Shown in pieces: positions 1 through 49,684 of a stretch of DNA of 49,684 nucleotides. The notes under the pieces are model-generated. The model had not been told where the DNA came from. It saw only the letters and a program-made list of their open reading frames with translations, and did not search any database. This DNA is from Sporolactobacillus laevolacticus DSM 442 (lineage in GTDB: Bacteria; Bacillota; Bacilli; Bacillales; Sporolactobacillaceae). Where the stretch lies: assembly GCF_000497245.1 (NCBI RefSeq), contig NZ_AWTC01000003.1:180657-230340 (forward strand). Direction: 5' to 3'. Each line of letters opens with the position of its first letter. Position 1 is the stretch's first letter. Position numbers and translations under genes: made by a program.

Positions 1-19
1 AGCTGCGTTTCCTTGACCT

Positions 20-110
20 TCTTGCGACGCCCAGGATGGGCTAGTGCAGGCGTTGCAACAGGATGTTGCGTTCTTAGCCTGTAAACCTCTCCTTTGTCCT
101 CCTTCTCGAA
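20..110 (+). ncRNA. GGA-hairpin RNA-like element, copy A
   Basis: This gene-free stretch holds two short perfect hairpins, each presenting GGA at its apex: GCCCA-GGA-TGGGC at 29-41 and GCAACA-GGA-TGTTGC at 55-69. ACAGGATGT matches the core of the CsrA/RsmA binding consensus. A CU-rich tract with several CCTCC/CTCC runs (85-105) follows. A related sequence lies at 19523-19665 upstream of coiA, and its first stem is preserved with different bases. That argues for a conserved RNA read on the plus strand. I cannot assign it to a named RNA family. Its 5' end may lie outside the window. Confidence 0.45.
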
Positions 111-130
111 CTGACTATGTAAGCACAGAA

Positions 131-172
131 AAAGAACTGACGAGACCAGGAGGTTTTCTCGATCAGTTCTTC
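131..172 (-). terminator. terminator after the YppG-like gene
   Basis: An inverted repeat (AAGAACTGA at 132-140, TCAGTTCTT at 163-171, with further pairing of CGAGA and TTCTCG) lies just past the stop codon of the minus-strand gene at 189. On the minus strand the stem is followed by a short T-run. It could also act on a plus-strand transcript from copy A, but its T-tract is poorer in that direction. Confidence 0.6.
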
Positions 173-188
173 TTCGGTTCGAAGCTCA

Positions 189-536
189 TCATGATTTCTT
201 AAAGAAGTTAAGCAATGGAGACAGTTGCTTGATTGCTGGTGCTGTCTGGTTGATGACGGTCATCAGCTGGCTTGCACCATTCATCATTTTACCTACGTCA
301 ATATGGCCATCCTGACCTAGAAATGGTTTTAAGAATCCAGGTTGGGCCGGTTGCATGGGTTGCATCGGCTGAGCTGGCGGCATTTGCATTCCGCTTGATT
401 GCCAGCCACCGTTTTGATAGAATGCTTGTGGCGGCTGGAATGTTTGAGTCGGCTGAGCCGGCGGTATCTGTGAGCCGAACATCAGATAAGTAAAAGGATC
501 AAAGTGACTGTCTCTTGGATTTGGGCCTGTTTGCAT
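189..536 (-). CDS. YppG-like small protein, spore-related family
   Basis: A 115-aa protein. The first 60 residues are rich in Pro, Gln and Met with a repeated QPMQP-type pattern. The C-terminus carries a conserved-looking block (FLGQDGHIDVGKMMN, about residues 72-86) followed by an amphipathic tail ending in FFKKS. A low-complexity N-terminus followed by D-G-x-x-D-x-x-K-M-M is what I remember of the Bacillus YppG family, whose function is not established. The ATG at 536 is chosen because it follows AGGGGGGAAA; an upstream in-frame TTG is adjacent. It is divergent from fabH. A sigma-E/K-like promoter (CATAAGATA at 586-594) would fit a sporulation role. The family call is from memory of motif shape. 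Confidence 0.6.
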   Translation of the reverse strand: MQTGPNPRDSHFDPFTYLMFGSQIPPAQPTQTFQPPQAFYQNGGWQSSGMQMPPAQPMQPMQPAQPGFLKPFLGQDGHIDVGKMMNGASQLMTVINQTAPAIKQLSPLLNFFKKS

Positions 537-585
537 CAAGGTTTCCCCCCTTCACAATCTGGTGAATCGATAGATTTTCTTACTG

Positions 586-613
586 TATCTTATGCCCTCA
601 AGTGATTGAATGT
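586..613 (-). promoter_or_regulatory. possible sigma-K/E-type promoter of the YppG-like gene
   Basis: Read on the minus strand, CATAAGATA (586-594) fits the CATA-N3-TA -10 of mother-cell sigma factors, and an AC dinucleotide lies 17 nt upstream (612-613). This is weak evidence on its own, because such short motifs occur by chance. Confidence 0.3.
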
Positions 614-680
614 GTGTTTCATTCGCCCGATGCGAAGGCGATTTCATGCATCCGACTGCCTCCTACGATCCGGACGTTTG

Positions 681-726
681 TTGGACAAATGTTTTTTGAT
701 GTATTATATTGATACCAAGTCATTAT
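681..726 (+). promoter_or_regulatory. fabH promoter with FapR-like operator
   Basis: A sigma-A promoter is visible: TTGGAC (681-686), 17-nt spacer, TTATAT (704-709). Overlapping the -10 and start site, 706-726 matches the FapR operator pattern (ATATT..TACC.AGTC). FapR is the malonyl-CoA-responsive repressor of fatty-acid genes in Bacillus, and fabHA-fabF is a classic target there. The position is right for repression. The fapR gene itself is not in the window. Confidence 0.65.
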
Positions 727-760
727 ATATACTGTTAAGTTTTTGAGAGGGGAATTGCGG

Positions 761-1696
761 ATGTCCGCAGGAATATTGGGAATGGGCAAATTTGTTCCCG
801 AACGTGTGGTTACAAATATCGATCTAGAGAAAGTTATGGACACTTCCGATGAATGGATTCGGACAAGAACAGGTATTGAAGAACGACGGATTGCTGATGA
901 TAATACGAATACATCGGATATGGCATTTGCGGCAGCCGAACAGGCAATAAAGAATGCCGGACTGACAGCCAAAGATATTGATCTGATTCTTGTCGCAACG
1001 GTCACACCGGATCATCCTTTTCCTTCAGTCGCTTGTATGTTGCAGGACAAATTAGGAGCCAGACATATTCCGGCGATGGATATAAGCGCAGCTTGCTCTG
1101 GCTTTATTTATGGAATGGTTACAGCAAAACAGTTTATTGATAACCGGACATTTCAACATGTTCTGGTTGTCGGTGTGGAAAAGCTTTCTAAGATTACTGA
1201 CTGGGATGACCGAGGCACTGCCGTACTCTTCGGCGATGCGGCAGCAGCAGCGGTTATGGGCCAGGTTTCTGATGGTAAGGGGATCCTTTCCTTTGAATTA
1301 GGTGCTGATGGCAGCGGCGGCAAATATTTATATCAAGATGACAGGTTTATCAAGATGAATGGCCGGGAGGTCTTTAAATTTGCCGTTCGCCAGATGGGTG
1401 AGTCGGCTGTTAACGTTGTTGAAAAAGCCGGTCTCAAGAAAGAGGATATTGATTATTTGATTCCGCATCAAGCAAATATCCGGATTATGGAAGCTTCAAG
1501 AGAACGATTGGAGATTCCGGAAGACAAAATGATAAAAACGATTCAAAAATATGGGAATACGTCCGCATCTTCTATTCCGCTTGCTTTAATAGACGCAGTT
1601 GAAGAAGGGCAAATTAAAGATGGAGATCTACTCGTCATGGTAGGCTTTGGCGGCGGACTAACCTGGGGCGCCCTAACACTTAAATGGGGCAAATAA
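761..1696 (+). CDS. fabH: beta-ketoacyl-ACP synthase III
   Basis: Condenses acetyl- or branched acyl-CoA with malonyl-ACP to start type II fatty-acid synthesis in the cytosol. The 311-aa length is normal for the family. The Cys-His-Asn triad is intact: C112 in AACSGF, H236 in IPHQAN and N266 in GNTSAS. The ATG at 761 is preferred over an upstream in-frame TTG (743) because GAGAGGGGAA sits at proper spacing. It is followed by fabF after 78 nt with no terminator, so the two are probably co-transcribed under FapR-type control. Confidence 0.97.
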
Positions 1697-1774
1697 CTTA
1701 AAGTGTGCAAAATGCATTTTTATATTCCTATTTTATAAGTTGGCAGTTATACCCTATAGTAAGGAGAGAATTGA

Positions 1775-3013
1775 ATGAAAAGAAGAGTCGTTGTGACCGG
1801 ATTAGGAGCGGTAACACCACTTGGCAACGATGTTGCGACTACTTGGACGAATGCGATTGCCGGCAAATCAGGCATTGGTATTGTTACACGGGTAAATCCC
1901 GATGATTTTCGGGCAAAGGTTGCTGGTGAAGTAAAAGATTTTGATCCTCAATTGTATGTTGATCGCAAAGAAGCAATTCGGATGGACCGCTTTTCTCAAT
2001 TTGCTGTTGCGGCAGCGAAGATGGCGGTTAAAGATGCAGATTACACAATAGATGATTCAAATGCAGAACGGACGGGCGTCTGGATTGGATCGGGCATTGG
2101 TGGCATGGAAACCTATGAAAAAGAACTGCGTGTTGCTATTGAAAAAGGTTTTCGGCGTGTCAGCCCATTCTTTGTGCCGATGATGATTCCTGATATGGCG
2201 TCAGGACAGGTTTCCATTTTGCTCGGTACAAAGGGCATTAATTCATGTACTGTCACCGCTTGTGCGACAGGTACCGATTCGATCGGGAGTGCGTACAAGG
2301 CGATTCAGCGTGGAGACAATGATGCAATTCTTTGCGGGGGAAGTGAAGCCCCATTGACGAATATGTCATTCGCCGGTTTCTCATCAGCTCGCGCTCTTTC
2401 AACAAATCCAGATCCGAATAATGCTTGCCGCCCATTTGATAAAAATCGTGACGGATTTGTCATGGGTGAAGGCGCCGGTGTACTTCTCCTTGAATCACTG
2501 GAATCTGCCCAAAAACGCGGCGCGCATATCTATGCAGAAATTGCAGGTTATGGTGCCACTAGTGACGCATTCCATGTTACTCGGCCGGATCCGGATGGAA
2601 AAGGTGCCATCCGCGCTATGCAGATGGCTTTAGATGATGCTGATTTGTCCACTGACCAGGTGGATTACGTGAACGCTCATGGCACGAGCACAGATGCAAA
2701 TGATTCAACGGAAACGAAAGCGATCAAAGCAGTGTTTGGTGAAGGAGCCTATGATTTGGCGATCAGTTCTACCAAATCGATGACTGGCCACTTGCTAGGA
2801 GCTTCAGGCGGTGTGGAAGCGATTCTCTCCATCAAAGCGATGGAAGAAGGAATTGTTCCTCCAACGATTAACTATGAGACTCCTGACGAAACTTGTGATT
2901 TGAACTATGTGCCAAATGAAGCATTGAAAAAAGATGTTAAAGTCGTACTCAGCAACTCATTTGGGTTCGGCGGACATAACGCGACGCTTGTATTTAAGAA
3001 ATACGAAGCATAA
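1775..3013 (+). CDS. fabF: beta-ketoacyl-ACP synthase II
   Basis: Performs the elongating condensation of acyl-ACP with malonyl-ACP. It has 412 aa, typical for FabF. The catalytic triad is visible: C163 in TACATG, H302 in NAHGTSTD and H339 in MTGHLLG, with the C-terminal NSFGFGGHN loop. The ribosome-binding site is AAGGAGAG, 7 nt before the ATG. It is second in the fabHF operon and is followed by a strong terminator. FabI, the reductase of the same cycle, is encoded separately at 38.6 kb. Confidence 0.97.
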
Positions 3014-3068
3014 TGGAACAGATCATAGAAAAGTAATCCTAAGGATTTCAGGGATACTGTAGAACTAG

Positions 3069-3112
3069 AAGGGCATCATTCTTCACAAAAAGCGAAGAAA
3101 TGATGCCCTTTT
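3069..3112 (+). terminator. fabF terminator
   Basis: Long stem AAGGGCATCATT...AATGATGCCCTT with inner CTTC/GAAG pairing and a TTTT tail, 55 nt after the fabF stop. Confidence 0.85.
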
Positions 3113-3354
3113 ACTGTATGATTGTACCAACATGAAGAAGTTTGGAGCTATGTCGGTACAACAACCTCGATGATTTTTAGTTCCCGGTTATGAATTGATA
3201 TTGAATAAGAGCCAAATTTCTTCTAAACTAACCCTATCATACTGTCTACAACAAATTAATGGAAACATTTAAAAATGAATAACGACGAGAATAGTAAATG
3301 ATGTTGCTAACAGGCATTAGCTAATGTAAACGGTCAACGAAAGGCTGGTCCAAC
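3113..3354. other. intergenic region before lacI-type gene
   Basis: No gene seen. The stretch is AT-rich with no clear sigma-A promoter by eye. TGTAAACGGTCAAC at 3325-3338 resembles a catabolite-responsive element with two mismatches at its 3' end, so it is a weak candidate. Confidence 0.3.
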
Positions 3355-4383
3355 ATGATTACGATAAAAAAGATTGCTGAAATTGTAGGGGTAAGCCCGA
3401 CAACAGTTTCTAATGTCATTCATGAACGAAAGAATAAAGTATCAGCAGAGAACTATGAAAAGGTTAAGAAAGCATTGAGAGAAAATAATTATGTCTCTAA
3501 TATGGGTGGGAGAATTTTAGGCCGTCACGGTTCGAAAATCATTGGTGTTATATTAAATTATTCCCGCCGTTCAGAGATCAATATTATTTCCGATCCATTT
3601 TTCAATCAGATTATTGGTTATTTGGAAGAGCAGATTCGCATGAATGGCTATTTTATGATGCTGTATACTTCAGGAAGTGTGTCGGAAAGTCTGAAACTTA
3701 CTTCTGCATGGGATATTGAAGGATTGGTGATTTTAGGTGCACTTCCTGAGGATGCCGAGAAATTCATTCAACAGACGCAGAAACCAATCGCTTTTATTGA
3801 TACATACGTTGATGAAAAAAAGATCAACAAGGATTATATTAACATCGGACTTAAAGATTTTGAGGGCGGTTATGATGTGACAAACTATCTGATTGAACTA
3901 GGTCATCAGAAGATTGGCTTTTGCGCTGACGGAAATCATTTATCCGGAGTTGATGAACAGCGGTTTGCTGGCTACAAACAAGCATTAACTGAGGCAAATA
4001 TAAAATTTCATAATCATGATTTTTTCGGGTTGGATTACCACGTAAAGCAGCGCCATGATTACTTAGTCAATCTAGTTAGAACTCGTTTGAAGGACTATTC
4101 TGGTCTTGTATTTACTTCGGATTATCTTGCGGTGGATGCAATGAATATTTTTCAAGACAATGGTATTCGTATCCCTGAAGAGCTTTCAATAACAGGATTT
4201 GATCACAATATTTTTTCAGAACAATGTCGACCAAAATTAACAACTATAGGTCAAGATGTTCGACAAAAGGCGAAGTTAACCATTAAGTATTTGATGCGAG
4301 AGATTCATCAGAAAGCATCTGGAAAGACAAATATATTGCTGGACGTAGAACTTGTTATTCAAAACAGCACGGTACCTGTTTAA
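3355..4383 (+). CDS. LacI/GalR-family transcriptional regulator
   Basis: A 342-aa regulator. Residues 1-55 hold the LacI-type helix-turn-helix and hinge helix (MITIKKIAEIVGVSPTTVSN start). The rest is a periplasmic-binding-protein-like sugar domain, including a typical GFCADGN strand and SITGFDHN near the end. It lies 168 nt upstream of, and in the same direction as, a GH31 alpha-glucosidase. It most likely represses that gene in response to an alpha-glucoside. A near-perfect 18-bp palindrome with central CG at 4483-4500, just after the glucosidase promoter, is its probable operator. The ribosome-binding site is weak. Effector unknown. Confidence 0.9.
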   Translation: MITIKKIAEIVGVSPTTVSNVIHERKNKVSAENYEKVKKALRENNYVSNMGGRILGRHGSKIIGVILNYSRRSEINIISDPFFNQIIGYLEEQIRMNGYFMMLYTSGSVSESLKLTSAWDIEGLVILGALPEDAEKFIQQTQKPIAFIDTYVDEKKINKDYINIGLKDFEGGYDVTNYLIELGHQKIGFCADGNHLSGVDEQRFAGYKQALTEANIKFHNHDFFGLDYHVKQRHDYLVNLVRTRLKDYSGLVFTSDYLAVDAMNIFQDNGIRIPEELSITGFDHNIFSEQCRPKLTTIGQDVRQKAKLTIKYLMREIHQKASGKTNILLDVELVIQNSTVPV

Positions 4384-4443
4384 TACACCAAGCCATTTCA
4401 AACGAGTAGACGAACACCGACTAAAATATGGTGGGTTTCAATA

Positions 4444-4472
4444 TTGAAAACGCTTTAATTGTATGCTAATAT
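4444..4472 (+). promoter_or_regulatory. alpha-glucosidase promoter with cre-like site
   Basis: TTGAAA (4444-4449), 17-nt spacer, TAATAT (4467-4472). TGAAAACGCTTTAA at 4445-4458 overlaps the -35 and matches the CcpA cre consensus at all but one position. CcpA bound there would block polymerase, giving catabolite repression. Confidence 0.65.
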
Positions 4473-4482
4473 AAGTTCCTAA

Positions 4483-4500
4483 AGGTGTCACGTAACACCT
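4483..4500 (+). promoter_or_regulatory. probable LacI-type operator
   Basis: AGGTGTCAC|GTAACACCT is an 18-bp palindrome centred on CG with one mismatched pair. It begins about where transcription should start. Central-CG palindromes are the usual operators of LacI-family proteins, and the adjacent gene encodes one. Confidence 0.6.
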
Positions 4501-4551
4501 ATAAAAAGAGAATAATAGTAAGCTTAAACCATCATAGAACGGAGGAATTTT

Positions 4552-6942
4552 ATGTTTGGTAAAATCAAAAGTCATAAGCAGCAGGGAAACAAAATTATCA
4601 TTGGATTCGAGCAAATTGAGGTCATCATTCAGGTTATTACACCATCCATCGTAAATTTTTTTGCTTCAATCGCTTGTGAGCGCAGAAAGTCAAAAGCGAT
4701 TGAGCAGTTGGTACCGGTACCGGGGCAAGTTGCAGTTCATTATTCGAACGGAAAACTAATCATTCGAACGGAAAAATTGGTGATCGATATCGCAGATGGA
4801 TTCTTTGTCACGATTTTTGATCACAAGGGAACAGTGCTTAGTGAGGATTATAGAGGAGACGCGGTTCCGTTCATTCGCAGGGGCTCAGGGGATGGCCTCG
4901 CCGTGGCTGCCGAAGAAGGCCACAAACTTGAGGACGAAAGAAATAAGCTGAACATTAAAATCAGGAAGAAGATGGAGAAAGATATGTTTTTTTATGGCCT
5001 CGGGGACAAAACGGGCCATCTGAACAAAAAAGGTTACCATTATAAAATGTGGAACACGGATGATCCTTCTCCGCATGTCGAGAGCTTTGAGGCAATGTAT
5101 AAATCAATTCCATTCTTTATTGCTTTGAAAGAAAAACAGTCATTTGGCTATTTCTTCGATAACACCTTTGAATCGGTTTTTGATATGGGAAAAGAAAATA
5201 GTGACTATTACTTTTTTGGAGCGGTAGATGGGAATCTTGATTACTATTTTATATACGGTCCCTCAGTCAAAGAAGTGGTAGGGGGGTATACGTATCTGAC
5301 GGGAACGGCGCCATTGCCCCAGCTATGGACGCTTGGCTACCAACAGTGCCGCTGGTCCTATGCACCTGAGAATAGGCTCCGCGAAATTGCAGACACCTTC
5401 AGAGAAAAAGATATCCCTTGCGATGTGCTTTATCTAGACATTGACTACATGGATGGATACCGGGTTTTTACTTGGGACAATAAACAGTTTCCAAATCCAG
5501 AAAAAACGTTGAAAGAACTGAAAGAGAAGGGGTTTAAGGTTGTCACCATTATTGATCCGGGTGTCAAGAAAGACAAGGGCTACAGTATTTATGACCAAGG
5601 GATCGAAAACCACTATTTTGCCACAGACAAGGATCGCATTCCTTATGTGAACAAGGTCTGGCCTGGGGATGCGCTCTATCCTGATTTTTCAAATGAAAAA
5701 GCCAGAAAGTGGTGGGCAACCAATCAAAAAATTATGACTGATGCAGGTGTAGCAGGCATCTGGAATGATATGAATGAACCGGCAAGCTTCAATGGTCCTT
5801 TGCCTGATGATGTTTCATTCAACAATGACGGTGTCCGAACGGATCACCGGGAAATTCACAATGTTTACGGGCATTATATGTCCAAAGCAACGTATGAGGG
5901 CATCAAGCAAGCCACTGACAAACGTCCATTTGTGATTACACGAGCTTGCTATGCCGGAACTCAGAAATATTCTACGGTCTGGACAGGTGATAATCAGAGT
6001 CTTTGGGAACATTTGAGAATGTCATTGCCCATGTTGATGAATCTTGGACTCAGCGGCATCAGCTTTTGTGGAACAGATGTTGGAGGATTTGGTTTTGACT
6101 GCACAGCAGAACTGCTTTCACGTTGGGTTCAGGTTGGTGCTTTTACACCGCTTTTCCGTAACCATTCCAGCATTTTTACACGTGATCAGGAACCATGGGC
6201 GTTCGATGAGCAGACAGAATCTATAAACAGAAAATATATCAAACTCAGATACCAGCTGCTTCCGTATTTATATGATATTCTGCATAATGAGGAAACAACC
6301 GGACTTCCGGTGATACGCCCGCTTCTGCTCCATTACCAGAATGATCCGAGAACGTATGAGGTCAACGATGAATTTCTGTGCGGAGAAAATATTCTTGTCG
6401 CCCCAGTAGTAGAGCAAGGAGCTAAGGCACGTCTCGTCTATTTGCCGGAAGGAGATCAATGGGTTGATTACTGGACGAAAGAAACTATTGCAGGTGGCAG
6501 TTATATTGTGAAAGAGGCAGCACTTGATCTGTGTCCAATCTATATTAAAGCGGCAAGCTTTTTGCCACTTTATCCGGTACAAAGCTATGTCGGCGAAAAA
6601 GAGATTGATCAGTTGACGCTGGATGTGTACCCGCCCGAAGAAGGACAAAGCAGCACCTACAGTCATTATCAGGACGATGGCGAAAGTTTTGATTATCAAA
6701 AAGGTGTATTCAATCTCTATGAATTTTCCGCACATAAGAGCGATTCGGGAAATGAACTTCATTTATCAATTAAAAAGAAACATGATGGCTATAAGAAAGG
6801 TTATCATTCTTTTAAATTTATCCTAAACAACACAAAGGCATCCGCTGTCACTATGTATGGAAAGCAAATCTCGCATGAAGTCATTGAAAATCAAACCTTC
6901 TTTTCGGTTGAAGAAGAAGGAGATATTCAAATTAAACTGTAA
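4552..6942 (+). CDS. GH31 alpha-glucosidase
   Basis: Hydrolyses terminal alpha-linked glucose from maltose- or isomaltose-type oligosaccharides. It has 796 aa and no signal peptide, so it is probably cytosolic. The GH31 core is complete: an N-terminal beta domain with WNTDDPSPH near residue 165, the nucleophile D406 in WNDMNEP, the acid/base D480 in WTGDNQS, and C-terminal beta domains. It resembles the alpha-glucosidase II type of bacilli. GGAGG precedes the ATG. Control by the adjacent LacI-type repressor and by CcpA is inferred from the promoter. No sugar transporter is adjacent. Exact linkage preference cannot be read from the sequence. Confidence 0.92.
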   Translation: MFGKIKSHKQQGNKIIIGFEQIEVIIQVITPSIVNFFASIACERRKSKAIEQLVPVPGQVAVHYSNGKLIIRTEKLVIDIADGFFVTIFDHKGTVLSEDYRGDAVPFIRRGSGDGLAVAAEEGHKLEDERNKLNIKIRKKMEKDMFFYGLGDKTGHLNKKGYHYKMWNTDDPSPHVESFEAMYKSIPFFIALKEKQSFGYFFDNTFESVFDMGKENSDYYFFGAVDGNLDYYFIYGPSVKEVVGGYTYLTGTAPLPQLWTLGYQQCRWSYAPENRLREIADTFREKDIPCDVLYLDIDYMDGYRVFTWDNKQFPNPEKTLKELKEKGFKVVTIIDPGVKKDKGYSIYDQGIENHYFATDKDRIPYVNKVWPGDALYPDFSNEKARKWWATNQKIMTDAGVAGIWNDMNEPASFNGPLPDDVSFNNDGVRTDHREIHNVYGHYMSKATYEGIKQATDKRPFVITRACYAGTQKYSTVWTGDNQSLWEHLRMSLPMLMNLGLSGISFCGTDVGGFGFDCTAELLSRWVQVGAFTPLFRNHSSIFTRDQEPWAFDEQTESINRKYIKLRYQLLPYLYDILHNEETTGLPVIRPLLLHYQNDPRTYEVNDEFLCGENILVAPVVEQGAKARLVYLPEGDQWVDYWTKETIAGGSYIVKEAALDLCPIYIKAASFLPLYPVQSYVGEKEIDQLTLDVYPPEEGQSSTYSHYQDDGESFDYQKGVFNLYEFSAHKSDSGNELHLSIKKKHDGYKKGYHSFKFILNNTKASAVTMYGKQISHEVIENQTFFSVEEEGDIQIKL

Positions 6943-7033
6943 CCAAAGATTAGTTTTAATAAGTAAACAGGTGTTAAAAACATCCTGCACGCAGAGGCCA
7001 ATGAAAATTAAATTAAATATCTGTAAAAAGGGC

Positions 7034-7072
7034 GGCTTAAAATTCAAAAATGAATTTGAGCTGTCTTTTTTC
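7034..7072 (+). terminator. terminator after GH31 gene
   Basis: GCTTAAAATTCA and TGAATTTGAGC pair around an AAAA loop, followed by a run of T (7064-7072). Confidence 0.7.
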
Positions 7073-7309
7073 TATACGTCCCTTCTTTACATAGGATTTT
7101 TCGTGGCAACCCTTTAAATTTAACAGCTAAACCGTCGGACTCAGCGGGTAAGCTGATTATTCAATAGGTGTGAGCACATAGATTCATAGAGACAAGCATA
7201 AATTAAAATAAATTTATCTCAAGAAACTCGAAAAATCTCGTGAAGCGGAATAAATTCTTGTATCGATGACCATAATGTTTTCAAATCAAAAAAGAGGAGA
7301 TGGAGGTTC
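7073..7309. other. intergenic region before yjbA
   Basis: No gene seen. A short imperfect inverted repeat (CAGCT at about 7122, AGCTG at about 7150) is the only structure I notice. A promoter for yjbA is expected here, but I cannot pick it confidently. Confidence 0.3.
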
Positions 7310-8059
7310 ATGGAGATTGTCAGTGATATCTGGGTCAATTGGTTTGAAGGTGAAGAGAACAGCTATAATGTCTGCGAATTTTTTGAATGGCGCAAACATG
7401 ATTTTATCGAACTGCTTGACCAGATTCCACTCATTAAAGTGGAAAAACCACTCCTTGAATACATTGAAAACGACTTGCAGGATCTTCCTCAGGAACTTCT
7501 TAAAGATGTGCGGAACAGAAGCGTGATTTGTAAAAATAATCAGCGTGAAATCATCGAATACTGCTTTATCGCAACGGATGGAGAACGATGTATCGTCGCC
7601 GATACGCTTGGTTATGCCATCCCTGTACGAAAAAGCCGACTTATTCCAAGGCAGGAAAGCTTGATTTTGCAGAAAGCTGAAAAGATGCTTGTGAAGACCT
7701 ATCCGTTTCCATCAGCGGGCTTGCGAAAAAAAGAGTATCATCTGCTTTCTCTTCGTCCGGAATGGATGATCGGCTTAACGAGAAAAGAACGACAGCTCAA
7801 ACAACTGTTATTTATGGCGCTTGATCAGCTGCATTCCTCAGGCAATGTTGAAGAAATGCGCTACTGGTATACGGAATGGTTTCCAACCAAGTATACGGAG
7901 AGTCGCAACATGAGCTTTAATGACGCATGGCAGGGCCTAATTTCCGGAATGCGGCAAGGTTGGTCTGAAAAGCACAACGACATCTGCGAACGAATGATCC
8001 GGGGACAATCCTATTTCGAAAAATTATGGGAACTGGAACATGGAACCAAAGTTCAATAA
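7310..8059 (+). CDS. yjbA: YjbA family protein (DUF3603-like)
   Basis: A 249-aa soluble protein of unknown function. The start MEIVSDIWVNWFEGEENSYNV, the overall length and the position directly next to trpS match B. subtilis YjbA. It is rich in Trp and charged residues, with a KEYHLLSLRPEWMIGLTRKER stretch in the middle. I see no catalytic motif, signal peptide or membrane segment. GGAGATGGAGG precedes the ATG. It converges on trpS with a shared terminator. Confidence 0.8.
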   Translation: MEIVSDIWVNWFEGEENSYNVCEFFEWRKHDFIELLDQIPLIKVEKPLLEYIENDLQDLPQELLKDVRNRSVICKNNQREIIEYCFIATDGERCIVADTLGYAIPVRKSRLIPRQESLILQKAEKMLVKTYPFPSAGLRKKEYHLLSLRPEWMIGLTRKERQLKQLLFMALDQLHSSGNVEEMRYWYTEWFPTKYTESRNMSFNDAWQGLISGMRQGWSEKHNDICERMIRGQSYFEKLWELEHGTKVQ

Positions 8060-8109
8060 CCATTTGTCAGGAATATCATTAAAACAACACAACTGCAAAA
8101 AATCGTATA

Positions 8110-8152
8110 AAAAACACCTGAACGGGCGAACGTCCGATTCAGGTGTTTTGAT
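8110..8152. terminator. bidirectional terminator between yjbA and trpS
   Basis: AAAACACCTGAA and TTCAGGTGTTTT flank an inner GGCG..GTCC segment. Both sides carry A/T tracts, so it can serve the convergent genes. Confidence 0.85.
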
Positions 8153-8169
8153 TTTGATAATCATGCAAT

Positions 8170-9512
<1,343 letters not shown>

Positions 9513-9519
9513 GGAGAAC

Positions 9520-9548
9520 ATTATAGTCAATAATTTGTTTAAATGCAA
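9520..9548 (-). promoter_or_regulatory. trpS promoter
   Basis: On the minus strand TTGCAT (9543-9548), 17-nt spacer and a perfect TATAAT (9520-9525), placed just upstream of the T-box leader. Confidence 0.8.
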
Positions 9549-9579
9549 ACCATTTTAAACATTTTCCTAAACGTTAGCA

Positions 9580-9966
9580 TTAAAAAAGCAAGAGCGATAA
9601 AACAAAAGAAACAATAAATAGAAATAAACTATCAAAGATCAATGGCCAAGTAATGGAAAATCTCTTTCCATGATGCTTAAATTCTGTCAGCGGGGCTTTA
9701 GCGTCGTTTTCTCCAAACTTCTTATTCCTTAAAGACCGAGCGAATCGTTTAAAGCTATAAACCATTCCATCGAAAAATCCACCTTGATAAACAAAGATGC
9801 TTAAACCCGCACAAAAGAAGATAAGACTGATTGTTGATAGTCCATCTATTAAAGTACCTGCAGAGAAGGGTTCTTGATAAAAAAACTGGATAGCGAGTGT
9901 GAAAACAAGTTCAATTAATCCAATCGATAAAAAAGATCGTCGAAAATTTGTAAAAAATATTCTCAT
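9580..9966 (-). CDS. small membrane protein, DUF3899-like
   Basis: A 128-aa protein with three or four hydrophobic segments: about residues 14-28, 42-60 (with a YQGGFFDGMVYSF motif just after) and 107-128. A basic loop (FKRFARSLRNKKF) lies between. The size and the GGFFDGMVYSFK motif suggest the DUF3899 group of Bacillales, function unknown. GAGGTG precedes the ATG by 7 nt. It stands alone between the trpS leader and opp. Confidence 0.6.
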   Translation of the reverse strand: MRIFFTNFRRSFLSIGLIELVFTLAIQFFYQEPFSAGTLIDGLSTISLIFFCAGLSIFVYQGGFFDGMVYSFKRFARSLRNKKFGENDAKAPLTEFKHHGKRFSITWPLIFDSLFLFIVSFVLSLLLF

Positions 9967-9989
9967 TAGCTAACACCTCGGGTTCATTT

Positions 9990-10247
9990 TAACAAAAGAA
10001 AATGATTTCGATCAAATGGTTATGTCAGATATTGTGACATTGGTATAAAAAAAATCTATCAAAAAAACTGCATAAGATCAATAAATTCGACACAGACAAA
10101 GCTAGAAAGCTAACAAAACGAAAAAAAAAAACATGCAAATTGAAATAATAACTTGTATAATAGCATCTGTAGGTTGAATCGAACTTTCAGAAATGAAAGG
10201 AAGATCACCTCAACAAAGATAATAATTTAGGGGAGGTTATTGCTTTT
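9990..10247 (+). promoter_or_regulatory. oppA upstream region with -10 element
   Basis: TATAAT at 10156-10161 is a good -10, but the -35 at 17-nt spacing (ATGCAA) is poor. The leader then holds CTTTC...GAAAG at 10185-10200, and CACCTC (10207-10212), which could pair with the oppA ribosome-binding site GGGGAGG. That pairing is a possibility only. Confidence 0.45.
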
Positions 10248-11924
10248 ATGAAAAAAGCAAAATGGTCACTCGTGCTGTCCATTGTCTTGGCACTGAGTCT
10301 TGTACTTTCCGCATGCGGAAGCTCAACCAAGAGCGGCAGCAGCAAGGGCGGAGCTTCAGACCTTGCAAAAAATCAGGTATTGAACTTTGCTACATCTGCT
10401 GATATTCCATCAATTGACGTTACTCAAGCAACGGATGCTACTTCAATCCAAACAATCTCAAACTATCTGTCCGGTCTGACAAGAATGCATGACGGTAAGA
10501 CAGAATGGGATCTCGCAACTGGTGCACCTAAAGTTAGCGCCGACAAGAAAGTGATTACTTTTAAACTCCGCGACCAAAAATGGTCGAACGGCAAAGCAGT
10601 AACAGCTCAAGATTTTGTTTATGGTTGGCAACGTCAGGTAGATCCTAAGGCAAAACCACAATACAACTACCTGCTTGCTGCAGCAGACATTAAGAACGCT
10701 GCAAAAATCGAAGATCCTACCAATAAGAAACTTTATGGTAAATATAAAGAACTTGGTGTTAAAGCACTTGACAGCAAGACCCTTCAAGTAACGCTTGAAA
10801 GCCCAATACAACCATTCTTCTACAGCTTGCTTTCTGACTGGGTATTCATGCCACAACAACAAGCATATGTAGAAAAACTCGGTAGCAAATTCGCAACAAG
10901 CGCAAGTACAGTTCTGTACAACGGTCCTTGGTCTCTTGCTAATTGGAAAAAAGGCCAAAGCTGGACGTTCAAGAAAAACCCTAAATACTGGAATGCAAAA
11001 CGCATTAAACTGAATGAACTTACTTACACTGTATCAAAAGACTTGGCTACTTCTGTAAACATGTACAAGACAGGCAAAATTGATGTTGTTGGTCTTGCGC
11101 AAGAACAAGTCGCTTCTATGAAAGCTTCAAATCCGAAAGAAGTTAAAACTTCTCCAAACTCAGGTATGTTCTTCCTCTATGTGAATAACAAGAGAAAAAC
11201 GACTGGCAACGTTGACTTCCGTAAAGCACTCAGTGCTGCAATTGATCGTCAAGGTCTTGTAGACGGAATCCTTAAAGACGGTTCAACAGCGTCAAACAGC
11301 ATCGTACCAAAAGGCTTTGTTACTGGTCCGGATGGTAAGGACTTCCGTGCTTCCACTCCAGACGGTTATCCTGCAGGAGCAGTGAAAGATGCAAAGGCAT
11401 TCTGGGCTAAAGCTCAAAAAGCTCTAGGAACAAAGAAAGTTGCTCTTGAGTTAATCAGCTCCGACAGCGCAACAACGCAACAAATTGATGAATATGTTGC
11501 AAACCAAATTCAGAAAAATCTTAAAGGCGTAACAGTTAAGATTAACGCTCAACCATGGGCTAACTATCTGAAGCTGAACAACGCTGGTAAATATGACCTA
11601 TCGTATAGCGGTTGGTTACCTGACTACCAGGATCCGATGACTTACATCGATATGTGGGCAACAGGTAACTCATCGAACTCTGCATTCTACAGCAACAAAG
11701 CATATGACAAGCTAGTTGCCGATGCTAAGAGCACAACAGATGCAACGAAGCGTTGGACAGATATGCAAGATGCTGAAAAGATCATGCTGCAACAAGATCA
11801 AGGTATCGTGCCTCTGTACCAATCAGGCAATACATGGGCTCAGAAACCATATGTACACAACTTCTACTTGCCTTCATATGGTCCGGAACAAGATTATCTT
11901 GATACTTATATCAGCAAACACTAA
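10248..11924 (+). CDS. oppA: oligopeptide ABC transporter, substrate-binding lipoprotein
   Basis: Extracytoplasmic peptide receptor anchored by lipid at C23 of the lipobox LVLSAC. A Ser/Gly linker follows, then an SBP_bac_5 domain. It has 558 aa, typical for OppA. Family patterns include FKLRDQKWSNGKAVTAQDFVYGW near residue 110 and a C-terminal ...QQDQGIVPLYQSGNTW. It heads the opp cluster. A hairpin separates it from oppB, which would give more binding protein than permease. Imports oligopeptides; in Bacillus also signalling peptides. Confidence 0.95.
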   Translation: MKKAKWSLVLSIVLALSLVLSACGSSTKSGSSKGGASDLAKNQVLNFATSADIPSIDVTQATDATSIQTISNYLSGLTRMHDGKTEWDLATGAPKVSADKKVITFKLRDQKWSNGKAVTAQDFVYGWQRQVDPKAKPQYNYLLAAADIKNAAKIEDPTNKKLYGKYKELGVKALDSKTLQVTLESPIQPFFYSLLSDWVFMPQQQAYVEKLGSKFATSASTVLYNGPWSLANWKKGQSWTFKKNPKYWNAKRIKLNELTYTVSKDLATSVNMYKTGKIDVVGLAQEQVASMKASNPKEVKTSPNSGMFFLYVNNKRKTTGNVDFRKALSAAIDRQGLVDGILKDGSTASNSIVPKGFVTGPDGKDFRASTPDGYPAGAVKDAKAFWAKAQKALGTKKVALELISSDSATTQQIDEYVANQIQKNLKGVTVKINAQPWANYLKLNNAGKYDLSYSGWLPDYQDPMTYIDMWATGNSSNSAFYSNKAYDKLVADAKSTTDATKRWTDMQDAEKIMLQQDQGIVPLYQSGNTWAQKPYVHNFYLPSYGPEQDYLDTYISKH

Positions 11925-11954
11925 TATAGGTTAATCTAGTACTGATTTGATTTT

Positions 11955-11995
11955 GAAGGGAGAGTATGTGTCGTTGTGGCATGTGCTCTCCCTTC
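11955..11995 (+). terminator. intercistronic hairpin oppA/oppB
   Basis: GAAGGGAGAG (11955-11964) pairs with CTCTCCCTTC (11986-11995) in a perfect 10-bp stem, followed by an AT-rich but not pure T tail. It is probably an attenuator or 3'-end stabiliser that lowers oppBCDF relative to oppA. Confidence 0.7.
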
Positions 11996-12104
11996 CATTA
12001 ATTATTGATTATTGAAAAATCATTTGATTACATAACTGACGCTAATGCTTGCGAGTAATCGAATTATATAGGATAGATATTAATTATTTTGGGGGTACTC
12101 ATCA

Positions 12105-13034
12105 GTGGTACGTTTTATTTTAAAGAGAACAGGCTACATGCTCGTAACCTTCTATATCGTGCTCACACTGACCTTTTTGTCCATGAAATTGCTGCCAGGT
12201 ACACCGTTCAAACAAGCACAGAAACTAACACCGCAGCAGTTAAATACGCTTAAAAGTTATTATGGATTGAATGATCCCATTCCAGTACAGTATGTCCGCT
12301 ATGTATGGAATTTTATCCATGGTGATATGGGGGGATCGTTTCAATATGGCAATGAACCGGTCACGGATTTCTTATTTGCGCGTTTCCCTATTTCACTTCA
12401 ACTTGGAATTAATGCGATGATCGTAGGAACGGTGCTTGGCATTTTACTTGGCATCGTCGCAGGTATTAACCGAGGAAAATCCTTAGACTGGGGTTCGACA
12501 ATGGTCGCAATTATTGGTGTATCGATTCCTTCCTTTGTTCTTGCAGCGATTCTTCAGTTTTTCTTCTCGGTTTATTGGCGGATCTTCCCGGTTGCCGGTT
12601 GGGGAGGGTTTATGTATCAAGCATTGCCAACATTGGCACTTGCTATTGGCGTTACGGCACAAGTCGCGCGATTTATGCGTACGGAAATGGTCGAGGTATT
12701 AAATCAGGATTATATCGTGACGGCTCAGGCAAAAGGGCTCTCTAGGGCTACGGTTATTTATAAACACGCAGTCCGCAATGCAATGATCCCGGTTATTACA
12801 ATTGTGCCGCCAATGACGGCTGCGGTCGTTACCGGGTCACTGGTTATTGAAAACATTTTCAATATACCTGGTATTGGTTCACAGTTTGTCGATTCGATTG
12901 TGACAAATGATTATCCGATGATTATGGGTACAACCGAGTTATATGCATTGCTCTACATTGTTTCTCTTCTTGTCGTCGATATCCTTTATCAATTGGTTGA
13001 TCCGAGAATGCGCGTGACAGGAGGAAAAGCATGA
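12105..13034 (+). CDS. oppB: oligopeptide ABC transporter permease
   Basis: 309-aa inner-membrane permease with six predicted transmembrane segments. The EAA-type cytoplasmic loop that contacts the ATPases is visible (TAQAKGLSRATVIYKHAVRNA, near residues 205-225). The start is a GTG at 12105 behind GGGGGT. It overlaps oppC by 4 nt (ATGA), indicating translational coupling. Confidence 0.95.
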   Translation: MVRFILKRTGYMLVTFYIVLTLTFLSMKLLPGTPFKQAQKLTPQQLNTLKSYYGLNDPIPVQYVRYVWNFIHGDMGGSFQYGNEPVTDFLFARFPISLQLGINAMIVGTVLGILLGIVAGINRGKSLDWGSTMVAIIGVSIPSFVLAAILQFFFSVYWRIFPVAGWGGFMYQALPTLALAIGVTAQVARFMRTEMVEVLNQDYIVTAQAKGLSRATVIYKHAVRNAMIPVITIVPPMTAAVVTGSLVIENIFNIPGIGSQFVDSIVTNDYPMIMGTTELYALLYIVSLLVVDILYQLVDPRMRVTGGKA

Positions 13035-14041
13035 TGGCTACTGTAAATCAAGAAGTGTCAAAGGAGCTCTTTGCCCCTGCCGATATCGATCATTCGTCCA
13101 GTGAACGGATTGCCGGCGAGAGCGTCAGTGCGTGGAGAGATTCGTTACGTCGTTATGTTAAAAGTGTACCAGCAATGGTTTCGACAATTATTATTGCACT
13201 CACTATTGTCCTTTCGATCGTTGGACCGCATTTTTTTGGTTATGGCATTGACGATCAAAACATTAACTTGCAAAATATGCCTCCAAAAATTCCTGGCTTA
13301 ACCTGGATTCCTGCTTTTGATGGTAAATACCAAGGTGTCGATGTATATGCACAAAAGCATATAAAGAAAGCATACTGGTTTGGAACCGATGCACTCGGAC
13401 GTGACATTTGGACACGTACATGGTCGGGAACGCGAATTTCATTGATTATTGCTCTTGTTGCGACATTAGTTGACATTTTTATTGGCGTGACTTACGGAAG
13501 TATCTCCGGATATATTGGCGGAAAGACAGACACGATCATGCAACGAATAATTGAAATTATCGCTGGAATTCCAAGCCTTGTTTGGATTATTTTGTTAATA
13601 CTTATTATGCAGCCTGGTTTATTTGCTATAACCGTGGCCATTACGGCAACAAGCTGGATCGGGATGGCCAGACTGATCCGCGGCGAAATGATGAAGTTAA
13701 AGAATCAGGAATTTGTGCTTGCTTCACGGACGCTCGGTGCAAAAAACAGCCGGATCATTTTCCGCCATTTGATTCCGAACTCTTTAGGTATGATCATTAT
13801 CAACACAATGTTTTCAATTCCTACAGCAATATTTTTTGAAGCGTTCCTCAGTTTTATCGGTCTCGGTATTCGACGTCCGCAAGCTTCACTTGGATCGATG
13901 ATTAACGAAGGATTTCGTGTGCTGATGATTTATCCCTATCAGATTCTGTTCCCAGGGGTGATTATTTCCTTGCTATTGATTTGCTTTAACCTAATGGGCG
14001 ACGGATTGCGCGATGCTTTTGATCCTAAGTTGCGGCGATAA
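13031..14041 (+). CDS. oppC: oligopeptide ABC transporter permease
   Basis: 336-aa permease, partner of OppB. It has a cytoplasmic N-terminal extension of about 50 residues, a first membrane segment near 55-75, a large external loop with FGTDALGRDIWTR near 118, and the EAA loop (ASRTLGAKNSRIIFRH) near residues 235-250. All of this is typical of OppC. The start overlaps the oppB stop. Confidence 0.95.
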   Translation: MMATVNQEVSKELFAPADIDHSSSERIAGESVSAWRDSLRRYVKSVPAMVSTIIIALTIVLSIVGPHFFGYGIDDQNINLQNMPPKIPGLTWIPAFDGKYQGVDVYAQKHIKKAYWFGTDALGRDIWTRTWSGTRISLIIALVATLVDIFIGVTYGSISGYIGGKTDTIMQRIIEIIAGIPSLVWIILLILIMQPGLFAITVAITATSWIGMARLIRGEMMKLKNQEFVLASRTLGAKNSRIIFRHLIPNSLGMIIINTMFSIPTAIFFEAFLSFIGLGIRRPQASLGSMINEGFRVLMIYPYQILFPGVIISLLLICFNLMGDGLRDAFDPKLRR

Positions 14042-14058
14042 AACGGGGGTGATTAATA

Positions 14059-15087
14059 ATGGATAAAATTCTAGAGGTGAAAGATTTAAATGTCATCTTT
14101 CATATATTTAAAGCAGATGTCCAAGCCGTGCGCGGTGTGAATTTTGAGTTAAATAAAGGTGAAACGTTGGCTATTGTCGGTGAGTCCGGTTCAGGAAAGT
14201 CAGTTACATCCAAAGCGATCATGGGCTTAATTCCAAATCCTCCGGGTGAAATTACTAAGGGAAGTAGCATACTATTTGAAGGTAAAGACCTTGTTAACTA
14301 TACCGAGAAACAAATGGAAAAGGTTCGTGGAAAAGAAATCTCAATGATTTTCCAAGATCCGATGACTGCATTGAATCCGACGATGAAAATCGGCAAACAG
14401 ATCATGGAAGGACTAGTCAAGCATCAAGGAATGTCCAAACAAGACGCCCGCAATCGTGCGATTGAGTTACTGAAGCTTGTTGGTATTCCGAAACCTGAGC
14501 AACGTGTTGATGAATATCCACACCAATTCTCCGGAGGTATGCGGCAACGTGTTGTTATTGCAATTGCTCTGGCATGCAATCCGAAGATTTTGATTGCTGA
14601 CGAACCAACGACTGCGCTCGACGTAACCATCCAGGCACAAATTCTAGACCTGATGCGTGATCTTCAGAAGAAGACGGGAACTGCTATTGTGCTGATTACG
14701 CATGATCTTGGCGTAGTTGCCAATATGGCGCAGCGTGTTGCCGTTATGTACGGCGGAAAGGTCGTAGAAACCGGGCTGATTGATGAAATTTTCTACAATC
14801 CGAAGCATCCATATACTTGGGGCCTGCTTTCTTCGATGCCTAAGCTTCATGCGAAAATGGACAAGCTGCTTGCGATCCCTGGGTCTCCGCCTGACCTGGC
14901 CGATCCGCCGAAAGGATGCCCTTTTGCAGCAAGATGTCCTTATGCTATGAAGGTATGTACGAATCACATGCCGGAGTACACAGAATTATCGGCGACGCAA
15001 AAAGCAGCTTGCTGGCTGCTTGATGAGCGAGCACCAAAAGTAGCTCCACCGGAGACGATAGGTGTGGGGGGAAACCAAAATGGCTGA
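14059..15087 (+). CDS. oppD: oligopeptide ABC transporter ATP-binding protein
   Basis: 342-aa ATPase. Walker A GESGSGKS (41-48), signature FSGGMRQRV and Walker [13 protein letters not shown] are intact. The C-terminal oligopeptide/dipeptide extension carries Cys residues spaced for the iron-sulfur/zinc site seen in this group ([14 protein letters not shown]). The ribosome-binding site is GGGGGTGA. Its last codons overlap oppF. Confidence 0.95.
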
Positions 15088-16075
15088 CAATAGAGAGAAA
15101 ATGCTTGAAGTTAAAAATTTAAAGAAGTATTTTCATATTTCCCGCAAAGATGTTTTAAAAGCGGTTGATGAAGTCAGTTTTGACGTTTACAAGGGAGAAA
15201 CATTAGGTCTTGTTGGTGAATCTGGCTGTGGAAAATCAACAACAGGGCGCACAATTATTCGTTTATACGAACCGACCGACGGCGAAGTGATTTTTGACGG
15301 AGAAAATATTGGCAGCAAGCTCTCGATGAAAGCTAAAAAAAACCTGAGCAGACGCATGCAAATGATTTTTCAAGATCCGTACGCTTCTCTAAATCCGAGA
15401 ATGATGGTAAAGGATATTATTGCCGAAGGTCTTGATATCCACCATCTGGCCAAGTCACCAACAGAACGCATGAATCGTGTTTATGAAATGCTCGAAACAG
15501 TAGGTTTAAACCGCGAACATGCCAACCGTTATCCACATGAATTTAGTGGCGGACAGAGACAGCGTATTGGAATCGCACGTGCCCTTGCTGTTGATCCGGA
15601 CTTCATCATTGCCGATGAACCAATTTCAGCATTGGACGTTTCAATTCAGGCGCAGGTTGTCAATCTGCTTCAAGAACTTCAGGAAAAACAAGGACTAACC
15701 TTCTTGTTCATTGCCCACGATCTTTCCATGGTGAAGCATATTAGCGATCGTGTCGGCGTTATGTATCTTGGTAATATGGCAGAACTTGCAACGAGTGATG
15801 AACTGTATGAACATCCGCTGCATCCATATACACAATCGCTTTTATCTGCAATTCCTGTTGCTGATCCGGAAGTTGAACGTTCACGTGAACGTATTATTCT
15901 TGAAGGTGATGTACCAAGCCCGATCGATCCGCCAAGCGGTTGCCGATTCAGGACACGTTGCCCGTTTGCTATGGATGTCTGTGCGAAAGTCAGACCAAAA
16001 TGGCATGAAGTCGAAGAGGGACATTGGGTAGCTTGCCATCTTCATGATGAGGAATTAAAAACTGAAAAAGCATAA
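15080..16075 (+). CDS. oppF: oligopeptide ABC transporter ATP-binding protein
   Basis: 331-aa second ATPase. Walker A GESGCGKS (46-53), signature [10 protein letters not shown], Walker [13 protein letters not shown] and the C-terminal [14 protein letters not shown] motif are present. The ATG at 15080 follows GGGGGGAAACC and overlaps the end of oppD by 8 nt. An in-frame ATG 18 nt earlier lacks a ribosome-binding site. Last gene of the operon. Confidence 0.95.
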
Positions 16076-16083
16076 GCAAAAAA

Positions 16084-16129
16084 ATAGCCCTAGAGGACAA
16101 AAAATGTTCTCAAGGGTTATTTTTTTTAC
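16084..16129. terminator. oppF terminator, also reading into the convergent small gene
   Basis: AATAGCCCT...AGGGTTATT with inner AGGACA/TGTTCT pairing and a run of eight T on the plus strand. The stop codon of the minus-strand small gene lies inside it. Confidence 0.8.
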
Positions 16130-16280
16130 GTTCCAAGAACAATTGCATGAAAAAACATATAACTGTAAGCAACAGCAAAACAGTGATGATTTGCATAGTC
16201 AATAATTGAAAAAAGTGATATACAATTATTGAGACCACGAGAAAAATGGCTAAAACAAGGGTGATCCGACGTATCATCAT
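16110..16280 (-). CDS. 56-aa two-segment membrane peptide
   Basis: Predicted protein of 56 aa with two hydrophobic segments (about residues 6-24 and 28-48) and a basic tail ERKKNNP. The ATG at 16280 follows TGGAG at good spacing; a second ATG is the next codon. Its length, topology and a central YHF motif resemble the other 56-aa gene at 22887-23057. Function unknown. The frame is open further upstream, but there is no ribosome-binding site there. Confidence 0.5.
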   Translation of the reverse strand: MMIRRITLVLAIFLVVSIIVYHFFQLLTMQIITVLLLLTVICFFMQLFLERKKNNP

Positions 16281-16339
16281 GTCATCTCCATTGGGCATAT
16301 ATTTTTGAATACATTTTGCTTCTCTCACGTATAGTATAA

Positions 16340-16860
16340 GAGGAGCGTTTATTGATGGACATTTCTTGTTAAGCCTCAATAATGACGATCTCGTGATGCC
16401 TTTGTTTTATGGCTCCTCATTGGATGAATGACCTCGCCGAGGTTGCATGCTGATGTCCAAGCTTATCATAATTCCGCTTCAGTCTCAAGATGAATAGGAA
16501 TGGGACAAAGGGTTAGTCAAGCGGTGTCCATTTCCGAATGGATATCCGAAGTGCTCTTGACAAGCATGGTATGACGGGTTGACAATAAAGACAGATAGAG
16601 AAGACTCATGTGATGATCATCTGAGAAGTTAAGGACAAATGAGTAAGGAGGCGATAATCGGTGAAACCGAAGGAAGTAAGACGGAGGCGCAAGCATTCGA
16701 TCCGGAAATGGTTGAAGGAGACTTTGGGCCAATTACAACCTAAATCGCAGGACGCACCGTCAGCGAATCTGAAATTACCAGCGTAATGTTGTGGGATTAT
16801 GACCCCGTAAACATAATGAAATCGTGAGTAGGACTTCTTGGTTACTGAGAAGTCCTTTTT
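16340..16860 (+). ncRNA. candidate large structured RNA upstream of spx
   Basis: About 520 nt without a convincing gene and with many local stems. GAGGAGC (16340-16346) pairs with GCTCCTC (16412-16418) and encloses TTATTGA/TCAATAA (16349-16382). Further stems are TCATT-GGATG-AATGA (16418-16432), CCTC/GAGG (16432-16442), TCCATT/AATGGA (16527-16542), TCGGT-GAA-ACCGA (16658-16670) and ATGTT/AACAT with inner GGG/CCC (16786-16814). It ends in a strong terminator. I tested by eye for RNase P, tmRNA, SRP RNA and T-box signatures and found none. It may be one RNA or several pieces. Confidence 0.4.
16831..16860 (+). terminator. terminator of the RNA-like region
   Basis: GGACTTCT (16832-16839) and AGAAGTCC (16848-16855) form a perfect 8-bp stem followed by TTTTT. 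There is no protein gene immediately upstream on this strand, so it implies a non-coding transcript or leader. Confidence 0.75.
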
Positions 16861-16867
16861 ACATACA

Positions 16868-16896
16868 TTAATACCGAAATGAGAATGTACTATAAT
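16868..16896 (+). promoter_or_regulatory. spx promoter candidate
   Basis: TTAATA (16868-16873), 17-nt spacer, perfect TATAAT (16891-16896), just after the terminator. Further AT-rich -10-like sequences near 16985-17015 suggest a second start nearer the gene. B. subtilis spx also has several promoters. Confidence 0.55.
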
Positions 16897-17063
16897 AATG
16901 AAAAAGTATATATTGTCGAATAATGGTGAAAAAAGGGCTCGTATAACGATGAAATATGAAATTATTTTCATACAAAAAAGGGTATAAAATTTATAAGAAT
17001 TATTATATAATAAAAGAAGCCTCAGAGAATAGAACGTTTCTATTATCCAAAGGAGGGCGAAAA

Positions 17064-17459
17064 ATGGTCACACTTTATACATCCCCAAGCTGCACATCAT
17101 GCAGAAAGGCAAAAGCTTGGCTTAAGGAACACGACATACCTTTCAAAGAACGGAACATATTCTCCGAACCGTTGTCCATCGAAGAGATTAAAGATATCCT
17201 GCGTATGACTGAAAACGGTACGGATGAAATTATTTCAACACGATCGAAAGCGTTTCAAGAATTGAATATTCAGTTGGAGACAATGTCTATTCAACAGCTT
17301 TTTGAATTGATTAAGGATAACCCTGGTTTGTTGCGTCGTCCGATTATGCTTGATGACAAACGTTTACAGGTTGGCTATAACGACGATGAAATACGCCGCT
17401 TTCTTCCAAGAAAAGTACGTACTTTCCAACTGCAAGAAGCTCAGCGTCTTGTTAATTAA
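17064..17459 (+). CDS. spx: redox/stress regulator Spx
   Basis: 131 aa, ArsC-like fold. Spx binds the RNA polymerase alpha-subunit C-terminal domain and redirects transcription during disulfide stress. The redox switch C10-T-S-C13 is intact, as is the RPI motif near residue 92. The start ATG follows AAAGGAGGGCG; the open frame extends upstream but without support. Its proteolytic adaptor SpxH is encoded at 25.0 kb, and mecA is nearby. Followed by a strong terminator. Confidence 0.96.
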
Positions 17460-17475
17460 GCAAGTGATAAGGCCT

Positions 17476-17517
17476 GCGGATGCCCATTATTTATTTAATG
17501 GGCATCCGCTTGTTTTT
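17476..17517 (+). terminator. spx terminator
   Basis: 13-bp perfect stem GCGGATGCCCATT/AATGGGCATCCGC with loop and TTGTTTTT. Confidence 0.9.
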
Positions 17518-17547
17518 CCGGAGTTTCTTGAATGCATTACTTATCTT

Positions 17548-17590
17548 AAAACGGCCGTCCAAAAGTGGGCGGCCGTTGCGATTTATTTTT
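17548..17590. terminator. terminator for the TerC gene (bidirectional)
   Basis: ACGGCCG (17551-17557) and CGGCCGT (17570-17576) pair, with T-rich sequence on both sides. It lies beyond the stop of the minus-strand gene at 17630. Confidence 0.7.
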
Positions 17591-17629
17591 TTATAGGCAG
17601 CAATATCTGTTTGTGTCTGTTTATCACGA

Positions 17630-18313
17630 TTATGATTTCCCAGTGACTTGACCGGATGAGAAAAGATTAGCCAGCCAACCGATCACAATAAGAGCAGTAA
17701 TCAGAGCTACAGGAAATAGGTGAGCGAAATGTGCATAAGAGTCGAAAAACCAGCGCATTTTCGGTTCACCCATAATCATTTCCGATGCAGTGTAGCCGAG
17801 GACACCACCGCCAACATAGATCAGCATGGGGAAGTGTTCCATTGCGATCAGAATAAGTTTACTTCCCCAGACAATGATGGGGACAGATACAATCAGCCCA
17901 ATCGCAATATATCCGATATGTCCTTTTGAAGCGCCGGCGATAGCGAGCATATTGTCAAAGCCCATGACAACATCTGCGAGAACAATAGTTCTGACAGCGG
18001 CGAACAAGGATGCGCCCGCTCGGACATGATGTTCTTCTTCTCTATTGGTCATCAGTCGGACTGCAATGACAAGTAGAAAGAAACCGCCCGCAAGCAGAAG
18101 GAAGGGGATGTTGAGTAGAGAAACGACCATTGCCGTGAGTCCGATTCGCACGACAACTGCTAATCCTGTACCTAAAAAAATAGCTTGATTTCTCTGCTTT
18201 TCTGCAAGTCTTCGACAGGCGAGGGCAATCACAACTGCATTGTCTCCTCCTAGAATAATATCTATGAAAATTATTTTTAGAATAAAGAGCATGGTGCCGA
18301 CATCAAAAGACAT
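17630..18313 (-). CDS. TerC-family integral membrane protein (YjbE-like)
   Basis: 227 aa with about seven membrane segments. Family hallmarks are the acidic intramembrane motifs IILGGDNAVVIA (near residue 20) and ADVVMGFDNMLAIAG (near 115). TerC proteins in Bacillus are implicated in manganese export and metalation of secreted enzymes. The location between spx and mecA matches B. subtilis yjbE. AAAGGAG precedes the ATG. The 5' leader appears structured (see the separate entry), which suggests RNA-level control. It is monocistronic and opposed to its neighbours. Confidence 0.88.
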   Translation of the reverse strand: MSFDVGTMLFILKIIFIDIILGGDNAVVIALACRRLAEKQRNQAIFLGTGLAVVVRIGLTAMVVSLLNIPFLLLAGGFFLLVIAVRLMTNREEEHHVRAGASLFAAVRTIVLADVVMGFDNMLAIAGASKGHIGYIAIGLIVSVPIIVWGSKLILIAMEHFPMLIYVGGGVLGYTASEMIMGEPKMRWFFDSYAHFAHLFPVALITALIVIGWLANLFSSGQVTGKS

Positions 18314-18323
18314 GCGTTGTTAA

Positions 18324-18413
18324 CTCCTTTCCTCTGTCTCCGTTTCAGCTTATGCGGACTTGTCCCGAATCATTCCGGGACATTGCGCCTGTGCGAGGAG
18401 CCATATTCTGAAA
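18324..18413 (-). promoter_or_regulatory. structured 5' leader of the TerC gene, riboswitch-like
   Basis: Read on the minus strand, TTTCAG (18408-18413) pairs with CTGAAA (18343-18348). It encloses a strong hairpin GTCCCGGAA..TTCGGGAC (18362-18381). GGCTCCTC (18395-18402) is also complementary to the ribosome-binding site region GAGGAAAGGAG (18324-18334), giving a possible alternative fold that hides the start. I looked for the yybP-ykoY manganese riboswitch signature (GGGGAGUA) and did not find it. Confidence 0.45.
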
Positions 18414-18630
18414 TTCCAATCTTTTGTGCATAAAACGCCGGCTGATTCAATAAGATGAAGCAATTAATCTTATTCGCTTGCTTAGGGGGCAAGTGCGGAA
18501 TGTTTAAAATACTAGTTGTTTTATATTTCAATAGCGAAGGATTTATCATACAATAGAAGTACAGGATACATGTTGTCCCAATGGTGCTTGGTCACTCCCA
18601 TACCTACTGAAGAAGAAGGGAGAGATAACG
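18414..18630. other. divergent intergenic region TerC gene / mecA
   Basis: No gene seen. CGCTTGC (18476-18482) and GCAAGTG (18489-18495) form a small hairpin around TTAGGGG. TACAAT (18549-18554) is a plausible -10 for mecA, with a weak TTTCAA -35 at 17-nt spacing. Confidence 0.35.
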
Positions 18631-19338
18631 ATGAAAATAGAACGAATAAATGAAAATACACTGAAGTTTTACATCAGTTATTTGGATATTGAAGATCTTG
18701 GCTTTGACCGTGAAGAAATCTGGTACAATCGTGATCGGAGCGAAGAATTGTTCTGGCAGATGATGGATGAGGCGCATAGCCAGGAATCGTTCTCTCTGGA
18801 AGGACCACTTTGGATCCAGGTTCAGGCATTAGAGAAGGGCATGGAAATTATCGTTACGCGTGCTCAAATTTCCAAAGACGGTGCCAATCTGCAACTGCCG
18901 ATTTCAGAAGATAAGCATCTGGATATTCCGATCAGTGATCGAGAGGATAGAGACTCTGAACAACTGGACATGTCTGAGGATCAGGAAACGAAAGAAAACG
19001 AAGATGTGGATCAGGATGAAGAGGAACAGGGAGATGCCCAGCCGATTTCGTTCATCATTGAATTTGGCGATTTCGAAAATCTGATTTCTCTGAGCCACGC
19101 GTTTGAAGCTCATGAAGCGATGGATACCGCACTATTCGCATACAAAAATCGATATTATTTAAAGGTGACATTCGCCGATGAGCTATCAGACGACTGCCAG
19201 GATGATGATTTGAGTAAAATGCTCGAGTTTGGGCTTGATACGAGTTTGACACATTTTGTTCTTCAGGAGTACGGGAAAGAATTGATTCATGATCATGCCT
19301 TGCAGACAATAAAATCCCACTTTCCATTACGTTCATAA
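18631..19338 (+). CDS. mecA: ClpC adaptor protein MecA
   Basis: 235 aa. The N-terminal domain (start MKIERINENTLKFYISY, about 1-80) recognises substrates such as ComK. A very acidic linker follows (about 100-135, rich in Asp/Glu). The C-terminal domain (about 140-220) binds and activates ClpC. This layout and length are typical. GAAGGGAGAG precedes the ATG. It lies next to coiA, a competence gene, as in B. subtilis. Confidence 0.94.
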   Translation: MKIERINENTLKFYISYLDIEDLGFDREEIWYNRDRSEELFWQMMDEAHSQESFSLEGPLWIQVQALEKGMEIIVTRAQISKDGANLQLPISEDKHLDIPISDREDRDSEQLDMSEDQETKENEDVDQDEEEQGDAQPISFIIEFGDFENLISLSHAFEAHEAMDTALFAYKNRYYLKVTFADELSDDCQDDDLSKMLEFGLDTSLTHFVLQEYGKELIHDHALQTIKSHFPLRS

Positions 19339-19348
19339 ATCTTAACAA

Positions 19349-19380
19349 CAAAAAAGCTTGCCGGCCGGCAGGCTTTTTTG
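19349..19380 (+). terminator. mecA terminator
   Basis: AAAAAAGCTTGCCGG and CCGGCAGGCTTTTTT, near-perfect stem with T-tract. Confidence 0.88.
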
Positions 19381-19487
19381 TTGTTTTCAATATCCCCGAT
19401 TAGAACATCTTTTGAATAAACTTTGTCCTATTTCTTAATCAGCAGGAATATTGGCGAATGCTGTTGAACTAATAGTTATTAGGAAAC

Positions 19488-19665
19488 TTGGCTTTGCCAA
19501 ACCTTTTCACGGGCGAAGCCTTAGTTGCGACGGTCATGGATGACCTAGTGTCCAGCTTGCCACAGGACGTACTTCCTCAGAATGCGATGGTTTCTGCGTT
19601 GTGCACAGGACATGCATGAATTTAGCAGAAGCCCCTTCTTACCTTTTCCCGGACATTTCGAACAC
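19488..19665 (+). promoter_or_regulatory. GGA-hairpin element, copy B, in the coiA leader
   Basis: From left to right: hairpins TTGGC-TTT-GCCAA (19488-19500) and GGC-GAA-GCC (19512-19520); then TTGCGACGGTCATGGATGACCTAGTG-type sequence with stem GGTCA (19532-19536)/TGACC (19541-19545) and loop TGGA; then ACAGGAC (19562-19568) and GCACAGGACATGC (19603-19615), which shows TTAGC downstream as in copy A. Compared with 20-110, TTGCGACG, GGATG, CTAGTG, GCGTTG, ACAGGA and TTAGC are shared, while the first stem differs by paired changes. It ends about 25 nt before the coiA start. Confidence 0.5.
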
Positions 19666-19690
19666 TCTCTATAAGAAAGGCGGTGAACAC

Positions 19691-20902
19691 GTGCTTGTTG
19701 CATCAACTGCGGAAGCTGAAAGAATATCACTGATCGCTTCCGAATGGTCACAGCAAGATCTGGTGCAGCTTGACAGGCAATCCGGATTTTACTGCCCCGT
19801 TTGTCGTGCACCGGTCGTGCTGAAAACCGGAAAGAAACGGCGATGGCACTTCGCACATCAGCCCCACCATACCTGTCTGGTTGATAACGAGCCGGAAACG
19901 ATGACGCATTTATCCGGCAAAGAAGATTTATTTCGTTGGTGTGAACAAGCCGGTCGATCAGCCAAACTGGAACAATATCTCCGCCAGTTGCGCCAAAGGC
20001 CCGATATTTATTTACCGGGAATTGAGCCGGTGGCTATTGAATACCAGTGCAGTATGATTCCTGAGCATGTTTTTACAGCGCGCTCTAATGGTTATTTAAA
20101 TGGCGGAATTATCCCTATTTGGATAATTGGAGCCCATCGGTATCACAGACAGCGCTTTGCCATTCAATTATCTGGTTTTACCTCGCTAGCGATTCGACAA
20201 TCCAAAGTGTCAAAGGTCAGTCATCCATTTACCACATCGTACTATGTTTGTTTTTATGACCCCGCATCAAAAAATTTCTGTTATTCTGCTCATTTATCTC
20301 CAATTTCAAAAACTCGGTTTATTTCCCAGGAAAGCACGGTCAACCTTTTAAAACTCAAACCGTACCAATTGCTTACCCATTCTGTGCCATTTTCATCAAT
20401 GGAATTTAAGAATGCCTGGCTTGATATGAAAAGAAAACAGAGACTGTCACCACCGAATCGGCTGTCTCCTGAAGAATATGCATTGCGTGTTCAGGCCTAT
20501 CAGCTCAGAATAAATTTCTCATATGTTCCCGGTTATGTGGGTTTGCCGCATGAATCCGCGATTCATTTTCAGAATTCGCCTTATTTGTGGCAGATGTGGG
20601 TCATTCTGCTCATGGGCGTCATAGAAGCTGATCATTGCTTTACACCTGAGCGCATTATTCGGGAAACGGAAGCGAGAAGGATGGAGCGCGTGTTTTCCCT
20701 TCGCTGCCTTCCACTTTGCCCGGTGCTGCCGGCCAGCCATGTGATTAAAGATTATCTGGAGCAGCTACTATGCCTAAGAGTAGTGAAGAAAATAGGAAAC
20801 AGCTATCGAATGGAAGGCTTGGGCAAGATGAAGCAGTCATTGACCTCTTTATTTCAGGAAGATCGAGTGATCCTCGATCGTCTGGAAGCTGCGTGGATGT
20901 AA
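19691..20902 (+). CDS. coiA: competence protein CoiA
   Basis: 403 aa. A predicted nuclease-like protein needed for DNA uptake/recombination during competence. The N-terminus has the zinc-finger-like CPVC block followed by a HFAH motif (near residues 38-66), then HLSGKEDLF and a PD-(D/E)XK-like core ending in IEYQCS (near 130). I place the start at GTG 19691, behind AAAGGCGGTG; it begins VLVASTAEAE. The frame is open 90 nt further upstream, but that part coincides with the hairpin element and aligns poorly with CoiA. It is somewhat longer than B. subtilis CoiA. Precedes pepF as in Bacillus. Confidence 0.9.
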   Translation: MLVASTAEAERISLIASEWSQQDLVQLDRQSGFYCPVCRAPVVLKTGKKRRWHFAHQPHHTCLVDNEPETMTHLSGKEDLFRWCEQAGRSAKLEQYLRQLRQRPDIYLPGIEPVAIEYQCSMIPEHVFTARSNGYLNGGIIPIWIIGAHRYHRQRFAIQLSGFTSLAIRQSKVSKVSHPFTTSYYVCFYDPASKNFCYSAHLSPISKTRFISQESTVNLLKLKPYQLLTHSVPFSSMEFKNAWLDMKRKQRLSPPNRLSPEEYALRVQAYQLRINFSYVPGYVGLPHESAIHFQNSPYLWQMWVILLMGVIEADHCFTPERIIRETEARRMERVFSLRCLPLCPVLPASHVIKDYLEQLLCLRVVKKIGNSYRMEGLGKMKQSLTSLFQEDRVILDRLEAAWM

Positions 20903-20927
20903 AGTCTACTGATGAATAGGCTAAATT

Positions 20928-20956
20928 TTGCGTAAACAGAGAAAAAGAAGTACGAT
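20928..20956 (+). promoter_or_regulatory. weak pepF promoter candidate
   Basis: TTGCGT, 17-nt spacer, TACGAT. Weak matches; read-through from coiA is equally possible. Confidence 0.3.
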
Positions 20957-21003
20957 AATGTTGATACATTTTTTGGAAAAGCAATGACATTGGAGGTGCC
21001 GCA

Positions 21004-22818
21004 ATGGCTGGTGAAAAGACAACTGCGCTCCCGAAAAGAGAGGATATTCCAGTTGAAGAAACATGGAATCTTGAAGCAATTTATCCGAGTGTGGAAGCAT
21101 GGGAAAGCGCATTTCAAAAAGTAAAGGATCTGATCGCGGAAGCCGAGCAGTTTAAGGGGAAAATCGGGGAGTCAGCCGATACCTTGTATGCTCTGCTTCA
21201 AAAGCAGGACGAGATAACAGAATTGTTGTACAAAGTCTATGTCTATGCACACATGAAGAATGATGAAAACACAGCTGACGCGACATTCCAGGCGCTTCAC
21301 GATCGAGCAGGAAATCTTGCCGCAGTAGCCGGCAGCAAGCTTGCATTTGTTGTTCCGGAGATTCTGGCGATTGATCCGCAAACATTGAAAGGTTTTTTGG
21401 AAAGCAACAAAGATTTACAGCTCTACCGACGTGCACTTGATGAAATTACCAGAACTCGTCCACATGTGCTGGATAGCGAAAAAGAAGCGCTTCTTGCTGC
21501 AGCCGGAGAAGTAACCGATGCATCATCCACCACTTTCGGGATGTTGAATAATGCCGATCTGAAGTTTCCGACAATCAAAGGTGAAGACGGAAATGATATC
21601 GAAATTACACATGGACGTTACGGTACGCTCATGGAAAGTGAAAATCGGCAGGTACGTAAGGATACGTTTGAAGGAATCTACAAAACGTATGGCGCGTTCA
21701 AGAACACCTTGGCTTCAACGCTAAGCGGGCAGATCAAACGGGATACATTCTATGCGCAGGCGCGCCATTACAAATCGGCAAGAGAAGCCGCGCTGTTCAG
21801 CAACGACATTCCTGAAGCAGTCTACGACAATCTGATTAAAACGATCCATGACAACCTGCCACTTATGTACCGTTATGTGGCAATGCGTAAAAAGGCGCTT
21901 GGGGTCGATGAACTGCACATGTATGATCTCTATGCGCCGCTTGTGCCAAACGCGAAGATTGAGGTCACCTATAATGAAGCCAAGGAGATTGTGCTTAAAG
22001 CGCTCGCTCCACTTGGAGAAGACTACTTGAATGTGATCAAAGACGGCTTTGAAAAACGCTGGATTGATGTTCGCGAGACGCAGAATAAACGAAGCGGTGC
22101 TTATTCAGGCGGTAGCTACGGTACAATGCCATACGTACTCCTGAACTGGCAGGATAATGTCAACGGCGTGTTCACGCTCGCGCATGAGTTAGGCCACTCG
22201 ATGCACAGCTACTATTCACGTACTTGCCAGCCTTATCCGTATTCGGATTACTCGATTTTTGTTGCTGAAGTGGCATCGACTTGTAATGAAGCGCTGCTGA
22301 ATCACTACTTGCTTGAGAATACGGATGATAAGAAAAAGAAACTTTATTTGCTAAACAATCAATTGGAAGGCTTTAAAGGAACAATCTTCAGGCAGACAAT
22401 GTTTGCTGAGTTCGAACATATTATTCATGAAAAAGCACGTGCCGGAGAAGCGCTGACGGCCGATCTTCTGACAAAGACCTATTATGATCTGAATAAAACA
22501 TACTTTGGACCGGACATTGTTGTTGATGAAGAGATTGGTCTGGAGTGGGCACGAATTCCACATTTCTACTACAATTATTATGTTTATCAATATGCGACCG
22601 GATATAGTGCCGCTTCGGCTCTGTCTTCGCAGATCTTGCAGGAAGGTGCACCGGCAGTTGAGCGCTATAAAAACTACCTGAAATCGGGTAGCTCAGATTC
22701 CCCGATTGAAGTACTCAAAAAAGCAGGTGTTGATATGGCAGATCCTAAGCCTGTCCAACAAGCGATGGACGTTTTCGGCAAAGTTCTGGACGAAACGGAA
22801 AAACTGCTGTTCAGCTGA
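21004..22818 (+). CDS. pepF: oligoendopeptidase F (M3B)
   Basis: 604-aa cytosolic zinc metallopeptidase that degrades oligopeptides. The zinc site HELGH is at 394-398, with the second glutamate in the following VAEVASTCNEAL segment. Length and domain order are typical. TTGGAGGTG precedes the ATG. It pairs functionally with the Opp importer and with the second M3 enzyme at 30.1 kb. Confidence 0.95.
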   Translation: MAGEKTTALPKREDIPVEETWNLEAIYPSVEAWESAFQKVKDLIAEAEQFKGKIGESADTLYALLQKQDEITELLYKVYVYAHMKNDENTADATFQALHDRAGNLAAVAGSKLAFVVPEILAIDPQTLKGFLESNKDLQLYRRALDEITRTRPHVLDSEKEALLAAAGEVTDASSTTFGMLNNADLKFPTIKGEDGNDIEITHGRYGTLMESENRQVRKDTFEGIYKTYGAFKNTLASTLSGQIKRDTFYAQARHYKSAREAALFSNDIPEAVYDNLIKTIHDNLPLMYRYVAMRKKALGVDELHMYDLYAPLVPNAKIEVTYNEAKEIVLKALAPLGEDYLNVIKDGFEKRWIDVRETQNKRSGAYSGGSYGTMPYVLLNWQDNVNGVFTLAHELGHSMHSYYSRTCQPYPYSDYSIFVAEVASTCNEALLNHYLLENTDDKKKKLYLLNNQLEGFKGTIFRQTMFAEFEHIIHEKARAGEALTADLLTKTYYDLNKTYFGPDIVVDEEIGLEWARIPHFYYNYYVYQYATGYSAASALSSQILQEGAPAVERYKNYLKSGSSDSPIEVLKKAGVDMADPKPVQQAMDVFGKVLDETEKLLFS

Positions 22819-22840
22819 AAAACATAATAGAGTCTGTTCG

Positions 22841-22873
22841 AAAAGGACTGGAGCCAAGGCTTCAGTCCTTTTC
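22841..22873 (+). terminator. pepF terminator
   Basis: AAAAGGACTGGAGC / GCTTCAGTCCTTTT stem with a T-tail. Confidence 0.85.
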
Positions 22874-22886
22874 GGCATTCGCTGAT

Positions 22887-23057
22887 TTATTCTCTGTTAC
22901 GCCGGTGCCAGGTTAGAAAGCGTACCATGAGAAAAATAATTAAAAAGAGCAGCGCTCCTGAGAGCAGCAGCGACTCAAGGTGAAGCAGGCCGAGCAGAAA
23001 GTGATAAAAACAAAACACGATCAAGGCGGCCAGGAGACAAAAAATCACCGATTTCAT
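22887..23057 (-). CDS. 56-aa membrane peptide, YizD position
   Basis: Translation of the minus strand gives 56 aa: MKSVIFCLLAALIVF, then YHFLLGLLHLESLLLSG, a second hydrophobic segment, and a basic end TWHRRNRE. GGAGG lies 10 nt before the ATG, a strong sign that it is real. Its place just after pepF matches the small gene yizD of B. subtilis, also about 56 codons, but I cannot compare sequences here. It resembles the peptide at 16110-16280 in size and topology. Confidence 0.6.
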   Translation of the reverse strand: MKSVIFCLLAALIVFCFYHFLLGLLHLESLLLSGALLFLIIFLMVRFLTWHRRNRE

Positions 23058-23185
23058 GGATGCTCAACCTCCACTGTTCCTCTTATGACAAGCCTATGAC
23101 TAAGTAAGAATAAAAATGCACGGTGCACTGATAAACGAATAAACAGCAAGCAGATTGAGGGAAGATACTTAGATACACGGAACGA

Positions 23186-23551
23186 CTACGGTTTGAGATA
23201 GGCTTTCATACGCTCATGAATCCAGTCCATGGCTATACTTTTCTGATAGACCAATTCAAATAGTCGACCGCGAATATACACTTCATAGCTGAACCAATCG
23301 CGCTTCGTCATTCTGATGTGGCCCGCAAAGAGCTCCTGTCTGTTTTCCCGTTGATCCTGTATCACTTGATGGATCACATCATCGAGCGTTTCCAAATAGA
23401 GTACCTTGAATTTTGTGTTTGTAATTGCGATGACTTTGCGATCACGTTCAAGTGCCATTCGGATGAGTGGAAGCAATGCATACTCCGTAGCAATCCTTGC
23501 TTCATCCGATGTCATCTCAGAGACAGGAAGATAAAAGTTATGATCACTCAT
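23186..23551 (-). CDS. unknown 121-aa partner of the Y-family polymerase
   Basis: Soluble 121-aa protein, not recognised. It has an N-terminal helix region, a KVIAITNTKFKVLYLET strand-like segment, then RMTKRDWFSYEVYIRGRLF and a charged helix. Its start overlaps the polymerase stop by 4 nt (ATGA), and GGAGG lies inside the polymerase end, so the two are translationally coupled and probably share LexA control. In Bacillus, YolD/YqjX-type proteins sit beside such polymerases, but I do not see clear YolD motifs. Confidence 0.7.
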   Translation of the reverse strand: MSDHNFYLPVSEMTSDEARIATEYALLPLIRMALERDRKVIAITNTKFKVLYLETLDDVIHQVIQDQRENRQELFAGHIRMTKRDWFSYEVYIRGRLFELVYQKSIAMDWIHERMKAYLKP

Positions 23552-24777
23552 TTGAAATGTCCTCCAATTTTACCGGCGCGTGCCCGAAGCTGGCTGGACG
23601 GCATGAGCGAGGGACCTCGAAAAATGGCCGTTTTCCCATATTTTCGATAGATCGTATCCACTGCGCTGCTTAATCTCGCTTTTTCTTCACGTCGTGCGAA
23701 AAGGTCGAGTTGGTAACTGTCTGAGTCCAGCTGCAGATCGCTAAGCGTGACAGCAGCAGCCCGTACGGGAAGGCCGTCCCAGCTTTCCGAGAACAGCTGG
23801 TTGGCGGCACGGTAAATATCCATTCCGAAATTTGTGGCGAACGGCAGCTTGATTTGACGGTGGAATCCTACATGGCGCTCAAACGTTCCGGAAATACCGA
23901 CAGAGACGACATATCCCGTATAATGTTTGGCGCGAGCCCGATAGGCGACTTCTTCGCTCAGTTCGAGAAGAATGACCCGTATATCCTTTATTTCCGGATA
24001 ATCATAGGGCAAGGTCATATGGTGTCCGATCGCTTTTTGTTCGCTGAATGTCCCAGGAGAGACAGGTGAGCTGTCCAGGCCATGAGCGGTTCGCCACAGC
24101 AGCTCCCCGTTCACACCCCACCGCTTACGCAGCAAAGTAACCGGATAATGGGCAAGATGTCCAATCTTGCGAATGCCCATGCCGATGAAATGCTGTTCCA
24201 TCCGGTGTCCGACGCCAAGTAATTCACGAATCGGCAATGGCCAAAGATATTTTTCTATATTTTTAGCGTTCAATTCGAAAATCCCCGTCTTATTCTTTTT
24301 ACCAAAATGATCACAGGCCATCTTAGCCAGCACTTTATTTGGACCGATCCCAATACGCGTATATACACCGAAACGCTCCTGCATACACCGCTGAATCTTC
24401 TGTGCAATTGTATGAGGAGAACCGAATATGTGGAGGCTGTCCGTTACATCAATAAACTGCTCGTCAACGGAATATGGTTCGACTAGGTCGGTAAATTGTC
24501 CGAGAAATTGTGTCACTGCCGTTGAAACATCAATATAGTGCTGCATACGCGGCAATCGGATAACCGCTTGTGGGCATTTGAGCAGCGCTTGACCGAGCGG
24601 TTCAGCTGTGAGGACACCGAATTGCTTGGCGACTGAGCAGGCAGCCAGAACAATGCCGCTTCGCTGTTTCGGATCGCCGGCAACAATCAGGGGCTTGTTT
24701 CTAAATTCCGGGAAATCCGCCTTTTCAACAGAAGCATAGAAGGTCTGCATATCAATTAGGAAAATGACTCGATTCAT
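23548..24777 (-). CDS. Y-family DNA polymerase (UvrX/PolY2-like)
   Basis: 409-aa ImpB/MucB/SamB-family translesion polymerase. Catalytic acidic motifs are visible: IDMQTFYASVE near residue 8 and YSVDEQFIDVT near 100, followed by a helix-hairpin-helix region (LGVGHRM). It is closer to B. subtilis YqjW/UvrX than to DinB in length and motifs. The ATG at 24777 follows GAGGTG. Two LexA-like boxes upstream point to SOS induction. Confidence 0.9.
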   Translation of the reverse strand: MNRVIFLIDMQTFYASVEKADFPEFRNKPLIVAGDPKQRSGIVLAACSVAKQFGVLTAEPLGQALLKCPQAVIRLPRMQHYIDVSTAVTQFLGQFTDLVEPYSVDEQFIDVTDSLHIFGSPHTIAQKIQRCMQERFGVYTRIGIGPNKVLAKMACDHFGKKNKTGIFELNAKNIEKYLWPLPIRELLGVGHRMEQHFIGMGIRKIGHLAHYPVTLLRKRWGVNGELLWRTAHGLDSSPVSPGTFSEQKAIGHHMTLPYDYPEIKDIRVILLELSEEVAYRARAKHYTGYVVSVGISGTFERHVGFHRQIKLPFATNFGMDIYRAANQLFSESWDGLPVRAAAVTLSDLQLDSDSYQLDLFARREEKARLSSAVDTIYRKYGKTAIFRGPSLMPSSQLRARAGKIGGHFK

Positions 24778-24810
24778 TTTCAGACACCTCAAACTATTGA
24801 ATATGGATTT

Positions 24811-24862
24811 ATTATACACGAATGAATGTTCTTTTAGTACTGGAAATAAAAACATACGTTCG
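24811..24862 (-). promoter_or_regulatory. two LexA (SOS) boxes and -10 of the polymerase operon
   Basis: On the minus strand CGAACGTATGTTTT (24849-24862) matches the Bacillus SOS consensus CGAACRNRYGTTYC at 13 of 14 positions. AGAACATTCATTCG (24819-24832) is a second, weaker box. TATAAT (24811-24816) serves as the -10, with the proximal box lying in the promoter spacer. This is a classic repression geometry. Confidence 0.75.
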
Positions 24863-24928
24863 ATATAATGATTTATGAAAAGGAATCAAGGGGCATAAAT
24901 CGGGAAGGGACGACGAAAAAATAAATAA

Positions 24929-24961
24929 GAAAACACCTTGCTTAAGAAGAAGCAAGGTGTT
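24929..24961 (-). terminator. spxH terminator
   Basis: AACACCTTGCTT/AAGCAAGGTGTT stem; on the minus strand it is followed by TTTTCTTATTTATTTTTT. Confidence 0.8.
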
Positions 24962-25040
24962 AATGGATATTTTCAGCGAAACGGTTTGGAGATCCGTAGC
25001 TCAATCTGATTGGAATCAGTCGGCGTTACCCGGCTGCGCG

Positions 25041-25946
25041 TCATTTAACAGCATCCGTATATTTCCAGTACTCACCGCTCTTTAGAACAACCGGTTCGAT
25101 GATTTGCTGCAGCTGCAATTTGCGCAGTTCTTTCAGCGCTTCTTCTTCAGTCAAATCATAGATCACAGCAACTTCCTGAGTGGTCAGAAAGAATTGCTGC
25201 CGGAAATAATCTGTTAAGGCGATGGTAGGGGCCGGGACAGGCTTTTCGCCTAATAATTCCGTCAAGATCTGTACATAGACCGAATACGGATAATGCCCGT
25301 TCACTTTAACAGCCTCCGAGTCGTTGCATGGTGTTGAAAAAACGAGGGTAGGCAACTCAGTGATTGAGAGCTCATTCGCCAATTTACGGTCGCACTGAAA
25401 AGCTTTGATCGGCCGGCAAGAGTGATAATCATTTGAAAACTCTTCTTCGTCAAGTCCTGCAAGTCGCGCGACTTCAAGAAGTTCTTCAAATTTATTCAGT
25501 CCCTGCTTTCTGAGAAAAATCTGTTCACGCACTCTTCTGAGAAAGATCTGGCCGGCGGCACCTCCTTGAAATTCAGCGGCCTTGATTGCATAGGCAATCG
25601 AATAGGGAGAAGGAGGATTTTCAAACCAGACGTCACTGTCGCAGCACATACCAGTAAGACGGGCATATTTGTCCCACTCCTCGGCAATCTTTTTAGCCCG
25701 GTAAAACTGGCAGCGATTCGCAGTGTCATGATTTGTAGTCAGTAAAATGCGAAATGTAAAATATTCATGGTATTGAAAAATGAATTTTTTAATTAAGGGT
25801 TCAAAACCCCAGCATTCAGGACAAAGTGGGTCAATGAAGGTCAAAATCTCGACTCGCTGAAATGAACGTTTCTTGAGACTTCTTATTGTACACGACTCAT
25901 TTCCTAATGTTCCCTCGCATGTCGATCCTGCTTCAAAGCGTGTCAT
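25041..25946 (-). CDS. spxH: Spx adaptor for ClpXP (YjbH family)
   Basis: 301 aa with a DsbA/thioredoxin-like fold. SpxH binds Spx and hands it to ClpXP; loss of function under oxidative stress stabilises Spx. The hallmark CPECW (C42, C45) is present, preceded by FIDPL. The N-terminal extension differs from my memory of B. subtilis YjbH: instead of a His-rich metal-binding stretch it has C10 and C19. The C-terminal part resembles a small winged-helix-like region (TTQEVAVIYDLTEEEAL). GAGGTGGG precedes the ATG. Its target gene spx is 8 kb away. Confidence 0.9.
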   Translation of the reverse strand: MTRFEAGSTCEGTLGNESCTIRSLKKRSFQRVEILTFIDPLCPECWGFEPLIKKFIFQYHEYFTFRILLTTNHDTANRCQFYRAKKIAEEWDKYARLTGMCCDSDVWFENPPSPYSIAYAIKAAEFQGGAAGQIFLRRVREQIFLRKQGLNKFEELLEVARLAGLDEEEFSNDYHSCRPIKAFQCDRKLANELSITELPTLVFSTPCNDSEAVKVNGHYPYSVYVQILTELLGEKPVPAPTIALTDYFRQQFFLTTQEVAVIYDLTEEEALKELRKLQLQQIIEPVVLKSGEYWKYTDAVK

Positions 25947-26477
25947 GGGAACCCACCTCTAGAAGAAATTTTAAATACAGCGGCATCAAAAATGGCGCCT
26001 GATTCAGATAGGCTTTGCCGATATCCGGATTTGTCCATCTCATCATATCTTTATCCATTATTGATAAAGTCAACCTGCCTTTATTATATTCTTGTCAGTT
26101 CCAATAATTGAAACGGCGATACGTTCCTCCATGGGCGCATCGTCCTGAAACTTTCTATATTGTAACAAGTTCACATCAAAATGGGCAACTAATCAGTACT
26201 CACGAAGGTTTTTTCGCATAGTGCGAAGAATATGACAATTCATTTAGTTAGATAAATAAAACTGTTGGGAAAATGTTACCAGAGGTTGATTGTAATTGTT
26301 AAGGTGCTATAATTTGAGACCCAGGGAGATAAGAATATTAAAAACCGACTTCGCCTAGTACTTAAAACAGGCGTGGGCTGTTTACAATGGCCATTAATAA
26401 CTTAGCCTTCTTGTATTAATCTTCTTATACTTTCTTACAAACACAAAAACAATACGGACGAGTAAAGGAAGACCGAT
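25947..26477. promoter_or_regulatory. divergent region spxH / yitT-like gene
   Basis: No gene in 530 nt. For the YitT gene: TTGATT (26286-26291), 16-nt spacer, TATAAT (26308-26313), then a leader of about 160 nt with CGCCT/AGGCG (26354-26375). For spxH on the minus strand: TTGACT (26068-26073), 17-nt spacer, AGATAT (26045-26050), moderate. The rest shows nothing I can name. Confidence 0.5.
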
Positions 26478-27458
26478 ATGCCAAATTCTTCTGCGATTAG
26501 CGAACTTATTAAAAAGTCATGTATTTCGATTTGTGCTGCCTTTTTGTGCGCACTGAGTATGAATCTGTTCCTTGTTCCCGCTCATGTCTACGCGGCGGGG
26601 ATTAATGGGGCAGCTCAGCTGCTTTCTGATATCCTGCTTGACAGTGTTCATCTTCATCTTTCGATCGGTCTGCTCATTCTTATTCTGAACTTGCCGATTG
26701 CCGCGTTGGGCTGGTTTAAGGTTGGCAAGAGTTTCACCTTATTCAGTTTCATCACGGTTTTGCTCACCTCACTATGCCTAACTCTGATTCCGGTGCATCC
26801 TTTATCTTCAGATATTCTTTTGAACTCAATCTTTGGCGGGATGATTTCTGCAGTTGGTGTAGGAATTGCGTTGAAATATGGCATTTCGACAGGCGGATTA
26901 GATATCATCGCTATTTTTCTGACGCGACGCAACCGCAATGCGTCTTCAGGAAAATATTTTCTTATCCTGAATGGTATTATTATTGTGATTGCCGGTGCTG
27001 TTTATGAATGGCAGTATGCGCTCTACACCTTAATTTCACGATTCGTCAACAGTTATGTGATTGACATGATCCATACAAAATATCAAAAGCTGACGGTCAT
27101 GACGGTTACCGATCAGGCGGAGCGATTAACCGAAGCCATTCAGGATCAATTTGATCGCGGCATGACCATCATTCCTTCGTACGGAGGATTTACGGGGACG
27201 AAGAAAAGCACAATGATGATGGTGATCAGCCATTATGAGCTGTACAAAATGGAGCGCTTGATTAAAACGATTGATCCTAATGCATTTACGAACATTTTGG
27301 AAACCAATAAAATTATCGGTACTTTCCATACCGAAGAGCAGCAGATGGCTGTTCAAGCAATGAAGCATGGGGAACATTCAGGGAAAATGGAACAGACACT
27401 TGGAACACAGGATTATGAACGTTTCCAGAAGTTGTTTGATGTATCTACCGTAAAATAA
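26478..27458 (+). CDS. YitT-family membrane protein
   Basis: 326 aa. Five to six membrane segments in the N-terminal half (residues about 12-170, with the family pattern GINGAAQLLS and YGISTGGLDIIA). A cytosolic DUF2179 domain (about 215-290) follows, with TIIPSYGGFTGTKKSTMMMVI. Function of the family is uncertain. A roughly 30-residue tail after the DUF2179 domain makes it longer than most relatives. GGAAG precedes the ATG; it ends at a strong bidirectional terminator. Confidence 0.85.
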   Translation: MPNSSAISELIKKSCISICAAFLCALSMNLFLVPAHVYAAGINGAAQLLSDILLDSVHLHLSIGLLILILNLPIAALGWFKVGKSFTLFSFITVLLTSLCLTLIPVHPLSSDILLNSIFGGMISAVGVGIALKYGISTGGLDIIAIFLTRRNRNASSGKYFLILNGIIIVIAGAVYEWQYALYTLISRFVNSYVIDMIHTKYQKLTVMTVTDQAERLTEAIQDQFDRGMTIIPSYGGFTGTKKSTMMMVISHYELYKMERLIKTIDPNAFTNILETNKIIGTFHTEEQQMAVQAMKHGEHSGKMEQTLGTQDYERFQKLFDVSTVK

Positions 27459-27470
27459 TTGAAAAGAAAA

Positions 27471-27510
27471 ATAAGGAACACCTGATTTGTCAGGTGTTCC
27501 TTATTTTTTT
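27471..27510. terminator. bidirectional terminator YitT gene / LysR gene
   Basis: AATAAGGAACACCTGA-TTTG-TCAGGTGTTCCTTATT is a perfect long stem with A/T tracts on both sides. Confidence 0.93.
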
Positions 27511-28388
27511 AACTCTCTGTAATGGATAAAGACAAAGCGTTTGAAATGAGCGGCGGCCGGTGACAGTGCACGGTCCTCGTACCAGGAAAGGCCAATCTGC
27601 CGTGAACAGCTCGGCCATCGCACATGCAGCTTGGCGACTTTGCTGTCATCGATATCTTTCTGATCAGGAAGCAGTGCAACGCCGAGCCCCGCCGCAACTA
27701 AACCTGCAAGCGTTGTTACTTCTTCACCTTCAAAGGTGACGTTAGGTGTGAAATTCGCTTTTCTGCAAAGGTTATCGGCAATCTTGCGCAGCTCGTAGCC
27801 TTCTTTCATCGCAATCATCGGTTCCGACTGGATTTCGTCCAATGTGATTGATTCACGGCCGGCAAGCGGATGAGTAGCGGGAAGCATCAGAAACAGCTCT
27901 TCGTCCCATAACTTTTCCCATTGAATGTGCGGGTCGTCAAATGCGTGATGAACGAGGCACAGATCAATTTCGCCAGTTTGAAGCTGTTTGAGCAGCGACA
28001 AATTGTTGTTCTGGTAGAGCTTGATTTTGATATTGGCGTGCTCTTTTTGAAATGCACGGAGAATATCGGGAATCATGTTCACTCCGAGTGTGTGCAGAAA
28101 GCCAAGCGAAACTTCACCGTATTCCGGATCAAGCAGGGAATGGATTTCCTTTTTGGTATCATCAACTTCCTTAAGAATCCGGTTCACGTGTTTTAAGAAT
28201 ACCTTGCCATACTGATTTAGAATAATGCTTCTGCCTTGTCTTTCGAAAAGAGAAATTCCGAGTTCCTCTTCAAGGCGGGCGATCGACCTGCTGAGCGCGG
28301 GCTGTGAGATGGACAAGGCCTCTGCGGCCTGCGTCATATGCTGCAGCTGGGCGACCTTCTGGAAGTACTCAATCTGCTGCCACTCCAT
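27501..28388 (-). CDS. LysR-type transcriptional regulator
   Basis: 295 aa. N-terminal winged helix-turn-helix (about residues 1-60, MTQAAEALSISQPALSRSI) and a C-terminal substrate-binding domain with GVALLPDQ near residue 225. The ATG at 28388 follows TAGGAG; an in-frame GTG overlaps that site. It is divergent from an MFS transporter gene, the usual arrangement in which the regulator controls transporter expression. Effector unknown. Confidence 0.9.
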   Translation of the reverse strand: MEWQQIEYFQKVAQLQHMTQAAEALSISQPALSRSIARLEEELGISLFERQGRSIILNQYGKVFLKHVNRILKEVDDTKKEIHSLLDPEYGEVSLGFLHTLGVNMIPDILRAFQKEHANIKIKLYQNNNLSLLKQLQTGEIDLCLVHHAFDDPHIQWEKLWDEELFLMLPATHPLAGRESITLDEIQSEPMIAMKEGYELRKIADNLCRKANFTPNVTFEGEEVTTLAGLVAAGLGVALLPDQKDIDDSKVAKLHVRWPSCSRQIGLSWYEDRALSPAAAHFKRFVFIHYRELKK

Positions 28389-28766
28389 AAGTATCACTCC
28401 TAAAAGGATGGAGACTTAATGATATCGAATGAAATCATTCTCTTTTTAAATAATTTTCACTGTTTAAAGAAGCCGTCATTAGATGACGGCTTGCATGCTT
28501 GATAACGTAACATATATATTAACATAGATACATTGAAAAATCCCTACATCTAAGCACATTTTGCAGATCTATATCATGCGGCAATGTGAAACATCATCAG
28601 AGAAGCATGAATTTGAAAGAAAGAAACAGTGAGCTTCTCCCGCTGCATATTATAAATAATATAGAAGCCATATGCATCAATATCATTCACATAATATATT
28701 AGACATCAGATAAGGTTTGTCATAGTATGGATGATACAAAGAGAAACAGAGGGGATGGAAGTTGTC
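28389..28766. promoter_or_regulatory. LysR/MFS divergent control region
   Basis: Contains a perfect inverted repeat AAGCCGTCAT-TAG-ATGACGGCTT (28470-28492), not followed by a T-run on the plus strand. The downstream AT-rich stretch (28650-28720) contains imperfect ATAT..ATAT dyads that may be LysR boxes (T-N11-A type). No promoter can be chosen with confidence. Confidence 0.4.
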
Positions 28767-30023
28767 ATGGATTATATTTCGCCGGAAAGCAGGGCCTTTA
28801 AAAAGACATTAGTGGCCATGTTTCTGGGCAGTTTTATCATGTTTGCAGATCTTTACTGCACGCAGCCGGTAATTGCCGTTATTGCCGCACAGTTTCATGT
28901 GCCGCCGGCTGCAGCAAGTCTCACACTTTCAGCAGCAACCGGAGCACTGGCCATATTTCTGTTGTTTGTTTCATTCACTTCCGGTATGTATGACCGGAAG
29001 AAGGTAATGGTACTGGCACTGGTTTCATCGGCTTTTCTTTCATTAATTGTTGGTTTTGTTCATTACCTGCCGCTGCTGATTGCCGTGCGGTTCATCCAAG
29101 GTGCGCTGCTGGCCGGCTATCCGTCAATTGCGATGGCGTACATCAACGAGGAATTTGACAAGAAAGTGCTTGGTTACGTCATCGGAATTTATGTCAGTGG
29201 AAATAGCCTTGGCGGGTTGACAGGCCGGCTGATTGTCGGATCATTGAGTGACACTTATTCTTGGAATGTGGCGATCGCCATACTGGGATTATTGAATCTT
29301 GTAATGTGCGTGCTGTTTGTCATACTTCTTCCTAAATCGAAGCATTTCGATGCAAAGCGTGGATCTTTCAAAAGGACAACAGCCGGTTTTCTTGAAAATA
29401 TCGAATCGCCGGCGCTTGTGCTTTTGTATTTAATCGGATTCATTCTTATGGGGAGCTTCGTGACCGTCTACAACTATTTCGGCATTCCGCTTATGGAACC
29501 GCCTTACAATTTGAGCCAAACATTAGTGGGCTTTGTTTTCATCATCTTCCTTGTCGGTACATTCAGCTCGACCTGGATGGGCAGATTGTCTGATCGTACC
29601 AGCCGTTCCGGAGTGATCGGGTTGAGCATCATTCTGATGACTTGCGGTCTTCTTATCACGATGTCTCCATTTCTGATTTTGAAAATCTTCGGCCTGGCGA
29701 TGTTTACCTTTGGTTTCTTTGGCGGGCATTCAGTTGCAAGCAGCTGGGTTGGCATTCTAGCAAATCGGCGAGAAAAAGCACAATCGTCATCGCTCTACCT
29801 GTTGTTCTATTACATTGGATCAAGTGTAGTCGGACCAGTCGGCGGACTGTTTCTGGATTGGTTCGGATGGGCAGGTGTCGTCATGTCCATTTCGCTTCTA
29901 TGCATGGTGGGCATTGGGCTGGCTTACTATGTGCGTAAGCTTGTATTAAATGGTGAATGTCATCGATATCGCCATCACCACAACAATCATCACCATCAAA
30001 AAATTGCAGGACAGCATATTTAA
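28767..30023 (+). CDS. MFS transporter, YnfM-like, with His-rich tail
   Basis: 418 aa, twelve predicted membrane segments. Motifs shared with E. coli YnfM are clear: ADLYCTQPVIAV at the start, SGNSLGGLTGR in the middle, LMGSFVTVYNYFGIPLM, and FFGGHSVASSWVG. It is probably a proton-driven efflux pump; substrate unknown. The C-terminus carries an unusual tail with about ten His among the last 25 residues (CHRYRHHHNNHHHQK), suggesting metal binding. The start is uncertain: ATG 28767 is favoured, and ATGs at 28731 and 28755 are in frame. Likely controlled by the divergent LysR protein. Confidence 0.88.
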   Translation: MDYISPESRAFKKTLVAMFLGSFIMFADLYCTQPVIAVIAAQFHVPPAAASLTLSAATGALAIFLLFVSFTSGMYDRKKVMVLALVSSAFLSLIVGFVHYLPLLIAVRFIQGALLAGYPSIAMAYINEEFDKKVLGYVIGIYVSGNSLGGLTGRLIVGSLSDTYSWNVAIAILGLLNLVMCVLFVILLPKSKHFDAKRGSFKRTTAGFLENIESPALVLLYLIGFILMGSFVTVYNYFGIPLMEPPYNLSQTLVGFVFIIFLVGTFSSTWMGRLSDRTSRSGVIGLSIILMTCGLLITMSPFLILKIFGLAMFTFGFFGGHSVASSWVGILANRREKAQSSSLYLLFYYIGSSVVGPVGGLFLDWFGWAGVVMSISLLCMVGIGLAYYVRKLVLNGECHRYRHHHNNHHHQKIAGQHI

Positions 30024-30037
30024 ACTTTTAAAAGAAT

Positions 30038-30080
30038 CCCGGCAAGCTGAGTCATTTATGGCTCACTTCCGGTTTTTTTT
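30038..30080 (+). terminator. MFS gene terminator
   Basis: CCGGCAAGCTGAG / GCTCACTTCCGG imperfect stem followed by eight T. Confidence 0.8.
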
Positions 30081-30148
30081 GTAATATAATAGTTAAGTTA
30101 TGGAAAAATAGGAAAGGCAGAAAGATCTGATAAAGGGGTGTTTTTGTT

Positions 30149-31843
30149 ATGACGGTTTTTGAAGACTATCACTACGAGCGGCCGGATGTCGCTAAGTATG
30201 AAGATGCATTCCACAAGGCTTTTCATTCATTGAAAAATGCGGCAACGCTTGAGGATGCTGTGCATGCAGTTGAAGAGATCAATTACTTGCGCACCCATCT
30301 GGATACGATGTTTCGTCTCGTTGAAATCAGGCACACAATTAATACAGAGGATTCTTTCTACAAAGCTGAAAACGATTTTGCGGATGAAGCGATGCCTCTA
30401 TTTGAAGGGAAATCAACAGAGTTCTACAAACTGCTTTTAAATTCTCCGTTTCGTGCAGAGTTAGAAAAAAAATGGGGAAAACAACTCTTTGCACTTGCCG
30501 AAGCCCAGCTTAAGTCGTTCTCACCCGAAGTCATTCCGCTCATGCAGCAGGAAAATAAGTGGGCTTCTAAGTATACACAATTGATTGCTGCAGCGAAAAT
30601 TCCATTTGAAGGCGAAGAAAGAACGCTCGTACAATTATTACCCTTCCAACGGTCTTCTGACCGCAAGATCAGGAAAGCGGCACTTGAAGCTTATTTTGGT
30701 TATTTTTCCGACCATGAAGAAGAATTTGATGAGATCTACGACCAACTGGTTAAGATCAGAACGGAAATCGCGCGTAAGCTTGGTTTTGAAAACTATGCTG
30801 ATCTAAGCTATTTTAGAATGGCGCGTATTGGTTATGATCGTGACATGGTCAAAAATTATCGGGAACAGATTCGAAAATACGTGGTGCCGGCTGCTAATAA
30901 GCTCTATGAACGTCAGAGGAAGAGAATTGGCGTAGATACATTAAAATATTATGATGTTCCGTTCCAATTCACGACCGGGAACGCAGCTCCAAAAGGTAAT
31001 CCTGATTGGATTATTGAGAACGGCAAGAAAATGTACACGGAACTGTCTCCGGAAACGGGGGAATTCTATCAGTTTATGCTTGACCACCATCTGATGGATT
31101 TGCTCGCGACAAAAGGTAAAGCCGGTGGGGGATACTGCGAATATATTTTTGATTATGAATCTCCATTTATTTTCTCAAACTTTAATGGTACATCCGATGA
31201 TATCGACGTACTGACTCATGAAGCAGGACATGCGTTCCAAGTCTATTCGACGCATAGTGATATACCTGAATACCGCTGGCCGACCTATGAGGGCGCTGAA
31301 ATTCATTCAATGAGCATGGAATTTTTCACATGGCCATGGATGAATTTATTCTTCAAGGAAGACACTGATAAACGCAAGTTCTCCCACTTAAGTGACGCAC
31401 TATTATTCCTCCCTTATGGCGTCAGTGTTGATGAATTCCAGCACGTCGTTTACGAACATCCGGAGATGACGCCGGCAGAGCGGAAGCAGGCATGGAAAGA
31501 CATTGAGAAAAAGTATCTGCCGCATCGGGATTACGATGGCATCGACTTTCTTGAGATGGGTGGATTTTGGCAACGGCAAGGCCATATCTATGAATCGCCG
31601 TTCTATTACATTGACTACACATTAGCGCAAGTTTGTGCCTTTGAGTTCTGGAAGAAGTCACAGGAAGATTATAAAGGGGCATGGCAAGATTATCTGAATT
31701 TATGCAAACAGGGAGGTAGCCAGTCCTTCCTGGAACTGGTTAAGACAGCAGGATTGGAGTCTCCGTTTAATGAGGGTTGTGTGGCCTCTACTGTTGAGGC
31801 GGTCACAACCTGGCTGGATCAGATTGATGACAGCAGTTATTAA
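30149..31843 (+). CDS. M3-family oligoendopeptidase
   Basis: 564-aa zinc peptidase of the PepF-like M3 group. HEAGH is at 357-361, with a downstream GAEIHSMSMEF that supplies the third zinc ligand. It differs clearly from pepF at 21.0 kb, so it is not a recent duplicate. Probably cytosolic, with no signal peptide. AAAGGGGTG lies upstream of the ATG. It sits alone between two terminators. Confidence 0.92.
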   Translation: MTVFEDYHYERPDVAKYEDAFHKAFHSLKNAATLEDAVHAVEEINYLRTHLDTMFRLVEIRHTINTEDSFYKAENDFADEAMPLFEGKSTEFYKLLLNSPFRAELEKKWGKQLFALAEAQLKSFSPEVIPLMQQENKWASKYTQLIAAAKIPFEGEERTLVQLLPFQRSSDRKIRKAALEAYFGYFSDHEEEFDEIYDQLVKIRTEIARKLGFENYADLSYFRMARIGYDRDMVKNYREQIRKYVVPAANKLYERQRKRIGVDTLKYYDVPFQFTTGNAAPKGNPDWIIENGKKMYTELSPETGEFYQFMLDHHLMDLLATKGKAGGGYCEYIFDYESPFIFSNFNGTSDDIDVLTHEAGHAFQVYSTHSDIPEYRWPTYEGAEIHSMSMEFFTWPWMNLFFKEDTDKRKFSHLSDALLFLPYGVSVDEFQHVVYEHPEMTPAERKQAWKDIEKKYLPHRDYDGIDFLEMGGFWQRQGHIYESPFYYIDYTLAQVCAFEFWKKSQEDYKGAWQDYLNLCKQGGSQSFLELVKTAGLESPFNEGCVASTVEAVTTWLDQIDDSSY

Positions 31844-31864
31844 TGAATAGATGATATGTGGAAA

Positions 31865-31915
31865 AAGCAAAAGAAGCCACGTGACGGATGTCGCCGCACG
31901 TGGCTTCTTTTGCTT
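31865..31915. terminator. bidirectional terminator
   Basis: AAGCAAAAGAAGCCACGTG and CACGTGGCTTCTTTTGCTT form a 19-bp stem; serves the M3 gene and the minus-strand operon ending at 31914. Confidence 0.93.
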
Positions 31916-32078
31916 ATAAGAGAATGTTTTGCAGTCCCCACATGATAATTGCAACAACAGGTACAAGAACCCAGATGTTTCCTCCGATCAGGGGTCTTCG
32001 CTCGGATTCCACATCTTTTAGCCGTTTATCAATAGCATCCAATCTCGCTTCAATGGCTTTCCATCTTTCGTCGTCCAT
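31914..32078 (-). CDS. 54-aa coiled-coil/membrane-anchor protein
   Basis: 54 aa: a charged helix with heptad-like spacing (MDDERWKAIEARLDAIDKRL) then one membrane segment (about residues 31-52, IWVLVPVVAIIMWGLQNIL). The layout resembles phage XhlA-type holin-associated proteins, but the similarity is only general. AAGGAGTG lies 5 nt before the ATG. It is 13 nt downstream of the transglycosylase gene, so a link to wall hydrolysis is possible. The frame extends upstream without support. Confidence 0.7.
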   Translation of the reverse strand: MDDERWKAIEARLDAIDKRLKDVESERRPLIGGNIWVLVPVVAIIMWGLQNILL

Positions 32079-32091
32079 AAGAGCACTCCTT

Positions 32092-32856
32092 TTACGCTTG
32101 GAAGCTTTGAATTTTGTCCATAATTTTTTTGACGTAGGATTGTGTCTCAGCGAATGGCGGCACGCCTCCATATTTCGCAACATTACCGGATCCCGCGTTA
32201 TACGCGGCTAATGCAAGGTTGTAATTGTTGTCATAACGGTCAAGCAGCTTGCGCAAGTATTTCGTTCCGCCTTCGATATTCTGTACCGGATCATAGGCGT
32301 TTTGAACACCTAAAGCAACCGCAGTGCCGGGCATCAGCTGCATCAAGCCTTGTGCACCCGCCGCACTTGTTGCGTTAGGATTGCCGCCTGATTCAGCATC
32401 AATGACCGAGCGAATCAGATTAGCATCAACTGAGTACTTTTTACTCATCGCCTGGATTGTTTCGTTATAATCATTGGTGTTGCTACTGCCGGATAAAGCA
32501 GCAGCATGCCCGAGTGAAGAAGTGTTAAGCCCTTGCGTAAGCCCAAGAGGCGATAAAGATGTAGAAAGCTGCTGCCAAAGCAGATTGTCTGTATTTTCGC
32601 TCTCCGAAGTGTCGGTGCTGTTTAATGACTGGTAAGGAGTATAAGCCAACGAGTCATAGCCGGCAGCCGATTGATCAGCCGTCTCATTGCTTCCCAGCGA
32701 ACTATTCTCCATCAGGAGAAGGAACGCACTTAATAGATTGGTGAAGTTGCTATTTGTTTGCCCGGAAAAAGGGCTTGATTGATCGGACTGGCTTTGATTT
32801 CCGGAAAGCACTGACATCGACAGCAATTGAGCCATCGTACTTGGATCGACAGACAT
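32092..32856 (-). CDS. lytic transglycosylase, CwlQ/YjbJ-like
   Basis: 254 aa. The C-terminal SLT domain (about residues 140-250) has the catalytic E155 in IDAESGGN, then GAQGLMQLMPGTA and ALAAYNAGSGNV, all typical. The N-terminal 120 residues are Ser/Gln/Asn-rich low complexity with no evident signal peptide. This position corresponds to B. subtilis yjbJ (cwlQ), which is shorter. The ATG at 32856 lies 12 nt after GGAG; a TTG overlapping the site is the alternative. Operon with the CYTH gene upstream. Confidence 0.85.
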   Translation of the reverse strand: MSVDPSTMAQLLSMSVLSGNQSQSDQSSPFSGQTNSNFTNLLSAFLLLMENSSLGSNETADQSAAGYDSLAYTPYQSLNSTDTSESENTDNLLWQQLSTSLSPLGLTQGLNTSSLGHAAALSGSSNTNDYNETIQAMSKKYSVDANLIRSVIDAESGGNPNATSAAGAQGLMQLMPGTAVALGVQNAYDPVQNIEGGTKYLRKLLDRYDNNYNLALAAYNAGSGNVAKYGGVPPFAETQSYVKKIMDKIQSFQA

Positions 32857-32864
32857 ACCTGTGA

Positions 32865-33449
32865 TCAACTCCTTTTCACCTGAATCGCTTGATAAAGCCG
32901 CATCATTTTACTGATTGAAGGTCTGCGTGGGATGGATTGTTCCTGAAGCAGAGTATTAAAAATTTCAGCACCTGACTCTTGATTGGCTGCTTCATATTCT
33001 AATTCATAATCGTGATGATCAAGGTAGACACTGTGGTCCAGAAACAACTCACCCAATTTGAAAGGGAACTGAGCACGTTTGGTAGTTAATTCGCCAATCA
33101 GGACGAGCTGATCTGCATCAACACCCATTTTTGTAATGGCTTGTTCAATCTCACCCGGGGGAACAATGCCAAGGTGGATCATGGACCGGCTTTCTTCATC
33201 ATCTAGCTGCTGGTGTGTTTCAAGGATGGCACCGTTATGCGGTTGTTTTAGTGTAAAGTCATGCTGCTTTCCATCATTACGGATGCGCAGGACTGTTTTT
33301 TTATTCTTCAAAGCGGAAGTTGGAGTGTCAAAATAGTAATTCACTTGTTTGAAAAACGAGGAAGGCTCTAAGCCGAAGGTCTTGCACAGTGCGGAAAATT
33401 CTTCAGCTGTCAGCATATTTTTATATTCAATTTCTAATTCCTGAGCCAT
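32865..33449 (-). CDS. CYTH-domain protein, YjbK-like
   Basis: 194 aa. The ExExK signature (E6-I-E8-Y-K10) opens the CYTH tunnel fold, followed by YYFDTP, LRIRND, FTLKQP and ELTTKRAQF with the expected basic and acidic residues. CYTH proteins hydrolyse inorganic triphosphate or related triphosphates with metal. It lies next to the small alarmone synthetase (divergent), as in Bacillus and relatives. First gene of a three-gene minus-strand operon. Confidence 0.85.
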   Translation of the reverse strand: MAQELEIEYKNMLTAEEFSALCKTFGLEPSSFFKQVNYYFDTPTSALKNKKTVLRIRNDGKQHDFTLKQPHNGAILETHQQLDDEESRSMIHLGIVPPGEIEQAITKMGVDADQLVLIGELTTKRAQFPFKLGELFLDHSVYLDHHDYELEYEAANQESGAEIFNTLLQEQSIPRRPSISKMMRLYQAIQVKRS

Positions 33450-33618
33450 ATCGATTACACCCCGCCCTCATCTATGTTGCTGATCAGAAACTCGTAACTT
33501 CTTTTAAATTATGACATAATGGGGGTGAAGAAACAACAGACGGAATGTAAAAATTCAGGTGCTTGTGAACAGTACATGACACACCTGTTCTTGTCTTGGA
33601 CCAGATGGAGTGATTGGA

Positions 33619-34242
33619 ATGGAATGGGAGATTTTCCTTGCGCCCTATAGGCAAGCAGTAGATGAGCTCAAGGTGAAATTGCGTGGTTATCGTGATCTGT
33701 ATGAGGTGACTTCAGAAAATTCACCGATTGAATTCGTCACCGGACGAGTAAAGCCGATACCAAGCATTATTGAAAAAGCAAGACGAAAGGGCATGCCGCT
33801 GACTCAGCTGAATACGCAAATGCAGGATCTTGCAGGAATTCGCGTCATGTGTCAGTTTGTGGACGATATTCGCAGAGTTGTGGAACTGATTCGCAGCCGG
33901 ACCGATTTAATGGTTGTTGAGGAGCGCGACTACATCAGTGAAAAGAAAAAAAGCGGTTACCGTTCGTATCACGTTGTTGTTCAATATCCGGTGCAGACGG
34001 TCAGCGGAGAGAAAAAAATATTGGTTGAAATTCAAGTGCGAACCCTTGCTATGAATTTTTGGGCGACTATTGAACACTCATTGAATTACAAATATAACGG
34101 AAAAATCCCGTCCGATGTGAAAACACGGCTTTTACGGGCAGCAGAAGCGGCTTTTCGCCTTGATGAGGAAATGTCGCAGATCAGAGACGAGATTCGGGTC
34201 GCACAGCTGCGCTTTCTTCAGAAGAATGCAGATGAAGAATGA
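33619..34242 (+). CDS. small alarmone synthetase, YjbM/RelQ-type
   Basis: 207 aa, synthetase domain only. It transfers pyrophosphate from ATP to GDP/GTP to make (p)ppGpp. Key motifs are RVKPIPSIIEKARRKG, DLAGIRVMC, SGYRSYH and EIQVRTLAMNFWATIEHS. The ATG at 33619 lies 8 nt after GGAG; a GTG three codons earlier overlaps that site. It is followed by the NAD kinase gene, as in B. subtilis yjbM-nadF. Confidence 0.93.
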   Translation: MEWEIFLAPYRQAVDELKVKLRGYRDLYEVTSENSPIEFVTGRVKPIPSIIEKARRKGMPLTQLNTQMQDLAGIRVMCQFVDDIRRVVELIRSRTDLMVVEERDYISEKKKSGYRSYHVVVQYPVQTVSGEKKILVEIQVRTLAMNFWATIEHSLNYKYNGKIPSDVKTRLLRAAEAAFRLDEEMSQIRDEIRVAQLRFLQKNADEE

Positions 34243-34302
34243 GATGACTCGTAGAGGATGTCCGGATTATTAGTGAACGTAGGAGAAGGAGTTCATGGCG
34301 AT

Positions 34303-35142
34303 ATGAGTGAAAAATCAACGTACATAAAAGATGTTCCTGCAGGAAGGTTGAAAACATTTGCTATAGAAAATAGAGGGGACGCTTTTTCAGATGCATTGCG
34401 AAAGCACATTTTCGATCAATTAACTGCTAGTAAGCTAATTTATGATGACATTCAGCCGGACCTTGTGATTTCTGTCGGCGGCGACGGTACATTGCTTCAG
34501 GCTTTTCATCGGTATTCCGATCAATTGAATGGAACAGCTTTTGTCGGTGTGCATACAGGTCATTTAGGGTTTTATGCGGACTGGACAGCCGGGGAAGTTG
34601 ACGCTCTCGTTCATTCCATTGTTTCAGAGGGATTTAATAGTGTTGAATATCCTCTTCTGTGCGTTTCGGTTAGTTATATGGATGAAAAGCCGCCTAAAAA
34701 TTTTCTCGCATTGAATGAATGTACGGTGAGAAGTGTTGAAGGTCTGCTCGTTGCCGATGTCATGATCAAAGGTGAAAAATTTGAAAGTTTCAGAGGCGAC
34801 GGCCTTTGTTTTTCTACGCCTACGGGTTCAACAGCCTATAATAAAGGGCTTTCCGGAGCAATTATTCATCCATCATTACCGTCGATTCAGCTGACTGAAA
34901 TTGCGTCAATCAACAACCGTGTCTATCGAACGGTTGGCTCACCGCTTATACTTCCCGAGCATCACCACTGCCAGGTGATGCCTGTTACTGACCGCTCTTT
35001 TACACTTTCGTTGGACCATTTGTCAAGTATTCATGATGAAGTGCAGCAAATTGAATTCAGCGTGGCGAAAGAAAAAATTCGGTTTGCACGGTTTCGGCCA
35101 TTTCCTTTCTGGAGGCGTGTCAGGGATTCGTTTATCGGCTGA
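34303..35142 (+). CDS. nadF: NAD kinase
   Basis: Phosphorylates NAD to NADP. Hallmarks are [10 protein letters not shown], the NE motif in ALNECTVRS and [17 protein letters not shown]; it ends [18 protein letters not shown], much like B. subtilis PpnK1/NadF. Start choice is not settled. ATG 34303 (279 aa) follows AGGAGAAGGAG at 11-nt spacing but adds 15 residues to the start seen in relatives. TTG 34348 (265 aa) aligns better but has its GGAAGG immediately adjacent. Confidence 0.93.
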
Positions 35143-35284
35143 TTTAATTGGATGCTTTGTAAACAACTCTGAGAGAATTTTTAGATCAGCGCGCACAGTT
35201 CATGAAAAACAAGGGATAATGCTCGCTTATTTTCTTTGATTATCTTTTAACCATAGCCTGTTGGGAAAGGACGTACCGAATCAG

Positions 35285-36208
35285 ATGGAGAAGCAATGCT
35301 ACACGATTGAAAAGAAAATGAGTGCCGCAGAGCATGGGATGATCATGCGGGATTACTTAAAGAAAGAGATAAAAGTGTCGCGGCGGGCCTTATCGGCCAT
35401 TAAATATAAAGGGGGTCAGCTGCTCATTGATGGAGAAGAAAAGTCGGTGCGCCATGTGCTTCAGGAAGGTGAAGTGCTGACCATCGTCTTCCCTCCGGAG
35501 ACCCCAAGTGATTTTCTATTGGACGAGGCGATACCGCTTGATATTGTCTATGAAGACGACACCGTCCTGATTGTCAACAAACCAGCAGGGATTCCCGTTA
35601 TCCCGTCGCATCAATACCCATCTGGTACCTTGGCAAACGGCTTACTCCGGTATTTTAAAGATAAGAATCTTGCCTCCACGGTTCATATCATCAATCGGCT
35701 TGACCGAAACACATCGGGTCTCATGCTTGTCGCCAAGCATCGATTTAGCCACGAACGCTTTTTCAAAATGCAAAAACGAAAAGAAATCCATCGTAGATAT
35801 TTGACTTTTGTCGAGGGGAATATTGAGCAAGATCGAGGCACGATTGACGCCCCGATTGGACGCCGGGATGGAAGCGCCATTGAGCGCATGGTCGATTGGC
35901 AAAATGGGAGACGTTCGCTCACGCATTATAAAGTACTCACCCGATGTCAGGATTGGACACTTGTCGCGGTCCGTCTGCAAACCGGCCGAACGCATCAGAT
36001 CAGAGTGCACTTCGAATCGATTGGGCATCCGCTGCTAGGGGACGATCTTTATGGCGGGAATATGAAACTAATCGGTCGTCAGGCATTGCACAGCTTCGAA
36101 GTGTCTTTTGTTCATCCATTCACTGGTGAGTCTATTCATATACATAAGCAGTGCCCTGAGGACATGTTGCGGCTGATCACGGAACCGATCAACCTTGAAA
36201 CGATCTGA
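35285..36208 (+). CDS. RluA/RluD-family pseudouridine synthase, YjbO-like
   Basis: 307 aa. An S4-like N-terminal RNA-binding segment (about 20-85) and a catalytic domain with D140 in [10 protein letters not shown], then RRYLTFVEG and [13 protein letters not shown]. It modifies rRNA or tRNA uridines; the target cannot be told. The usual His before RLD is Asn here. ATG 35285 is preceded by AAAGGACG at long spacing; the frame opens from a TTG 24 nt earlier. Its 3' end overlaps prpE (opposite strand) by 20 nt. Confidence 0.88.
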
Positions 36209-36929
36209 ATCGTTCGGAAACTAAAGGCATGGATGAGGGAATGGAAACGACTTCCATTTCCGGGTAACGAAGCGCGCTTAGCATGCCGCCGAAGACACAG
36301 CCTGTATCTAGATTAAGGGTCCGGTTTTTCCAGTACGGTTTGATGACGGGGGTATGGCCGTACACAATAAGTGGATCACCATGATAATATTTTGCCCAAT
36401 CACGACGTTCAGGAAGACCATGTTCATCTTTTTTTCCTGTGATGTCGCCATAAAGCGCAAATGTTTTAATTTGGCGCGTAATCGGCTTATTTATATCCTG
36501 TTCTCGGATTCCTGCATGACAAACGACCAATTTCTGATGATCAAGTTGGAGGATAAGGGGTGCCTGCTTATAAAGCTCGATAAACGCTTCTGAAACTTCC
36601 GAACGTTTCGGGATGGGCAGCTCATTTAATTCCTGCACAGTGGTCTCAAGTCCGTGCGTAATCTGTACATTGCGTCCGATCAGAAAACGGTACAGTTTGT
36701 TGCAGTGATTACCTGGAACATACAACGCTTTTCTCTGTATGACCAGCTTAGCAACAATTCGAATCATATCCAATGAGTTCGGTCCGCGATCCGTGATGTC
36801 ACCAACAAAAACGAGCGTTCGTCCATCCGGATGAACAGGTACATGCTGTTGCCACTGATAGCCCAGCTCTTCTGTAAGCCGGACAAATTCGCGCAAGCAT
36901 CCATGAACATCCCCGATCACATCATACAT
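36189..36929 (-). CDS. prpE: bis(5'-nucleosyl)-tetraphosphatase PrpE
   Basis: 246-aa metallophosphoesterase. GDVHG (6-10), GDITDRGP (near 43), GNHCNK (near 74) and a late YGHTP motif define the PPP-type active site. PrpE hydrolyses Ap4A in Bacillus and affects spore germination. GAAGGATG precedes the ATG. It converges with, and overlaps, the pseudouridine synthase gene, as expected from the Bacillus yjbO-prpE neighbourhood. Confidence 0.9.
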
Positions 36930-37040
36930 TCATATCATCCTTCACCATGTGTATTTATCTATTAACTTTCCCAAATTAACTTCATCCAGTCTTATGATTA
37001 ATAAGGCAACATGCTCAGAATTTGGAATACCCTCTAATAA

Positions 37041-37066
37041 AAAAAACGGCCGATCGGCCGTTTTTA
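37041..37066. terminator. bidirectional terminator after the rodA-like gene
   Basis: AAAAAACGGCCGATCGGCCGTTTTT is a perfect palindrome with A/T tracts; it ends right after the stop at 37064. Confidence 0.9.
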
Positions 37067-38230
37067 AGTAAACATAAATTTTTGTGTCTGCATCCGTATG
37101 CTTTGAACAAGACCAACGCAGATCATGCTGGCAAGCAACGAACTGCCGCCGTAGCTGAGAAAGGGAAGGGTAATCCCTGTTACAGGCATGACCTGTATGG
37201 TCATGCCGATGTTTTCGAATACTTGAAACATAATCATGCCGACGATGCCGGTACATATATAACTGCCAAATGGATCGTGAGTTTCAGTGGCGGCTTTGAT
37301 GACTCGGGAAATGAACAGGAAAAATAATAAAATCACGACTACAGCACCGACAAAACCAAAGCTTCCGCCTATAACAGCGAAAATAAAATCATTGTATGAT
37401 TCAGGTAATGAGATAGACGGATTAAATTTGTGGTTGAAAAATTCACCTGAGCCAATTGAATTCAGCGCCTGAACCAGCTGATAACCTTCCTCGGAAGAAT
37501 AGCGCTGCGGGTCTTGCCAGGCTAAAAAGCGGTCTTTTTGATGCGATTTAAGCACAAGGTTGATAATTGCGGGAAATTTAAACCAGCTAATGACGAAAAA
37601 AGCAAGGCCGCAAACGATTGAAGTTATAACACCAGCAATCAACTTCCAGTTGATCCCACTGATCAGTGTCATCGAAACGATAATACTGAACATAACAAGC
37701 GCAGTTCCGAGGTCAGGCTGAGCAAAGACAAGCAGGAACGGCGGGAAGGACACGAGCGCAATTTTTCCAAGAAGCAGGAAGTCCTCTCTTAATCCACGGA
37801 TTGAATATTCCTCATTATGTTTATCAATCGTTGTAGCTAAAGAAACGATCATAAAAAGTTTCATGAACTCTGAAGGTTGCAGTTGGGTGTTACCGGGCAA
37901 CGCATACCAACTCATAGCTCCATGCGATTTATCAACTAGCGGAACTGGTACATGGAGTTGAGCAAGGGTTAGTCCCAAGAGCAAGAACATGCCGATGCTA
38001 TAGAAAATCCAGTGCATCCGTTTTAACCGGTCATAATCAAAGAACATCATGCCTAGCGCTAATATTGTGCTGATCACGTACCATATAATCTGTCGGTGGG
38101 CTATACCTATTGCAGGCGCACCGGACGTGAGTGGAGCCATCGAGATGGATATATAGCTGATACAAGCGAACAAGAAGACAATAAAAAATAATGTATAGTC
38201 AATTTTTCCAAAAGCATCTCTGTTAAACAT
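37064..38230 (-). CDS. SEDS-family glycan polymerase, FtsW/RodA-like
   Basis: 388 aa, ten predicted membrane segments. Conserved blocks are LQPSEFMKLFMI, FAQPDLGTALVMFSI (with the catalytic Asp), the large external loop with PESYNDFIFAVIGGSFG, and TGITLPFLSYGGSSLL at the end. SEDS proteins polymerise peptidoglycan with a partner class B PBP. No PBP lies beside it. The absence of a long cytosolic tail fits RodA-type more than FtsW, but this is inference. AAGAAGGATT precedes the ATG. Confidence 0.9.
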   Translation of the reverse strand: MFNRDAFGKIDYTLFFIVFLFACISYISISMAPLTSGAPAIGIAHRQIIWYVISTILALGMMFFDYDRLKRMHWIFYSIGMFLLLGLTLAQLHVPVPLVDKSHGAMSWYALPGNTQLQPSEFMKLFMIVSLATTIDKHNEEYSIRGLREDFLLLGKIALVSFPPFLLVFAQPDLGTALVMFSIIVSMTLISGINWKLIAGVITSIVCGLAFFVISWFKFPAIINLVLKSHQKDRFLAWQDPQRYSSEEGYQLVQALNSIGSGEFFNHKFNPSISLPESYNDFIFAVIGGSFGFVGAVVVILLFFLFISRVIKAATETHDPFGSYICTGIVGMIMFQVFENIGMTIQVMPVTGITLPFLSYGGSSLLASMICVGLVQSIRMQTQKFMFT

Positions 38231-38607
38231 AAATGAATCCTTCTTCTATAAATTTCATGTCTTCCTCCATAGCAATCACTTAATCATGATAGCGTAAAGC
38301 CTGAAAAAAAGAAACAATAATAATGAAGGCGGGGGCTGAAGAAAGCGTTGCTACACGAGTTCTGAATAAAGTATTCGAGATTGAATCGTATTTTTTAGCC
38401 GAATTTATTTAAAAAAATCAAGGCTGGAATTATTAGAAATCTATGCCCATGGATGGTATTAATCAAGAGGTTATTGAGTTGGCGCGAACCGTGCTCGACA
38501 TTCAATGATCAGCGGAGTTATGTAACAAAGCCAGTTTGAAAAGACGTGCACGTTCTTTCATGATATAATAACTTGTGGTTTGACGCGATATTTAGGGAGG
38601 ATTGAAC
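38231..38607. other. divergent intergenic region rodA-like / fabI
   Basis: About 370 nt. A TATAAT at 38564-38569 is a likely fabI -10, but the nearest TTGAAA is 22 nt away and no good -35 fits. The stretch 38331-38510 has gene-like codon texture broken by stops (for example MDGINQEVIELARTVLDIQ before a stop at about 38508) and may be a gene relic. Confidence 0.4.
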
Positions 38608-39384
38608 ATGGAATTAACACTTAAGGGACGTACATATGTGGTCATGGGTGTCGCTAATAAAAGAAGCATCGCCTGGGGCATTGCTCAAGCGCTTGACCGC
38701 GCCGGAGCTAGGCTGATCTTTACCTATAATAATGAGCGTTTCCGCGAACCGGTGGAAAAGCTTGCCGCGACGCTTGATGGAAAGGACAGCTTATTCTATG
38801 CTTGCGACGTCACAATTGATGAGGAAATCAAAGCGACTTTTGCAAAGATCAAGGAAGATGTCGGCGTCATTCATGGTTTGGCACACTGCATCGCTTTCGC
38901 GAAGAAAGAAGAGCTTGACGGCGATTACATGAACACGACTCGCGACGGATTCCTGCTGGCTCAGAATGTAAGCGCCTATTCATTGACTGCTGTTCTCAAA
39001 GAAGCGAAAGAATTGATGACAGAAGGCGGCAGCGTTGTCACAATGACCTATCTTGGCGGCGAACGCGTTGTCAGAAATTATAATGTGATGGGCGTAGCAA
39101 AAGCCAGCCTTGACGCAAGTGTTAAATATTTGGCTAATGATCTGGGGAAAGACAACATTCGTGTGAACGGCATCTCTGCAGGCCCGATCCGCACGCTTTC
39201 TGCAAAAGGTATTTCAGATTTTAACAGTGTGCTGAAAATGATTGAAGAAAAAGCGCCGTTGCGCCATGCAATCGATCCGGAGGATGTCGGCAACACTGCT
39301 CTCTTCTTGTTCAGTGATTTGTCCAAGAGTATCACTGGTGAAACCATCCATGTAGATGCCGGCTTTAATATTATCAGTATCTGA
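38608..39384 (+). CDS. fabI: enoyl-ACP reductase (NADH)
   Basis: 258-aa short-chain dehydrogenase fold. Performs the last reduction in fatty-acid elongation and is the triclosan target. The nucleotide-binding GVANKRSIAWGIA is at the N-terminus. The catalytic Tyr158-x6-Lys165 lies in NYNVMGVAKA. GGGAGG is 7 nt before the ATG. An in-frame TTG two codons upstream is less likely. Single gene with its own terminator. Confidence 0.95.
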   Translation: MELTLKGRTYVVMGVANKRSIAWGIAQALDRAGARLIFTYNNERFREPVEKLAATLDGKDSLFYACDVTIDEEIKATFAKIKEDVGVIHGLAHCIAFAKKEELDGDYMNTTRDGFLLAQNVSAYSLTAVLKEAKELMTEGGSVVTMTYLGGERVVRNYNVMGVAKASLDASVKYLANDLGKDNIRVNGISAGPIRTLSAKGISDFNSVLKMIEEKAPLRHAIDPEDVGNTALFLFSDLSKSITGETIHVDAGFNIISI

Positions 39385-39399
39385 TTTTCATGCACATAC

Positions 39400-39443
39400 A
39401 AAAACGGTGCTTGCTCTTCTGAAAAGAGGCAGGCACCGTTTTT
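39400..39443 (+). terminator. fabI terminator
   Basis: AAAACGGTGC...GCACCGTTTTT with inner TCT/AGA pairing. Confidence 0.88.
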
Positions 39444-39515
39444 AGTTGTTTGGCCACACGGATGATCTTGTGTCTGCATATTCTGTCAGGAGACCATTTT
39501 AAGGAGGAGATTCAT

Positions 39516-39761
39516 ATGGCGGAAGAAAGCAAAAAGAAGCCAAAAGTCATCCGTGTCGGGAAATTAGTGATTCAAGCAGATGAAGTCATTATTCAGCATG
39601 AACCTAAAGAAGAGCACCATTCAACAATTTCGGACAGTCCTGTACACCAACCGAACTTTAACCAGCCTGTTGCGCGGGATTTCTGGGGATTTCCAATTCG
39701 GAACGCTGTCCCGCAAGAAGTCGAACCTGCCCCGGAAGAAGTCAAAAAAGAAGAAGAATAA
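39516..39761 (+). CDS. 81-aa hypothetical protein
   Basis: Not recognised. It starts basic (MAEESKKKPKVIRVGKL), continues VIQADEVIIQHEP, contains RDFWGFPI, and ends in a very acidic EVEPAPEEVKKEEE tail. AAGGAGGAG precedes the ATG by 6 nt, and the codon texture is coding. In B. subtilis the genes after fabI encode spore coat proteins (cotO, cotZ, cotY), so a spore role is possible, but no coat motif is visible. Confidence 0.7.
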   Translation: MAEESKKKPKVIRVGKLVIQADEVIIQHEPKEEHHSTISDSPVHQPNFNQPVARDFWGFPIRNAVPQEVEPAPEEVKKEEE

Positions 39762-39779
39762 CGAAACGGATTGCGTTTA

Positions 39780-39813
39780 TATTTTTTGCCGGACAGATTA
39801 TGCCCGGTTTTTC
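39780..39813. terminator. terminator between the 81-aa gene and the DUF421 gene
   Basis: Short CCGG/CCGG stem around an 11-nt loop flanked by TTTTTTG on one side and GTTTTTC on the other. Weak stem. Confidence 0.5.
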
Positions 39814-39822
39814 TTCGTTCGG

Positions 39823-40503
39823 TCACAAAATCTTTTGAACGAACAGCCCGTCTTCATTCCGCCATTCAGCGATCATCACTTTTTTCGGATCTTCAATTGA
39901 GTGTTTCTTAAGTTCGCTGATCAACCATTGTTCTGTTTTTCCTAATCGATCTAAGTTTCTATTGATAATGACGCCGTCACTGATTAGCGTAACAGGGACG
40001 GAAATCGATCGGTTAGCCAGGTCCAGATCTCCACGTTTTGTTGTCTCATATTCCGGTTTTCTAATTACTGAAACTTTTCCGTTCGATTCCAAGATTGCGA
40101 ACTCAATCTCTCGAAATGAGAAGATGTCCCGATCGCGCAGCAGCATCTGAAGGTGGTTCATATCAACCCGGTTTTTTTTCATAACGTTTCTGTCAATTTT
40201 CCCTTTATTAATAACCAGAGCTGGTTGGCTTTCAAAAAAACCACGTGATTGATGAAATTTTAAGGTAACAATGTCAATAATATAGATTAAGATACCCCAA
40301 AAAAGAATAGCAAAGATCACTTTGAAAATATGCGTTTCCGGATCATAGATCGCGTCGCTGACAAAGTCGCCGACAACGATCATTGAAATGAAATCGAAAG
40401 GTGTGGATTCGGACAGTGACGCTCTGCCCATGACTTTCGTTAATATGAGTAAAGCGAATAAACCGACGCTTAGTTCAACGGCGATGGAGAAGAACGAATG
40501 CAT
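39823..40503 (-). CDS. DUF421/YetF-family membrane protein
   Basis: 226 aa. Two or three N-terminal membrane segments (about 5-25, 58-80), then a cytosolic DUF421 region with SQPALVINKGKID and MNHLQMLLRDRDIFSFREIEFAILESNGKVSV. YetF-type proteins include germination-linked inner spore membrane proteins. ATG 40503 follows AAAGGTTGG by 6 nt. An earlier ATG touches that site. Monocistronic. Confidence 0.88.
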   Translation of the reverse strand: MHSFFSIAVELSVGLFALLILTKVMGRASLSESTPFDFISMIVVGDFVSDAIYDPETHIFKVIFAILFWGILIYIIDIVTLKFHQSRGFFESQPALVINKGKIDRNVMKKNRVDMNHLQMLLRDRDIFSFREIEFAILESNGKVSVIRKPEYETTKRGDLDLANRSISVPVTLISDGVIINRNLDRLGKTEQWLISELKKHSIEDPKKVMIAEWRNEDGLFVQKIL

Positions 40504-40926
40504 GAGCATCCAACCTTTCTGAAAAATTACCTGCTTCAAACTTGCTGATCATAGGAGTAGTCTGAGGAGGTGCAGCGTTTTTTATTCTCAGCGGAAAACA
40601 AGGGGGGGCATGTACGTTTCATTTGTATCTTCTTGCTTCATTGAGGCTTTTTGGGCTATGATAGCGATACGGTTGCTCAATCGGAATAGAATGCCACATG
40701 AGTCTATGGGCCATTCTTCTTAAATGGTTCATTTTTTCGCTTCGCAAACCGTCATTTTTTTTATTTGGTTGCATAAAATGGAAATTGGCGGACTGCACCA
40801 TTAAGTGTTAAGGCGAAAAGAGGCTGATTTTCACAGCTCAGCTTTTATTTGCATGACTTTTTAGATGATTACATGGGGTCTTACACTTTTGTTATTTGGT
40901 GTTTTTTAGAAAGGAGAACGAGATGA
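40504..40926. other. intergenic region before the pgpA-like gene
   Basis: About 420 nt. GCCATT/AATGGT (40708-40726) followed by TCATTTTTTC, and AAAAGAGGCTGA/TCAGCTTTT (40816-40846), look terminator-like although no gene precedes them. A 38-codon frame at 40610 (starting MYVSFVSSCFIEAFWAM) has a G-run directly before its ATG. A small RNA or peptide is possible; nothing is secure. Confidence 0.3.
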
Positions 40927-41532
40927 ATGAATGAACAACAATTTTCTAAAAGCATGACTTATGCGCCGGGATTGCCTGAAGGCGCCACTTTTTATTCAGC
41001 ACATAAAAAGAGAGTCACTTCACATGCTGTTGCAAATGCAGTTGAAGCAGCCTTGAAGGAACGCGGGGTCACCATAGAGGACATTGCGGAAATCGTCTTA
41101 GATTTGCAGAAACCGTTTATGTCCGGATTGACAATTGAAACTTGTGCGGAAAACGTGAGAGGTGTGCTCGCAAAGCGTGAACTGCAGCATGCAATTCTCG
41201 TAGGTATTGAACTAGACCGGCTTGCCGAGAAAAAAATGCTGTCTGAACCGCTTCAATCGCTTGTCGATCAGGATGAGGGCTTGTTTGGTGTAGATGAAAC
41301 GATTGCTCTTGGCGCTGTCTCAAGCTTTGGCAGTATTGCGGCAACTACATTTGGTTATCTGGATAAGGTGAAACCCAAAATTATTGGACGCCTTGATTTG
41401 GAAAAAGAGGGAAAAGTGAACACATTCCTTGACGATCTGATTGCTAGTATTGCTGCCGATGCTTCTAGTCGGCTTGCCCACCGCGTTAGAGATGAAGAAG
41501 AGAAGCGTTTGTCTCAAAATAATGGCAAATAA
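40927..41532 (+). CDS. phosphatidylglycerophosphatase A family protein (YutG-like)
   Basis: 201 aa. Shares with B. subtilis YutG the pattern V.IEDIAEIV..LQ, PGLTIE-type loop, LQHAILVGIELD, LSEPLQSL, GVDETIAL, FGYLDKVKP and GKVNTFLDDLIASIAADASSRLAH. The PgpA domain is soluble here, without membrane segments. PgpA removes phosphate from phosphatidylglycerophosphate in proteobacteria; for YutG-type proteins the role is less certain. AAAGGAGAACG precedes the ATG; ATGs at 40923 and 40931 are in other frames. Confidence 0.85.
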   Translation: MNEQQFSKSMTYAPGLPEGATFYSAHKKRVTSHAVANAVEAALKERGVTIEDIAEIVLDLQKPFMSGLTIETCAENVRGVLAKRELQHAILVGIELDRLAEKKMLSEPLQSLVDQDEGLFGVDETIALGAVSSFGSIAATTFGYLDKVKPKIIGRLDLEKEGKVNTFLDDLIASIAADASSRLAHRVRDEEEKRLSQNNGK

Positions 41533-41561
41533 ACGGATCCGGTCCTACCGGGTCCGTTTTA
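41531..41561 (+). terminator. terminator
   Basis: AAACGGATCCGG / CCGGGTCCGTTTT stem with short T-tail. Confidence 0.85.
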
Positions 41562-41641
41562 TCAATGATATAATTAAGAGACATGTTTTGATAAACCGTG
41601 AAGCAATAGTAGGCTTGAATGGGTAAAATGAGGTGCAGGGT

Positions 41642-42226
41642 ATGACCAATTATCTCGTTCTGCATGGACTTGGCGGCAGTACGAATGGACATTGGCAAGA
41701 GTGGTTGACGAATGAATTGAGAGCAAAGGGTGAAAATGTCTGGTTTCCACAGCTCCCTGAGTGGGATCATCCGGTAAAGGCAGAATGGCTAAGTTGTCTC
41801 GATGATACGATGCGTTTAATTCCTGAAGATGATCAGCTGGTTGTTGTCACACATAGCCTCGGCTGTATTCTGTGGATCCATTACGCGGCGCAGCGCTTTG
41901 CGAGAAAAGTTAGCCGTGCGATCATGGTCTGTCCGCCATCAAACGATTTGGATAAGGTTGAGATTCAAAATTTCTTCCCGCTTCCCGCGGACAAAAATGT
42001 GCTGCAGATGATTGCGACGGAGACATTGCTGATTGCGTCAACAAATGATCCTTTTCTTTCTCGGGACAAAATTCAGCAGTATTTCGATTATCAGGTTCCT
42101 TGCCTGATTTTGCCTGAACAAGGACATGTTAATGTGCAGTCAGGATATGGCGTCTGGCCATGGATGCTCGGGCTTTGCCTGCGAGATACTTTAAGCAGCC
42201 CATTTTGCGTACATAAAGGTGTTTAA
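41642..42226 (+). CDS. alpha/beta hydrolase, RBBP9/YdeN-like
   Basis: 194-aa small serine hydrolase. The strand and oxyanion turn YLVLHGLGG, the nucleophile elbow VTHSLG (Ser near residue 75; H-S-L-G in place of the full G-x-S-x-G), an Asp in ASTNDPF and the His in EQGHVN complete the triad. It resembles the RBBP9/YdeN group, whose substrates are mostly unknown. ATG 41642 follows AGGTG; a GTG three codons earlier overlaps that site. Confidence 0.85.
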   Translation: MTNYLVLHGLGGSTNGHWQEWLTNELRAKGENVWFPQLPEWDHPVKAEWLSCLDDTMRLIPEDDQLVVVTHSLGCILWIHYAAQRFARKVSRAIMVCPPSNDLDKVEIQNFFPLPADKNVLQMIATETLLIASTNDPFLSRDKIQQYFDYQVPCLILPEQGHVNVQSGYGVWPWMLGLCLRDTLSSPFCVHKGV

Positions 42227-42255
42227 AACCGGAAGGTATCTACCTTCCGGTTTTA
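42225..42255. terminator. bidirectional terminator
   Basis: AAAACCGGAAGGTA and TACCTTCCGGTTTT, 14-bp perfect stem between convergent genes. Confidence 0.92.
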
Positions 42256-42273
42256 ATGTCTACTTAAATTTAA

Positions 42274-42432
42274 TTAATTCGCTTGTGACAGTTTTTTGTA
42301 GGTATGTTCAAGTTCACTTAGGGAAAGTTCGTAGAGCTGGTGATCATTGGTCTTAAAAATTCCACGATCCAGCAACTTTCCAATAAGGTCATCCTTTTTC
42401 TTCTCATAGCTCTTTGTGAGCGAATCAGACAT
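42274..42432 (-). CDS. FbpA-family small protein (YkzB-like position)
   Basis: 52 aa. LIGKLLDRGIF and QLYELSLSELEHTYKKL fit the short Fur-regulated basic protein A (FbpA) family pattern. AAGGAGTG precedes the ATG. It is second in a tiny minus-strand operon divergent from tnrA. In B. subtilis the small operon ykzB-ykoL occupies the same place and is TnrA-controlled. Its FbpA-like motif would otherwise suggest iron control, but no Fur box was seen. The role is unknown. Confidence 0.7.
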   Translation of the reverse strand: MSDSLTKSYEKKKDDLIGKLLDRGIFKTNDHQLYELSLSELEHTYKKLSQAN

Positions 42433-42490
42433 CGCACACACTCCTTTGCCTATCACGGAAACCAATTGTGTGAGAACAAATGAGAATAAT

Positions 42491-42628
42491 TTATCTGTTT
42501 TGGACAGTTCTAAGTATCTCAGACGCACGGTTTCCACTTAATACAATCAGTTCTTCGTACAATTCATCACGTTTCAGATCCATCTGAATAATCTTCTCAG
42601 CTAGGCTGATTACTTTCTCTTCTTCCAA
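42491..42628 (-). CDS. 45-aa hypothetical protein next to tnrA
   Basis: Translated from a TTG start at 42628: MEEEKVISLAEKIIQMDLK..., then DELYEELIVLSGNRASEILRTVQNR and stop. AGGAGG lies 7 nt before the TTG, an excellent site. The peptide looks like a helical hairpin. Not recognised. First gene of the small operon divergent from tnrA, with its promoter (TAGACG-N17-TAAAAT) 44 nt upstream. Confidence 0.65.
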   Translation of the reverse strand: MEEEKVISLAEKIIQMDLKRDELYEELIVLSGNRASEILRTVQNR

Positions 42629-42678
42629 TGGGATGCCTCCTGTGGCATACTCAAATGCACTAATTCAATTCACTTTCC

Positions 42679-42765
42679 ATTTTAATCGATTTAAGCAATT
42701 TCGTCTAATGATGTGTCATGACATCTAACATGGTTATTGCTGATTATTTGAATATGATGTAATAT
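42679..42765. promoter_or_regulatory. TnrA box between two divergent promoters
   Basis: TGTCATGACATCTAACA (42714-42730) matches TGTNA-N7-TNACA perfectly. On the plus strand TTGCTG (42737-42742), 17-nt spacer and TAATAT (42760-42765) lead to tnrA. On the minus strand TAGACG (complement 42702-42707), 17-nt spacer and TAAAAT (complement 42679-42684) lead to the 45-aa gene. The box centre is about 50 nt from both predicted start sites, the position from which TnrA activates. Confidence 0.75.
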
Positions 42766-42825
42766 TATCTTACAATTAAATTGAAAGACGAATTGTTTTT
42801 CACAAAGAGAGGATGATGCATCAGA

Positions 42826-43158
42826 ATGGCGACGCATTCTCAAAAGGACGCTTACCTGTACAAAAAAGTCATTACAATCGGTACGGTGTGTGAACTGACA
42901 GGATTAAGTGAACGGCAGATCCGTTATTATGAAAAAAGAAAATTAATCTTCCCGGAACGGTCGGAACGTGGCAACCGAAAATACTCTTTTTCGGATGTGG
43001 AGGCGCTCATGGACATTGCAAATAAAATGGAAGATGGCATGCAGACCTCAGAACTGCGCAAAGAAATGCAGAAAAAAGAAAGCAAGCGTTATGACAACAA
43101 ACTGAGAGAACGGATGATTCGAGGACAGTTAAACGCTTATTTTAATAAAAGGGATTAA
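42826..43158 (+). CDS. tnrA: nitrogen regulator TnrA
   Basis: 110-aa MerR-family regulator. VITIGTVCELTGLSERQIRYYEKRKL and RGNRKYSFSDVEALMDIANKMEDGMQT match B. subtilis TnrA in order and length, including the short C-terminal tail (MIRGQLNAYF) that contacts glutamine synthetase. GlnR is longer and differs here. TnrA activates or represses nitrogen genes when feedback-inhibited glutamine synthetase is absent. Autoactivation is suggested by the upstream box. GAGAGGATG precedes the ATG. Confidence 0.92.
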   Translation: MATHSQKDAYLYKKVITIGTVCELTGLSERQIRYYEKRKLIFPERSERGNRKYSFSDVEALMDIANKMEDGMQTSELRKEMQKKESKRYDNKLRERMIRGQLNAYFNKRD

Positions 43159-43188
43159 TCAAAGCGGAATATTATAGCAAAGAAACCG

Positions 43189-43217
43189 AATCCGGTATAG
43201 TATCCGGATTTTTTTTA
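43189..43217 (+). terminator. tnrA terminator
   Basis: AATCCGG / CCGGATT stem and eight T. Confidence 0.85.
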
Positions 43218-43384
43218 TACAAAAATAGCGGATGTACGTAATTTTCCCATTTGCGATCTATACGCCATGTAATTCGGTCAAAAATCAACTGAGTTATTTT
43301 TCAACCAGCATTACTGAAAAAGATGCGAAGGATCATGAAGGATTATTGCATTTAGGACATTTATGTTAATTAAATATGGTTTAG
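43218..43384. other. intergenic stretch upstream of the cyd control region
   Basis: Nothing recognised: no gene, repeat or convincing promoter. Confidence 0.3.
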
Positions 43385-43557
43385 CCATGAACATTGTCAC
43401 AAATCAGAAAAATATGCGCCTTATTTTGTTCACAAAATTGTCATTAACGAGTGGGTAAAGTCAGTTTTTGAAGTTGTAAAGTAATAAGTGAAGTGTGACA
43501 TCTGTTACACTTTTTGGCCTCATGCAATTTGAAGTGATTACCTAAATGATGTATTAC
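43385..43557 (+). promoter_or_regulatory. cyd promoter region with Fnr-like and Rex-like sites
   Basis: TTGAAG (43529-43534), 17-nt spacer, TATTAC (43552-43557) is a plausible promoter. TGTGACATCTGTTACA (43494-43509) matches the Fnr/Crp dyad TGTGA-N6-TCACA with one mismatch and is centred about 62 nt upstream of the predicted start. TTCACAA half-sites of the Rex operator occur at 43396-43402 (variant GTCACAA, with a partial left half) and 43429-43435. Rex and oxygen-responsive control of cyd are known in Bacillus. Confidence 0.5.
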
Positions 43558-43610
43558 AGATATCTGATGGCGACATAGCCAAGCCATCATTCTGGAAAAG
43601 AGGAGAGAGT

Positions 43611-45014
43611 ATGGACGTATTGAGTTTAGCGAGATTTCAGTATGCAGCAACAACGATTTTCCATTTCTTTTTTGTGCCTTTATCCATCGGGCTGGTACTT
43701 ATCGTATCGATAATGGAAACGATGTATGTTGTTAAGAAAAATGAAATCTACAAGAAAATGGCTCAATTTTGGGGGAAGTTATTTCTTATTAATTTTGCAA
43801 TTGGTGTTGTGACCGGAATTTTACAAGAGTTTCAGTTCGGAATGAACTGGTCGGAATACTCGCGCTTCATGGGTGACGTGTTTGGCGCACCGCTTGCAAT
43901 TGAAGCGTTGCTCGCCTTTTTTATGGAGTCAACATTTATTGGCATTTGGCTGTTCGGCTGGGACCGCCTTTCAAAAGGTGCTCATCTCGCCTGTATATGG
44001 CTTGTCACTGCGGGAACCAGCTTATCTGCATTATGGATCCTGACCGCTAATTCATTTATGCAGCATCCGGTTGGATTTCACATTCACAACGGCCGGGCAG
44101 AGATGAATGACTTTTTCGCGCTTCTGACGAATCCGCAGCTGTGGGTTGAATTTCCGCATACTATTTTTGGCTCGTTTGCAACCGGTGCTTTTGTTGTTAC
44201 GGGAATCAGCGCAATTGCGTTGCTGAGGAAGAAAAACGTTACCTTCTATATGGAATCGTTTAAAATTGCACTGATTATCGGTCTCTTTTCAGGCGTACTG
44301 CTTGCTTTCTTTGGACACTTCCAAGCGCAATACTTGGTTCAGACTCAGCCGATGAAGATGGCTGCCAGTGAGGGTCTTTGGAAAGATAGCGGAAGCCCGG
44401 CAGCGTGGACAGTAACCGCTAAAATCGATGAAAAAAATCATAAAAATTACGGAGAAATAAATATACCTTATTTGCTGGATTATCTATCTTATGGCAAATT
44501 CAGCGGCAATGTAAAGGGCATGGACACGTTACAGAAGGAGTATGTGCAAAAATACGGCAAGGGAAATTATATTCCGCCAGTTCTAATTACATTCTGGAGC
44601 TTCCGTGTCATGAGCGGTATGGGCGGTTTACTTTGCATACTTAGCATTATTGGAATGTTCCTTGTTTGGAAAAAGAAACTATTGGATAGCAAATGGTTTT
44701 TACGTGCCATGGTGGCAGCTATTGCCATTCCGTATATCGGCAGTACCTCCGGATGGCTGATGACGGAAATCGGGCGCCAGCCGTGGACTGTATTTGGTTT
44801 TATGCAGACGGCGGCAAGCGTTTCACCGAATGTTTCAGCAGGAGAGTTGCTTTTCTCGATCATTGCGTTTATTGGTATGTATTCGATTCTTGCAGTTGTC
44901 ATGGTGTACTTGTTTGTTCGGACATATAAAGAAGGTCCGTCTTTAGATAATAAAGCAACGGTTCAGTCAAATGACCCGTTTGACGGGGAGGGATATCACA
45001 TTGTTACTGAATGA
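43611..45014 (+). CDS. cydA: cytochrome bd quinol oxidase subunit I
   Basis: 467 aa, about nine membrane segments. Oxidises quinol and reduces oxygen to water at high affinity. Haem ligands are visible: H18 in TIFHFFF, H183 in EFPHTIFGSF and M334 in SFRVMSGMGG. The Q-loop is short, as in Firmicutes. GAGGAGAG precedes the ATG. Its stop overlaps cydB by 14 nt. Confidence 0.96.
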   Translation: MDVLSLARFQYAATTIFHFFFVPLSIGLVLIVSIMETMYVVKKNEIYKKMAQFWGKLFLINFAIGVVTGILQEFQFGMNWSEYSRFMGDVFGAPLAIEALLAFFMESTFIGIWLFGWDRLSKGAHLACIWLVTAGTSLSALWILTANSFMQHPVGFHIHNGRAEMNDFFALLTNPQLWVEFPHTIFGSFATGAFVVTGISAIALLRKKNVTFYMESFKIALIIGLFSGVLLAFFGHFQAQYLVQTQPMKMAASEGLWKDSGSPAAWTVTAKIDEKNHKNYGEINIPYLLDYLSYGKFSGNVKGMDTLQKEYVQKYGKGNYIPPVLITFWSFRVMSGMGGLLCILSIIGMFLVWKKKLLDSKWFLRAMVAAIAIPYIGSTSGWLMTEIGRQPWTVFGFMQTAASVSPNVSAGELLFSIIAFIGMYSILAVVMVYLFVRTYKEGPSLDNKATVQSNDPFDGEGYHIVTE

Positions 45015-46014
45015 ATTGTGGTTTCTTTTAATCGCTGTCTTGTTTATCGGCTTCTTTTTCCTTGAAGGCTATGATTTTGGTGTCGGTATGGCTACGCGAT
45101 TTGTTGCTAGAAATGAAACAGAACGGCGTGTGTTAATTAATACGATTGGACCATTCTGGGATGCGAATGAAGTATGGATGATAACGGCCGGCGGTGCGAT
45201 GTTTGCAGCTTTTCCAAACTGGTATGCAACACTTTTCAGCGGCTTTTACGTGCCTCTTGTCGTGCTTTTGCTACTTCTGATTGCGCGTGGAACAGCTTTT
45301 GAATACAGAGCGAAAGTCGCTCATCCGAAATGGGCAGGCACTTGGGACTGGGCTATTTTTATTGCAAGCTTGCTGTGTCCATTCTTGTGGGGCGTTGTTT
45401 TCTCAACACTTGTTTACGGACTGCCGATTGACAAAAATATGAATATGCACGCGACATTCACCAGCATCGTCAATCCGTACACGGTCTTAGGCGGCCTTCT
45501 GATTACACTATTGTGTCTCTATCACGGACTTGTATATATTTGCCTGCGAACGACGGATGAAATTAAAGAACATGCACGCGCTCTTGCTAAAAAAGTATTC
45601 TGGGTATTGGCAGCAGCAGCAATCGCTTTTGTCGTGGTTACCTTCTTTGTGACGGATCTTTTTGCAAAACGCGGACTGTTTCTGTATCCGATCTATGCAC
45701 TTGATGTGGTCATCCTGATCCTTTCTGTGATTTTCTTGAACAAGAAACGTGACGGATGGGCATTCGGCATGAATGCGGGCGTTATATTGTTGACAATCAG
45801 CTCCTTATTTATCGGCTTGTTCCCGCGATTGATGATCAGCAATATCAAAAAGGCATATGATTTAACGGTTTATAATTCGGCATCAGGTTCCTACTCGCTG
45901 ACCGTTATGACGATTGTCGCAATAACTTTGCTGCCTTTCGTTCTCGGTTACTCCATTTGGAGTTATTATGTATTTAGAAAAAGAGTCTCAAAAGAAGAAC
46001 ATATGGAATACTGA
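45001..46014 (+). CDS. cydB: cytochrome bd quinol oxidase subunit II
   Basis: 337 aa, eight to nine membrane segments. The family start LNELWFLLIAVLFIGFFFLEGYDFGVGM and GPFWDANEVWMITAGGAMFAAFP are typical. I place the start at TTG 45001, behind GGGGAGGG at 8-nt spacing and inside the end of cydA. The frame is open to 44971 without a ribosome-binding site. It is followed by a stem-loop and then cydC. Confidence 0.95.
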   Translation: MLLNELWFLLIAVLFIGFFFLEGYDFGVGMATRFVARNETERRVLINTIGPFWDANEVWMITAGGAMFAAFPNWYATLFSGFYVPLVVLLLLLIARGTAFEYRAKVAHPKWAGTWDWAIFIASLLCPFLWGVVFSTLVYGLPIDKNMNMHATFTSIVNPYTVLGGLLITLLCLYHGLVYICLRTTDEIKEHARALAKKVFWVLAAAAIAFVVVTFFVTDLFAKRGLFLYPIYALDVVILILSVIFLNKKRDGWAFGMNAGVILLTISSLFIGLFPRLMISNIKKAYDLTVYNSASGSYSLTVMTIVAITLLPFVLGYSIWSYYVFRKRVSKEEHMEY

Positions 46015-46041
46015 GAGAAGAAAGTTTGAAAGGAAGTGAGC

Positions 46042-46081
46042 GCTTGGCCCTCGTGACAGCAAGCTGAGGGTTTTGCCAAGC
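46042..46081 (+). promoter_or_regulatory. cydB-cydC intercistronic stem-loop with short upstream frame
   Basis: GCTTGGC-CCTC (46042-46052) pairs with GAGG...GCCAAGC (46066-46081, TTTT bulge). The GAGGG that is the best ribosome-binding site candidate for cydC lies in the stem. A 7-codon frame (TTG 46044 to TGA 46067) with its own AAGGAAGTGAG runs into the stem. Ribosomes on it could open the structure. This is inference from layout. Confidence 0.45.
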
Positions 46082-46087
46082 CTGTTT

Positions 46088-47815
46088 ATGGATCGGGAAT
46101 TGTTGTCTTATAAGGGTGCCAAGCTTTTGTTTGCAATTACTGCCCTGTTAACTTTTTTTCAAGGGCTCTGTGTCATATTACAAGCTATTTTTTTGGGCCG
46201 GGTGGTTGCCGGCCTTTTTTCTGGGAAACAGATTGCGAGCGTGAGCTCCGATCTGCTCCTTTTTTTCGTTGTGCTCGTATTCAGGCATTTTTTATCTCTT
46301 GTAATTAAAAAAGCGTGTTTTCGATTTGCAGATCGAACCAGTTCAGAGTTGAGAAAATCTTTTTTAACGAAACTCTTCGAGCTTGGGCCTAAATCGATCC
46401 GAAAAGAAGGAACAGGGGCACTGGTGTCGCTTTCTCTTGAAGGTGTTCTTCAAGCAAAGAAGTACCTTGAACTGTTCATTCCCAAAATGGCGGCCAATGC
46501 CATTGTACCAGTGCTGATCCTTCTGTTTGTATTCTGGACAGACAAAATGTCAGGAATTATACTCTTGCTCACTATGCCCGTACTGATCATTTTTATGATT
46601 CTTCTAGGGCTGGCGGCACAAAAAAAGATGGATGACCGTTGGGCTTCTTATCGCGTTTTATCGAACCATTTTATTGATTCACTGAGGGGCCTTCCCACGC
46701 TCTACTATTTGGGGATCAGCAGACTCCATAAGAAAACGATCAATCGTGTCAGCGAAAAATACCGATCAATGACAATGGGAACACTTCGTCTTGCCTTTCT
46801 GTCATCGTTCGCTCTTGACTTCTTCACAATGCTGTCGATCGCTTTCGTTGCTGTAGCGCTGGGTATACGTTTGATAGATGGGCACATTCTGCTTGAGCCG
46901 GCGCTGATTGTACTCATCCTTGCTCCTGAATATTTCTTGCCTGTTCGCGAACTTGGCCAGGACTACCATGCAACACTTGATGGCAAGGAAGCGGCTCGCA
47001 AGTTACGGGCGTATACGAATAATACAAATGTAGATTCTCTTTCAGCTGATGCGGCACAGCAACACCTTCAGTGGTCAGAGCATGCAGTGTTGGACGTCAA
47101 AGCGTGCTCGGTAACTCATGAAGGGGCAGGAAGAAGAACGCTCAACAATCTATCTTTGCACCTAAGCGGCTTTGAAAAAGTAGGGATAATCGGTGCAAGC
47201 GGTGCTGGTAAATCAACGCTGATCGATTTTATCGGCGGATTTATCAAAGCGGAATCCGGTACGATTAAAATAAATGATCACGATACGTCTTTTTCGATGA
47301 ATGAATGGCGACAACAAGTCACGTATATCCCTCAGCATCCCTATTTATTCAGTGCATCCTTACGCGAGAACATCGCATTTTATAAGCCTGATGCAACAGA
47401 ACAGCAGCTGCTGCAAGCAGTACAAGCGGCAGGCCTGGAACCGTTGATTCGCCGTTTTCCAGGAGGTCTGGAAGAACGAATCGGAAGCGGGGGGCGTCAG
47501 CTGAGCGGTGGCCAAGAGCAGCGCGTGGCATTGGCGAGAGGTTTTCTTTGTGATCGCCCGATACTCTTGCTTGATGAGCCAACAGCACATTTGGATATAG
47601 AAACCGAGTATGAGTTAAAAGAACCGATGATCCATTTGTTTCAAAATAAATTGGTGCTTCTTGCAACACATCGGCTGCATTGGATGGAACAGATGGATCG
47701 AATTCTCGTGATCCGAGATGGGCAAATTGTTGAGACCGGTACACAGGATGAGCTCATTCAAACTCAAGGAGTTTATCACGAGATGGTTCGCTCTCAATTG
47801 GAGGGTATCTTATGA
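46088..47815 (+). CDS. cydC: ABC transporter for cytochrome bd assembly, first half
   Basis: 575 aa: six membrane segments (about 1-310), then a nucleotide-binding domain with Walker A GASGAGKS, signature LSGGQEQRV and Walker B ILLLDEPTAHLD. The CydC/CydD heterodimer exports thiols/haem and is required for bd oxidase assembly. The name follows the B. subtilis cydABCD order; E. coli naming is the reverse by some tools. ATG 46088 matches the start of relatives (MDRELLSYKGAK), but its ribosome-binding site is distant; TTG 46073 is in frame. It overlaps cydD by 4 nt. Confidence 0.93.
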   Translation: MDRELLSYKGAKLLFAITALLTFFQGLCVILQAIFLGRVVAGLFSGKQIASVSSDLLLFFVVLVFRHFLSLVIKKACFRFADRTSSELRKSFLTKLFELGPKSIRKEGTGALVSLSLEGVLQAKKYLELFIPKMAANAIVPVLILLFVFWTDKMSGIILLLTMPVLIIFMILLGLAAQKKMDDRWASYRVLSNHFIDSLRGLPTLYYLGISRLHKKTINRVSEKYRSMTMGTLRLAFLSSFALDFFTMLSIAFVAVALGIRLIDGHILLEPALIVLILAPEYFLPVRELGQDYHATLDGKEAARKLRAYTNNTNVDSLSADAAQQHLQWSEHAVLDVKACSVTHEGAGRRTLNNLSLHLSGFEKVGIIGASGAGKSTLIDFIGGFIKAESGTIKINDHDTSFSMNEWRQQVTYIPQHPYLFSASLRENIAFYKPDATEQQLLQAVQAAGLEPLIRRFPGGLEERIGSGGRQLSGGQEQRVALARGFLCDRPILLLDEPTAHLDIETEYELKEPMIHLFQNKLVLLATHRLHWMEQMDRILVIRDGQIVETGTQDELIQTQGVYHEMVRSQLEGIL

Positions 47816-49578
47816 ATGAGTGGCTTGTTCCGTCTATTAAGAAGCATTGGCGGGGATTTTCTCTCGCGGCTTTTCTAAGCTTGATGGCAATCTTGTGTGC
47901 CTCGGGTTTATTATTTACATCGGGCTATCTAATTTCAAAAGCGGCACTTAGACCTGAAAATATACTGATGATTTACGTTCCAATTGTTGGTGTGCGAACC
48001 TTCGGGACTTTCCGGGCTGTGTTTAACTATGTGGGCAGGCTAGCAAGCCACAACACGATCCTTAAAGTATTATCGGAAATGAGGGCCCATCTTTATGAAA
48101 AATTGGAACCAGCAGCTCTTTTTATTCGATCAAAATATAAAACAGGGAATATTCTAAGTGTGTTGTCAGAGGACATTGAGCATCTCCAAGATCTGTTTTT
48201 GAGAACAGTGCTTCCTGGAGGTATTGCCTTGGTTATTTACGCACTGTGGGTCGCCATGCTTGGCCTATTTAGTCCGTCTTTTGCTCTAGGTATGGCTCTA
48301 TATCTGTTGCTCTTGCTTGCTGCGCTTCCTTTTATATCACTGATCTGGATGCGTAAATTCCACAGGCGCATCTCAAAGAGCAGGCATCAGCTTTACGAAC
48401 AATTAACTGATGCGATACTCGGTTCGGCCGACTGGATGATGTCTGGAAGACAGGAACAGTTTATCGTAAGTTACGAAAAATTAGAGAAAGAATCCAGGTT
48501 AGCTGAATATACGCTGGACAACTTCAGAAAATGGCGTGATTTCGCTGCACAAGCATTGATCGGAATTTGCGTTGTCATCACTGTCATCTGGTCGGGCCAT
48601 ATGGTGCAAGCAGATTCAATGGATCGTACGCTAATTGCCGCATTTGCGTTGGTCATTTTCACTATTTCTGAATCACTTGTCCCGCTTTCTGAAGCGATTG
48701 AGCGACTGCCGCAGTATAAGCAGTCACTCAATCGACTCGAGGAGATTAAAAATGTTGAAGATAAGTTAACGAAGCAAGTGATGTCTAAAAACTGGGATCA
48801 ACCGGCAGAATGGATCAACATTGAAGTTAATCATGTATTTTTCAAGTTTGCGGAAACTGAAGACTGGTCGGTGAATGATGTGTCATTGAGCGTGCCTCAA
48901 GGCGCAAAAATGGCGGTGATTGGAAGAAGCGGTGCTGGCAAGTCAACGCTGGCACACTTGATCTATGGCGCACTCGTACCGAGCGAAGGATCGGTAACCT
49001 TAAATGGGACCCCTGCACACATGATTGGAGAAATGAGATCAAAACAAATTTCTGTCCTGAGCCAGAATCCACATCTTTTTGACACCTCCGTTCTGAATAA
49101 TTTAGCTTTGGGCAGTCCTCAAGCAACAATTGATGATGTTGTGCGTGCAGCGAAACTGGTTGGCCTGCATCAATTAATTGAAAAGTTGCCGGAAGGTTAT
49201 CACACTCAGATGCATGAAGCGGGATCTATTTTTTCCGGGGGAGAACGTGAACGGCTCGCGCTTGCACGTATTTTGCTACGGAATGCACCTGTCGTCATTT
49301 TGGATGAGCCTACAGTTGGTTTAGATCCGATTACTGAACGCACATTGTTAAAAACGATTTTTAAAACGCTGGAAGGGAAGACGCTTATCTGGATTACTCA
49401 TCATCTGACCGGAACGGAAAAAATGGATCAGGTGCTTTTTATGGAAAACGGCAGCATACATCTTAAAGGGCAGCATGCGCAACTCATGCGAGAATCGGAC
49501 CGTTATCGAAGTCTTTATGAGCTTGACGTACCGAAGCATCTGAGACAAGCGATTGAGGAACCGAGCAGCAGGGAATAA
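47812..49578 (+). CDS. cydD: ABC transporter for cytochrome bd assembly, second half
   Basis: 588 aa: membrane domain (about 1-300, with the family pattern LLFTSGYLISKAALRPENIL) and an ATPase domain with Walker A GRSGAGKS, a signature in the FSGGERERLALAR form and Walker B VVILDEPTVGLD. Partner of the upstream gene, coupled by ATGA. Last gene of the cyd operon. No terminator is seen in the 105 nt left in the window. Confidence 0.93.
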   Translation: MNEWLVPSIKKHWRGFSLAAFLSLMAILCASGLLFTSGYLISKAALRPENILMIYVPIVGVRTFGTFRAVFNYVGRLASHNTILKVLSEMRAHLYEKLEPAALFIRSKYKTGNILSVLSEDIEHLQDLFLRTVLPGGIALVIYALWVAMLGLFSPSFALGMALYLLLLLAALPFISLIWMRKFHRRISKSRHQLYEQLTDAILGSADWMMSGRQEQFIVSYEKLEKESRLAEYTLDNFRKWRDFAAQALIGICVVITVIWSGHMVQADSMDRTLIAAFALVIFTISESLVPLSEAIERLPQYKQSLNRLEEIKNVEDKLTKQVMSKNWDQPAEWINIEVNHVFFKFAETEDWSVNDVSLSVPQGAKMAVIGRSGAGKSTLAHLIYGALVPSEGSVTLNGTPAHMIGEMRSKQISVLSQNPHLFDTSVLNNLALGSPQATIDDVVRAAKLVGLHQLIEKLPEGYHTQMHEAGSIFSGGERERLALARILLRNAPVVILDEPTVGLDPITERTLLKTIFKTLEGKTLIWITHHLTGTEKMDQVLFMENGSIHLKGQHAQLMRESDRYRSLYELDVPKHLRQAIEEPSSRE

Positions 49579-49600
49579 GAAAAGAGAGGAGCGATCAAAT

Positions 49601-49684
49601 TAAACTGGTACCTATGTCAAGGACACTATAAAAAAAGAGATTAAGCTACTAGAAGATGATTCCTATATTGAATAGGGGTCATCT
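49601..49684 (+). mobile_element. possible left end of an IS3-family element (partial)
   Basis: TAAACTGGTACC, then TATGTCAAGGACACTATAAAAAAAG (49602-49638), resembles the terminal inverted repeat region of IS3-family elements in bacilli (TGNACTGGACCC...GGACACTTTTAAAAA type) as I remember it. The rest would be the leader of orfA, whose body lies outside the window. With only one end visible, this is tentative. Confidence 0.4.

Follow-up and report, generated by a model that had tools for sequence, protein, structure and literature searches.

Bacillaceae-1 (Rfam RF01690) has been described as an RNA, is classed as certain in a table of Weinberg et al. (PMC2864571), and appears in a list of the small RNAs most abundant in databases (PMC9029176). 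A proposal made in 2015 holds that its reverse complement binds CsrA (PMC4333381). The repeat of CsrB, as quoted in a review, is CAGGA(U/A/C)G (PMC7652899), and CsrB/CsrC-type RNAs, like TwoAYGGAY, have in common with the element studied here paired hairpins with GGA in their loops (PMC4333381, PMC7652899). BOX, RUP and SPRITE of pneumococcus resemble it in another respect, as modular miniature repeats that are inserted into one another and have extensive secondary structure (PMC3049150). MITEs offer a further point of comparison, with their inverted repeats, short target duplications and lack of a gene. REP sequences, which are associated with RAYT transposases, are likewise short dispersed hairpins, often paired or inverted.

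Our starting point was a window of 49,684 nucleotides from Sporolactobacillus laevolacticus DSM 442 (G000:C3:180657-230340; the whole genome, G000, is 3.59 Mb), for which the original prediction had described a GGA-hairpin element in two copies, A and B, with compensatory stem changes. The shared blocks and paired stems are indeed present in the sequence, and both copies proved to be members of Bacillaceae-1, matching RF01690 on the minus strand in cmscan above the gathering cut-off of 35: copy A over the full length of the model (93-28; E 5.8e-9), and copy B with an E-value of 2.7e-4 (19641-19574; Table 1). The family is already known, and Rfam models the opposite strand. The element is not confined to two copies: the search returned 80 RF01690 matches in this genome at E-values up to 1, 69 of them above the cut-off, either single or grouped by two to four, with the last one often inverted. 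In seven places a single N is flanked by two matches; we take these pairs for doublings at assembly joins, which leaves about 73 distinct copies. The layout of the matches and the stems within this genome were analysed on 79 of the 80, leaving out a 25-nt partial, and the stems were counted on 41 distinct 68-mers.

Table 1. Features of copies A and B and of their host elements in the window (positions from the first base of the window)
Feature	Position	Strand	Basis
Right part of the copy-A MITE	1..117	+	ends fit MITE repeats; TGTAA at either end; site unoccupied in G013 contig C18
Copy A, Bacillaceae-1 module	28..93	-	RF01690, 61.5 bits, 1-67 of 67
Copy A small hairpin GCCC-AGGAT-GGGC	29..41	.	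read from sequence; third helix of the Rfam alignment
Copy A two-storey hairpin	45..83	.	outer stem 45-51 / 77-83, inner stem 55-59 / 65-69, loop AGGAT 60-64
MITE right terminal inverted repeat, diverged	102..117	-	sequence compared with other MITE ends
5-bp target duplication TGTAA, right copy	118..122	.	single TGTAA at the empty site, G013 contig C18
Type-2 hairpin repeat, right part, joined to copy B	19470..19522	-	compared with type-2 repeats; boundaries approximate
Copy B outer module, 3' half, split by the inner module	19523..19573	-	hairpin 19532-19545; read by comparison with unbroken modules (e.g. C9:107911)
Copy B inner Bacillaceae-1 module	19574..19641	-	RF01690, 41.5 bits
MITE inverted repeat beside the coiA start	19654..19669	-	C3:200310-200325, one mismatch

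The repeating unit is a module of about 57 nt (56-60 nt) with two hairpins, whose conserved loops read RTCCT on Rfam's strand and AGGAY on the other; in copy A, the two-storey hairpin, read from sequence, corresponds to helices one and two of the Rfam alignment. We aligned 150 distinct related copies with a sequence-only profile, these being what was left of 281 nhmmer hits after removal of duplicates and of any row exceeding 12 gaps. The pairing of the module is not due to chance, because 2258 of the 2379 stem cells are Watson-Crick and most pair positions hold several pair types. Over the copies compared, the linkers UAA and AAC are conserved at 98-100% and most loop bases at 92-100%, matching the stems. 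The single-strand folding of both copies is little better than that of shuffled sequence (z -1.79 and -1.37 on the two strands of A, -0.31 and 1.03 on those of B). The conserved shape alone does not show a regulatory RNA.

Considering the surroundings of copy A, the module lies within a MITE, the left part of which precedes the window, from about G000:C3:180470. The twin of copy A found just before the window reflects an identical stretch of 87 nt on either side of one N, which we read as an assembly join; with this doubling discounted, the element has a real length of about 216 nt, corresponding to the core plus one module. Terminal inverted repeats are present, the right one diverged, and TGTAA stands on both sides of the element, whilst contig C18 of a congener (G013) shows the site empty, with one TGTAA between flanks about 96% identical. 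The duplication preserves the stop codon of a 229-aa reading frame upstream. Contig C18 (L299, 27.9 kb) differs little from the window genome (fabH 99%), and a second fabH region of G013, at 88%, lies on another contig; C18 may be foreign to G013, through contamination or recent transfer. Even if so, its sequence shows the MITE target in its unoccupied state. The CU-rich tail with CCTCC, originally taken as part of the element, belongs to the host instead: it adjoins the inverted repeat at the MITE end and lies outside the Rfam motif. A 366-nt query, made of this type of MITE with three modules, found no match in the plasmid and phage collections.

The ends of the MITE read GAGnnTGTTCrAAAAG around a core of 154 nt, and of 20 additional stretches chosen by such ends, 15 contained an element of 153-155 nt lacking the module. 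Scanning named genomes with one end gave at least 109 loci, mostly in Bacillaceae and relatives, Sporolactobacillus and Brevibacillus. Amongst 111 end pairs lying 120-420 nt apart, from loci fetched for the module or for one MITE end, 46 have an exact 5-bp duplication (TATAA, TATTA, TTAAA and similar) where shuffled flanks lead us to expect 4.9. What sets this host apart from other MITEs is that Bacillaceae-1 modules lengthen it by about 59 nt at a time: a profile search detected the module in none of 51 elements of 150-157 nt, in 12 of 19 of 206-223 nt and in 11 of 13 of 264-279 nt, and two or more modules in all 11 of 331-345 nt, with 17 elements falling outside these four classes. The profile overlooks some diverged modules, hairpins being visible in two of the seven profile-negative elements of 206-223 nt. 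The remaining five have no module by either the profile or the hairpin test, so other inserts must exist; the MITE near position 599 of L198 indeed holds a different, hairpin-like insert of about 62 nt alongside a Bacillaceae-1 module. Not every length step is thus Bacillaceae-1, and other small cassettes may share this host. No autonomous transposon with these ends and its own transposase was found. The sole match to PF01609/DDE_Tnp_1 in the window genome is an IS1182-like protein at a contig end, lacking MITE ends; the two long end pairs examined first, and two further ones with a near-matching duplication, enclose, judged by eye, either ordinary genes or a carbonic-anhydrase-like frame.

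Copy B lies upstream of coiA, in the gap that separates this gene from mecA, and is made of nested parts: towards coiA it carries a MITE end, towards mecA sequence of a second type of hairpin repeat (type 2). One module here splits another, and the outer one gave no separate Rfam match above the cut-off. The predicted alignment of A with B rests on shared blocks that do exist, but it spans two modules, since the hairpin at 19532-19545 is outer and the rest inner. Copy B is probably a recombinant. A module-like match occupies the mecA-coiA gap in four of 15 genomes of the genus, our own included. Elsewhere in the window, a stretch like a MITE end (22830-22845) is found at the base of a terminator-like hairpin, perhaps a remnant, perhaps chance, and a T-box leader (9250-9495, minus strand, 120.5 bits) precedes a class I (Trp/Tyr type) tRNA synthetase gene (8170-9357).

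Once separated from its hosts in this way, the module can be followed into quite unrelated surroundings. The MITE occurs without it or with one or more, at different sites and in either orientation. In Bacillus sp. FJAT-14578 and Priestia abyssalis, the one-module and empty forms of the MITE differ by a clean insertion of 59-60 nt, oriented in reverse of site 1 of the window genome; in the latter, the insertion at site 3 is equally clean, and at sites 1 and 2 a few core bases are replaced. The type-2 hairpin repeat exists in forms of 52-53 nt and 110-113 nt. A palindrome of 128 nt stands side by side with a form of 182-188 nt in one locus (L283), the module replacing the apical hairpin. A BsrG-like RNA (L346:1397-1708; 83.3 bits) contains a module, 85 nt taking the place of the model's 26-nt loop, and in G018 the module sits inside yet another repeat, at loci chosen for holding it. 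The 60 loci examined for context were, more generally, chosen for high-scoring modules. Modules are also nested inside modules in the window genome; in two such places (G000:C4:282502-282709 and C16:112184-112391) the opening arms (GGATCTTnnGCTAA) outnumber the closing arms, a surplus hinting at repeated insertion or template switching. Within one genus, copy number runs from 0 to 63 among the matches listed, at most about 71 per genome. Between two close relatives we caught no gain or loss of the module alone at one locus. BOX, RUP and SPRITE, compared here by their published description (PMC3049150), differ in that our module recurs in several hosts with no relation to each other and is also found next to rRNA genes.

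A position near rRNA operons has been noted for Bacillaceae-1 before. In G377 (all eight matches) and G071 (all three), the end of the module coincides with the start of the 16S model, in the sense direction; further sense cases stand before 16S (G021 and G020), before 5S (G044) and just behind 16S (G193), with another judged from sequence (G025). Antisense modules occupy the 16S leader in G216, G291, G012 and G001, lie 422 nt upstream of 16S in G055 and, judged by likeness to the G012 leader, occur in G008 also. This makes seven genomes with sense and six with antisense copies; G377, G071, G216 and G291 belong to one genus and have opposite orientations at the equivalent 16S position. An rRNA gene was seen in 15 of 20 loci of a first set and six of 12 of a second, though the choice of loci was not random: they came from low-copy genomes and contig ends, or were included for an apparent link to rRNA. 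Modules next to 16S or 5S, in both orientations and in one case just after 16S, were noted in L333-L344, L348, L350, L352, L115-L117 and L126.

Taken together, the TGTAA duplication with its empty site, the 46 duplications in 111 end pairs, the length steps, the clean insertion of 59 nt, the several hosts and the two orientations lead us to the reading that the Bacillaceae-1 repeat is a mobile DNA cassette of about 57 nt and two hairpins, which sits in hairpin loops and is spread by its hosts; we give this a probability of roughly 0.6. The module itself would move, or be captured, into the loops of longer hairpins, and transposition of the host would then multiply it. The machinery responsible may recognise the hairpins and loops of the module, perhaps in single-stranded DNA, for which REP and IS200-type hairpins provide a comparison, and a function as RNA, if any, would be secondary and locally confined. 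We would go only tentatively as far as to call Bacillaceae-1 primarily a mobile unit rather than an RNA gene, one that a putative loop-reading enzyme inserts in either orientation and with no evident target duplication into hairpin loops, be they of MITEs, palindromic repeats, its own copies, the BsrG-like RNA or the leader next to 16S rRNA. Position in a loop could reflect tolerance and not targeting, the module perhaps being tolerated only in hairpin loops, and an RNA role would also account for the conserved loops and linkers. We found no enzyme that moves the module. An origin in the REP/RAYT manner was considered and set aside, as the 6.5-kb locus (L078) of the intact Y1_Tnp protein of the window genome (160 aa, IS200-type) yielded no RF01690 match; a second Y1 protein is broken at a contig end, and a Y1/RAYT source might still be a distant one. 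REP sequences differ from the module also in that the module, for which no RAYT was seen, has conserved loops and variable stems.

Does the module then act as RNA at all, and on which strand? On the + strand both loops read CAGGAYG, fitting the CsrB repeat, and each module offers two GGA motifs in hairpin loops, as expected of a CsrB-like RNA. The original prediction saw GGA at or near every apex, which holds for both loops of the module in general, but GGA is missing from both loops in G056; the loop ATCGT replaces ATCCT at L289-L291 (G056) and L295 (G024), in both hairpins at L289 and L290, where the two loops have thus changed in a coordinated way. The prediction also stated that ACAGGATGT equals the core CsrA consensus, which is too strong, as the SELEX core ACARGGAUGU is longer by a base. 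The suggested check for csrA returned one match in the window genome (87.9 bits). Copies whose AGGAY strand is transcribed, alone or by read-through, might on this evidence serve as CsrA sites or decoys, their paired GGA hairpins binding the protein and the mobile hosts scattering the sites, CsrA binding of the reverse complement having been proposed in print (PMC4333381). Within a sample of 398 genomes of the class, with up to 12 module matches counted per genome, csrA is present in 77 of the 80 with modules and 156 of the 318 others, an association that follows phylogeny and is thereby confounded; G139, G250 and G321 carry modules with no csrA match, and the presence of csrA in 57 of 58 relatives is uninformative. 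The wobble pairs tilt the same way, with 27 GU against 63 AC on Rfam's strand (AC being GU on the other strand; 31 cells are of other kinds) amongst the 150 copies and 24 against 46 at 90% clustering, yet this shrinks to 21 against 33 without the outermost pairs and to 14 against 17 at 80% clustering, and G018 leans the opposite way by five to one. Orientation relative to co-directional neighbours has no clear bias (11 for this strand, eight for Rfam's), 33 of 45 module loci overlap no reading frame of at least 80 aa by a simple caller, and both orientations occur in MITEs and beside rRNA genes. The mixed orientations count against one fixed RNA strand. Nor do the signals at copy A suggest a transcript of its own, as expected of a CsrB-like RNA: the scan there gave one promoter-like site, beyond the element, where 1.1 are expected, and no terminator-like site, which is not above chance. 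From CsrB/CsrC-type RNAs and TwoAYGGAY, as these are presented in the same two papers, the module, known here from sequence alone, differs in a loop of five bases rather than six and in occurring both ways round. The CsrB-like part of the original prediction thus keeps its loops and its csrA gene, but has to give way on the mixed orientations, on the dispersed nature of what is an insertion module, and on priority. It is possible that some transcribed copies bind CsrA; such binding does not explain the distribution of the module, and as an account of the whole family we hold it to be rather unlikely.

A structured RNA on Rfam's strand, whose RUCCU loops would pair with other RNAs, fares worse and strikes us as very improbable, in spite of Rfam's assignment, the certain-RNA rating in the table of Weinberg et al. 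(PMC2864571) and the sense copies that immediately precede 16S in G377 and G071. Such a strand should favour GU, and the counts above, like those from the window genome alone (GU 11, AC 13), leave Rfam's strand unsupported and the other mildly favoured at best, whilst antisense copies lie beside 16S in six genomes. The wobble counts and the two orientations beside rRNA genes speak against any fixed RNA strand. That Rfam's strand has no wobble excess would suit yet another account, in which the module neither moves nor functions: template switching between hairpin arms could keep the pairing, and recombination could exchange modules among repeats. Copy B, which looks like two host types fused within a module, and the nested copies with their excess of opening arms fit this as well, but it leaves unexplained why linkers and loops are as conserved as stems, and the clean insertions at unrelated sites count against it; we regard it as improbable. 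The cassette carried by its hosts remains our preferred reading, with the hairpin element of the original prediction real, if far more numerous than first thought.

What was already known is the family and, from the 2015 paper (PMC4333381), the CsrA idea. What appears new is Bacillaceae-1 as an insertion module common to unrelated miniature elements and with no fixed strand: described as RNA (PMC2864571), it lies in most of the copies examined here inside mobile or repeated elements, and in the literature searched, as far as it was covered, no paper calls it mobile or ties it to MITEs. Many database copies of Bacillaceae-1 may accordingly be inserts in mobile repeats and not genes. Strong covariation with no fixed RNA strand is, in turn, a caution for RNA discovery based on covariation, whilst the modules abutting 16S and 5S raise questions on rRNA processing that can be tested. 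The CsrA proposal becomes directly testable on both strands. And should the cassette move by itself, it would point to a new activity on hairpin loops.
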